A stretch of 41,358 bases of DNA from a virus. This document shows positions 1 to 41,358 of the stretch, one piece after another (within the stretch, counting starts at the first letter, position 1; each line of letters starts with the position of its first letter). Location of the stretch: IMG/VR virus record IMGVR_UViG_3300027503_000030, positions 1-41,358 of that record, one strand, 5' to 3'. The notes under the pieces are model-generated. The model did no database searches, was not told the DNA's origin, and worked only from the letters and a program-made list of their open reading frames with translations. The translations under genes and the position numbers were made by a program.

Positions 1-24
1 TATATATTCTTATTAATATTGTAT

Positions 25-1698
25 TTAGTAGTCCATACGAATAATAACATTCATATCTACATCATCTCGCATCTTGAGAGGTCTTCCAAATTTAGCAACA
101 GCTACCAATTCAAAATTTTTATTGTAAAGTCCAACTGTTGTAGCATAGGGTGTTAAAGAACCTGTAAAATCATTCAAATACAAATTTGATTTTGGACTTT
201 GTATAGATGTTGGATTCATTGTTTTATTAAATGAACCTGCTTTAATTCTAACTAAAGTTTCGTATTCGTATATAGTATACCTGTTTTTATAGGTAAGATT
301 CCATTGGCTACTCTTTAAAACATTATGATATTTTTTTATAGGAGATGTTATAATTATCTCACCTCTTCTATAATATACATTACCTACATTAGTAGTTTGA
401 TATGCTAATATATTTGATGAATTAGCTAATGATTGTGATATCTCTGTATTTGTAGCAGCCTTACTGTAAAATCTAAATTCATCTATAGAACCAGAATATT
501 GTTTTGTTCCATTTCTATCTTCTGCACCTATTATTATTGTGTGTGCATTTATGGGTTCATTATTTATATCTGACCCTGATGATTCTAGTATACCATCTAT
601 ATATAATCTTAATATTTTACTATTCTTAGTTACACAAATATGATGGAACGCTCCATCATTTATAGATGAACTGCTAATTAATGACATTGTCTTTATGCCA
701 TCAGACCTCTTAAACAATATTTTTCCTGTATTTCCACCCGCAGTTTGATTATATATAGATATATCATATGGATAATACTCTACAGGCATATAAGTTATAC
801 TAGAACTTACATAATTTCTTTTGTATGAATATCCTGTATCTGATATAGTATCAAATTCACCTGATTGTAATATATTACTATATCTTTTTTTTGTAAGTAT
901 TGAATTTATATTAGAAGTTAAATTACTTTGACTTATTGGTGCTTTTGTCCAAAAACTTATTGTGAAATTTTCATCCAATTCATAAGATAATTGTTCAAAA
1001 TGAGGTATTTCAACATAACTTGTACCTTTGAAATCAATCTTAGCTCCGCTTCCTGTATTATTTATCGGTATTCCACTACTTAATCCTACATTATGAACTC
1101 TATAATTGAGAGATTCTCCTATTGTGTTTGACTCAAACTGTGAATTTTTTGCTATACTACTTCCAAAACCCTTTTTTGTATGTTTGAATAAATCTTGAAA
1201 CCCTAAATAAGCATCTAAGTAATTTGAATCTACTATACTTGATGAATTTATAGTATAATCATATAAATTATTATGCAAATCATCTTTTATTTGTATATTA
1301 GAACTTACTATATTTATACTACCTTTTTTAAATCCATCCCCCATATCCATATATGGAGCAGATATAATACTTGACGTTAAAAATAATCTTTTTTCTGTAT
1401 ATCTTTTTGAATTTCCCTCCCAAGATTCATAGGAATCATAAGCATTTCTGTAATACATATGATTTAACACTCTCCAATTTAAATAATTATATGAACCATC
1501 AGAACTTGTTGGAGCATTTATAACATCATTTTTAGATGAACTTATATGCAATGAATCTTTATAATAGTTTGCTATTTTAAAAGAATATCCTAAAGATTGT
1601 AATTTATTAGAATTGATGGAAAATGTCTTGTTAGCTTCGTATGGAAGTACATTATAATCAGACTTTTTAACTTTTTCAAATACAGAAAGTTCATACAT
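25..1698 (-). CDS. LamG-domain tail/fibre structural protein
   Basis: 557 aa, last gene of the minus-strand tail block and only 4 bp after its upstream neighbour. Residues about 235-420 look like a concanavalin A/LamG sandwich: a strand with FTISFWTKAP, then GAFHHICVTK, LRLYIDGILESSG and GSIDEFRFYSKA, the usual LamG order. The last 40 residues (TTVGLYNKNFELVAVAK ... MDY) match the C-terminal module of the proteins at 4737-5819 and 1703-4726. LamG domains in phage tails usually bind glycans, so a receptor-binding or distal tail role is inferred. The exact virion position is unknown. Confidence 0.75.
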   Translation of the reverse strand: MYELSVFEKVKKSDYNVLPYEANKTFSINSNKLQSLGYSFKIANYYKDSLHISSSKNDVINAPTSSDGSYNYLNWRVLNHMYYRNAYDSYESWEGNSKRYTEKRLFLTSSIISAPYMDMGDGFKKGSINIVSSNIQIKDDLHNNLYDYTINSSSIVDSNYLDAYLGFQDLFKHTKKGFGSSIAKNSQFESNTIGESLNYRVHNVGLSSGIPINNTGSGAKIDFKGTSYVEIPHFEQLSYELDENFTISFWTKAPISQSNLTSNINSILTKKRYSNILQSGEFDTISDTGYSYKRNYVSSSITYMPVEYYPYDISIYNQTAGGNTGKILFKRSDGIKTMSLISSSSINDGAFHHICVTKNSKILRLYIDGILESSGSDINNEPINAHTIIIGAEDRNGTKQYSGSIDEFRFYSKAATNTEISQSLANSSNILAYQTTNVGNVYYRRGEIIITSPIKKYHNVLKSSQWNLTYKNRYTIYEYETLVRIKAGSFNKTMNPTSIQSPKSNLYLNDFTGSLTPYATTVGLYNKNFELVAVAKFGRPLKMRDDVDMNVIIRMDY

Positions 1699-1702
1699 AT
1701 TA

Positions 1703-4700
1703 TTAGAACTTTAATTTTACAGTAAATACTACTTCTTCTGTGAAATTATTTAACTCAGCTTTACTTACTTTTCCTACAGCAATTAAATTTCTATTATCAT
1801 CATATAATCCTATAGTAGTTATATATGTTGTAGGTCTATCTATAAATGTACTATTTAATACAGCTGTGTTATCTAAAATTTCTGGAGCTACGCTAACATC
1901 GTTTGGAACTCCATATTGTAGATATTGTAATCCATCAGTATTATATATACTTGGATTATTACTAAAATTAAACTCCTTATTTTTAACGTGTATATAATAA
2001 TAGTATGTTAGCTCTTCTTTCGTTGCTCTTGCTTTCATACCTAACTTATCACCACTTATATCAGTATACAATGCAGCACCTGATATAGCTGTAAAGAGTT
2101 TCAATTGGTTCTTACCATCTATTTCTCTACTTGTTACTGTTCCGAATGACGCGGATACATCAAGTTTATTAGCATCTAACAGTACAACACCTAAACTCGG
2201 ATACAACTTACCATAATAATGTGGATTACTAGTATTATATACTCCATCTTCTATAGAACCTGATACAATATTATATTCTAAAGGTGCAGATGGTGTTGCT
2301 TTTTGTGGATTATCATTTATTTTATAATCAGATATTAGTCTTAGTACTTTACCTTGACCTCCCAATTCTACATTTGAACCTGTATGGTATCGCATATTAG
2401 AACTAGCAATAAATTGAGAACCTGATAAGTGAGCTATATTTAATTCTAACGCATTATAATCTGCTCTTGTATCTCTTCTATCTTTTTGATACGATACAAC
2501 ATAGAAATGCTTTGTAGGAGTTCCTGATAGATTCAACCTATCTTGACTATTTCCTACTATAATATTCTTATATTGACCGTATATAGCTCTTGTAGGAGTA
2601 TCATTATATTGACCTCCCTCATCATTTGAACCTGAGCCTTCTATATGACCATATGCTAAACTAAATTGTACAGATGAAGTAGGATAACTTAATCTTTCGT
2701 GATATATGTGTGTATAGTAATTATCTATGGAATCTGATATACTTGATGTATAAAATGAAACCATATTTGCTATCCCATTTGAAAACATACCCTTGGTTAT
2801 TACCGAGTTATATTTCATTTGGTCTATAGAATCTATCTTCTTTAACCAATAATTTGTGGGTAATGCTACTCCTGTATAATTAACATCTACTGTTGTTGGA
2901 CTACATATATTTATTGATATCTTCCTCTCTGGAGGAGTTACGAATATCATCCCCGCAACTTTTATAGGTTCAAAATACAAGGTATAATCACCTGTATCTA
3001 AACTATAATCATTTATAGAGCCTTCTCCTATCTGTCCTACATTTGTAATAAATACTTTTGGTTTTATATTTAAACCTGATATATTCGGTGTTACATTTAC
3101 TCTTACTGATAAACTTCCTCTTATTTTTGAAAACGAAGGATAAAAGTAACTTTCTAATCTAGTTTGATATTGTGATACTGTAAATGTATAGCTACTAGGA
3201 CTTCCATCACTAAATGTGAAATATGGATGACTTGGTTTGTTAAATACTACAGTATGAGTTGTACCTACAACTAATGTTGCAGTTGCTTGACCAGAACCTA
3301 TTGATACTCCATCAAGTATTATACTACCAAGATTTAAAGAACCTAACATTGGGTCTAATGACCTTCCACATCTACTTCTAATAATCTCAGCTAAATCTTC
3401 AGCAATAACTGATAGGAATGTTATAGAAACTACATCTTCACCTGGTGGTGGGGGTGGAGGTGTTGGTGTTAGAGTTGGTGGTTCAATAATTATACCACCT
3501 CCTGGGCATCCATATTGTCCTGCTATAGGTCTTAGATTAGGATTATAATTTTTAGGTGGTAACCCAAATCTCCTATCAGCACCATCAACAAAGTAATAAT
3601 ATCTTGTTGTTGGCGATATAGGTAATGAGATATCTCTATATCTCTGTGCTTCATCACCTCGTATTTGTGTGTAAACTTCTGCACCTAATCTACCATCATT
3701 TGTACACTCTCTTAATAGAAAATACTGGTCATTACTTGGTGCAGGTTCTACAGGAGGTATTAAATCTGTTCTATCTTCAGTTTGAGTTGGGCAATTGAAT
3801 AAACCTGCCAACGGTATAAAAGTAGAATCATATTGTGATGGTGGAGTACTAGAAAATATACTTCTACCTGTAAATACATAAATTGGTCTACCTAATGTAA
3901 GACGAGTTGTATTACTGAATCTTTGATTAGCAGATGCGTTAGTAGTTGTATACTTTATATCACTACCGTTACAATTTACTAATTCGTAATAAGTAATTTT
4001 TCTATCTTCAGTCGAACCTCCACCACTTTCGCTACCATCAGCACTACAATTCTGCTTTCCAAAAACTTTTTGTATACTTCCATTAAAAAAGTTTGGAACA
4101 TCAGAAAGGTCTCTTACACTACCTGTATATACATAAAATTCATTTGTTATAGGGTCTATGTAAGTTTGATTAGCTATATCAGGTCTTATGGTAGTAAATG
4201 CGTAACCACCGTTACATCCACTTAATTCATAATATCTAATTGTTACAGGTATAGGTGTAGGTGTCGGAACAGGAGCACAATCAAAACTATTTGAACAATT
4301 TGTACCTGATGCTACTATAGAAATATTTGAGTTACTCGTTGGAGTTGTACCATTCCTAACACATATATTTCTTGTTTGGCTGTAAAATACGCTTATAGTA
4401 GTAACTCCACCAGAACAAGAAGAATATGATACTACAGCTTCATTGCTTTCTAAATCATCATTTGTAATACTATAACATTGACATCCTGTACCTACTATTG
4501 GTAAAGGTGTTGGTGTTGGTGTTGGTTCTATACCTCTACTTATACCTCCACTACCATCTACAACTTGACTATCTTCATTATTATTTGAAGAGCCTCCTAA
4601 TAAATATGCATTTAAGTCTGCTAAAAATTGAACCCTATCTCCTTCATTTGGATATAATTGTTGTAAATATCTTCCTCGAAGTGATTCTGGAAGTGCTAAA

Positions 4701-4726
4701 TAATTTTCAAATAGTATAGGATTCAT
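1703..4726 (-). CDS. Large modular tail protein with Cys-rich repeats and conserved C-terminal structural domain
   Basis: 1007 aa. The N-terminal half has several 60-70 aa units starting with YYEL..C or similar and ending in a Cys (for example YYELSGCNGGYAFTT ... FGKQNC), separated by Pro/Thr linkers such as PTPTPTPLP and PTPTPPPPPPGE. A possible beta-sandwich region follows at about residues 430-620. The last 380 residues align with the whole 360-aa neighbour at 4737-5819 (YGHIEGSGSNDEGG versus FGHRFGSGSAGEGG; YITTIGLYDDN in both). This protein is therefore a duplicated tail protein with an added adhesive N-terminus. Host-surface binding is inferred from architecture only. Confidence 0.75.
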   Translation of the reverse strand: MNPILFENYLALPESLRGRYLQQLYPNEGDRVQFLADLNAYLLGGSSNNNEDSQVVDGSGGISRGIEPTPTPTPLPIVGTGCQCYSITNDDLESNEAVVSYSSCSGGVTTISVFYSQTRNICVRNGTTPTSNSNISIVASGTNCSNSFDCAPVPTPTPIPVTIRYYELSGCNGGYAFTTIRPDIANQTYIDPITNEFYVYTGSVRDLSDVPNFFNGSIQKVFGKQNCSADGSESGGGSTEDRKITYYELVNCNGSDIKYTTTNASANQRFSNTTRLTLGRPIYVFTGRSIFSSTPPSQYDSTFIPLAGLFNCPTQTEDRTDLIPPVEPAPSNDQYFLLRECTNDGRLGAEVYTQIRGDEAQRYRDISLPISPTTRYYYFVDGADRRFGLPPKNYNPNLRPIAGQYGCPGGGIIIEPPTLTPTPPPPPPGEDVVSITFLSVIAEDLAEIIRSRCGRSLDPMLGSLNLGSIILDGVSIGSGQATATLVVGTTHTVVFNKPSHPYFTFSDGSPSSYTFTVSQYQTRLESYFYPSFSKIRGSLSVRVNVTPNISGLNIKPKVFITNVGQIGEGSINDYSLDTGDYTLYFEPIKVAGMIFVTPPERKISINICSPTTVDVNYTGVALPTNYWLKKIDSIDQMKYNSVITKGMFSNGIANMVSFYTSSISDSIDNYYTHIYHERLSYPTSSVQFSLAYGHIEGSGSNDEGGQYNDTPTRAIYGQYKNIIVGNSQDRLNLSGTPTKHFYVVSYQKDRRDTRADYNALELNIAHLSGSQFIASSNMRYHTGSNVELGGQGKVLRLISDYKINDNPQKATPSAPLEYNIVSGSIEDGVYNTSNPHYYGKLYPSLGVVLLDANKLDVSASFGTVTSREIDGKNQLKLFTAISGAALYTDISGDKLGMKARATKEELTYYYYIHVKNKEFNFSNNPSIYNTDGLQYLQYGVPNDVSVAPEILDNTAVLNSTFIDRPTTYITTIGLYDDNRNLIAVGKVSKAELNNFTEEVVFTVKLKF

Positions 4727-4736
4727 TTAATATTTT

Positions 4737-5819
4737 TTAATAATCTAACTTAACTTCAATCAGAGTTTCTTTTCTGAATGATTTTTGTATAGGTTTACTT
4801 GATTTTGCAACAGCTAACAAATTTTTATTGTCATCATATAATCCTATAGTTGTTATATATACTTTAGGGTCATTTATAAAGTCAGAAATAGCTAAATCTC
4901 CATCTGAACCTGTTACAAATGTTGGATTATTTGAAAAGTTAAATTGAGATGCTCTTGCTCTAACAAAATAATGAGTTGATTTAACATATTCTTTACTTCT
5001 TGCCGACAATCCGAGAATATCTCCACTTAAATCTGTTAAGTTTGCCGCAGAACCTGATAATGATTTATATAATTTATATGCATTATCTCCCGCAACATCT
5101 GAACCTGTTACTGTTCCAAAGGATGCTGATAAGTCTAGCTTATGTCCATCTAAAACAACAACTCCCAATCTTGGAAATATTTTACCATAATATTTTGGAG
5201 ATGTAGGAGTAAATACTCCTCCTTCTATAGAACCTGAAACTATATTATAAACTTCTCCTGCTGAAGTCATAGTTGCAGATGCTATCTTACTATCATCTAC
5301 TAATCTTAATGCTCTTGCATTTCCTAATTTAACATTAGAACCAGTATGAGCTGCGTTTGTTCCAGGCCCTGCTATATATTGAGAACCTGATAAATGATGT
5401 AGATTTATCTCAATATTACCTTCATCTATACCATCTTTTAATCTTGACCTATTAAAATTTAAGATATATATGTAATTTGAGTTTACACCATTATTAGTAA
5501 ATGACTTTATACCTGCATCTAAGCATAATTGCCTATATTGTGAGTATATAGCCCTAGATGGTGTATCATCTACTTGACCTCCCTCACCCGCAGACCCTGA
5601 GCCGAATCTATGTCCAAAAGCAACAGAGAATTGAGCTTCTGCTGTTGGTGCACTAGATGCACTATTATATAATTCATAATAGTATGTCTTTTGGGCTGCT
5701 GTCTGAGCAGACGAAGTGAAAAATGTAATTAAATTACCTACATTATTCGAAAACATTGCCCTTGTTACAGTTTCCTGTTGATTTGGAACAATATCATCAG
5801 CTTGAAATCTAACGAACAT
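4737..5819 (-). CDS. Conserved T4-like structural protein (paralogue of the C-terminus of the downstream gene)
   Basis: 360 aa. Contains stretches I recall from conserved T4-like marine phage structural proteins: FSVAFGHRFGSGSAGEGG, DTPSRAIYSQYRQL, LSGSQYIAG, YYGKIFPRLGVVVLDG, FNFSNNPTF and the terminal YITTIGLYDDNKNLLAVAK. These are seen directly; membership of that uncharacterised virion family is from memory, not a search. It lies between the 228-aa structural gene and its longer paralogue. It probably belongs to the baseplate or distal tail, but no specific T4 counterpart can be assigned. Confidence 0.75.
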   Translation of the reverse strand: MFVRFQADDIVPNQQETVTRAMFSNNVGNLITFFTSSAQTAAQKTYYYELYNSASSAPTAEAQFSVAFGHRFGSGSAGEGGQVDDTPSRAIYSQYRQLCLDAGIKSFTNNGVNSNYIYILNFNRSRLKDGIDEGNIEINLHHLSGSQYIAGPGTNAAHTGSNVKLGNARALRLVDDSKIASATMTSAGEVYNIVSGSIEGGVFTPTSPKYYGKIFPRLGVVVLDGHKLDLSASFGTVTGSDVAGDNAYKLYKSLSGSAANLTDLSGDILGLSARSKEYVKSTHYFVRARASQFNFSNNPTFVTGSDGDLAISDFINDPKVYITTIGLYDDNKNLLAVAKSSKPIQKSFRKETLIEVKLDY

Positions 5820-5833
5820 ATTTTTTTATTTTA

Positions 5834-6520
5834 TTATACAGTAATATTTGCAGCAGAAGAATTTGTTTGAGTTAATCTATTTACTGATAACTCAATGGTA
5901 ACTCTACCACCTGTTTCATTTCCAATAATAGTCAAAGTTGCTTTCTTAGACCTAATTGTAGAGAACTTACCTGAAAGAACAAATGAAGTTCCACTTACAG
6001 TTACTGTCTGCGAAGATTCTAAATCACTAATAGCAAGAGGTACGCTACTTGCCGTATCTTGACCTGAAGCTTGTGCTGGTGATGGAGTTACTGATACAAA
6101 TGTTGCTACGTCACTATCACTTAATACTGCTGTATAACCTAATGCAATATTGCCACTTGGAAAGTTTACAGTATTTGGAGTAATAGTGATTCTATCAGTA
6201 GGTGATTTAAATGTATAGGAACTTTGAGGAACTGATACTACAGGAATTCTAATAGTATTTTTTGGTAAAGTAACTAAAGGGTATTTCATAACTTGAGTTT
6301 CATCTGTAACTGCCTCCGTAATAGGTAAATTTTCTATAGTTCTTCCATAGTATGCACTACCTAGGGGATGGTCACTGTTCCACAGTGTATAATCTATTTC
6401 ATCATCTGCTAATGCAAAATAAGTTACTCTAAATTCGTTTTGTCCTCTTGCCAACAATTCTCTTCCTTTTTTTGTAAGAACTGCATCAATAACAATTGAG
6501 GAATTGTTTAAATATCCCAT
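5834..6520 (-). CDS. Conserved T4-like tail/baseplate-associated structural protein
   Basis: 228 aa. The N-terminus (MGYLNNSSIVIDAVLTKKG, then FALADDEIDYTLWN, HPLGSAYYGRTIENLPI and TDETQ) matches a conserved structural protein family I know from marine T4-like phages, of unassigned function. The second half (about residues 105-228) is a beta-rich, Ser/Thr/Val-rich region resembling an Ig-like domain. The gene sits between the 1465-aa tail protein and the paralogous pair. A TATTTATA box lies on the coding strand at 6537-6544, 16 nt before the ATG, so it may have its own promoter within the block. Confidence 0.75.
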   Translation of the reverse strand: MGYLNNSSIVIDAVLTKKGRELLARGQNEFRVTYFALADDEIDYTLWNSDHPLGSAYYGRTIENLPITEAVTDETQVMKYPLVTLPKNTIRIPVVSVPQSSYTFKSPTDRITITPNTVNFPSGNIALGYTAVLSDSDVATFVSVTPSPAQASGQDTASSVPLAISDLESSQTVTVSGTSFVLSGKFSTIRSKKATLTIIGNETGGRVTIELSVNRLTQTNSSAANITV

Positions 6521-6536
6521 ATTAAAGTTTTTTTAT

Positions 6537-6544
6537 TATAAATA
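6537..6544 (-). promoter_or_regulatory. Candidate phage promoter box TATTTATA
   Basis: Reads TATTTATA on the coding strand in the 40-bp gap between two structural genes, 16 nt upstream of the ATG at 6520. It is one of a recurrent set in this window; assignment as a promoter is inference. Confidence 0.35.
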
Positions 6545-6560
6545 TATAGTTTGTTTTAAA

Positions 6561-9500
6561 TTATTGAACTATTATTTCATTTTCATTTACAATTTTAACA
6601 GAAACTACAGGGCCTCCATAAACAGTCTCTGTTGAATCTATATTTATACCTGCTCCTGAAATTTTTGAACCTCTAAATCTAACTCTCATAATGTCACTAT
6701 CCTCTACATATTGGTAATTCGAATCTACAAGAGATGCAGAATAATATGCATTATATTCTTTATTTATTTTATAATATAATTCTCTGTTATAATCATTACT
6801 ATAACCTCCAACATTTGATAAATATACGGGAGATTTTAGCATATTAGGAGATGTCTGACCTAGTATAAAATTACCTGAACTAGAGTAATGATATTCTATT
6901 TTTTTATATTTACTATTTACACTAGAACCGCTAATATGTTGATTAATAATTCCTCCCCCATTCTGTTTTCTAAATATTGTATTGTTTTTATTAAATACTA
7001 CATAATTATATTTATTTAAAAATTCTTTAAATAATAAACCTTTTAGATTTCTTTCAGTTGATATGTTAGGTTGAATAGTTTTAAAATAAAATGTATAATT
7101 CATACTATCTAATTGAACTTGATTAAATGCAACTATTGTTGATGTTATATCTTTAACATAAAATGTACCAACAGCATTTTCATCTAAGTTTAATAAATTA
7201 TTTTTATTTAGATTTCTTTTTGTTACATTAGTTTTTATTGTATACGGTTTATATACATAATCAGATATAGTTTTTTGTTTTATAACTCCATTAATATCTT
7301 TATATGTATAACTTATAGTATCTAATACAACATCAGCATTTGGTAATGGTTGTAAATATTTAAAATATGTATCATTTAATTTAATATTTGTGTTTATTGT
7401 TGTAGCACTATTATTATTATTTAAAACTATATTAGATATATTATTTGTATTTACTATTTTATTATAGTAATTACCTAAATCTAATACTAAATTTATAGAT
7501 GATGCCCTACCTATAGAATCTACTACTATATTACTATTTGATACAGTATTATCTATATTGTATATATTTAAATTTTCTGATGTTTTATATTTATTTCTTT
7601 CTATTTCAACATCTAAATTAACTTTATATTTTGATTTTAATTTATCTCTTTGTAGTTCTAATTCTGGAGAATATTTTAAATTGGTTTTATTTTTTGACCT
7701 TTCAATTTCTACATCTAATGGATAGTCTATATTACCTATTAAATTCGGTACTATGTTAGAATTTATATTCATTACAGCACCTTCTAGTATAGCATCTTGC
7801 TTCGGAAAACTAACTATTGGAAACTTTCTTTCTATCTTAGACCTTTCTAATATAGATGGTTCTATTAATACACCTGTAACTAAATTTGAACGTGCAGGAA
7901 CTAATTGTTTAACTTGTTCAAACACTGAGTAATCATAAAGACTAAATACTTCTATGTATTTTCCTATATCATTTGCTCTCGCAAACTTTTTAAAGTATTC
8001 GTTACGAGCAAATTCTAAAGATTTATAAATATTGGATGTTCCATCTTTTGGGTCTCCTACAAAATTTTCAAAATTATAAGCACCAAATTGATTAGATATA
8101 TCTTTATTAATTTGGTCAGTTGGTGAAAATACTATAGCTAATCTATTACTATCTTTTTGTTCTTTATCATACCTATTTACTGTAGCTTTTCTATCAGGTG
8201 CTAAATCAGTAAGCAAATTTGTAGATTCAAATCTAATCTTATTAGATTTTGGATTATTTGCACCTAATGATGGAAATTGTCTGTAATGTGTTTCAGTTTT
8301 CGAAGTATATTGATATGCTTGAGTTCCACTAAAGTTTTTAAATGTTGCTATATTACTTCCATAAAATCTTTGATTAGGATGACTTGAACTTACAATATAA
8401 TATGTAGAATGGTCATCTCTTATGTTATCAATTCCTAAAGGGTAATATCTAAATAATTCATCATATGATGATGTATATGCATTAGCATTATAGCTAGATG
8501 GGTTTAATACGTGTGAATCAAATACATTTTTACTATATTTTCCAAAATACTCTTTATATGATTGTATAGAACCGCTAAATCTTAATGAATTACTACCTGT
8601 AGTTCCACCTAAAACAACTATATGACCACTTGGTAATATGCTATTACTAGCTCCTAATGAATATAATAATTTACTTGGATTAGCAGATATACTAAAACTA
8701 GAAGATATAGATATTCTATTTTCTACAAAATCACTAGATTTTGCACAATCTATATTTACAGTTCCATCAAATGCTGAACCGCTATATATTGGGTAATTAC
8801 TATGTATTCTAATAGTCCATATATCATTATCGTATAGAGGCATTAAACTACTAGTCGATTGTATAGTCTTAAAATTACCTAATGAGCCTGTCTTTATTGA
8901 ATATTTTAAATAACCATATGTTTTTTTACCATATAATGATGAAGTATAATGAACTAATTGTAAATTCTGTAATATATTACTTCTATTTGCATTATCTTCT
9001 ACAGCCCATAAACTCATACTAACACTACCAGTATAGTCTGTTCTAAATCTAAATTCAGTAGTTTGTGGTACTTTACTTATATTATCTAAAGATGAAGTAT
9101 ATAATCTTCTAGGAATTTCTATATATTGATTTTGCCTTAAATTTAATAAATATTGAAATTTATCTTCAGACAATAATGGTGGATTATCTTCATCTATTTG
9201 TGGGCCACCATATTCTTTTACACCTATTAATGTAAATGGAATTCCATATATAGAAAATAATGCTCTAACAGACCTTATAGAACCTTTAGTTTTTAGAAGA
9301 TATGGTAAGTTATTGACAACCCTCCTCCAAATTTGATGTGTTAGATTTTCATAAGATTTACTAACTAATTCACCCGATGGTTCTGAATAGCTTCCTGTTG
9401 AATCTGTACCTAGCTTATATAACCATAAATCACTTAAATTCCTAGTATTTTGAATTTTCCATCCTAATGACTTGATATAGTATGGTAATAAATTATTTGG

Positions 9501-10958
9501 TATACCCCTTTCAGGATGTTCATCTCTTTCGTGTATACTTGTTAATTTCCTAATAAAACTATGAGTATTATCAAAATGCTGACCAATCATATGTAGAAAT
9601 AATACATACTGGCTATTACGTTCATCTCTTAATATATGGTCAGGGGTATTATAATAAAAACTGTTATAATTAGTTCTATCATATTCTGTAGCTACATTTA
9701 TATTTTTTTGATACCAAGATATATACTGTGAACTAGTTGTATGTAGATTTACATATTTACCACTTTGGATATATTTTGGATTAGGCTCTATACTACCTGA
9801 TATATCATAACTGAATAAACTTCCTGTTTTTTCGTATAAAAAAGTTTCAAACCTATCAAAACTACTTTTTATTTTACTTATTCTATTAGTATAATTAGTA
9901 GCTGAATTTACTACATATATAGAACCTGATACTGAATTATTAGCTTGTTGATACTGAGTTTTATAATATTCAATTAACTTTAATTTATAGTCATAATTTT
10001 TAATCCTCTCGACAGCAGAACCATAATATACAAAATTTTTAAAATCAGTATAGTCTATATTTAAATCTATATCAGTAGAACCTGAGAATATTTTATTTAT
10101 TATTGTATTTGTAGTATCAGAGTCACTATCTAATAGGGAATTCCAACTTTTAACATTTGTTTCATTACTAACCTCTATATCAGAACATAATTTATAATTA
10201 GAATTACTTAGAATTCTTACTGAGTTTGGATACTTAGATAAATCATTTAAAGTATCTGAATTTGAAGACCTGACATTAAATGTATCACTATAGTCTTCTA
10301 ATACTTTATACGCTATACGACAACTATTATTATTACTTAGTTCAGCTAAAAGTGGAGAATATAGTTTAACATATAATACTATTCTATCTCTACAATCAAC
10401 TTTTATATTTACTATTTGAACTACTTTATTTTCGTTGAAATTTAAAACTAAATTATTTAATAAATTATTTGCTCTGAGACTTCCCGCAAAATTTTTGAAT
10501 AATTCAACTTCTGATACTATACTTGGATTATTTAGTATATAAGAATCTTTTACAAATAATTTTAATTCAGTCCTATCAGGACTTATTTCTTGTATAGTAA
10601 ACGGATTACTGTCATAGTCTCCTATTAAGTTTACAAAAAATGACATTATTACTTTAAAATTGCCATATAGCAAATTATTACTATCAAATATATTAGCAAT
10701 ATCAAAAGTAAAGTCTGAATATTTAGTTGAATGTTTATATGAAGTATTATAATCAGATATTATATAATCACCATTGAAATTATATATATGAGACTCAACA
10801 CTTAACTTATACTTAGAATTAACTTCTGTAGATATTTCTGAAAGTACAGCAATATCTTGACTTATCGTACTTATATCATTTTTAGATATTACAAATGCTT
10901 CTAATTTATTTTTAGCATTTTTAATCTCGGTACTATTTGTATATCTTTCTAATGACAT
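6561..10958 (-). CDS. Very large tail/baseplate structural protein with a LamG-like region
   Basis: 1465 aa, the largest protein here. Around residues 535-585 it has the block HQIWRRVVNNLPYLLKTKG, RSVRALFSIYGIP and EYGGP, which I recognise from large structural proteins of T4-like marine phages. A LamG/concanavalin-like stretch follows at about 595-780 (TTEFRFRTDYTGSVSMSLWA ... IWTIRIHSN). The last 500 residues are repetitive, Asn/Lys-rich and of no recognised family, with a short internal repeat (LDVEIERSKNKT and LDVEIERNKYKT). It lies directly downstream of the collagen-like fibre gene. A peripheral baseplate or fibre-base role is likely; the T4 counterpart is unclear. Confidence 0.7.
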   Translation of the reverse strand: MSLERYTNSTEIKNAKNKLEAFVISKNDISTISQDIAVLSEISTEVNSKYKLSVESHIYNFNGDYIISDYNTSYKHSTKYSDFTFDIANIFDSNNLLYGNFKVIMSFFVNLIGDYDSNPFTIQEISPDRTELKLFVKDSYILNNPSIVSEVELFKNFAGSLRANNLLNNLVLNFNENKVVQIVNIKVDCRDRIVLYVKLYSPLLAELSNNNSCRIAYKVLEDYSDTFNVRSSNSDTLNDLSKYPNSVRILSNSNYKLCSDIEVSNETNVKSWNSLLDSDSDTTNTIINKIFSGSTDIDLNIDYTDFKNFVYYGSAVERIKNYDYKLKLIEYYKTQYQQANNSVSGSIYVVNSATNYTNRISKIKSSFDRFETFLYEKTGSLFSYDISGSIEPNPKYIQSGKYVNLHTTSSQYISWYQKNINVATEYDRTNYNSFYYNTPDHILRDERNSQYVLFLHMIGQHFDNTHSFIRKLTSIHERDEHPERGIPNNLLPYYIKSLGWKIQNTRNLSDLWLYKLGTDSTGSYSEPSGELVSKSYENLTHQIWRRVVNNLPYLLKTKGSIRSVRALFSIYGIPFTLIGVKEYGGPQIDEDNPPLLSEDKFQYLLNLRQNQYIEIPRRLYTSSLDNISKVPQTTEFRFRTDYTGSVSMSLWAVEDNANRSNILQNLQLVHYTSSLYGKKTYGYLKYSIKTGSLGNFKTIQSTSSLMPLYDNDIWTIRIHSNYPIYSGSAFDGTVNIDCAKSSDFVENRISISSSFSISANPSKLLYSLGASNSILPSGHIVVLGGTTGSNSLRFSGSIQSYKEYFGKYSKNVFDSHVLNPSSYNANAYTSSYDELFRYYPLGIDNIRDDHSTYYIVSSSHPNQRFYGSNIATFKNFSGTQAYQYTSKTETHYRQFPSLGANNPKSNKIRFESTNLLTDLAPDRKATVNRYDKEQKDSNRLAIVFSPTDQINKDISNQFGAYNFENFVGDPKDGTSNIYKSLEFARNEYFKKFARANDIGKYIEVFSLYDYSVFEQVKQLVPARSNLVTGVLIEPSILERSKIERKFPIVSFPKQDAILEGAVMNINSNIVPNLIGNIDYPLDVEIERSKNKTNLKYSPELELQRDKLKSKYKVNLDVEIERNKYKTSENLNIYNIDNTVSNSNIVVDSIGRASSINLVLDLGNYYNKIVNTNNISNIVLNNNNSATTINTNIKLNDTYFKYLQPLPNADVVLDTISYTYKDINGVIKQKTISDYVYKPYTIKTNVTKRNLNKNNLLNLDENAVGTFYVKDITSTIVAFNQVQLDSMNYTFYFKTIQPNISTERNLKGLLFKEFLNKYNYVVFNKNNTIFRKQNGGGIINQHISGSSVNSKYKKIEYHYSSSGNFILGQTSPNMLKSPVYLSNVGGYSNDYNRELYYKINKEYNAYYSASLVDSNYQYVEDSDIMRVRFRGSKISGAGINIDSTETVYGGPVVSVKIVNENEIIVQ

Positions 10959-10972
10959 ATTATATATAAGTA

Positions 10973-12961
10973 TTATCTAAAGTTATCAATTCTTAATTCA
11001 TTAGGTGGTAGTACATCAGATGTATTTCCATTCTCACCTGAAGTAGTTCCTGTCTGTCCAATACCTGTTGATGGTGTTTCAGGGGTTGTAGGTATATCTT
11101 TATTATAAGAACCACCACAAGAACAATTTTCAGATAACTGTGTAGATACTATATTACTTGAATATGGTTTTTTTATGTTAAAACATATAGGATTATTAAT
11201 TTCTCTACCTATATTATTTGTTATTTTATTTCCATAACAATCTTCATAAATAAATCCTGAATCATCTGTTATATAACCATCATAGCATTCACAATCATCT
11301 ATACTTGGTTCTGAAGTTGGTATAGGTGTAGGGGTTGGTGTTGGTGTTATTGGTGGCGTAGTAGTAGGAGATGGTGAACATTGAGAACACGAAGAAAAAC
11401 CTAATAATACTTTGACATTTGATTCTTCAGATGAATTACCAGGTGCTACTGTATAACATATACCATTACTAGCTTTTATAACCTCTCCACCATTATATGT
11501 ACCTGTATATGGAATTCTTTTTCCTGATAAAATAGTTGTTCCACAAGCATATAAATTATATGATAGATTAGAATTTACAACTACAGTAGGAGTTGGAGCA
11601 GGTGGTGGTGTTGTTGGATTTGCTATATCTGAATTAGAACAATTCAACTTTCCAACAACTATTTGTATACTTCCATTATATCTAGTAGGTTCTGACTCTA
11701 AAGGAGGAGCTCCTGTATATGTATATAATAATCCACTTATTGGGTCTATATATCTTTGACCAACACCTAATGATGGTGCTATAGTAGTATATGCATATCC
11801 TGAATTATCGCATCCTGCTAGTTCATAGTATTTTATAGTTGGGGGGGATATAATAACAGTTTCAGTTGGTGCTGGAGTAGGTGTTGGTGTAGGAGTTAGA
11901 GTTGGTCTTGCAGTAATAGGAGGTGTAGTAGTCGGTGGAGTTGTTGTAGGAGTTGGTGTAGGAGTTGAACAATCAGGACATTCCCCATCCTTACCATCTT
12001 TACCATCTTTTCCATCTTTACCATCTTTTCCTGAAGAACCTGCTGCTCCTGCTGGGCCTGCTGCTCCTGCTGCACCTGCTGCACCTGCTGCTCCTGCTGC
12101 ACCTTGAATAACATCAGGTAATTTAGGTATTTGAATTCTATCTAATGCACTTAAATCTATTTCTAATTCAGGAGTTTTACATCCTGTTTCAACTTCAAAT
12201 CTTTCTATCCATTCAGATGTTCTATCTACACAAGAATCAATTACTTCAAAAGAACTAAATTCGGATGGTTCAATAACAAAAACATTCTGTATATACTTAC
12301 TTCTCTCAACAAGCATTACTTGTAATGTTTTTCTATTGGGTATTGGACACACACAATTACCTTTAGTAACAAAATACACTTGTTGGTCACACACTGAACT
12401 TACGGATACACCATCAGCTATCCTAAAAAATGTTCCTATAGGATATATAGTTTCAGGATTTCCAAAATCAGAATCTACAAAATATGAAAAATTTGAATCT
12501 ATATAAGAATTTAATTCACTATCTAATATAACTCTCTTCTCTGGGAGTATTCTATAATAGTTTGATATTAATTCTAATGAATTATCTTGTAATTTTTTAT
12601 GATTAATATTTATTATATTAGTTCCAAAATTATTTTTTTCTACGAATATTTTATCTATATAGTATAACTCTTCCTCTGTATACTTGTCTCCTGTATTATC
12701 ATACTGTAATAATAAGTTTGATGCATTATTTTGATTTGTATTATTTATATTTTTTCTATACTCTAAAGTATTATTATATAATTTTTCTTTATTATTAAAT
12801 ATATTTTTTAAGTATATATATTTTAAGTCAAAATCAAACATTGGAAGTATAGGCATAGGTCTATACCTTGTATCTATTTGTAAATCAGCTGAATTATTTT
12901 TTGGCTCATCTACACCACAATCTAAACAATAATCTAATACTTCCAAGTTATTTTTATCCAT
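10973..12961 (-). CDS. Collagen-like, Pro/Thr-rich fibre protein with Cys-rich modules
   Basis: 662 aa. Residues about 286-327 are Gly-X-Y triplets (repeated GAA, GPA, then repeated GKD), a collagen-like triple-helix stalk. This is followed by Pro/Thr linkers (PTPTPTTTPPTTTPP and others) and Cys-bounded modules such as YYELAGCDNSGYAYTT ... YIDPISGLLYTYTG ... GKLNC, closely matching a module in the protein at 1703-4726. The N-terminal 280 residues are unrecognised and may attach the fibre to the baseplate. Collagen-like stalks are common in phage fibres; a receptor-binding tip is inferred. The repetitive GC-richer coding DNA is a likely recombination spot. Confidence 0.75.
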   Translation of the reverse strand: MDKNNLEVLDYCLDCGVDEPKNNSADLQIDTRYRPMPILPMFDFDLKYIYLKNIFNNKEKLYNNTLEYRKNINNTNQNNASNLLLQYDNTGDKYTEEELYYIDKIFVEKNNFGTNIININHKKLQDNSLELISNYYRILPEKRVILDSELNSYIDSNFSYFVDSDFGNPETIYPIGTFFRIADGVSVSSVCDQQVYFVTKGNCVCPIPNRKTLQVMLVERSKYIQNVFVIEPSEFSSFEVIDSCVDRTSEWIERFEVETGCKTPELEIDLSALDRIQIPKLPDVIQGAAGAAGAAGAAGAAGPAGAAGSSGKDGKDGKDGKDGKDGECPDCSTPTPTPTTTPPTTTPPITARPTLTPTPTPTPAPTETVIISPPTIKYYELAGCDNSGYAYTTIAPSLGVGQRYIDPISGLLYTYTGAPPLESEPTRYNGSIQIVVGKLNCSNSDIANPTTPPPAPTPTVVVNSNLSYNLYACGTTILSGKRIPYTGTYNGGEVIKASNGICYTVAPGNSSEESNVKVLLGFSSCSQCSPSPTTTPPITPTPTPTPIPTSEPSIDDCECYDGYITDDSGFIYEDCYGNKITNNIGREINNPICFNIKKPYSSNIVSTQLSENCSCGGSYNKDIPTTPETPSTGIGQTGTTSGENGNTSDVLPPNELRIDNFR

Positions 12962-12962
12962 C

Positions 12963-14090
12963 TTATCTAACTACTTTAAAATAGAATCCATCATCAATTA
13001 TATGTTCTGTAAATCCACCATCTTTCAATACTTTAAATACTATTTTATAAAATCTTTCAGGAAGTAAACTCTCCATATTTATATTAAAATAATTTCCTTG
13101 AGAATCAATACTTAGTTTAGTTGACCCAGTATCGAAAGGTATTATATAATCATCTGTAACACTATCTTGTATTGCATAGTAAGATGATGTTGGTAATCTC
13201 TTAAAATTTAAATAATTGTTTGTTGTTGTATAATCTAATGTTGGATATCTATCTCTGCTTACAATCCTAAATTTGTACTTAGAATTTGTTTTATAATTCT
13301 TTTTTATATTACTAACCATAACTTCAAAATTATCTGAAACTTCACTTATACTTCCACTTTGAGAAATATTGCTGTCATCCCAAGTTATTTCTAATTTTGG
13401 TATGTATATAGTATGGGTATCCGTACTAAAAAATCTTATAGTTCCTCTAAAGTCATTACTAAATTCATCTTCCGAAGTTCTTTTAATCATAAATCCATTA
13501 TTCGGAATACTACCACTCAACCATCTATGAACTATATTAGTAACATTTATACGTATATCGGGAGTTTTAGCATAATTAAAATTTTTGGAAGCAAAGTATG
13601 ATGAACCTGTATACCAAGTTCCTCCACCTACAGTATTTGAAAAAGAGCCTGTTGTACCCTGTGAAAATGTATTATTTATCCAAGTAAGACCATTTCCATC
13701 ATAATAACCATTTCTATAAGTCCAACTTGCACCTGTAGTAATTTCAGGATAATCATTATAATGACCTAATCCATTTTCCCAAGATTGTGATACGGCAAAT
13801 ATATGAATATCATAATTTATTGGTAAATCAGATGCGTCTGTTGCTTTTAGTGATAATTGATATTTAGCTCTTCTTGAAACTATGTTTGAAGATATTAAAC
13901 TACTAAGATGACTTATATCAAACTTTAGTAGTATTCTTGAATTATATGTACCATCGTAGTAAAATCCATTTTCATCAGGAACACTTTCGACATATTTTAT
14001 CAATTCTAAGACTTGGTCAATACCTGCATTTCTACGAGGATTCTTTTCGTATAATGTTGTGTCTCTTGTTGCGTATATTGCGTGATACAT
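12963..14090 (-). CDS. DNRLRE-like structural protein
   Basis: 375 aa. The N-terminal half resembles DNRLRE-type beta-sandwich domains: ATRDTTLYEKNPRRNAGIDQ, then SRILLKFDISHL, IHIFAVSQSWENG.G and IVHRWLSGSIPNNGFMIK, with a final strand IPKLEITWDD. In that family the motif set marks extracellular carbohydrate-associated or stalk proteins. Here the gene sits between the gp6-like wedge gene and the collagen-like fibre gene, so a baseplate-to-fibre connector or virion surface role is inferred. The last 130 residues are unassigned beta-rich sequence. Confidence 0.6.
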   Translation of the reverse strand: MYHAIYATRDTTLYEKNPRRNAGIDQVLELIKYVESVPDENGFYYDGTYNSRILLKFDISHLSSLISSNIVSRRAKYQLSLKATDASDLPINYDIHIFAVSQSWENGLGHYNDYPEITTGASWTYRNGYYDGNGLTWINNTFSQGTTGSFSNTVGGGTWYTGSSYFASKNFNYAKTPDIRINVTNIVHRWLSGSIPNNGFMIKRTSEDEFSNDFRGTIRFFSTDTHTIYIPKLEITWDDSNISQSGSISEVSDNFEVMVSNIKKNYKTNSKYKFRIVSRDRYPTLDYTTTNNYLNFKRLPTSSYYAIQDSVTDDYIIPFDTGSTKLSIDSQGNYFNINMESLLPERFYKIVFKVLKDGGFTEHIIDDGFYFKVVR

Positions 14091-14092
14091 AT

Positions 14093-15982
14093 TTAATAAT
14101 TTACTACCCTACCTCTAATATCTTTATTAGGATATTTTACTTCAAAAATGCTTTGGTCTATCGATGTATATATTATATTTCTTTTAGTTGCAGAATCTAT
14201 ATCATATACATTTCCTGAATATCCTAAACTGACATCATATAAATTAATAATGCTTAAATTTGCAACAGATATTACTCCTTCAACTTGTGAAATTTCTTTC
14301 ATTACACTATTTTTGAATATAGGTTTTCCTATACCCATCTTTTCAATATCAAAATAATCTTTTAGACTTTTCATACATCTGAGTAATACTTCATTACTAT
14401 TGTAAACTTCATCAACAATTATTTCAAAATCAACTCCTATATTAATTATGAAAGCATCACGTATACTAACGGAGTCTGTCATAATTCTATACTCTTTTAA
14501 ATAATTCAATAAATTAAATTTAACAGCATCATTTAGTACAGTTAAATTTTTGTTTTCGTCATATCCTAAACAATATAAGTTAATTCCAAAATAATTAACA
14601 TTCTGAAAATCTGTTGAATTATCTAAATACTGGTCATCTAATTCTACACATACTTTTGCTATAGCACCATACTTTACAGGCATAGAATAAACTCTAACAA
14701 TATAATCATCTTTTGTAACAGCTCTATTTTGTGATGCAAAGTTAGCTAATGCTTCTCTTCTAACGTCTTCCACACCTCTCCTAGATAGTCCACCACTAGC
14801 AGGTTTTGGATTATTGACAGCAACACTATCTAAAACAGTACTATAAATTTGGGAATCTAAATTAGATTGTGGCGTTGTTATGTTAGATTGTATTATACTA
14901 GATATGCTATTAGCTCCAACATTATCTTCAACACCACCACCAACTGTATATCTAACAGTTAGTGTAGTGTTTGCTGGTGCTTTTCCATATGTTTTTGTAT
15001 ACAAAAAATTCTTAGGGTCTATACTTAAATCAACTGCTCTTTCAAAATAGTCTAATCCAAAACCAACATTAAATGGATTTGGTATTATTTCTTCATCATA
15101 TTCTGAACTCACTCCTGAGCCAAATTGTATTTCAAACCTATTGGTTTCCCTCAATCTTGTTACAAATCTCCTTTCAGTTTGTTTGAACTGTATAAGATAT
15201 GGAGCAGTAGACCTAAATTTTGCGAGATGTGAATCGTTATATGGTAAATTTGGAACTGATATTGGTATTAAATCTTGTGCTAAATATGGAGTTTCATACC
15301 ATCTATTATTATCTGAGTCATATATATCTACTATTTCTAATATATCTAATTGAGGTAAGACAATCTTATCATAAGGTTTAGGAGAGCTGAAATCATAATT
15401 TGCAGTTAAAATTTCTCCTGATACTGCTTTTACATTCTTTCTTAACAAGAAATATTCTACTTCACCTGTATTATCTAATGAGTAAACTGTGATTTCTGTA
15501 GGGTCAAATGATGAACTGTATGAAAAATCTACACTATCTATAGTTCTGAAAGTTTTATTTGTTTCGGAACTTACTATCATATTTGAATCTATCTGCAAAC
15601 AATATCTAAAGTCAGGTACAATAGATGTACCATTATTTACAGATGGAACTAACTGAAATACATCTAAATCTACAGATGCTGGTGTTCTAAACTTAGGTTT
15701 ATACCCTAATGAATGAGCTATGTTAAATAAGTTCTGATTTTCTTCTACAGTTAATAATAAAGATTCTCTTAGTTGTATATCAGTATAAAATGATAATATA
15801 TCTCCTGTTGCTGCCGCTAATTCCATGAACATCATACCTGGCGATGATTCATTGAAATCATTATATGTATCAGGAAAATAGTTTTTAGTATAATCTATAA
15901 GTTGTTTCCTAATCTCAGAAAAATCTTTATTTAGATATTTTATATCTTTCCGTATATTATTATTAATTAATCTCGAACTCAT
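14093..15982 (-). CDS. Baseplate wedge protein, T4 gp6-like
   Basis: 629 aa, close to the 660 aa of T4 gp6. The N-terminal region has the recognisable pattern DFSEIRKQLIDYTKNYFPDTYNDFNESSPGMM split by ELAAATGDILSFYTDIQLRES, typical of gp6/gpJ family wedge proteins, and later the SRRGVEDVRREALANF ... VTKDDYIVRVYSMP segment. In T4, gp6 dimers form the ring joining baseplate wedges around the hub. The gene follows the gp25-like gene by 3 bp, the conserved wedge order, which supports the call. The start at 15982 is the first Met and fits the tight spacing. Confidence 0.92.
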   Translation of the reverse strand: MSSRLINNNIRKDIKYLNKDFSEIRKQLIDYTKNYFPDTYNDFNESSPGMMFMELAAATGDILSFYTDIQLRESLLLTVEENQNLFNIAHSLGYKPKFRTPASVDLDVFQLVPSVNNGTSIVPDFRYCLQIDSNMIVSSETNKTFRTIDSVDFSYSSSFDPTEITVYSLDNTGEVEYFLLRKNVKAVSGEILTANYDFSSPKPYDKIVLPQLDILEIVDIYDSDNNRWYETPYLAQDLIPISVPNLPYNDSHLAKFRSTAPYLIQFKQTERRFVTRLRETNRFEIQFGSGVSSEYDEEIIPNPFNVGFGLDYFERAVDLSIDPKNFLYTKTYGKAPANTTLTVRYTVGGGVEDNVGANSISSIIQSNITTPQSNLDSQIYSTVLDSVAVNNPKPASGGLSRRGVEDVRREALANFASQNRAVTKDDYIVRVYSMPVKYGAIAKVCVELDDQYLDNSTDFQNVNYFGINLYCLGYDENKNLTVLNDAVKFNLLNYLKEYRIMTDSVSIRDAFIINIGVDFEIIVDEVYNSNEVLLRCMKSLKDYFDIEKMGIGKPIFKNSVMKEISQVEGVISVANLSIINLYDVSLGYSGNVYDIDSATKRNIIYTSIDQSIFEVKYPNKDIRGRVVNY

Positions 15983-15985
15983 ATA

Positions 15986-16501
15986 TTATTCTATTTCAAA
16001 GTTTACCACACCAGAATCAATAAAAAGTGTTATTGTTCTGTTAGCACCAATATTTGTTACTCTAAAAGATATTTTGATTTGCACATTATGTTCAGAATAA
16101 CTATCAGGAAATGCAATATCACTTTCAGAAACAACTTGTACAGAATCTAACAATATGTATGGAAGCCAATAATTAATATCAGTAATAACAGAAAGTCTTA
16201 AAGTTTCTCTACTATCATCTGAATTTTGTTCAAATAAAAATTCAGGTATTAATGACCCAAAATTAGGTTGCATTAATCTTTCACCTTTCCTAGTTAATAG
16301 TAAATTGACTAAGTTAGTTATAGCCTGTTCTTCTGTAGAGTAAGATGACCTAAACGTTTTTACGTCACCTTTCCTATTTATCTCTTTTGGATATTTAATA
16401 TCTACCAATACAGCATCCCCATTAAAAGGTAGTAAAACTCCAACAGCTCTATCATTATAGAAGTTAGGTTCGTATGCTCTAAAAGATATTGGTATTGCCA
16501 T
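15986..16501 (-). CDS. Baseplate wedge protein, gp25/W family
   Basis: 171 aa. Has the GPW/gp25 family signature: SSYSTEEQAITNLVNLLLT, then RKGERLMQPNFGSLIPEFLF and the later DINYWLPYILLDSVQV. The family is structurally lysozyme-like but acts as a wedge subunit that initiates sheath assembly. It is encoded between an uncharacterised 128-aa gene and the gp6-like gene. T4 gp25 is 132 aa, so this one is about 40 residues longer, mainly at the N-terminus, as in many non-enterobacterial relatives. Confidence 0.93.
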   Translation of the reverse strand: MAIPISFRAYEPNFYNDRAVGVLLPFNGDAVLVDIKYPKEINRKGDVKTFRSSYSTEEQAITNLVNLLLTRKGERLMQPNFGSLIPEFLFEQNSDDSRETLRLSVITDINYWLPYILLDSVQVVSESDIAFPDSYSEHNVQIKISFRVTNIGANRTITLFIDSGVVNFEIE

Positions 16502-16504
16502 TTA

Positions 16505-16891
16505 TTATTTTTTATCCATTTTTTTAATTAATGCTGAATAATCTTTTGTTAAAGCTTTATACACTGCTTCCGTTTTCGGATTTGTTTCTAGTTTAGATAA
16601 TACTCTAGAATCTAATATAGACTTTTCAGTTTCTACGTCTTCAGGATATTCCATATCTTCCGTAATCATTTCCATAATACCACTAAATTTTTTTCTAAAG
16701 TCTCTTTTCTCTATATCTAAATTAGATTCTTTAGGTTTTACTTGTGGTTTACTATAAGATACATTACTTGCAGTTCTAGATATACTTTTAGATTTAGATT
16801 CATTTAACCTAGATTCTAACCTATCAAAGTAGTAATCTAACTCTTCTCTTATAATTTTTCTTAATTTTGATTCTATTGAATTTTTTTCCAT
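16505..16891 (-). CDS. Hypothetical helical protein between hub and wedge genes
   Basis: 128 aa, charged and mostly helical by eye (ESKLRKIIREELDYYFDRLESRL at the N-terminus, in two heptad-like runs). No family recognised. The start IRKIIREEL-like pattern recalls small tagged proteins in marine phages, but the position between the hub and gp25 genes suggests a baseplate assembly or chaperone role (inference). A TATTTATA box lies 12 nt before the ATG. Confidence 0.6.
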   Translation of the reverse strand: MEKNSIESKLRKIIREELDYYFDRLESRLNESKSKSISRTASNVSYSKPQVKPKESNLDIEKRDFRKKFSGIMEMITEDMEYPEDVETEKSILDSRVLSKLETNPKTEAVYKALTKDYSALIKKMDKK

Positions 16892-16903
16892 ATAACAGTT
16901 TTA

Positions 16904-16911
16904 TATAAATA
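16904..16911 (-). promoter_or_regulatory. Candidate phage promoter box TATTTATA
   Basis: On the coding strand, 12 nt upstream of the ATG at 16891, in the 26-bp gap after the hub gene. Same box and spacing as other sites in the window; promoter role inferred. Confidence 0.4.
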
Positions 16912-16917
16912 GATTAT

Positions 16918-18792
16918 TTAATTAAATTTAACTTCATTAGTTAGTTTTTTTATTGATATATTATATAATATATCATCTCCCGAACATTTTTTACTTAATA
17001 TTATGTCAGATAAACATTTTATATCAGCTAATGTATCAGGAGTCAGTAATGATTCATTATTAACTAAATAATTATTACCTATTACTTTATCTAATACGTA
17101 CCAACCTTTACAAGAATCGTCATTACCTATGAGTAACAACAAAGTATATACAACTTTAGAGCTAATTCCTGTAGTAGATGTGAATTTAGTTGCTGTTAAT
17201 TCATATAAATATCCATTACAAGTATCTTTGGAATCTATTAATTTAACATTTAAATCTTTACTATTTAAATTGTCTTGTGAATTTTCGTTAGATTCTTGCG
17301 ATTTTTGCTTTGTTGTTATACCATCTCCATCGCATTTTATCTGCTTTCCGTTAGTATCAACAATTATTCCACATCCTGATAAAGGCAATCCACAATCTAC
17401 ATCTATAAAACTAGGTAAATCTTTTTCAGGGTCATAATTTAATTCTATATTTTTAGAATTTACATCATTTAATAATTTTATAGAATCTTTTCTTGTTTGT
17501 ATATCATACGAATCTTGCCCTGAAACAAATCCATCTAACGGTATTGATGGTATATTTGGATTAGCATTTGATTTAGGATTTCCCCCACCTGAGCCTAATA
17601 GTCTCCTTGATATAGCATATGGAATTATATTATTGATTCCAAAATCATGACTATCCAATCTAGGTTCTGGAGGTGCTATAAACATATTTGGAGGCAATAG
17701 TTCAAACCTTAAAGATAGTAAGTGTGTTCTCAAAACTTCAAGTAAATTAGTTGCAGGGCCTGTAGGGCCAAAAGGAGTAGCAAATACAGCTATTGCTGAA
17801 GTTAAATCCTTTAACTCTTTTGCCAATTCTTGAACTCTATTGACTAATTCATCGAAATCTACATCATGCTCATCAGTAGTTATATAAAACTTTCTTGCTT
17901 CTAATATAACTTTATCTTTTGCTATTAAAAATATATTATCTTTTTTTGCATTCAATACAATTCTAGACGTATCTATTAGTATCTGAGGTTTATCAAAATT
18001 AGGTATTCCTTTTGTTTCAAATCTTCTTGCCCTACCTAATCTAACTTTAGTATATTTTTGAGATATTCCACCAAAAATTCCAGTAAAGTTATTAGATAAG
18101 TTTTCTACTCTGTATTTTTGACTTTTTGTATTTTTGCTCTGACTTAAATTACCATCTATTTCAACAATATCTTCATTTACAGGTCTTTTCTTGGGTGGGT
18201 CAGATGGTTCTAAAGTCATAGAGAATGTTGGGTCTCCTATCTTAGTATCCTTATGATGTTGTGGTTTCTTGTAGTACTGAGAATCATTAGATGTACCAAT
18301 TCCTAATCTTATTGACGAACCTCCTCTATTCTGAATTATTAAATCTCCTTCATATGGCTGTAATGGTGCTAACGGTCTACAGGGGAATGGAAATGTCTTA
18401 CCAGGTGGAAATGGGTTATCACGCATCAATGTATCACTACCATTCTTATTTGAAGTTCTCTGCGTTAGTGTATGTAATTGGTTTATTACTGAATCATCTG
18501 TTGAATTTAATGGGTATGGTAAATAATAGTATGTTATATTTTTAGACTTAGGAGCTACCTCATCCTTTGATGGTGCTCTTAGTAGTACTACTAACTCACC
18601 ATTAAGGGGAGTGAATATATAGTTTAAAGTAATAGGTCTTGCATAAACATCTTTTAAATTTTCAACATCTGTATTAGGTATTAATCTAACTTTAATACTT
18701 CCTAAAGGCATTATATCACCTTCAGAATTTTTTGGATTATCATTATAAGTTAACTTACCTGTCTGAATTACTTCACCTAGTACTATTGACAT
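16918..18792 (-). CDS. Baseplate hub/spike protein with OB-fold, gp5-like, no lysozyme domain
   Basis: 624 aa. The N-terminus reads as an OB-fold: GSIKVRLIPNTD, then NYIFTPLNGELVVLLRAPS. The motif PYEGDLIIQNRGGSSIRLG at about residues 145-165 is characteristic of hub proteins of large T4-like phages. A beta-helix-like strand series follows (RIVLNAKKDNIFLIAKDKV). Unlike T4 gp5, no lysozyme motif is visible. The C-terminal 150 residues are Ser/Asn/Asp-rich with several Cys (DVDCGLPLSGCG) and unassigned. It lies upstream of the wedge genes, as expected for a central hub. Confidence 0.8.
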   Translation of the reverse strand: MSIVLGEVIQTGKLTYNDNPKNSEGDIMPLGSIKVRLIPNTDVENLKDVYARPITLNYIFTPLNGELVVLLRAPSKDEVAPKSKNITYYYLPYPLNSTDDSVINQLHTLTQRTSNKNGSDTLMRDNPFPPGKTFPFPCRPLAPLQPYEGDLIIQNRGGSSIRLGIGTSNDSQYYKKPQHHKDTKIGDPTFSMTLEPSDPPKKRPVNEDIVEIDGNLSQSKNTKSQKYRVENLSNNFTGIFGGISQKYTKVRLGRARRFETKGIPNFDKPQILIDTSRIVLNAKKDNIFLIAKDKVILEARKFYITTDEHDVDFDELVNRVQELAKELKDLTSAIAVFATPFGPTGPATNLLEVLRTHLLSLRFELLPPNMFIAPPEPRLDSHDFGINNIIPYAISRRLLGSGGGNPKSNANPNIPSIPLDGFVSGQDSYDIQTRKDSIKLLNDVNSKNIELNYDPEKDLPSFIDVDCGLPLSGCGIIVDTNGKQIKCDGDGITTKQKSQESNENSQDNLNSKDLNVKLIDSKDTCNGYLYELTATKFTSTTGISSKVVYTLLLLIGNDDSCKGWYVLDKVIGNNYLVNNESLLTPDTLADIKCLSDIILSKKCSGDDILYNISIKKLTNEVKFN

Positions 18793-18798
18793 CTATGC

Positions 18799-19149
18799 TT
18801 ATTTTAGTAAATTATTAGGATGGTAATCTACCAGTAATTGTTTTTTCTCTTCTTCCGACAAAATATACATTTCTGTTGTACTTGAAGATTTTTGAGAAGT
18901 TGCTATAGACCTTTGCACTATTCCAGCCATTTTAACCAAATGGTCATCATTTTTTATTGATAAATCTAAATAATCTCTTAATATTGGGCCAATGGTTGAA
19001 GCATCTTCGGCACTATTTATCATACCTTCTATATTCTCAACCAATCTTGATATCATTTGGTCTTTCTCCTTTGTAGTTATATAAATGTCTTTCATTAAAT
19101 CAGAAAAAGACATTTTATCAAATACTATAGAATCATCATAATTAGCCAT
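18799..19149 (-). CDS. Hypothetical helical protein between late sigma and hub genes
   Basis: 116 aa, predominantly helical, ending LSEEEKKQLLVDYHPNNLLK. No family recognised. Its size and position beside the gp55-like gene make a T4 gp33-like late-transcription co-activator (112 aa in T4) a possibility, but I see no sequence signature for that. A TATTTATA box lies 10 nt upstream of the ATG. Confidence 0.6.
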   Translation of the reverse strand: MANYDDSIVFDKMSFSDLMKDIYITTKEKDQMISRLVENIEGMINSAEDASTIGPILRDYLDLSIKNDDHLVKMAGIVQRSIATSQKSSSTTEMYILSEEEKKQLLVDYHPNNLLK

Positions 19150-19159
19150 ATCTTTTATC

Positions 19160-19167
19160 TATAAATA
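19160..19167 (-). promoter_or_regulatory. Candidate phage promoter box TATTTATA
   Basis: Coding-strand box 10 nt upstream of the ATG at 19149, in a 28-bp gap. Good spacing for a -10 type element of a short leader; promoter role inferred. Confidence 0.4.
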
Positions 19168-19177
19168 CTGTATAATA

Positions 19178-19855
19178 TTATTTTTTAAAATATTCATTCA
19201 TAGAATTTAAAAAATACTTTTTCATTATGTTTATAACTTTTGTTATTTTTTGGGTTTTTATACCTGTTCTTTCTCTAATAATAAAATATATTGCTTTTTT
19301 ATTGAATACATCTATAATACTCCTCATCTTAAATAACTCTAATATAGAGTCTGCAATAGCTATTTCATCACTATTTTTGAATATGCTATATAATCTAACA
19401 TTCATATCATCTACCCACTTATCTACAAATAGATGTAGGTCTTCTCTATAATCATTTTGATATACTTCATAAACTACATCTCTCTCCTCATCGACCTCTT
19501 CCAAGTCAACCATTTGCTTTCTTTTGCTATAGTTTTTAGTATTTAAAGCAATGAGATAGTTTCTTCCTGCAACTGTATAATAGGAATATGCCTTACCTGC
19601 TGATTGTGAATAATTTGGTAATTTTTCAGTTAGAAATGAGACAACATCATGTTTTAAATCCTCAAATTCTAAATTTATGTAAGGACACTTATAAGTATTT
19701 ATTAAATTTTCAGCTAACTTATCTAATGATGGATATATATCTTTAGTGTATATATGATGTTTCTCTTTTACACTATTTGATAGATTATATTTTATTATAG
19801 CACTATCAACATCTAAAGTAAAGTATTCTTTATTCGGATTCTTCTTCTTCGGCAT
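19178..19855 (-). CDS. Putative late-transcription sigma factor, T4 gp55-like
   Basis: 225 aa (T4 gp55 is 185 aa). The region KAYSYYTVAGRNYLIALN at about residues 88-105, preceded by a helix with EDLKHDVVSFLTEKLPNYSQ and followed by a basic stretch, resembles sigma region 2 of gp55-type factors. A C-terminal helical part (KTQKITKVINIMKKY) could be a short DNA-binding element. The hydrophobic/acidic tail NSMNEYFKK is reminiscent of the clamp-binding tail of T4 gp55, but this is inference. It would direct host RNA polymerase to late promoters. It overlaps the upstream gene by 26 bp. Confidence 0.6.
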   Translation of the reverse strand: MPKKKNPNKEYFTLDVDSAIIKYNLSNSVKEKHHIYTKDIYPSLDKLAENLINTYKCPYINLEFEDLKHDVVSFLTEKLPNYSQSAGKAYSYYTVAGRNYLIALNTKNYSKRKQMVDLEEVDEERDVVYEVYQNDYREDLHLFVDKWVDDMNVRLYSIFKNSDEIAIADSILELFKMRSIIDVFNKKAIYFIIRERTGIKTQKITKVINIMKKYFLNSMNEYFKK

Positions 19856-20159
19856 CGGATTCTATATTTTTCAAAAAATCGTTAACAATTTTGAAAGAAT
19901 CCTCAATAATGCTTTTTAAAGTATCAAAAACAAAACCAACTTCATCATCAGACTCAAAAGAACCTCTCCTATCTATTTCTTTTATATGAGAATAATCAAT
20001 GTGAAGTCTTGTGTTTAAATTACTGATAAATGTTAATAACTTTTCGTTATCATTTTCTAGTTCATCTAAATTATTCTCCAAATATGTTATTTTTTTGGAG
20101 TTTATATAAACTAAATATAATAAAATTATATTTGATATTGATAAAAATGCTATAATCAT
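19830..20159 (-). CDS. Small membrane-anchored coiled-coil protein
   Basis: 109 aa. Residues 2-20 form a hydrophobic segment (IIAFLSISNIILLYLVYIN), then a heptad-like helix ITYLENNLDELENDNEKL and a very acidic C-terminus ending DAEEEESE. This predicts a single N-terminal membrane anchor with a cytoplasmic or periplasmic coiled coil. No family recognised. It overlaps the sigma gene by 26 bp, suggesting coupled translation. Confidence 0.6.
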   Translation of the reverse strand: MIIAFLSISNIILLYLVYINSKKITYLENNLDELENDNEKLLTFISNLNTRLHIDYSHIKEIDRRGSFESDDEVGFVFDTLKSIIEDSFKIVNDFLKNIESDAEEEESE

Positions 20160-20164
20160 AACTA

Positions 20165-20890
20165 TTATTTTTTAGAATTTTCAAACATTTTCTTAAAATC
20201 ATCTAAAGCACTATTGGATTCTTTATTTATATTATCATTTTGTACATTTTTTCTATTTTTCCAAATTGAATACTCATACTTAGAAGCCATTAAATCAGCC
20301 ATATGTATGATATGCTGTAAGTTTGTTCTCAATGATGAACTTTCACTTCTAGATATAAAGTAAGGTTTATTACCTTCCTCATACAAACCATCATGTATTT
20401 TGATTGCTAGATACTCTTCCCAAGAAACTACAACATTGAATTTCTGTAATGTATATAGACTTAAATCAGGTACTAGTGTAAATGGGATATTATCATTTGT
20501 TTTGTAAATTTTTCCCATATTTTTTCTATGCCACTCACTATCATTTGGAAGATATTTCTCTCTCCCTTCTCCAACAAATCCTAATTTACCTAAGTCATGA
20601 TTCATAGCTACAAAAACTAAATTTGATTTAGTAAATCCTGATAAATCTTGATTTGTCTGTTTATAAAATTCATATAATTTCAAAGAGAAATCAATGACTC
20701 TTAGAACATGGTCAATATAACCTCCTGTGAATGCATTATGATAGTATTCTACAGAACTTGCTGGTGCTAATACTAATCTATTACCAAAAGAATCATACAT
20801 TGCCTTTAGAGGTTCAGCTCTATCGCTCAAGTATGTATCAATGTAATTTAGAAATTCTGAATACTGTGATTCAAGTTTTTTTACTTCCAT
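20165..20890 (-). CDS. HD-domain metal-dependent phosphohydrolase
   Basis: 241 aa. Shows the HD superfamily ligands in order: H61 (GGYIDHVLRV), H98-D99 (MNHDLGK), a HDG at about residue 165 and a later Asp (HIIHMADLMASKYE). These bind divalent metals for phosphomonoester or phosphodiester hydrolysis on nucleotides or RNA in this family. The substrate cannot be told from sequence. Phage HD proteins near virion genes are common in T4-like marine phages. Cytoplasmic; no signal or membrane segment. Confidence 0.8.
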   Translation of the reverse strand: MEVKKLESQYSEFLNYIDTYLSDRAEPLKAMYDSFGNRLVLAPASSVEYYHNAFTGGYIDHVLRVIDFSLKLYEFYKQTNQDLSGFTKSNLVFVAMNHDLGKLGFVGEGREKYLPNDSEWHRKNMGKIYKTNDNIPFTLVPDLSLYTLQKFNVVVSWEEYLAIKIHDGLYEEGNKPYFISRSESSSLRTNLQHIIHMADLMASKYEYSIWKNRKNVQNDNINKESNSALDDFKKMFENSKK

Positions 20891-20902
20891 AACTTTTGTT
20901 TT

Positions 20903-21178
20903 TTATTGTTTTGTCTGTTTATACCAAGCTTTAATCTCATCATCAGTCATATCTGCAAACTCCTCAGGAGTTAATAACGCATATTTCTGATTATTGTTTT
21001 CTACACTATCAGATATTTTTGATTCAAATACAGGTTCTACAACTAATTCTTCAACATTTTCCTTAGTCAAAACTTTATTTCCATTGTCTACTATTTTGAA
21101 AATTGGTTTTGGTTTTGTAACAACAGATACTTTATAATTTGTAATATTAGAACTATCATCGGTAAAGTCATCTTGCAC
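20903..21178 (-). CDS. Hypothetical acidic protein
   Basis: 91 aa, acidic, with a disordered-looking first half and a helical end LLTPEEFADMTDDEIKAWYK. No family recognised. It lies 12 bp upstream of the HD gene in the same operon. Confidence 0.55.
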   Translation of the reverse strand: MQDDFTDDSSNITNYKVSVVTKPKPIFKIVDNGNKVLTKENVEELVVEPVFESKISDSVENNNQKYALLTPEEFADMTDDEIKAWYKQTKQ

Positions 21179-21216
21179 AATATAATTATTTGGTTTATTA
21201 TTCGCTTTTGACTTTA

Positions 21217-22224
21217 CTATTTGCTTATCTTTGAATTTACTTTCTTTTTTTTTTCTTTTAAATTGTCGTTAATATCTTTTTTAGTATTTCTTTTTAAGTT
21301 TTTTCTATTTTTTTTACTAGATACCACTTCTTCATAGGCTTCTGTAATGTCTGTTTCTTCATCTTTTAAAATATCCAAAACATCTGAATTATTTTTTATA
21401 AAATCTTCTTTCTTGTTTGATTTAGATAAGTTATTAACTAAATAACTAACAGTTATAACTAGTGTTATTGCTAAAGGGTCAAATACGAAGATAATCATTA
21501 GTATAAAATAATTCATAAGATTATCCATTGGTACACTTGTAACTTTGCTTAGATATATGATTGGGCCTAACTCAGCTGCTGCATCATTGTTAGTTTCCAT
21601 ACCCAATATCTCAATTTTATAATTATCTATTTCTGTAGATATACTTTCTATTTTATTTGACAAGTTGTCTCTTCTTTCTGTAGCATCATCTAACTGGGAT
21701 TCTAATGATTTTCTAGTTTCTGAGGATGATGATACTATCTTCTCCCCAGATTTTTTATCTATATATGAAACCATAGTTCCATTAGATAAGCCATTTCTAA
21801 GTTCTGTAATATCTTTAATAACAGATTCTTTCTCTACTTCTAATGATTTTAACCTCGTTGTAAGATTATCTGATTTTGCTCTTACTATATTTATTTTACT
21901 TTCTACAATATTATTTTTATTAGAAGTTATTTGATATGCATTAGATAAAAATCCGTAAATTCCTGCTGAGGTTATAAGCATCAAGACTACTATAGCAATA
22001 GATAAATAAATCCTTAAAGATGTAGGTAGTATATCTTTATTTTGATGTAATGAATATGCTGCAATTAGTTTAGAACCCTCCAAAACGGAAGCCATAATAA
22101 TAACAGATATTCCAGCACCTGCAAAAACTTTGCTCAATCCGTAAACAGAAAAAAAAGCAGCTGATGCTGATAGCAATAAAGCAGATAGTGTAACTAAAAA
22201 TAATACGAATTTTTCTTTTAGCAT
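21217..22224 (-). CDS. Multi-pass membrane protein with central coiled coil
   Basis: 335 aa. Four hydrophobic segments are visible: about residues 7-30 (LFLVTLSALLLSASAAFF), 36-56, 70-92 (IYLSIAIVVLMLITSAGIYG) and 235-262 (LMNYFILMIIFVFDPLAITL). Between the third and fourth lies a roughly 130-residue coiled coil rich in K/E/L (RLKSLEVEKESVIKDITELR ... RRDNLSNKIESISTEIDN). The C-terminus is highly basic with Lys runs. I know similar membrane/coiled-coil proteins in T4-like phages, without function. A role at the host inner membrane is inferred. Confidence 0.7.
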   Translation of the reverse strand: MLKEKFVLFLVTLSALLLSASAAFFSVYGLSKVFAGAGISVIIMASVLEGSKLIAAYSLHQNKDILPTSLRIYLSIAIVVLMLITSAGIYGFLSNAYQITSNKNNIVESKINIVRAKSDNLTTRLKSLEVEKESVIKDITELRNGLSNGTMVSYIDKKSGEKIVSSSSETRKSLESQLDDATERRDNLSNKIESISTEIDNYKIEILGMETNNDAAAELGPIIYLSKVTSVPMDNLMNYFILMIIFVFDPLAITLVITVSYLVNNLSKSNKKEDFIKNNSDVLDILKDEETDITEAYEEVVSSKKNRKNLKRNTKKDINDNLKEKKKKVNSKISK

Positions 22225-22397
22225 AATGATATATAATGAAGTGATTTATCTAAATCTTTTTGTAGAATATCTAATAATTCTAATAATTTAGATTCAGACA
22301 TTTGTTTTAATAGAATTCCTCTTTTAATATTATTAATCATATCTTTAGATTCTAATAAAACTGCTTCTGCATTTCCTTTATAAGTATCTTTTATCAT
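22218..22397 (-). CDS. Small hypothetical protein (59 aa), first gene of the minus-strand block
   Basis: Reads MIKDTYKGNAEAVLLESKDM at its start and ends LDKSLHYISLC. It is a highly helical protein with an amphipathic Leu-rich centre. Its stop overlaps the start of the membrane-protein gene (ATG at 22224-22222, TAA at 22220-22218), the usual sign of translational coupling. No family recognised. An AATTTATA stretch lies a short distance upstream of the ATG. Confidence 0.6.
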   Translation of the reverse strand: MIKDTYKGNAEAVLLESKDMINNIKRGILLKQMSESKLLELLDILQKDLDKSLHYISLC

Positions 22398-22660
22398 AAA
22401 TTTTATTTTATAAATTAAAGTAAATAATGTTATATTAATATAATATTACTATAATAATATATAATTATAATAATATAATATACTATATAATATACTATAT
22501 TATATTTTATATATATAATTATATTAAAATACTATATATTTAATACTATATATTTAATACTATATATTTAATATTATATAATATATATTATATATTGTGA
22601 AGTTACTTAAATTATTTTTAATTTGGTTCAATTATACAAACTTTAACAAAACTTTAACAT
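22398..22660. promoter_or_regulatory. Divergent AT-only control region
   Basis: About 260 bp between the minus-strand tail block and the plus-strand hsp20 block. Roughly 22410-22600 is nearly all A/T with TATA-rich runs and one 14-bp tandem repeat. Promoters for both directions should lie here. Nearest to the plus-strand ATG is a doubled AAACTTTAACA (about 22637-22659), which may be an operator or start-site element. It could also be a replication or melting region; nothing specific such as an iteron set with GC spacing is seen. Confidence 0.5.
22530..22571. repeat. Three perfect tandem copies of a 14-bp AT repeat
   Basis: TACTATATATTTAA occurs at 22530-22543, 22544-22557 and 22558-22571, followed by a decayed fourth copy. 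Seen directly. The phasing of 14 bp is not a whole helical turn, so function as an operator is unproven. Confidence 0.85.
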
Positions 22661-22936
22661 ATGAGAGTTGTATTTCAAAATCCTATATCTAAATTATACG
22701 AAGTAGGTATTATAGTAAAAAAATATACTATAAACAAAAGACAAAAATTTGATGTTATCTCAGAAAAAGGTGTTTTACATGTTGCACTATCTACTAACAT
22801 TTCTAAAACTGGACATATAAATGAGAATCTAACACAAAAGTTTGCAAATGATGTTCAAACAAATCTGACTAAGCAAAATCAAGCAAACTATTTAGATTCA
22901 GAGTATATGCCAAGTATATTGAAAATTAATATATGA
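22661..22936 (+). CDS. Hypothetical phage protein, first gene of the plus-strand block
   Basis: 91 aa, basic N-terminal half (MRVVFQNPISKLYEVGIIVK, then KRQKFDVISEKG) with beta-strand character. It looks like a small conserved phage protein but I cannot name a family. Start chosen at the ATG after the doubled AAACTTTAACA; there is no Shine-Dalgarno sequence. It overlaps the next gene by four bases (ATGA). Confidence 0.6.
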   Translation: MRVVFQNPISKLYEVGIIVKKYTINKRQKFDVISEKGVLHVALSTNISKTGHINENLTQKFANDVQTNLTKQNQANYLDSEYMPSILKINI

Positions 22937-23289
22937 GTGAAAATATAGAAAAATTTGATAATATATTAGAATATTATCAGCAACTAACTAATGAATCCAA
23001 AATATACTTCACTAACACTTTATTTAATTTAGGTTTTGAAAAAGTAAGTAAAGTTTTATATGATTCTTTATTTTCAGATGAAGATATTTTAGATTCTAAA
23101 CTTGACTATAATTCAGAAAAAAATTTAGAATTATTGAACGGTGATGATTATGAAAATTATGATGATTATATAGAATATTCTTCGGAAGATGCTGATAGTA
23201 TACTAGATTTAAAACGCATAGATGATTATTCTAATAGTGATTTATATGTTGTTGTTGATATAGATTCTAATATAATTCATATGTATTAA
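22933..23289 (+). CDS. Hypothetical acidic protein
   Basis: 118 aa, strongly acidic with a central D/E/Y-rich stretch (DDYENYDDYIEYSSEDAD). The N-terminal 45 residues are helical, and the C-terminus LYVVVDIDSNIIHMY is strand-like. Such composition is seen in DNA-mimic proteins, but nothing else supports that. Coupled to the upstream gene by an ATGA overlap. Confidence 0.6.
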   Translation: MSENIEKFDNILEYYQQLTNESKIYFTNTLFNLGFEKVSKVLYDSLFSDEDILDSKLDYNSEKNLELLNGDDYENYDDYIEYSSEDADSILDLKRIDDYSNSDLYVVVDIDSNIIHMY

Positions 23290-23293
23290 TAAT

Positions 23294-23446
23294 TTGGAAG
23301 ATATTGAATACTACAAGTATGAAAATATATACTTAAAAGGAATGTTTTTTGTATGTGACAAAAATAAACCAAATACAAAAAATTATAAATACTATGAATG
23401 TGTTAATGTAATTGGACAATTAGAACAAGATATATGCTATAATTAG
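23294..23446 (+). CDS. Possible small gene or frameshifted extension of the upstream gene
   Basis: An open frame, offset by +1 from the preceding gene, begins right at that gene's stop and runs to the TAG at 23446. From a TTG at 23294 it gives about 50 aa (LEDIEYYKYENIYLKGMFF ... QLEQDICYN); an internal ATG at 23342 would give 34 aa. The composition looks protein-like. No ATG starts the longer form, so it is either a short ATG gene, a non-ATG start, or a tail joined by frameshifting. Confidence 0.35.
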   Translation: MEDIEYYKYENIYLKGMFFVCDKNKPNTKNYKYYECVNVIGQLEQDICYN

Positions 23447-23457
23447 ATATTTAGATA

Positions 23458-23465
23458 TATTTATA
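23458..23465 (+). promoter_or_regulatory. Candidate phage promoter box TATTTATA for hsp20
   Basis: Plus-strand TATTTATA 61 nt before the hsp20 ATG and just upstream of the 5' leader hairpin at 23471. Same orientation relative to its gene as the minus-strand boxes. Confidence 0.4.
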
Positions 23466-23470
23466 TAAAA

Positions 23471-23510
23471 TAAGATAGCTGAGCATTTTAATAACCGCCA
23501 TCTTAGGAGG
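23471..23510 (+). promoter_or_regulatory. hsp20 5' leader hairpin with adjacent Shine-Dalgarno-like AGGAGG
   Basis: TAAGATAGC (23471-23479) can pair with GCCATCTTA (23497-23505), 8 pairs with one mismatch. AGGAGG follows at 23505-23510, 16 nt before the ATG, unusually far for a Shine-Dalgarno site. The left arm is also part of a 12-nt sequence complementary to one behind the gene (23957-23968), so two pairings compete. A thermosensor role is inference. Confidence 0.45.
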
Positions 23511-23526
23511 CACAAATCAAAAAAAA

Positions 23527-23949
23527 ATGATAAGAAATGTAGTTGAAATTCCATTTAATTCAATGGATGTTTTTCTTAAAAATTATTTCGATACGAAGGT
23601 AGATTACACCTCAGTAAGCGATAGCAAAATTAACTACCCATTAGACATTATTCAATCAGATAGTGGGTTATTAATTCAAATAGCCTGTGTTGGGGCAGAT
23701 TTAGAAGATATATCAATAACGACTGCTCTTGATACGCTAAGAATTAAATATGATAAACCAAAATTAGATGATGGCTATAATTATGTTTTTAAATCAATAG
23801 CTCAAAGGTCATTTGACTTAGGATATAAAGTATCTGCTAAATATGATTTAAACAGAATTGAAGCTAAGTTGTCAAAAGGATTACTATCTATTAGTATACC
23901 TTATGAAGAAAACCAGCAACCTAAATCAATTAAAATAATTTCAGAATAA
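23527..23949 (+). CDS. hsp20: Small heat-shock protein, Hsp20/alpha-crystallin family
   Basis: 140 aa, normal for the family. The alpha-crystallin domain spans about residues 36-130: YPLDIIQSDSGLLIQIACVG, the strand LRIKYDKP, FKSIAQRSFDLGYKVSAKYD and the family-typical A.LSKGLLSISIPYEE. These chaperones hold unfolding proteins in solution. Hsp20 genes are a known accessory gene of T4-like cyanophages, where a role in virion assembly has been suggested. The gene is flanked by a 12-bp inverted repeat and has a structured leader. Base use is slightly GC-richer than its neighbours. Confidence 0.9.
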   Translation: MIRNVVEIPFNSMDVFLKNYFDTKVDYTSVSDSKINYPLDIIQSDSGLLIQIACVGADLEDISITTALDTLRIKYDKPKLDDGYNYVFKSIAQRSFDLGYKVSAKYDLNRIEAKLSKGLLSISIPYEENQQPKSIKIISE

Positions 23950-23956
23950 ACTAAAA

Positions 23957-23968
23957 GCTCAGCTATCT
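23957..23968 (+). repeat. Right arm of the 12-bp inverted repeat flanking hsp20
   Basis: GCTCAGCTATCT here is the exact reverse complement of AGATAGCTGAGC at 23473-23484, 472 bp upstream. Together they bracket the hsp20 coding region, so the transcript's 5' and 3' untranslated ends could pair. It lies only 4 bp before the next gene's ATG. Confidence 0.8.
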
Positions 23969-23971
23969 ATT

Positions 23972-26008
23972 ATGGAAACTAATACATTTATATTAAAAAA
24001 TATACAAAAAGCAATACTTTCAGAAAAATTAAGTAGAACATCTAAGATTGTAAAATTAGTAGAGATATCTAAAAATCCTAATAATAATATTAGTCCTAGA
24101 CAAAAGTTTTGGATTAATACTTTACTAAGACTTGTAGCAGATGAATCTTATTATAAAGATATAAAAATAACTAATGTAAAATGGGATGACGTTTTTAAAT
24201 TATACAATGACGAATACACCCCACAAGAAGCAGCAGCTATGTTAATACAGATGGATGAATCTATAATATCTAAATACAATAATAGATTAAACGAAGAAAA
24301 TTATAATGTATCTAAACCTATTGATATATCTTTTGACCTAAAAAAATTAAATACCAAAGAATATACTGATTTTGAATTTTCTGATTTAATAGATTCTATA
24401 AACAGTACTAGAGGTCTTAGTAAAAATATAGAAAAAAGGTCAGATGGTACATATGGATTCGTGGATTTAGTGCATAAGAATAGTAAGGATGAAAGTTTAA
24501 GAATACCTTTAATATTGCTAACACCTGATGCTTCTAAAAGATTGAGTAAAGATGGTAGTAATTTTGTAGCATCAAAATGGGATAAACTAATATCTTCTAA
24601 TGTATTTAATACTAAAAAAGATGCTGAAGATGCTCGTTCTAAAGCAATATTAAAAAGAAAAGATATTGCTCCATATATTCATAATGATACTATTAAAAGT
24701 ATTTCTGTATATGATGAGAATGGAAATTTAATGAACGGAGAAATACTTGATGCAAGTGGAACTCCATACAATTTAGATAGACTAAGGTCTTTAATTACTA
24801 AAAGACCTGATACATTACTAAGTTTTAATGAAAAATCAGAACATTCTACAGGGGGGACTGAAAAGGTGTTTAATTTAGGTCTACCTGCTTTAACAGGTTT
24901 GATTGTTGATGAAAATGATTCTAAAAAACCTTTCCATATAGTAAATACATGTCCAAGGGCAGGAAGTTGCAAAGCCCACTGTTTTGCAATGAAAGGAGGT
25001 TATGTTCAATTTGAATCACCTGCACTAAAGATGGTTCAAAAACTTAATTTTCTAATTAATGACCCTAAAGGATTCCAAGATAGATTAGTTGATGAAATAA
25101 AATCTGAGTATAACAAAATGAAATCTGATTTCAAGGATTCTACATGGCATCTTTTAGTTAGATTTCATGATTCTGGAGATTTTTTTAGTGATGACTATTC
25201 AAATTTAGCTTTAAATGTTTGTAGAATTTTTAGGGAAGGTGTTTATAAAGAAAATCCTGTATTATTTTATGCTTATACAAAGCAATTAGATGCTAAAAAT
25301 AAATTAGAAAGAGAACCCAATTTTGTTATAAATTTTTCACTAGGTTCTAAAGAAAGCTCTAAAATTGATACTAAAACTACTAAATTAGCAGCTGTAGTAG
25401 ATGACTTACAACTAAACAAAATTACTCCTGATTTAAAAAATAAAATTGTATCATTTTTAAAGAATAATTCAAAAACAAGTAAATATGATATTTATGATTA
25501 TTTAAAAAATGTTGCTAAGTTACCAAATAACGATAGAAATTTTAAGGTTACAACATTACTTAATATGATTAAAAACAAAGATGCTAAGAATTTAAGAAAA
25601 TTGTATGAAAGAGAAGTTATAAATGTAAAAGATACTGCTTGGCTAAAATATGTTAAAAGAGTTAAGACAGGAAATTTAATTAAGAAGTATGAAATGAAAG
25701 ATGGTAAAAAAGTTAAGGATGCCCAAGGCAACTATATATCAAATATGGTAGATGAGTATAAATGGGAATTTATTTCAGATAGAGCTTGGAAACTTTTTCA
25801 AGATAGATTATATAATACATACAAAGATAAGTTTGGAATAACTAGAGATAGCATTATAAAGTACTCTGATTGGGTTGAGTTACCTAGAAGCGAATGGTCA
25901 GGGAAAGAGAATATAGGTGCTTGGAATGTTGTTATCTTGCCAGGTATCGATGGTGACCTAGCTGCATCGAGAAGTGATGTACACATATCATTTTTATTAG
26001 TACATTAG
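23972..26008 (+). CDS. GP88-family phage protein
   Basis: 678 aa. The Cys-rich core at about residues 325-342 (NTCPRAGSCKAHCFAMKGG) and the later VRFHDSGDFFSDDYSNLAL and PVLFYAYTKQLD segments match the GP88-type phage family as I know it: Cys cluster, then R.H.SGDFF, then FYAYTK. The end has GDLAASRSDVHISFLL, another conserved piece of these proteins. The biochemical function is not established. The Cys cluster suggests metal or iron-sulfur binding (inference). The 200-aa N-terminal extension is lineage-specific. It is longer than typical members. Confidence 0.65.
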   Translation: METNTFILKNIQKAILSEKLSRTSKIVKLVEISKNPNNNISPRQKFWINTLLRLVADESYYKDIKITNVKWDDVFKLYNDEYTPQEAAAMLIQMDESIISKYNNRLNEENYNVSKPIDISFDLKKLNTKEYTDFEFSDLIDSINSTRGLSKNIEKRSDGTYGFVDLVHKNSKDESLRIPLILLTPDASKRLSKDGSNFVASKWDKLISSNVFNTKKDAEDARSKAILKRKDIAPYIHNDTIKSISVYDENGNLMNGEILDASGTPYNLDRLRSLITKRPDTLLSFNEKSEHSTGGTEKVFNLGLPALTGLIVDENDSKKPFHIVNTCPRAGSCKAHCFAMKGGYVQFESPALKMVQKLNFLINDPKGFQDRLVDEIKSEYNKMKSDFKDSTWHLLVRFHDSGDFFSDDYSNLALNVCRIFREGVYKENPVLFYAYTKQLDAKNKLEREPNFVINFSLGSKESSKIDTKTTKLAAVVDDLQLNKITPDLKNKIVSFLKNNSKTSKYDIYDYLKNVAKLPNNDRNFKVTTLLNMIKNKDAKNLRKLYEREVINVKDTAWLKYVKRVKTGNLIKKYEMKDGKKVKDAQGNYISNMVDEYKWEFISDRAWKLFQDRLYNTYKDKFGITRDSIIKYSDWVELPRSEWSGKENIGAWNVVILPGIDGDLAASRSDVHISFLLVH

Positions 26009-26010
26009 AA

Positions 26011-26493
26011 ATGAAATTAGTTAAATTAGTTGAAGAATTATTAGCGAAAACTGCACATTATAAAGACTTAGCAGTAGACTATTTAACTAATAAATATGGT
26101 ATACATAAAAATATTGTATATCATGGAAGTCCTAACATTACATATCTAAAAAATATAAATGATATAGATACTCTTAAAAACACAGTCAATGCTAAAAGTA
26201 AATATCTTTTTGTAAATTATAAACCATCAGTAGCCTTAAACTATGCACAAAATTATAATGGATATTCAGATAAATCAGGTGTAGCAGTTTTTAAATTAAC
26301 TGGTAAAGCTTATACTATTAAAAAAAATGATATTCAAATAGCATTTAAAAGTATTGATAATTTTGAACTATTCCTAGATACTAAAAAAAAATTAGGATTT
26401 GATTATGTTATAATACCTCAAGATGGTAATAATATTGCTATATTAAACATAAATTCTTTATCTTTATTAGATACATATAAAATAATTAATTAA
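26011..26493 (+). CDS. ADP-ribosyltransferase-like protein with a possible N-terminal targeting tag
   Basis: 160 aa. After a short amphipathic start (MKLVKLVEELLAK) it shows IVYHGSPNITYL at about residues 35-46, VALNYAQNY, GVAVFKLTGKAY and GFDYVIIPQDGNNIAILN. This order (Y-H-G, then A..YA, a central strand, then G.D.VI) is typical of ART-like/PolyVal-type domains. The H38 motif is visible; a clear catalytic Glu is not. It is two bases downstream of the GP88 gene. Modification of a host protein is plausible but inferred. Confidence 0.5.
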   Translation: MKLVKLVEELLAKTAHYKDLAVDYLTNKYGIHKNIVYHGSPNITYLKNINDIDTLKNTVNAKSKYLFVNYKPSVALNYAQNYNGYSDKSGVAVFKLTGKAYTIKKNDIQIAFKSIDNFELFLDTKKKLGFDYVIIPQDGNNIAILNINSLSLLDTYKIIN

Positions 26494-26501
26494 CATACCA
26501 C

Positions 26502-26513
26502 TATAGTACTATA
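26502..26513. repeat. 12-bp perfect palindrome between converging genes
   Basis: TATAGTACTATA, self-complementary, in the 20-bp gap between the plus-strand ART-like gene and the minus-strand endolysin gene. No T-run follows, so it is not a classical terminator. Confidence 0.6.
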
Positions 26514-27407
26514 CTAAACCAAACTCTTTAACATAGCTAACATCTTAGGATGTGGGTAAATATCAGATTTATCTTTTCTAACATTGGTATGAGTTAGTAA
26601 ACCTCTAATTTTACCTTCCACAGCATCATTAAAAAAATCAAATGCTATAGCAGGGTCAAATTTTTTAAGATATTCCAATATACCTTTAGAAATATCTATG
26701 TTATCTCTTTCTTTTATATATAATATAAGTTTTCTACAAGATTCTATTTGAGCATCAGAATAACTATGATAATATCTAGTACCTCTAAACTTATAACCTA
26801 AGTCAGTTACATATTTTGAATTTACTTCATTACCATACACAGTATAATACTTTTCACCAATTTTATTCAAGTATCCGTAGTTACAAATTTCAATACCTAC
26901 AGAGTGACTTTGCATATATCTATCAGCATTTCCTAAATGAAATGCCCAATACCCTTCAGGAAATGCTTGTAATATTTCACCATCATATTTAGTATCACCT
27001 GACAACGATGTACCTCCTATTAAGAACTCTGTTGCTATCCTACCTCTAGTATCTCTGCTCCAAATATCAATAGTACTATAAGGATTTTCAGAACCTGCTG
27101 TATGGTGTAAGAATATATATTTTTTATCAGTAACTTGATTTACGTATTGTTCTTTAGGTAACCAAAATTTTAGTATGTTCAATGATGTATCTCTACTTTC
27201 TTGTAAATCTGTGCTATAATCATCTTCCAACAATTTTTTAAATATTTCAGGAGTTACAACTCCATTAGGATGTAAACCTAACTTAACTTGATAGTTTTTT
27301 ACAGCAGCCTCAGTCATTCTGCCGAATATGCCATCAACAGGATTCAATTCTAATGCTATTTGAATTTTTCTTACTTCGTCTCCTTTTGAACCAAATCTAT
27401 AGTACAT
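26514..27407 (-). CDS. Endolysin: PG-binding domain plus N-acetylmuramoyl-L-alanine amidase
   Basis: 297 aa. Residues about 1-62 form a peptidoglycan-binding domain (YYRFGSKGDEVRKIQIAL ... DGIFGRMTEAAVKNYQ). Residues about 95-290 are an Amidase_2 domain: zinc ligand His in FLHHTAG (101/102), the central SHSVGIEICNYG and the C-terminal LLTHTNVRKDKSDIYPHP with H273 and the K/D pair that completes the site. It cleaves the amide bond between MurNAc and the stem peptide. No signal peptide, so a holin or other pore would be needed. A TATTTATA box lies 16 nt upstream of the ATG. Confidence 0.93.
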   Translation of the reverse strand: MYYRFGSKGDEVRKIQIALELNPVDGIFGRMTEAAVKNYQVKLGLHPNGVVTPEIFKKLLEDDYSTDLQESRDTSLNILKFWLPKEQYVNQVTDKKYIFLHHTAGSENPYSTIDIWSRDTRGRIATEFLIGGTSLSGDTKYDGEILQAFPEGYWAFHLGNADRYMQSHSVGIEICNYGYLNKIGEKYYTVYGNEVNSKYVTDLGYKFRGTRYYHSYSDAQIESCRKLILYIKERDNIDISKGILEYLKKFDPAIAFDFFNDAVEGKIRGLLTHTNVRKDKSDIYPHPKMLAMLKSLV

Positions 27408-27423
27408 AATTATTATTGTTTAT

Positions 27424-27431
27424 TATAAATA
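27424..27431 (-). promoter_or_regulatory. Candidate phage promoter box TATTTATA for the endolysin gene
   Basis: Coding-strand box 16 nt before the ATG at 27407, filling the short gap after the previous gene. Promoter role inferred from recurrence. Confidence 0.4.
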
Positions 27432-28241
27432 TCAAAACTTTGAAATAAAATCATTGCTAAAATTATTAATCTTATCTAGCACGATATTATCAGCATCACT
27501 TGATGGATTTCTTAAATCTATGTTTCTAAAATCAACACCATAAATATTTGGTATGCTATTAGCTATATCAAAGAGTTCTGGTGTTAATATAGATGAGTAT
27601 GCATCTGAATATGCATCTATCATAAAATCTAGTTTAGAAGAATCACCTTGATACACTATAGAACTCATTAAACTAATTTGTGATTTTATTACACTTGCTA
27701 AAGATTGCATAAATGATGCAGCTGTAGCACCACCATCTAAACTTTTGAACATAAATCCTGACCATGGTGTGACTAGGAATGGAGGTGTTTTACTTATTCT
27801 TATTCCGATTACAGTTGTTTTTTGAAGATACATTGATAGGGATACTGCATCTACCCAAACCCGTGCTCCGTATCCGAAGTTTGGAAAGAAGAAGGCATCA
27901 GTCCAAATACCTGGGAAGATGGTAATAATCGTAGCTAACGGACTATCAATAATCCTAGCAATCCAATAATACGTATGGTCAATAGCTAATTGACTAGATA
28001 ATAAACCACTATTAGCATTGAAATTAAATCTATTTTGACTACAATATATCATCGATGCAGCTTCAAAGAATCTAGGTATGTCAGGTCTTGCAACCATTCT
28101 ACCTCCAGATGATATATCAAAATGTAATTTATATAAATTCTCAGTATACCTTCCGTGTCTACCGACTTTAATTAAATCTGCAAATTTATATGTAGTAGGA
28201 GTATATTCTGCTATTAATTGTGCTTTAAAAAGATTCCACAT
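27432..28241 (-). CDS. Hypothetical protein
   Basis: 269 aa, rich in aromatic and small hydrophobic residues, with stretches such as SPLATIITIFPGIWTDAFFF and WVDAVSLSMYLQKTTVIGIR. No complete transmembrane helix is obvious, though parts are quite hydrophobic. The final third is helical (LTPELFDIANSIPN ... DKINNFSNDFISKF). No family recognised. Its position between the endolysin and a conserved small phage gene suggests a virion or lysis-associated role, but this is weak. Confidence 0.55.
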   Translation of the reverse strand: MWNLFKAQLIAEYTPTTYKFADLIKVGRHGRYTENLYKLHFDISSGGRMVARPDIPRFFEAASMIYCSQNRFNFNANSGLLSSQLAIDHTYYWIARIIDSPLATIITIFPGIWTDAFFFPNFGYGARVWVDAVSLSMYLQKTTVIGIRISKTPPFLVTPWSGFMFKSLDGGATAASFMQSLASVIKSQISLMSSIVYQGDSSKLDFMIDAYSDAYSSILTPELFDIANSIPNIYGVDFRNIDLRNPSSDADNIVLDKINNFSNDFISKF

Positions 28242-28246
28242 TACTG

Positions 28247-28693
28247 TTAAAATCTATTATAGTATTCTATAATTTTTTGTAAAATTAACTCTTTAGTATC
28301 ATTATTAGAATTTTTAAACTTATATAAGAATGTTTCTTTTAAGATTTTATTTTCAGACATAGTCATTATTTTGTTAGTAGTCCTGAAATTATCTTTATTC
28401 ATAATAGTTTTAGCTGTAGCACCTTTAACATTCTTACTTCTACTATGAGCTATAAAAGGAACATTCAATTTAGTTTTTTTATCTTTTACAACTATTTCAT
28501 AATACTTTTTTAAGAAATCTACAAAAATAGATTTTTTATCTCCTAGTTTATCAAAAAATTCTATTATATCCTCTTCAGATATTCCTCTATCTTTAGCTTG
28601 GTCAAAAAAATGTTTTTCAATATCTATTTCAATAGGTTCTAAATCGTCATTAGCTTTTTTAAGTATTATTTTTTTGTCTAAATTCTCTGCCAT
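28247..28693 (-). CDS. Conserved T4-like phage protein of unknown function
   Basis: 148 aa. The order HFFDQAKDRGISEEDIIEFF, YYEIVVKDKKTKLNVPFIAH and GATAKTIMNKDNFRT resembles a small conserved phage protein family recalled from T4-like phages (helical start, a strand with LNVPF, and AKTIM.K..F). No catalytic motif is evident. It lies 5 bp upstream of the 269-aa gene. Confidence 0.55.
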   Translation of the reverse strand: MAENLDKKIILKKANDDLEPIEIDIEKHFFDQAKDRGISEEDIIEFFDKLGDKKSIFVDFLKKYYEIVVKDKKTKLNVPFIAHSRSKNVKGATAKTIMNKDNFRTTNKIMTMSENKILKETFLYKFKNSNNDTKELILQKIIEYYNRF

Positions 28694-28705
28694 TTTTTTA
28701 TTATT

Positions 28706-29413
28706 TTATGATAAGGATGTATACTTGAAATTTTTGATTATCATCTCCCCAACTTTTATTTTATGTATTAAATGAACATCATACAAACTATTGTTTATAA
28801 CAACATTCATCTTATGATTAGCAAATTTAGAAACTACTGCATAGTCATCTATAGTTCTAATAAGATTATCATTTATATAAAAACTAATACTTTCAGGAAG
28901 CCATATTACAGAATATTTATGAAATTCATATCTTAAATCTAAATTAGAAAAACTATTAGGTTTTTTTGGAAAGTCAAGCTTAACTCCGTTTTCTCTAATA
29001 TGTACATTAGTTTCTATTCTATTATTTTGTCTTTTGAAAAACTTAGTCCACTTAGATAGTTCATAACTTCCAAATTTATCAGAGTATGCTTCGAATACAT
29101 CTATTTCGGGAGGCCAGTCTGACCAAGACCACATCCAAAATGCTGCCCAACTATAAGGTAAGTCAGGAAGCATTACTTCTAAGTCAAATCTACCATAGTC
29201 AAATTTATGTGTACAAGAAATTAATCCTATGCCCATTTTAGATTCTACGTCAATACTTTCAAAATATTTTGGAGAATATTTTGATAATAATGATATTTCA
29301 TTTTCATTTTTTGACACCACTGCTGACTTATCATACCAAACATATGATTTTTCTGGATGTATGTTACCCCATCTTTCTTCGGTAATCCAATCGTATCCAC
29401 AAAATTTAATCAT
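28706..29413 (-). CDS. Glycoside hydrolase family 16 (endo-beta-glucanase/galactanase-type)
   Basis: 235 aa, a single compact GH16 jelly roll. The catalytic signature PEIDVFEAYS places E103 as nucleophile, D105 as helper and E108 as acid/base (ExDxxE form). Before it is the family strand pattern ISCTHKFDYGRFDLEVMLP and SWAAFWMWSWSDW; after it TNVHIRENG and EFHKYSVIWLPESISFYIND. GH16 enzymes cut beta-1,3/1,4-glucans, agar, carrageenan and similar polymers; the substrate cannot be told. No signal peptide. It may degrade host exopolysaccharide on virions or after lysis (inference). Confidence 0.9.
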   Translation of the reverse strand: MIKFCGYDWITEERWGNIHPEKSYVWYDKSAVVSKNENEISLLSKYSPKYFESIDVESKMGIGLISCTHKFDYGRFDLEVMLPDLPYSWAAFWMWSWSDWPPEIDVFEAYSDKFGSYELSKWTKFFKRQNNRIETNVHIRENGVKLDFPKKPNSFSNLDLRYEFHKYSVIWLPESISFYINDNLIRTIDDYAVVSKFANHKMNVVINNSLYDVHLIHKIKVGEMIIKNFKYTSLS

Positions 29414-29424
29414 ATATAATGTAT

Positions 29425-30003
29425 TTACTTCTTGCCAAAAATTCTTGATAAAATACTTTTTTTATTTTTTGTATCAGGAGTATTAGTTTTTACTCCATAA
29501 TATAAATCATCTAGCTCTTTGTTTTTCTGCTTCTGTATAGCTAGTTCTTCAGGAGTTAAATCATCTTTCCTATATGAGTCATAGCTTGGCAATGTGCTTT
29601 TTTCAGGATTAGTTGGTCTCCTTATATCGAAATCTATTTTTAATTGACTTTTAGGATTTAAAGCTGATGGTTCTGTTACATATACAGTAAATATTAAATA
29701 TTCAGGTTGTATTTTTCCATTTTTTTTAAGATTTACAAATCTCTTTGCATAAGCTGAAGGTCTGATGCGTATAGAATTTCCTTTCGCATAAATTTCACTT
29801 TTATTAATATCATAATTTCTCTTTTCAGCATATTTGATAAGAGATTCTATTACACTATCTATATCTTTATGAAATAGTTTTACACCTTTTTTAGATACAG
29901 CAATCTCACTTATATTAGTCTCAACTAATGGTATAATACCAGCTAATTGTTGCATCCTTGCAACTTCATTTAAGGTTACTTGTAATTTTTGTATTTTTTT
30001 CAT
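29425..30003 (-). CDS. Hypothetical protein with N-terminal tag shared with its neighbour
   Basis: 192 aa. The first 23 residues (MKKIQKLQVTLNEVARMQQ, then LAGI) are nearly identical to those of the upstream protein at 30028-30894, after which the two diverge. The middle shows strands (YLIFTVYVTEP, LKIDFDIRRP) and the C-terminus is basic (KNKKSILSRIFGKK). No domain recognised. The tag followed by unrelated bodies argues for a sorting or processing leader. Confidence 0.6.
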   Translation of the reverse strand: MKKIQKLQVTLNEVARMQQLAGIIPLVETNISEIAVSKKGVKLFHKDIDSVIESLIKYAEKRNYDINKSEIYAKGNSIRIRPSAYAKRFVNLKKNGKIQPEYLIFTVYVTEPSALNPKSQLKIDFDIRRPTNPEKSTLPSYDSYRKDDLTPEELAIQKQKNKELDDLYYGVKTNTPDTKNKKSILSRIFGKK

Positions 30004-30027
30004 TTACAGTAATTATATGGATTATGC

Positions 30028-30894
30028 TTAATTTGACCAATTTGACTTATCGAATGGGTCTATATTTTTAGACAGTAGACTTTTAGCAGTTGATAGGCTT
30101 ACATCTCTTTTATTTAAACCCATATCTTTTAAATCTTCCATAAAATAATCTTGAATGCTACTATTATCTAATCCTTTATAGTCAAATCCATTTAATATTT
30201 TATTGGTTTTTTTATCAACAATAAAATGAGTATATTTTTTATTTACTTTAACTTCGTCAATCTTAGCACCTAACTCTGATTTTAGTTTATTTAGTAATGA
30301 CTTTATTTCACTATCTATGCCACTAACACTCTCTCCATTACTATTACTAGGCATTCTGTCTGTACCATTCAATTTACATTTAGAAATATATTCTGAAAAT
30401 GAATCGGAGGTAGATTCTTCTATTTTGGAGGATAGTCCAAAAAACTTCTTTCTCATGTACATTCTATATGATGCAAAAGTTTCTTTTAGTTTATATTTTT
30501 TCTCAGCAGTGTTATTATAAACATCAGTTGAGTAAAATGAAAGGTCTATATAAACATCTTTACTTGCTGTAGCATCTTTAATTAAATATGGATTAACTAT
30601 ATTAACTTTACAATCCTTTATGCCTTTAGGACTCGTGAATACTAAATCAGTAAAATAAATACTAATTGATTCTGCTATCTTATATGCTATGTCCTGATAT
30701 TTCTTTGGTATTTCAAAAATTGATTCGGATTTAGATTGTCCTACCATATAATCTTTTCCACCTCTATCACGAGCTTTTATAGCAGCTCTATTTCTCAAAC
30801 CTGCACTTAACTCATTTATAGGTTGAATACCTGCTAATTGTTGCATTCTCTTAACCTCATTTAATGTTACTTGTAATTTTTGTACTTTTTTCAT
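30028..30894 (-). CDS. Hypothetical protein with the same N-terminal tag
   Basis: 288 aa. Starts MKKVQKLQVTLNEVKRMQQ, then LAGIQPINE. The rest has no recognised family: a central part with KYQDIAYKIAESISIYFTDL, VYIDLSFYST and a C-terminal part YTHFIVDKKTNKIL. It lies 24 bp upstream of the tag-sharing gene, so the pair may derive from a tandem copy whose body was later replaced. Confidence 0.6.
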   Translation of the reverse strand: MKKVQKLQVTLNEVKRMQQLAGIQPINELSAGLRNRAAIKARDRGGKDYMVGQSKSESIFEIPKKYQDIAYKIAESISIYFTDLVFTSPKGIKDCKVNIVNPYLIKDATASKDVYIDLSFYSTDVYNNTAEKKYKLKETFASYRMYMRKKFFGLSSKIEESTSDSFSEYISKCKLNGTDRMPSNSNGESVSGIDSEIKSLLNKLKSELGAKIDEVKVNKKYTHFIVDKKTNKILNGFDYKGLDNSSIQDYFMEDLKDMGLNKRDVSLSTAKSLLSKNIDPFDKSNWSN

Positions 30895-30899
30895 TTTTA

Positions 30900-31003
30900 T
30901 TAATTAATTTTCCAAAATAATTGTTTAGTTACTTTTCTACCTCCTAATCGGTCAGTCCAATCCATTTATTTTTAGGTAGTTCTAATTCTAAAAGAATTTG
31001 CAT
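30900..31003 (-). pseudogene. Possible decayed small tagged gene
   Basis: In the gap before the PNK-like gene, one minus-strand frame reads IKLMQILLELELPKNKWIG then stops at 30944 (ATG at 31003). A second frame from an ATG at 30965 continues MDWTDRLGGRKVTKQLFWK and stops at 30900. Joined by a frameshift they would give one small protein starting with the local IKLxxIL-type tag. A TATTTATA box lies upstream at 31027-31034. This could equally be two chance peptides. Confidence 0.3.
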
Positions 31004-31026
31004 TAATTTTATATCTTTTATTTTAA

Positions 31027-31034
31027 TATAAATA
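31027..31034 (-). promoter_or_regulatory. Candidate phage promoter box TATTTATA
   Basis: On the minus strand just after the PNK-like gene's stop, 23 nt before the ATG at 31003 of the decayed small gene. Its presence favours a once-functional gene here. Confidence 0.3.
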
Positions 31035-31036
31035 GT

Positions 31037-31516
31037 TTACTTATTATAAATAATGTTATCAAATTCTGAATTTGTTGGTCTTTCATAGCTATTTATGAAG
31101 TTATCTACAACATGTGTTGGAATACTCTTTCCTGTCTCCATTTCTCTTTTTTTAAGTCTACGTAATAATTCAGGTTTTGGGACATTAAACACTACAGCAT
31201 TCTTTGTATATATGTCAGGTACTTTTTTTAATATGAATGACCTTGAACGTTTATTCATATTAGTCATATCTACTATTATATCTTTATTAGATTTCAGTGA
31301 TTTTGCTATATGACTATTAAGTTCTATATTTACTTTATTTTGTAATTCTGTATTTGAGAAAGATTCTGCATATGATAAGTTGTAATCTTTTCTTAGTTTG
31401 TCTAGTATATCATCTCTAGATATTACTGTGGCATCTCCCGAATTTTTTGATACCCATGTGCTTTTACCTGATGCGGGTGGGCCAACTAAAAATGTTATGG
31501 TAGGTCTTAAATCCAT
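31037..31516 (-). CDS. P-loop kinase, polynucleotide-kinase-like (PseT N-terminal type)
   Basis: 159 aa. Walker A GPPASGKST at residues 12-20, then VISRDDILDKLRKDY, the strand-turn DIIVDMTNMNKRSRS (Walker B-like Asp) and the lid ELLRRLKKREMETGKSIP. This order matches the 5'-kinase domain of T4 PseT (AAA_33 type), which phosphorylates 5'-OH DNA or RNA ends. The phosphatase domain of T4 PseT is absent. In T4 the enzyme repairs tRNA cleaved by host defence nucleases; the same use is inferred here. Confidence 0.8.
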   Translation of the reverse strand: MDLRPTITFLVGPPASGKSTWVSKNSGDATVISRDDILDKLRKDYNLSYAESFSNTELQNKVNIELNSHIAKSLKSNKDIIVDMTNMNKRSRSFILKKVPDIYTKNAVVFNVPKPELLRRLKKREMETGKSIPTHVVDNFINSYERPTNSEFDNIIYNK

Positions 31517-31522
31517 ATTCTA

Positions 31523-32161
31523 TTAACTATAATAATTTTTAAATACATCGGTTGTCAATCCATAATCTATGATGGCTAACTGCTCTTTTCCATTTACTTT
31601 GATTAATCCGTATGAATCTATCTTTCGCATATCACCTGATGGTATATCAAAATTTGCTACATAGTCATAAACTCCTCCTGTAAATTCTCCACTCATAACT
31701 CTATCAACCAAGAAATCATCAACTTTATATCGTAAACCTCTTCTAATATGATATGAATCAACTGAAATTAATACATCACTAAAATCTTCAAAGTCAATTC
31801 CTGTAATACGTTTAAAATCAGATTTTTTAACTTTTTTGGCTAAAGCCATTTCTAACCAAAGAAAATCTTCGTGATAGTCATAAACAGGAGCTACAATATC
31901 AGTTAGCATATAATCATTGCTATAATCAATTTCTATTTCATTCTGTGCTAATCCTTTCTTATTTTTTGCAAGTTTTAATACTTTTTCATTGTCTATATAA
32001 TACACAATCCTAGATGAGCCTTGTGCTATTTTTTTTAGATGTTCATCGCAGTACTTTTTCCTACTTGCAAATGATTTTAACGTTTTGAAAAATTTCATAT
32101 CAAAAGATTGCGGATAATCCTCTGATACTATGTTTTCTAAAATATTAGTTAATTTAATCAT
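31523..32161 (-). CDS. Protein-kinase-like protein with N-terminal tag
   Basis: 212 aa. After the tag MIKLTNILENIVSE comes a small kinase fold: Gly/Ser loop IAQGSSRIVYYID (46-57), the ATP-lysine strand EKVLKLA with K63, a candidate helix C Glu at E75, hinge LWLEMALA, a catalytic-loop-like SGDMRKIDSYGLI with D177 and a DFG-like LAIIDYGLT with D199. The HRD His is replaced, as in other phage kinases. It is shorter than standard kinases, so activity is uncertain. It may modify host proteins early in infection (inference). Confidence 0.6.
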   Translation of the reverse strand: MIKLTNILENIVSEDYPQSFDMKFFKTLKSFASRKKYCDEHLKKIAQGSSRIVYYIDNEKVLKLAKNKKGLAQNEIEIDYSNDYMLTDIVAPVYDYHEDFLWLEMALAKKVKKSDFKRITGIDFEDFSDVLISVDSYHIRRGLRYKVDDFLVDRVMSGEFTGGVYDYVANFDIPSGDMRKIDSYGLIKVNGKEQLAIIDYGLTTDVFKNYYS

Positions 32162-32164
32162 ATA

Positions 32165-32530
32165 TTAAATATTCAGTTTTTCAGAATCTTTTGCAATTAT
32201 AGCATTGCTTACAATGCTGTATAATTCTTTATACACTTTAACTTTATCTTCTCTAGGAATTTCATTTAAATACTCAGGATACTTATTTGCTGACAATATT
32301 CTACGAATCCACTTTTTTAAAGGTTTTTCAAACTCACCTGTATAACCATCGTTATCTAAAACTATATCAGCATAAGCATCATCTGATAGACTATCTAGGT
32401 TTGTCTGCTTCTGGTCTATATCATCACCTACTAAATAGGTTTCTAAATAATTAGTAACATCAAACCAATCTTGTCTAATGTCAATCTTCTCTAGTATTAT
32501 TTGTTTTGCTATACTATGTAATTTAATCAT
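32165..32530 (-). CDS. Hypothetical tagged protein
   Basis: 121 aa. Begins MIKLHSIAKQIILEKIDI, matching the local IKL tag, and continues as an acidic helical protein (DDAYADIVLDNDGYTGEFEK, KVYKELYSIVSNAI). No family recognised. It overlaps the next upstream gene by 8 bp and precedes the kinase-like gene by 3 bp. Confidence 0.6.
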   Translation of the reverse strand: MIKLHSIAKQIILEKIDIRQDWFDVTNYLETYLVGDDIDQKQTNLDSLSDDAYADIVLDNDGYTGEFEKPLKKWIRRILSANKYPEYLNEIPREDKVKVYKELYSIVSNAIIAKDSEKLNI

Positions 32531-32783
32531 TTTCTAATCCTTTGAAGTAATCATTTACGGTAGTTATATAGTCAGCTGCCAAAGTTATTTTTGATTGTAC
32601 CCAAGATGGTAAATCAGTAACATTGTGTAATTTACTATAAATTTCATAAGAATTTTGAACTACACTTTTGATTTGTGATTTAGCCATCTCAGACTCATAG
32701 TCATCTTCCAAAAAACTTGACACATCTTCAGTATCCGTATAAAAATTTCTTAGGTTTGATAGAATATATTCTTCTAGTTTCAT
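32523..32783 (-). CDS. Small phage protein with WVQ.KIT..ADYI module
   Basis: 86 aa. The C-terminal part DLPSWVQSKITLAADYITTV resembles a short helical module I know from many marine T4-like phage proteins, usually at the end of small or capsid-associated proteins. The N-terminus MKLEEYILSNLRNFY is a variant of the local amphipathic tag. Function unknown. A TACTTATA variant box lies upstream. Confidence 0.6.
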   Translation of the reverse strand: MKLEEYILSNLRNFYTDTEDVSSFLEDDYESEMAKSQIKSVVQNSYEIYSKLHNVTDLPSWVQSKITLAADYITTVNDYFKGLEND

Positions 32784-32796
32784 AATTTGTTTTTAT

Positions 32797-32804
32797 TATA
32801 AGTA
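32797..32804 (-). promoter_or_regulatory. Variant promoter box TACTTATA
   Basis: Coding strand, 13 nt before the ATG at 32783. One mismatch from TATTTATA. Located in a 46-bp gap. Confidence 0.3.
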
Positions 32805-32829
32805 TAAAATTTTGGGAGATGAACCACTA

Positions 32830-33396
32830 TTATTTACCTAAATTTAATCCTTTTTTAGGTGTTTTTAATAACATTATCAAATTATATATAATAGCAAGTA
32901 CTGCTATACATACAGATATATATTGACCAATATTACCTCCATAAGAACTATCTAAGGTATCTGCTGCAAAATCTTCTAAATATTGTGTTAGTACATATCT
33001 TAATATATTAACTAATTTAGTATTACGAAGTCCTAGTAAGAATGCAACCTTTACAATAATTTTTGATATTAACTTACCTTCATATAATAACTCTGACTCA
33101 TTAATATCAATATCAATATCTTTTAGTAAGCTATTAGATATTTGTTCTATTTTATTAAAATTAAGGTCTATATCAGATGATTCTTCATTTATAGACACTA
33201 CATTAGATAATTTAGAAGCTAATTTGTTAAGTATAGATGGCTCATCAGTAAGTAATTCTTGAGTTAATGCAATAAACTTTTTATCTTTTAATAGTTTATC
33301 AGATAAGTCATTTATAGAATTTTTTAAATTAGAATCTAATTTAATATTTTCATTTAATAATATTTTATTTTTAGCTAGTTTTGATAATTTAATCAT
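32830..33396 (-). CDS. Tagged membrane protein of unknown function
   Basis: 188 aa from the ATG at 33396 (MIKLSKLAKNKILLNENIK), chosen because it reproduces the IKL tag of neighbouring genes; a Met nine codons earlier would extend it into the upstream gene. A long helical middle, a semi-hydrophobic helix (SKIIVKVAFLLGLRNTKLV) and a clear C-terminal membrane segment (YISVCIAVLAIIYNLIMLL) follow, ending with a basic tail. It could be a holin-like or superinfection-related membrane protein, but nothing specific supports either. Confidence 0.55.
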   Translation of the reverse strand: MIKLSKLAKNKILLNENIKLDSNLKNSINDLSDKLLKDKKFIALTQELLTDEPSILNKLASKLSNVVSINEESSDIDLNFNKIEQISNSLLKDIDIDINESELLYEGKLISKIIVKVAFLLGLRNTKLVNILRYVLTQYLEDFAADTLDSSYGGNIGQYISVCIAVLAIIYNLIMLLKTPKKGLNLGK

Positions 33397-33416
33397 ACAG
33401 GTATTTTTAGTTAATG

Positions 33417-33821
33417 TTACCAATCAATTTCAGAATCACTATAAGTTGATACAATTTCTACATCTTCATCTATATCACAAATAGCGTAGAATTCATCCGT
33501 ATCTAAATTGTGATATACATTTGGATTATTAGAATGATTTACATAGTATGCTAAATTTATGTTATTGGGTGTTCTTGACAAATAAATCCCACCATCAGTA
33601 ACGTTGACTATAGTTCTTAAATAGGATTCAGTAGATTTAGGAATACCTTTGAGGTCATCCCAAGATATATACATTGTATCAGAAGTTACATCTGAAAATA
33701 GTTTCTCATCTTTTTTTATTTTGCAAATACTAAATACTCCAACTCCATTGCATACCTTAGATGGTTTTAATTTTAATTTTGTATTATTTAGTATATTATA
33801 TATAATATCAATTTTTTCCAT
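33417..33821 (-). CDS. SET-domain protein (lysine methyltransferase-like)
   Basis: 134 aa, the size of a minimal SET domain. The N-terminal strand SKVCNGVGVFSICKIKKDEK is the usual G.GVF....I..GE element; residues 95-101 are NHSNNPN, the SAM-binding NHS..PN motif; DIDEDVEIVSTYSD supplies the terminal strand and the expected catalytic Tyr (about Y127). SET proteins methylate protein lysines. A phage copy could modify a virion or host protein; the target is unknown. No N-terminal tag, unlike its neighbours. Confidence 0.8.
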   Translation of the reverse strand: MEKIDIIYNILNNTKLKLKPSKVCNGVGVFSICKIKKDEKLFSDVTSDTMYISWDDLKGIPKSTESYLRTIVNVTDGGIYLSRTPNNINLAYYVNHSNNPNVYHNLDTDEFYAICDIDEDVEIVSTYSDSEIDW

Positions 33822-34443
33822 CTTTTGAAAAATTTGTTATGTAGTTGTAATCAGTTTCATACCCACTTAGGTTCTCGACAGAGTAGATGTTCATATCTAT
33901 CTTGTAACCAGGATTTTTATCTATTCTGTTATAAGTCCAAGCAGTATCCATCCATATAATTCTATTATTAGGATATATAAAATAGTTACCATTATCCATC
34001 TTAAAAAAATGACCACATTTATGTTCAGGAGTTTCTGAAAAATTAGTATCAATAACATTTCTGTTTTCGTGTGACCAATCAAGTGTAAACATATATGTTC
34101 CTGAACGTTTAACTCCACTTATCGATATTAAATCAGCTCTTAGACCTGCTAATCTTTCTCTAACATTTACATCTATGTATGATGAAAAACAATCCCAATA
34201 CATATGTTCGGATAAAGGTAATACTTCTGATTCTTTTTTCCACACAAACGAATGAATAGGTCTACGAGTCCAATTTACTCCATTATCTAAAAATGCTTCA
34301 AATAAAGGAACTCTCTTCTGAATGGATGCAACTGAGTGAACATCTGCTAGAGTATATTCATCAAATCCTGATTCGTGATTATATAAAAACTGATTTCTTA
34401 TTAAACAAGTAACAGTTGGTATATTTGCATTTAGATAAGCCAT
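33808..34443 (-). CDS. Conserved phage hypothetical protein
   Basis: 211 aa, globular, with many aromatic residues (WTRRPIHSFVWKKESEVLPL, HMYWDCFSSYIDVNV, YFIYPNNRIIWMDTAWTYN). The start LNANIPTVTCLIRNQFLY looks like a protein I associate with T4-like marine phages, always unnamed. No catalytic motif is obvious. It overlaps the SET gene by 14 bp. Confidence 0.6.
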   Translation of the reverse strand: MAYLNANIPTVTCLIRNQFLYNHESGFDEYTLADVHSVASIQKRVPLFEAFLDNGVNWTRRPIHSFVWKKESEVLPLSEHMYWDCFSSYIDVNVRERLAGLRADLISISGVKRSGTYMFTLDWSHENRNVIDTNFSETPEHKCGHFFKMDNGNYFIYPNNRIIWMDTAWTYNRIDKNPGYKIDMNIYSVENLSGYETDYNYITNFSKDGKN

Positions 34444-34456
34444 TATGTTTTTTCAA

Positions 34457-34819
34457 TTAGTGTAATATGTAAGCTTCTATATGTTTATCACCCATTCTAA
34501 GTTTTCTTGATGCCCTTGAGTAACCATCTATAACTTGATTTTTATAAATTACGATAGGCAGGTTTAGGTTCTTTTCCCCAACTTTTTTAGGATTATACCT
34601 TTCTTCATTAGATTCGTAGTAATCCTTAAAATCATCATCTTTTAGCAAGTCAGATATATTAATGGTTTCTAATTTCCAACCATCATTAGGTAAAACATAT
34701 TTTCTTAAAAAATAATCTGGAATATCTGATTTTTTAGGTGTAATACTCCTAATATGATTTGCTACATCTTTACCTGAGTATGTAGTTGTTTCTTTTAGTA
34801 TTTCTATTAATTTTATCAT
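34457..34819 (-). CDS. ParB-like nuclease-domain protein with N-terminal tag
   Basis: 120 aa. The tag MIKLIEILKETTTYSG leads into a minimal ParB/sulfiredoxin-like fold: WKLETINISDLLKDDDFKDY, then LPIVIYKNQVIDGYSRASRK and a final DKHIEAYIL. The GYSRASR segment corresponds to the phosphate-binding GxxRxxA region of the family. Such small phage ParB-like proteins may bind or cut DNA or hydrolyse nucleotides; which is not known. It overlaps the upstream gene by four bases. Confidence 0.7.
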   Translation of the reverse strand: MIKLIEILKETTTYSGKDVANHIRSITPKKSDIPDYFLRKYVLPNDGWKLETINISDLLKDDDFKDYYESNEERYNPKKVGEKNLNLPIVIYKNQVIDGYSRASRKLRMGDKHIEAYILH

Positions 34820-35283
34820 ATGATATTAAAAGAATTACCTTGTAATATGTTCTTATCAGTAATTCTAGAATATTTGTTTATAGTCATAGCAATGTCTATA
34901 AACATTTTTACAGCTTTATTATCTACACCAACAAATTCATAACTTGCATCTTTCCAATTGTATGGGTCTAACTTAAAATAATCTTTTTCAAAATCGTAGA
35001 TTAATGCTCTTACAGGTGCTACATCTGGATGTTTACATTTCATTGATATGACTATATTCTTTTTTGGGTCTAGATATATAGAACCTATTTTGTGAGGTAC
35101 AATCTCATTATTTAATATATTCTTTACTTTACTAGGTCTTAGTAGATTTGTCTTTATATTGAAATATATGTTTATGTCTTCTCCCAAAAATTTTGATAAT
35201 CTAGTATCCACTTCATCTTTAGTTAATAATTTAGATTCTAGTAAACTTTTTACTTTTTGTAATTCTTTAGTAATTATTTTCAT
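34816..35283 (-). CDS. Hypothetical protein
   Basis: 155 aa. The start MKIITKELQKVKSLLESKLL is amphipathic and may be a tag variant. The body has strands (IGSIYLDPKKNIVISMKC, VRALIYDFEKDYFKLD) and a helix VKMFIDIAMTINKY. No family recognised. Confidence 0.55.
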   Translation of the reverse strand: MKIITKELQKVKSLLESKLLTKDEVDTRLSKFLGEDINIYFNIKTNLLRPSKVKNILNNEIVPHKIGSIYLDPKKNIVISMKCKHPDVAPVRALIYDFEKDYFKLDPYNWKDASYEFVGVDNKAVKMFIDIAMTINKYSRITDKNILQGNSFNII

Positions 35284-35300
35284 ATTTCAGTATTATAATA

Positions 35301-36068
35301 TTAGCTATCACCTAAAGACCTGCCAATCTTTTTCAACCTACTTCTAAAAGAAGATATAGATTGTCTAACGCCTGATTTAGCTGTCAATGTTGGTTTTGTT
35401 TTTTCTTTCGGTTCTGTTAATTTTTTAGCACTTGCAGATAGCCTAAACTTAGATTTATCTTTTACTGCGCTTTCCGAGGTAAATGTCTTTTTTTCTTTTA
35501 ATTCTTTTGCTGCTTTTATTTTTCTTTGTTCAGTTACTTTTTTCAATTCTTGTCTTTGTTTTTCTTTAAGAGCCTCTTCACGTTTCTTTTCAAAAACAGA
35601 CTTAGAATTTTCTTTAACTGACTGTGGTGTAATAAACAATAGAGTTCTTACAAATGTACCATCAGGGCCTCCACCGTTATACTTAGGAATTGATAATGTA
35701 AAGTTTTTATCTTGTATTATATTAATGTTACGCATTCTGCTTAACATGAAAGTTCTCCAACCGTGCTTTGCAAAACCTTTCCTTGATACAGATGGTGGTT
35801 CAACATGAATTCTAATTAATAGATTTCCTCGTTTTGATATGCCTATTGCAACTGGTTTTCCTTTAACTCTTTTACCAGGTTTAACAGGCTCTCTTCTATA
35901 TGGAGTATCAGTAGGATTTCTACCTGTTCTAGGAGGTATTGTTTGATGTTTTTTTGGGCCTGAATACAAGAATTCAATGATATTCAAGTTCTGAATAGCA
36001 TCTATAATAGGCAAAGCCTGTTTAGTCTTCAGTAATAGTGGGTCTAATCCTTGTTTTCTAATTGCCAT
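35301..36068 (-). CDS. WYL-like (Sm-fold) domain protein with long basic tail
   Basis: 255 aa. Residues about 18-125 resemble the WYL-type fold found in some marine phage proteins: IIDAIQNLNIIEFLYSGPKK, a basic GKRVKGKPVAIGISKRGNLL strand pair and KHGWRTFMLSRMRNINII. WYL domains bind nucleic acid or nucleotide ligands in bacterial regulators and defence proteins. The C-terminal 100 residues are a Lys/Glu-rich helix and a very basic end (SSFRSRLKKIGRSLGDS), suggesting DNA or RNA binding. A regulatory or packaging role is possible but inferred. A TATTTATA box is 21 nt upstream. Confidence 0.55.
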   Translation of the reverse strand: MAIRKQGLDPLLLKTKQALPIIDAIQNLNIIEFLYSGPKKHQTIPPRTGRNPTDTPYRREPVKPGKRVKGKPVAIGISKRGNLLIRIHVEPPSVSRKGFAKHGWRTFMLSRMRNINIIQDKNFTLSIPKYNGGGPDGTFVRTLLFITPQSVKENSKSVFEKKREEALKEKQRQELKKVTEQRKIKAAKELKEKKTFTSESAVKDKSKFRLSASAKKLTEPKEKTKPTLTAKSGVRQSISSFRSRLKKIGRSLGDS

Positions 36069-36089
36069 ATATACTAGTATATTTCTCTA

Positions 36090-36097
36090 TATAAATA
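36090..36097 (-). promoter_or_regulatory. Candidate phage promoter box TATTTATA for the WYL-like gene
   Basis: Coding-strand box 21 nt before the ATG at 36068, at the head of the minus-strand accessory block and facing away from the CRISPR locus. Confidence 0.4.
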
Positions 36098-36201
36098 GAT
36101 ATAGTATAAACAATATCTTCAATAAAAAGGTTATTTTGAATAAAAGTAAAATATTTTGATTTTTTTTTTGATAAAAATGATGTTTATTAAAAATAAATTA
36201 C

Positions 36202-36209
36202 TATATTTG
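36202..36209 (+). promoter_or_regulatory. Bacteroidota-type -7 box driving the CRISPR locus
   Basis: TATATTTG fits the TAnnTTTG consensus; a good -33 TTG at normal distance is not visible. It is followed by a typical short leader (GTTCTTTGAAA) and then the 76-nt structured element. It suggests transcription by the host housekeeping sigma factor. About 36110-36200 holds only AT-rich sequence otherwise. Confidence 0.4.
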
Positions 36210-36238
36210 CTGAAAGTTCTTTGAAAAACTAAAGATAA

Positions 36239-36314
36239 GTGCGGTTATGGAGGATAATCGCACGTTAAGTTAAACGGTGTATGTTGTAATGACATTAGCC
36301 GAAACCCTTGAAGG
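36239..36314 (+). ncRNA. Structured 76-nt leader of CRISPR array 1
   Basis: Identical to 38271-38346. Three consecutive stems can be drawn: GTGCGGTTAT with ATAATCGCAC around a GGAGG loop (10 pairs, one G-U); CGGTGTATGT with ACATTAGCCG (8 pairs with a 2-nt internal loop); and ACCCT with AGGGT across the junction with the first repeat. It could be a leader, a tracrRNA-like element or a processing signal. No convincing anti-repeat to the CRISPR repeat is present. Confidence 0.6.
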
Positions 36315-36715
36315 GTCAGAGTACGTCTTTGGATTGTGGAGGGTATCTCACTGTTTGAAATTACCTTCAAGGGCTTTAATTTCCATTTCCGTCAGAGTAC
36401 GTCTTTGGGTTGGGGAGGGTATCTCACATATCCATTGGTTGATTCAAATGGAAAACGTACAGTCAGAGTACGTCTTTGGGTTGGGGAGGGTATCTCACCT
36501 CCATACATTTAAAACCAAGGGGAACGTAAACAATTGTCAGAGTACGTCTTTGGGTTGGGGAGGGTATCTCACTAAAGCTGAAAATAAAGAAGCAGCAATA
36601 ATAACACGTCAGAGTACGTCTTTGGGTTGGGGAGGGTATCTCACAGAGATTAAGACTGAGTTGTGGTGATTTACTTATGTCATAGTACATCTTTGGGTTT
36701 GGGAATGTATCTCAC
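36315..36715 (+). CRISPR. CRISPR array 1: six 37-nt repeats, five spacers
   Basis: Repeats at 36315-36351, 36391-36427, 36462-36498, 36536-36572, 36608-36644 and 36679-36715, beginning GTCAGAGTACGTC and ending GGGTATCTCAC. Spacers are 39, 34, 37, 35 and 34 nt and all differ. The four inner repeats are identical; the first has two changes and the last five. Repeat ends are imperfect inverted repeats (GTCAGAGTAC against GTATCTCAC). The repeat is 54% GC in an AT-rich genome. Oriented with the nuclease gene immediately downstream. Confidence 0.92.
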
Positions 36716-36755
36716 TCCCAAAAAAAACAAAGTTATAACAAATAAAACAAAAGTT

Positions 36756-38264
36756 ATGGAAAATGTTTTAAAAGCATATAGGTTTGAATTACAACCTTCA
36801 AAAGAACAATGTATTGAATTCGATAAACAGATAGCATCTTGTAGACATACTTGGAATGCTATGTTAGCACTAGATACTAACAAACACAGAAATTACTATA
36901 TTAGTAATCCTGATAAACTACAGGATTATATAAATAACCTAACTAAGGTTGAAGAGTTGAAGAATAGCTACGCTAAGTATCTAGTAGACAATCCGAATCC
37001 CACTTTTGAACAAAAATTGGATTTTTTTATTCCTGTTGTTGAAACCAAATTAAATTGTGGTGAATTCATAACATATGTAACAGAATATTTACAAGAGCGT
37101 ATAAAATCTAATACTGAAAGTCTTTCTAAAATAGAATCTATTGATGATAATTCTAAAATTTTGGCGAAGAAGCTAACAACTAAAATAGAATCAGACAATA
37201 AAAACTTATTAGATATTACTACAGTTAATAAAAAATATTCAAAATTAACATTGGGAAAATTTTTAACAATACTCAGGTCATATGAAAATTATGAATGGAT
37301 GTCAACTTGTCCAAGACTTTCCCAAACTGCTGTTGTTATAAATTACTACGAATCTTGGAATAAGTATTTTAAATATTTAACCAAACTAAAAAAAGGTGAT
37401 ATAAACCATAGGGTTGGTAAACCTAAATTTAGAAAATATAAAGATGTTTCATCATTTATAACATCTTATGGTGACAATATTACATTAGAAAATTTAGATG
37501 ATAATAAATCATTACTACATATTACAGGTTGTGACCCTATACGATTAATTAGGCATAGAGAACCTAAAGGTATTCTAAGGTCAGGGACTATAGTCAGGGA
37601 GTATGCAGGTAAGTATTATGTAAGTTTACTATATAGTATTGATGATTACCAACCTATTTCTAAAAAAACTGAAAAAGAAATAGCTATAGATTTAGGTGTT
37701 AAAACTTTAGTTGTTCAAAACGATGGACATACCTATGAAAATAAATCTAAACAAGTATCAGCAGATAAGAAATTAGCTAAGATTCAAAGAGAACTAGCTT
37801 TGAAAACAAAAGGTAGTAAATCAAGAAGGAAAGTGATAGCTAAACTTCGTAAAGCTCATCGTAAAATAAAGAATATTAGAACTGACTACTTACACAAAGT
37901 TTCTAGGGAACTTGTTAATAATTATGATGTAATTTATACAGAAAACTTGAAGAATAAGGAAATGATAGAAAAAGGTACAAAGAGTCTATCTAAATCTCTA
38001 CAAGAAAGTTCATTTGGTAAATTTGTCACTATGTTAGAATATAAAAGTAGAGAAGATGATAAGAGATTGATTAAGGTTGATACTTATTTTCCCTCATCTC
38101 AACTATGTTCAAATTGTGGACATAAAAATACAGAATTAACTTTAAATGATAGAGAATGGGATTGTCCAGTATGCAATGAACATCACGATAGAGATTTGAA
38201 TGCTGCTAAAAATATATTCAAAGAAGGTGTAAGAATAAAGAACTCAAAAGAGAGTTCTAAATAA
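36756..38264 (+). CDS. TnpB-like / Cas12-family RNA-guided nuclease, compact type V effector
   Basis: 502 aa from the ATG at 36756; the frame is open further upstream but only through the last degenerate repeat. The N-terminus LKAYRFELQPSKEQ..EFDK and CRHTWNAMLAL is the TnpB/OrfB start. Residues about 45-190 are a helical insert absent from simple TnpB. GKPKFRKYKDVSSF marks the next conserved part. RuvC-I is EIAIDLGVKTL (D312), RuvC-II VIYTENL (E396), zinc ribbon C451/C454 and C470/C473, RuvC-III HDRDLNAAKN (D480). All catalytic residues are present. Flanking arrays argue for a CRISPR effector, not a transposon nuclease; subtype unassigned. Confidence 0.88.
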   Translation: MENVLKAYRFELQPSKEQCIEFDKQIASCRHTWNAMLALDTNKHRNYYISNPDKLQDYINNLTKVEELKNSYAKYLVDNPNPTFEQKLDFFIPVVETKLNCGEFITYVTEYLQERIKSNTESLSKIESIDDNSKILAKKLTTKIESDNKNLLDITTVNKKYSKLTLGKFLTILRSYENYEWMSTCPRLSQTAVVINYYESWNKYFKYLTKLKKGDINHRVGKPKFRKYKDVSSFITSYGDNITLENLDDNKSLLHITGCDPIRLIRHREPKGILRSGTIVREYAGKYYVSLLYSIDDYQPISKKTEKEIAIDLGVKTLVVQNDGHTYENKSKQVSADKKLAKIQRELALKTKGSKSRRKVIAKLRKAHRKIKNIRTDYLHKVSRELVNNYDVIYTENLKNKEMIEKGTKSLSKSLQESSFGKFVTMLEYKSREDDKRLIKVDTYFPSSQLCSNCGHKNTELTLNDREWDCPVCNEHHDRDLNAAKNIFKEGVRIKNSKESSK

Positions 38265-38270
38265 AAATCT

Positions 38271-38346
38271 GTGCGGTTATGGAGGATAATCGCACGTTAA
38301 GTTAAACGGTGTATGTTGTAATGACATTAGCCGAAACCCTTGAAGG
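38271..38346 (+). ncRNA. Second identical copy of the 76-nt structured leader
   Basis: Starts 6 bp after the nuclease stop codon and is identical over 76 nt to 36239-36314, including the three potential stems. No separate promoter is seen before it, so it is probably cotranscribed with the nuclease gene. Exact identity points to recent duplication or strong selection. Confidence 0.6.
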
Positions 38347-38757
38347 GTCAGAGTACGTCTTTGGGTTGGGGAGGGTATCTCACTGCACAAAAGTAATGAT
38401 TTTTCTACATCGACACCTCAAGTCAGAGTATGTCTTTGGGTTGGGGAGGGTATCTCACGAGGAGGCTAAAACACTACAGAATTATTATCTGAAGTGTCAG
38501 AGTACGTCTTTGGGTTGGGGAGGGTATCTCACTTTGATTAAAGCGGTCTATAGCAGGTCTGACTTCCAAATGGTCAGAGTACGTCTTTGGGTTGGGGAGG
38601 GTATCTCACGCCAACATCGGTAGTAAAAAAGTGACAAAGTCGGTAGTGTCAGAGTACGTCTTTGGGTTGGGGAGGGTATATCACTAATTATGGCTAATTT
38701 GCCATAATTAAAACTGAGGTATTAGAGTATATCTTTAGATTTTAGAGTATTATTTAA
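38347..38757 (+). CRISPR. CRISPR array 2: five 37-nt repeats plus one decayed terminal repeat
   Basis: Repeats at 38347-38383, 38422-38458, 38496-38532, 38573-38609 and 38648-38684, same sequence as array 1 with single changes in the second (position 10) and fifth (position 33). Spacers are 38, 37, 40 and 38 nt. At 38721-38757, after a 36-nt interval, 21 of 37 positions still match the repeat, nearly all differences being G or C to A or T. This marks a decayed sixth repeat. No spacer is shared with array 1. Confidence 0.92.
38685..38710 (+). terminator. 10-bp perfect hairpin in the last interval of array 2
   Basis: TAATTATGGC (38685-38694) pairs with GCCATAATTA (38701-38710) around a 6-nt loop. 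It starts exactly at the end of the fifth repeat. No T-run follows, so it may be an RNA stabiliser or the original last spacer rather than a classical terminator. Confidence 0.4.
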
Positions 38758-38790
38758 AGTATTGATTTAAATTTGGGAAGATTATTTAAA

Positions 38791-38818
38791 GTAAAGGGTT
38801 CGAATTCGATTCCTTTAC
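38791..38818 (+). other. tRNA 3'-half-like remnant
   Basis: GTAAAGG (38791-38797) and CCTTTAC (38812-38818) form a 7-bp stem enclosing GTTCGAATTCGATT, which contains two overlapping T-loop-like TTCGA(A) copies. A complete tRNA could not be folded around it. It may be a tRNA relic or chance hairpin. Confidence 0.3.
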
Positions 38819-38838
38819 AACTATTTATTATAGAACAT

Positions 38839-38909
38839 AGCGAGATAGTGTAATGGTTAACACATAGGATTCATGCTCCTATACTATCAGTTCGACTCTG
38901 ATTCTCGCC
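38839..38909 (+). tRNA. tRNA with CAT anticodon (Met or lysidine-type Ile)
   Basis: Cloverleaf by hand: acceptor AGCGAGA with TCTCGCC (6 pairs, A1/C72 unpaired), D-arm GTGT/ACAC with a GG-containing loop, anticodon stem TAGGA/TCCTA with loop TTCATGC (anticodon CAT at 38872-38874), 4-nt variable loop, T-arm ATCAG/CTGAT with loop TTCGACT. CCA is not encoded. The A1/C72 mismatch recalls initiator tRNA, but the anticodon stem lacks the three G-C pairs of initiators. Confidence 0.8.
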
Positions 38910-38929
38910 ACTATTTTACACATTATAAA

Positions 38930-38968
38930 CAAATCACTTTACATAATAGTATCAAATCACTTTACATA
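38930..38968. repeat. Two direct 16-bp repeats upstream of a small gene
   Basis: CAAATCACTTTACATA occurs at 38930-38945 and 38953-38968, 23 bp apart start to start (about two helical turns), ending 18 bp before the ATG at 38987. Position and phasing fit an operator or activator site for that gene (inference). Confidence 0.6.
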
Positions 38969-38986
38969 TTATTAACTAAGGTATAT

Positions 38987-39277
38987 ATGAAAAAATATAC
39001 ATATTCTGTAAATCAATTCAGATGGGTTATGAATAATAATGCATTTTATGCTTCAGCAACTGATTTGACGTGTATATTGAATGATGGTTCAATCCATCCT
39101 CATCCATTTCCGAATAATAAGTCTCAATTTTTTATACAAAATGAAAAGACAGGTGGCTTTAGAAGATTCAGATTCATCACAGAGAAAATATATGCTATTG
39201 ACTATAGTAATGAGAGATATTTGACTGAACTAATATTTGAGTCTGAAGATAATATTAAATGTCATGTACGACAATAA
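38987..39277 (+). CDS. Hypothetical protein
   Basis: 96 aa from the ATG at 38987 (MKKYTYSVNQFRWVMNNNAF). The frame is open further upstream, but that part crosses the tRNA, so the inner start is preferred. Basic and beta-rich (GGFRRFRFITEKIYAIDYSN). No family recognised. Preceded by two direct repeats. Confidence 0.55.
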   Translation: MKKYTYSVNQFRWVMNNNAFYASATDLTCILNDGSIHPHPFPNNKSQFFIQNEKTGGFRRFRFITEKIYAIDYSNERYLTELIFESEDNIKCHVRQ

Positions 39278-39319
39278 TCTCAGTGAATATATTTAACATA
39301 ATATTAACTATACCATCTA

Positions 39320-39350
39320 TTGACATAGAATAGTCTTTATAATATCTTTG
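39320..39350 (+). promoter_or_regulatory. Bacteroidota-type promoter (TTG, 20 nt, TATCTTTG)
   Basis: TTG at 39320-39322 and TATCTTTG at 39343-39350 with a 20-nt spacer match the host-type -33/-7 consensus of Bacteroidota. The ATG of the next gene is at 39367, giving a very short leader without a Shine-Dalgarno site. This is the clearest host-type promoter in the window. Confidence 0.6.
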
Positions 39351-39366
39351 CTGAAAATTAAAAGTT

Positions 39367-39924
39367 ATGAAATATTTGAAAGTTACAATTAAACATGAAA
39401 CTGCATCCTATAGAGTAGAGGATGCAAGGGATACTGGAATCTCAATTCACGAGGCATTCTCATTAATCTCAGATGAGCCTGTGGACTATACTACGGTTAC
39501 TGAAACTGTAGGTTCTAGGGTTATACTAGATTCTATGGATATATCCAATGAAGATTGGACTGAATTCGTAAACGAGAATAACAGGCTTAGAGAGTCTATG
39601 ATTAGTTTTGCAGGTAAGTATATGGTAGACATTAATATTATGCCTCATATTACTCCCAAGTTCAAATTAGTAGATTCTAAACTTAAACATTCTGTGCACA
39701 CTACGGATGTTATATTACCTGAAGGTGTTTATTACGTAGCATATTACAATGGGATTAGTAAAAGACATTATACTATGTCTAAATCTCACGTAGTTAGTGT
39801 ATCTTGGGAATACAAGAGAGTTAAGGCAGGGACATTGTGGACTATCATAGATGGGCAATGTTTTGATGCTCCTATACCTTTGAATGAAGATATTGTTAAT
39901 TTTTTGAATGGTGTGTTAGACTAA
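39367..39924 (+). CDS. Hypothetical protein, probably early expressed
   Basis: 185 aa, mixed alpha/beta. Starts MKYLKVTIKHETASYRVEDA; the middle is acidic (DISNEDWTEFVNENNRLRES) and the last 80 residues are strand-rich (GVYYVAYYNGISKRHYTMS, VVSVSWEYKRVKAGTLWTII). No family recognised. Its strong host-type promoter and following terminator suggest an independent, probably early, transcript. Its GC content appears somewhat higher than that of neighbours. Confidence 0.6.
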   Translation: MKYLKVTIKHETASYRVEDARDTGISIHEAFSLISDEPVDYTTVTETVGSRVILDSMDISNEDWTEFVNENNRLRESMISFAGKYMVDINIMPHITPKFKLVDSKLKHSVHTTDVILPEGVYYVAYYNGISKRHYTMSKSHVVSVSWEYKRVKAGTLWTIIDGQCFDAPIPLNEDIVNFLNGVLD

Positions 39925-39947
39925 TTTTTATCTTATGATTGTTAGAT

Positions 39948-39987
39948 TTTGGGGAAGATGGTTAGGTTCGTCTCCCCAAATTTTTTT
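39948..39987 (+). terminator. Rho-independent terminator after the 185-aa gene
   Basis: TTTGGGGA (39948-39955) pairs with TCCCCAAA (39973-39980), followed by seven T (39981-39987). The T-run serves plus-strand transcription and abuts the stop codon of the converging minus-strand gene. Confidence 0.85.
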
Positions 39988-40462
39988 AGTCTAAACCTTT
40001 TTCAATATGTATTTCTACAAAACCACTTTTAGTATGAGTATCATCAATTTCGAATTTAGAAAAATATGGATGATTTCTAAAGAATCTTACATATACTTTC
40101 TCTCTTAGTCTATCTCCTTCAAATGCTAGTATATTTAGCTTATCCATATCATTTATAAAGTCTATCATACAATCAGCTACAGTTTTTAGTACACTATTCA
40201 TAAAGTCTATATCTTTCTTTACTCTATCTTTAGTTGACCCACCTTTAACGGCAAATGCAACGTCATAGTAATGCTTTCTCCAAAGATTGGGTGTTATATA
40301 ACATTCGTAGTTTATATCATCTATAGAGAAGCTATAGAGGTATTCAGTGTATTTAAATCCTGAGTATTCTTTAGATATCTTGCGAACTTTAAATGAATAT
40401 GATTTAGATTCGGTTTGTAAATCTTTCGATATGATTGTACTTAGAATTTCTTTTAATTTCAT
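39986..40462 (-). CDS. Hypothetical tagged protein
   Basis: 158 aa. Start MKLKEILSTIISKDLQTES fits the local tag type with an L.TE possible processing point. The body is an alpha/beta protein (FKYTEYLYSFSIDDINYECY, VLKTVADCMIDFINDMDKL, EKVYVRFFRNHPYFSKFE). No family recognised. Divergent from the ART-like gene across a 33-bp gap. Confidence 0.6.
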   Translation of the reverse strand: MKLKEILSTIISKDLQTESKSYSFKVRKISKEYSGFKYTEYLYSFSIDDINYECYITPNLWRKHYYDVAFAVKGGSTKDRVKKDIDFMNSVLKTVADCMIDFINDMDKLNILAFEGDRLREKVYVRFFRNHPYFSKFEIDDTHTKSGFVEIHIEKGLD

Positions 40463-40495
40463 AAATATATTTATATATAAATATAAAATTGCTAA
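40463..40495. promoter_or_regulatory. Bidirectional promoter with back-to-back TATTTATA boxes
   Basis: The whole 33-bp intergenic region holds TATTTATA on the plus strand (40468-40475), 20 nt before the ATG at 40496, and directly next to it the same box on the minus strand (40483-40476), 13 nt before the ATG at 40462. Nothing else fits in the gap, so this is the best support for the box as a promoter. Confidence 0.5.
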
Positions 40496-41332
40496 ATGAA
40501 ACTAATAAAAATTTTGCGAGAAGTCAATAAGAAGCTTCTAAAAGAAAACTCCCAGATAAGAGAATATATTACATCAGATATGATTTCTATTCGTGATTAT
40601 TTTACTACTACTAAAGAAGATAGAATTGAATATCTTCCCGAAGAGTATTACTATATGTTTGATGATTTTGTTACAGAAACTGATGCTGACTTTGAGTATC
40701 CTAAAGTATATGATGATGAAAGTGGCGAAGAGGAGACTATGTTTGAAGAATCTTATGAACTTGTCGGGTGGTTGAAAAAAAATAACAATAAAATATATAA
40801 AGAATTTGGTAATTATCTTTATAATAAGATAGAATATAATGAACTACCAATACCTCAAGCTTATTATCCTGCTTGGACATATTTCGATTCAGAAGTTGAT
40901 TTAGTTAAAAATCAATGGTTAATACATTTCACTAAAGATGCTAAAGGTATAGAGGCTAGTGGATTCAAGTATGGAGTTGATGATATGACTAGAGTAGGTT
41001 TAACACTGCATCTTGGTGATTTTGAAAAAAAATATGGTGGATATAACTTTGCATTTAGATTAGATAGATTTGAAAGGTCTAAAAGAAAATGGTCAGATGA
41101 GTACAAATATGGTAGTGAAGCAGTAATATTCAGGGCATCGGGGATTGAAGCCTGGCATAGAGGTGACCAAGAGTATCAAGTACTATTCTATGGAAATACA
41201 GCAAGAAATATAGTAGCTATCTTAGAAGGTGAGAACAAGAGGTGGGGCATTTATAGTAAATCAGGGAAATTATTATTTGAAGATGATAATTTAACTAGAG
41301 TTGTTACATGGTTTACTAAAAACTATACTTAA
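40496..41332 (+). CDS. ADP-ribosyltransferase-like protein with N-terminal tag
   Basis: 278 aa. Begins MKLIKILREVNKKLLKENS (tag with LLKE). After an acidic helical linker, residues about 140-245 show an ART-like order: WLIHFTKDAKGIEASGFKYG (H144), GYNFAFRLD, YGSEAVIFRASGIEAW and GDQEYQVLFYGNTARNIVAI with E226 in the position expected of the catalytic Glu. The H ... Y/S ... E triad cannot be fully proved by eye. In T4, Alt and ModA are ARTs acting on host RNA polymerase, and Alt is packaged in the head. A similar role is inferred. Divergent promoter shared with the upstream gene. Confidence 0.55.
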   Translation: MKLIKILREVNKKLLKENSQIREYITSDMISIRDYFTTTKEDRIEYLPEEYYYMFDDFVTETDADFEYPKVYDDESGEEETMFEESYELVGWLKKNNNKIYKEFGNYLYNKIEYNELPIPQAYYPAWTYFDSEVDLVKNQWLIHFTKDAKGIEASGFKYGVDDMTRVGLTLHLGDFEKKYGGYNFAFRLDRFERSKRKWSDEYKYGSEAVIFRASGIEAWHRGDQEYQVLFYGNTARNIVAILEGENKRWGIYSKSGKLLFEDDNLTRVVTWFTKNYT

Positions 41333-41358
41333 TATAGAAAACAGTTACCTAATTCATA

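Follow-up and report, generated by a model that had tools for sequence, protein, structure and literature searches.

The 5′ leader of a phage hsp20 gene and a segment directly behind its stop codon are complementary to each other, and, as judged from the comparison of many relatives, this complementarity is conserved beyond what chance would give. The window, i.e., the whole analysed stretch of 41,358 bases, is a viral record; besides genes related to tails it codes for an endolysin-type amidase and a transposase, and it carries hsp20 at positions 23527–23949 of the plus strand, coding for a small heat-shock protein of 140 amino acids (Pfam PF00011, HSP20, E 1.5e-10; PHROG 432). The 5′ arm AGATAGCTGAGC (23473–23484, plus strand) and the 3′ arm GCTCAGCTATCT (23957–23968, plus strand) are exact reverse complements, as had been claimed in the first-pass annotation for a 12-bp inverted repeat around hsp20, and the pairing extends to 15/16 bp. 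The 5′ arm ends 42 nt upstream of the hsp20 ATG, and the 3′ arm follows the stop codon at 7 nt, with 3 nt left to the ATG of the next gene, a member of the GP88 family (23972–26008, plus strand; PF17338, E 3.8e-22) that is a neighbour only. A further copy of either arm within 2 mismatches has not been found in the window. Considered alone in the window, the repeat stands out only slightly: the window contains 17 exact 12-mer inverted pairs with a spacing of 100–700 nt (10.5 expected), of which one has at least six G/C (0.07 expected), a value reached in 2 of 30 simulated windows. The commonness of 12-bp inverted pairs at such spacing would speak for a chance repeat; this explanation is refuted by the conservation and covariation in relatives and its probability has become practically negligible. 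The significance of the arm pair thus derives from the relatives and not from the window alone.

A protein search has yielded seven close loci, one of them (L007) truncated. Both arms are present in all six that extend over the two sides of the gene, in spite of divergence in the downstream gene and in the sequence preceding the leader. In L006, with 80% protein identity and a different upstream gene, a U-A pair has been replaced by C-G through changes on both arms. At 42% identity, L129 carries a wholly different 12-bp pair, ACGACAGGTCTC/GAGACCTGTCGT, in the same place, followed by groES, and the protein search starting from L129 has yielded 18 loci with more unrelated arm pairs, e.g., TACTTGGTAGGCT/AGCCTACCAAGTA, and with a G·U version in L202–L204. 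The 253,664-base contig L278, with a distinct Hsp20, shows a 14-bp pair whose sequence is different again; an AAGGAGG of its own lies nearer to the ATG. Scans with leader patterns have led to the same gene: the first has returned 37 stretches, 36 of them followed by an hsp20-like reading frame and the other one cut but beginning like hsp20, and at least 50 of the 76 stretches of the second belong to hsp20 (a quick protein check gave 47/76 and missed at least L282, L283 and L310), the non-hsp20 matches among those listed being without a paired stem. In some phages the same leader element precedes a longer Hsp20 of 189–209 amino acids with a Ser/Thr/Gly-rich N-terminal extension, a group noted among L210, L211, L212, L218, L228, L230, L233, L237, L240 and L244.

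The strength of the pairing has been estimated by duplex energies, pairing the 62 nt that precede the conserved leader motif AACC with the 50 nt that follow the stop codon. Over 72 distinct elements the mean is −30.1 kcal/mol; shuffling of the 3′ segments gives −12.1 and an exchange of partners −15.3, and 70 of the 72 beat all 100 shuffles. As the pattern scans could bias the choice of loci, the test has been repeated on loci selected by protein. All 200 shuffles were beaten in 7/7 loci comprising the window and its close relatives (L007 cut), in 16/18 loci of the L129 search (L194 reaching 1/200 and L207, cut upstream, 8/200), and in 77 of 80 further loci, the other three at 1/200 each. These 80 were kept out of at least 584 relatives, which implies that the family of hsp20 elements is larger than the set analysed. 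In a within-genome control with 100 open reading frames of 300–900 nt from the window and eight relatives, nine have beaten all 100 shuffles, and these are the nine hsp20 genes. The merged set comprises 173 elements, reduced to 124 distinct ones, with L207 dropped on account of its cut 5′ side and with L007, L146 and L239 ending before the 3′ arm. Among the 124 there are 77 distinct 5′-arm cores, and the longest uninterrupted helix measures 8–21 bp (median 12). Homologous comparisons have given 338 pair-keeping double changes, 314 one-sided changes and 378 broken cells, these counts referring to sequences and not to independent events. The conservation of the repeats around hsp20 has in this way been borne out: the refuting case named in the first-pass annotation, hsp20 retained in relatives that lack the arms, has turned out the other way, as nearly all protein-selected loci with both flanks keep a covarying pair. 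This supports its view of the arms as RNA-like elements that belong to hsp20.

Upstream of hsp20, several further parts of the leader have been recognized. Directly 5′ of the 5′ arm lies a promoter-like motif, TATATTTATA (23456–23465, plus strand), read in the sequence and with a putative function; a TATATTTAT-like motif is located 5′ of the arm in 107 of the 124 elements, mostly 8–18 nt away. This motif would place the 5′ arm at or near the mRNA 5′ end, and we infer from it that both arms probably reside on one transcript. The 5′ arm would be contained in the loop of a weak, local hairpin 1 (TAAAAT/ATTTTA, 23466–23490, plus strand), which has been read in the sequence and is moderately supported: over the elements, the flanks have a more stable predicted fold than their shuffled versions (mean z −1.06), 25 of 121 elements being in the lowest 5%, and in many elements the 5′ arm occupies the loop or one side of a local hairpin, cleanly so in L236, L129 and L278. 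The alignment of elements has further revealed a conserved, single-stranded AACC (23493–23496, plus strand) before hairpin 2 and a conserved ACAAA (23512–23516, plus strand) between hairpin 2 and the ATG. Hairpin 2 itself (23497–23511, plus strand), identified by covariation and model match, consists of a GCC/GGC stem, a bulged A at 23500, UC/GA pairs and the tetraloop UUAG (23503–23506). In its general form, a stem of 3–5 bp follows AACC and is separated by a bulged A from two further pairs, which are closed by a tetraloop; the other half of the stem and ACAAA come thereafter.

In 35 elements (34 distinct) the pairing of hairpin 2 is kept in 99.0% of cells, compared with 73.1% after shuffling, and 45 cells have changed on both sides (12.2 shuffled); the covariation score of 0.629 (0.181 shuffled) is reached by 0 of 500 shuffles, and slid versions of the hairpin pair in at most 57.5%. 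A covariance model of hairpin 2 has its sole match in the window at 23490–23516 (E 8.3e-8). It finds one strong match in each of 38 whole contigs, the next best anywhere having E 0.27, with the exception of one contig that has a match near each end. Since the leader patterns and the first hairpin-2 finder depended on the bulged A as well as on portions of the flanks, the alignment of pattern-selected loci cannot prove the invariance of these features, and the protein-selected loci constitute the fairer test. In the 80 such loci kept of at least 584 relatives, a strict finder has recognized hairpin 2 in 64 and the covariance model at E ≤0.01 in 67, against 0 of 15 cyanophage-type and other phage hsp20 loci. 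A generic finder, which also requires the A, has matched 72 of the 80 (55 of 1600 after shuffling of the leaders); chance picks are suspected in 2 of these 72, and the other 8 loci fit by eye with other tetraloops. The tetraloop is variable, with UUCG, UUUG, CUAG and CAAG also found in the protein-selected loci by finder and by eye. The comparison of relatives has thus demonstrated the two structures as well as the covariation in each, and has shown that they are linked to hsp20 exclusively. Rfam covariance models have given no match at the window element and none in 14 relatives. A likeness of hairpin 2 to the MS2 operator may be considered; as the tetraloop is not fixed and a literature search has given no support for this likeness, we do not press it. 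In L243 the 5′ arm holds ACCTTAGGG, i.e., nine bases of the bulged-A/loop region of hairpin 2 in the T4-like group, possibly by chance.

It has also been considered whether the arms act as DNA, be it as inverted operator or recombination sites or as scars of a mobile hsp20 cassette, the latter having been offered in the first-pass annotation as an alternative. A single gene flanked by inverted repeats would suit such a role, as would the neighbours of hsp20, which differ among phages: the downstream position is taken by groES or other genes, with a gap of 22–93 nt among the loci listed. The scar idea nevertheless fails because the arm sequences differ between clades and turn over whereas their complementarity persists. 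Terminal repeats in dozens of versions would lack a shared recognisable sequence (77 cores in 124 elements), and the window holds no third copy of an arm. The arms match in inverted and not in direct orientation (the inverted match is longer in 104/124, equal in 10 and shorter in 10), and nearly every relative carries them; a mobile cassette is further disfavoured by the single hairpin-2 element per contig, bar the one contig with two. The test between strands is a weak one, with 122 G·U versus 78 A·C among non-Watson-Crick pairs and 33 versus 22 distinct contexts among one-sided changes, and, leaving some room for DNA, these counts would favour RNA only mildly. In hairpin 2 of the same leader, sense-strand U·G wobble pairs (GCTT/GAGC, 7/73 elements) favour RNA as well. 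Altogether, a function as DNA appears extremely unlikely, and RNA is presumably the acting molecule.

Other searches have remained without further loci of this type. The pattern GATAGCYGAGCN{3,30}GCCATC was too loose (at least 120 stretches), the full motif being present only in known hsp20 loci among the matches listed, and the pattern CCGCCATCTNAGGAGG has returned 64 stretches, mostly from GC-rich contigs without hsp20. A leader-pattern scan of genome contigs has given 13 matches; among the matches listed, an hsp20 reading frame did not follow in any case. The hairpin-2 model has found no match in 5 + 149 genomes of one bacterial family reached via L318, a search that had no positive control. 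For the DNA polymerase of L129 no close isolate has been found (best 35.9%), and the examined stretch of that isolate was without annotated hsp20. Elsewhere in the window, the transposase gene (36705–38264; PHROG 506, E 3.6e-89) is located between two open reading frames (36289–36669 and 38321–38623) with an identical 25-nt upstream sequence and an identical start, as if an insertion had duplicated or split a repeated gene. Shine-Dalgarno-like motifs in the usual place have been found in only 1 of the 43 window reading frames of at least 100 amino acids, and in 6/62 and 0/36 in two sets of relatives; this near-absence suggests that the host belongs to a group not dependent on Shine-Dalgarno motifs.

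The AGGAGG of the leader (23505–23510) is part of hairpin 2 and lies 16 nt from the ATG; with this spacing and position it has been rejected as an ordinary Shine-Dalgarno sequence, and L278 and the group L202–L208 have a motif of their own nearer to the ATG. Beside it, a local hairpin between TAAGATAGC and GCCATCTTA (23471–23479/23497–23505) had been proposed in the first-pass annotation to compete for the 5′ arm. It can indeed be drawn, with one A·C mismatch, but is not conserved: TAAGAT/ATCTTA is broken in L002–L005 (ATCTAA, ATCTCA), and its 3′ half belongs to the covarying hairpin 2. The suggestion that this switch might be temperature-sensitive has fared no better. As a heat-shock gene, hsp20 would be a natural target of an RNA thermometer, and ROSE-type thermometers are located before other hsp20 genes; among phages, the hsp20 leader of the Methylophilales phage Melnitz-3 (L341, 294–356) scores 34.1 bits (E 0.001) against ROSE_3, below the gathering score. 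Predicted folds of full-length mRNAs, calculated for the first 45 elements with ribosomes ignored and with the pairs chosen by the duplex program, give the long-range core a mean pairing probability of ∼0.96 at 15, 25, and 37 °C, and a probability above 0.5 in 45/45 mRNAs, so that, according to these models, there would be no melting switch in that range. Taking into account the lack of a ROSE or other thermometer match in Rfam for the element, of a start-proximal Shine-Dalgarno sequence that could be melted, and of conservation of the TAAGAT/ATCTTA hairpin, we regard control of hsp20 by a thermometer as very unlikely.

Other phage hsp20 genes carry a different leader, which resembles ROSE. 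In the ROSE motif the pairing includes a bulged G. Stretches like CUCGCUU…AAGGAG are common to the hsp20 leaders of cyanophages, pelagiphages and Sinorhizobium phages (L331, L332, L334–L338, L341–L344), in which CUC(G)CUU can pair with AAGGAG with a bulged G as in ROSE, and in several of them a GGATGCC..GGGGTCC hairpin precedes. End-pairing has been tried and rejected as a common feature of cyanophage-type hsp20: 7 of 8 leaders are not above shuffles in both sequence windows compared, and P-HM1 (L333) is above in one. Small heat-shock proteins of cyanophages have been described (PMC3827213), and a search of that text for the terms thermometer, UTR, mRNA, promoter and upstream has found none of them.

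As the architecture of the element matches the mRNA end-pairing of hok and icaR, end-pairing control of hsp20 is proposed. According to this proposal, the extreme 5′ leader would be held in the weak hairpin 1 while complementing the segment just past the hsp20 stop; when transcription of the gene is complete, the 3′ arm could open hairpin 1 by strand invasion, and the mRNA would thereby become a closed loop. Such end-pairing, possible only after transcription of the full gene, may by analogy limit or delay hsp20 translation on the full-length mRNA, protect the message and shield its 5′ end from decay. A ribosome terminating on hsp20 would cover the 3′ arm, so that translation would keep the ends open and a two-state mRNA would result. 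Hairpin 2 may be bound by a regulator protein, or it may tune translation from its position near the start codon. With the direction and the trigger being those that we infer, we incline, with some reserve, to post-transcriptional control of hsp20 in the manner of hok and icaR.

The main rival is that end-pairing constitutes a device for stability or processing and not a translation switch. A 5′ end enclosed in a helix would block 5′-dependent decay; alternatively, a double-strand-specific nuclease would cut the helix and free hsp20 from a longer transcript. The closeness of downstream genes (22–93 nt among the loci listed) makes processing plausible, and the helix is predicted to be stable. 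Uninterrupted helices of 8–21 bp (median 12) are, however, short for RNase III, and hairpin 2 is not explained by stability or processing alone. The icaR end-pairing is an RNase III substrate (PMC3868564), which would support the rival. On balance we consider the rival a serious possibility, though the less probable one. Returning to translational control, a wider form of it can be imagined, in which these phages would share a widespread new class of end-closed chaperone mRNA whose bulged-A hairpin binds its own Hsp20 or another phage protein, and in which synthesis would track translation activity and the load of unfolded proteins, not temperature. Self-regulation in the manner of IbpA, with a small heat-shock protein binding its own leader, would be one such idea; this wider form is doubtful and is put forward tentatively.

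Literature searches combining hsp20 and phages with leaders, repeats or RNA structure have given nothing on the element among the papers listed. The paired ends and the second hairpin point to a control element of the hsp20 mRNA, which has not been found in the RNA libraries and papers searched. To our knowledge, end-pairing of bacterial and phage mRNAs is known from few nameable cases, mostly toxin genes and icaR. Here, the pairing is kept in more than 100 distinct phage loci with its sequence repeatedly rewritten, evidence of a kind rarely available for single cases, and these loci provide a natural series in which the mechanism of end-pairing and the need of a phage chaperone for it could be studied; the covariance model of hairpin 2 offers a search model for the further leader hairpin.

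Compared with known systems, ROSE-type thermometers of bacterial and phage small heat-shock genes share with the element a structured hsp20 leader, but their UYGCU/AGGAG pairing is absent from it and is seen in the cyanophage-type hsp20 leaders. The AapA/IsoA mRNAs of Helicobacter pylori resemble it in having local leader hairpins for which a role during transcription has been proposed, as in the case of a Helicobacter toxin mRNA (PMC6733600); they differ in being toxin mRNAs with an antisense RNA and in that their hairpins cover the Shine-Dalgarno sequence. In icaR of Staphylococcus aureus, a 3′-UTR segment likewise pairs with its own 5′ leader, by which initiation is blocked and an RNase III site is made, and a step-wise refolding model has been compared to hok (PMC3868564). 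The 3′ motif of icaR covers the Shine-Dalgarno sequence and its 3′-UTR is long, whereas in the hsp20 element the 5′ arm lies at a considerable distance before the ATG and the stop is directly followed by the 3′ arm; masking of a Shine-Dalgarno sequence by the 3′ arm as in icaR has not been found, the 5′ arm lying 42 nt before the ATG. The closest parallels are seen in the hok mRNA of plasmid R1, a type I toxin-antitoxin system, which pairs its 5′ and 3′ segments across a short gene, has a local 5′ structure that competes with the 3′ segment, of which hairpin 1 would be a candidate counterpart, and for which the timing of translation on the full-length mRNA is the proposed function; its 3′ end must be processed before ribosome or antisense RNA gain access (PMC4147584). 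In contrast to hok, which encodes a small toxic membrane peptide, the gene enclosed here is that of a chaperone, HSP20, and the phage element possesses an additional conserved bulged-A hairpin and is spread over very many phages.
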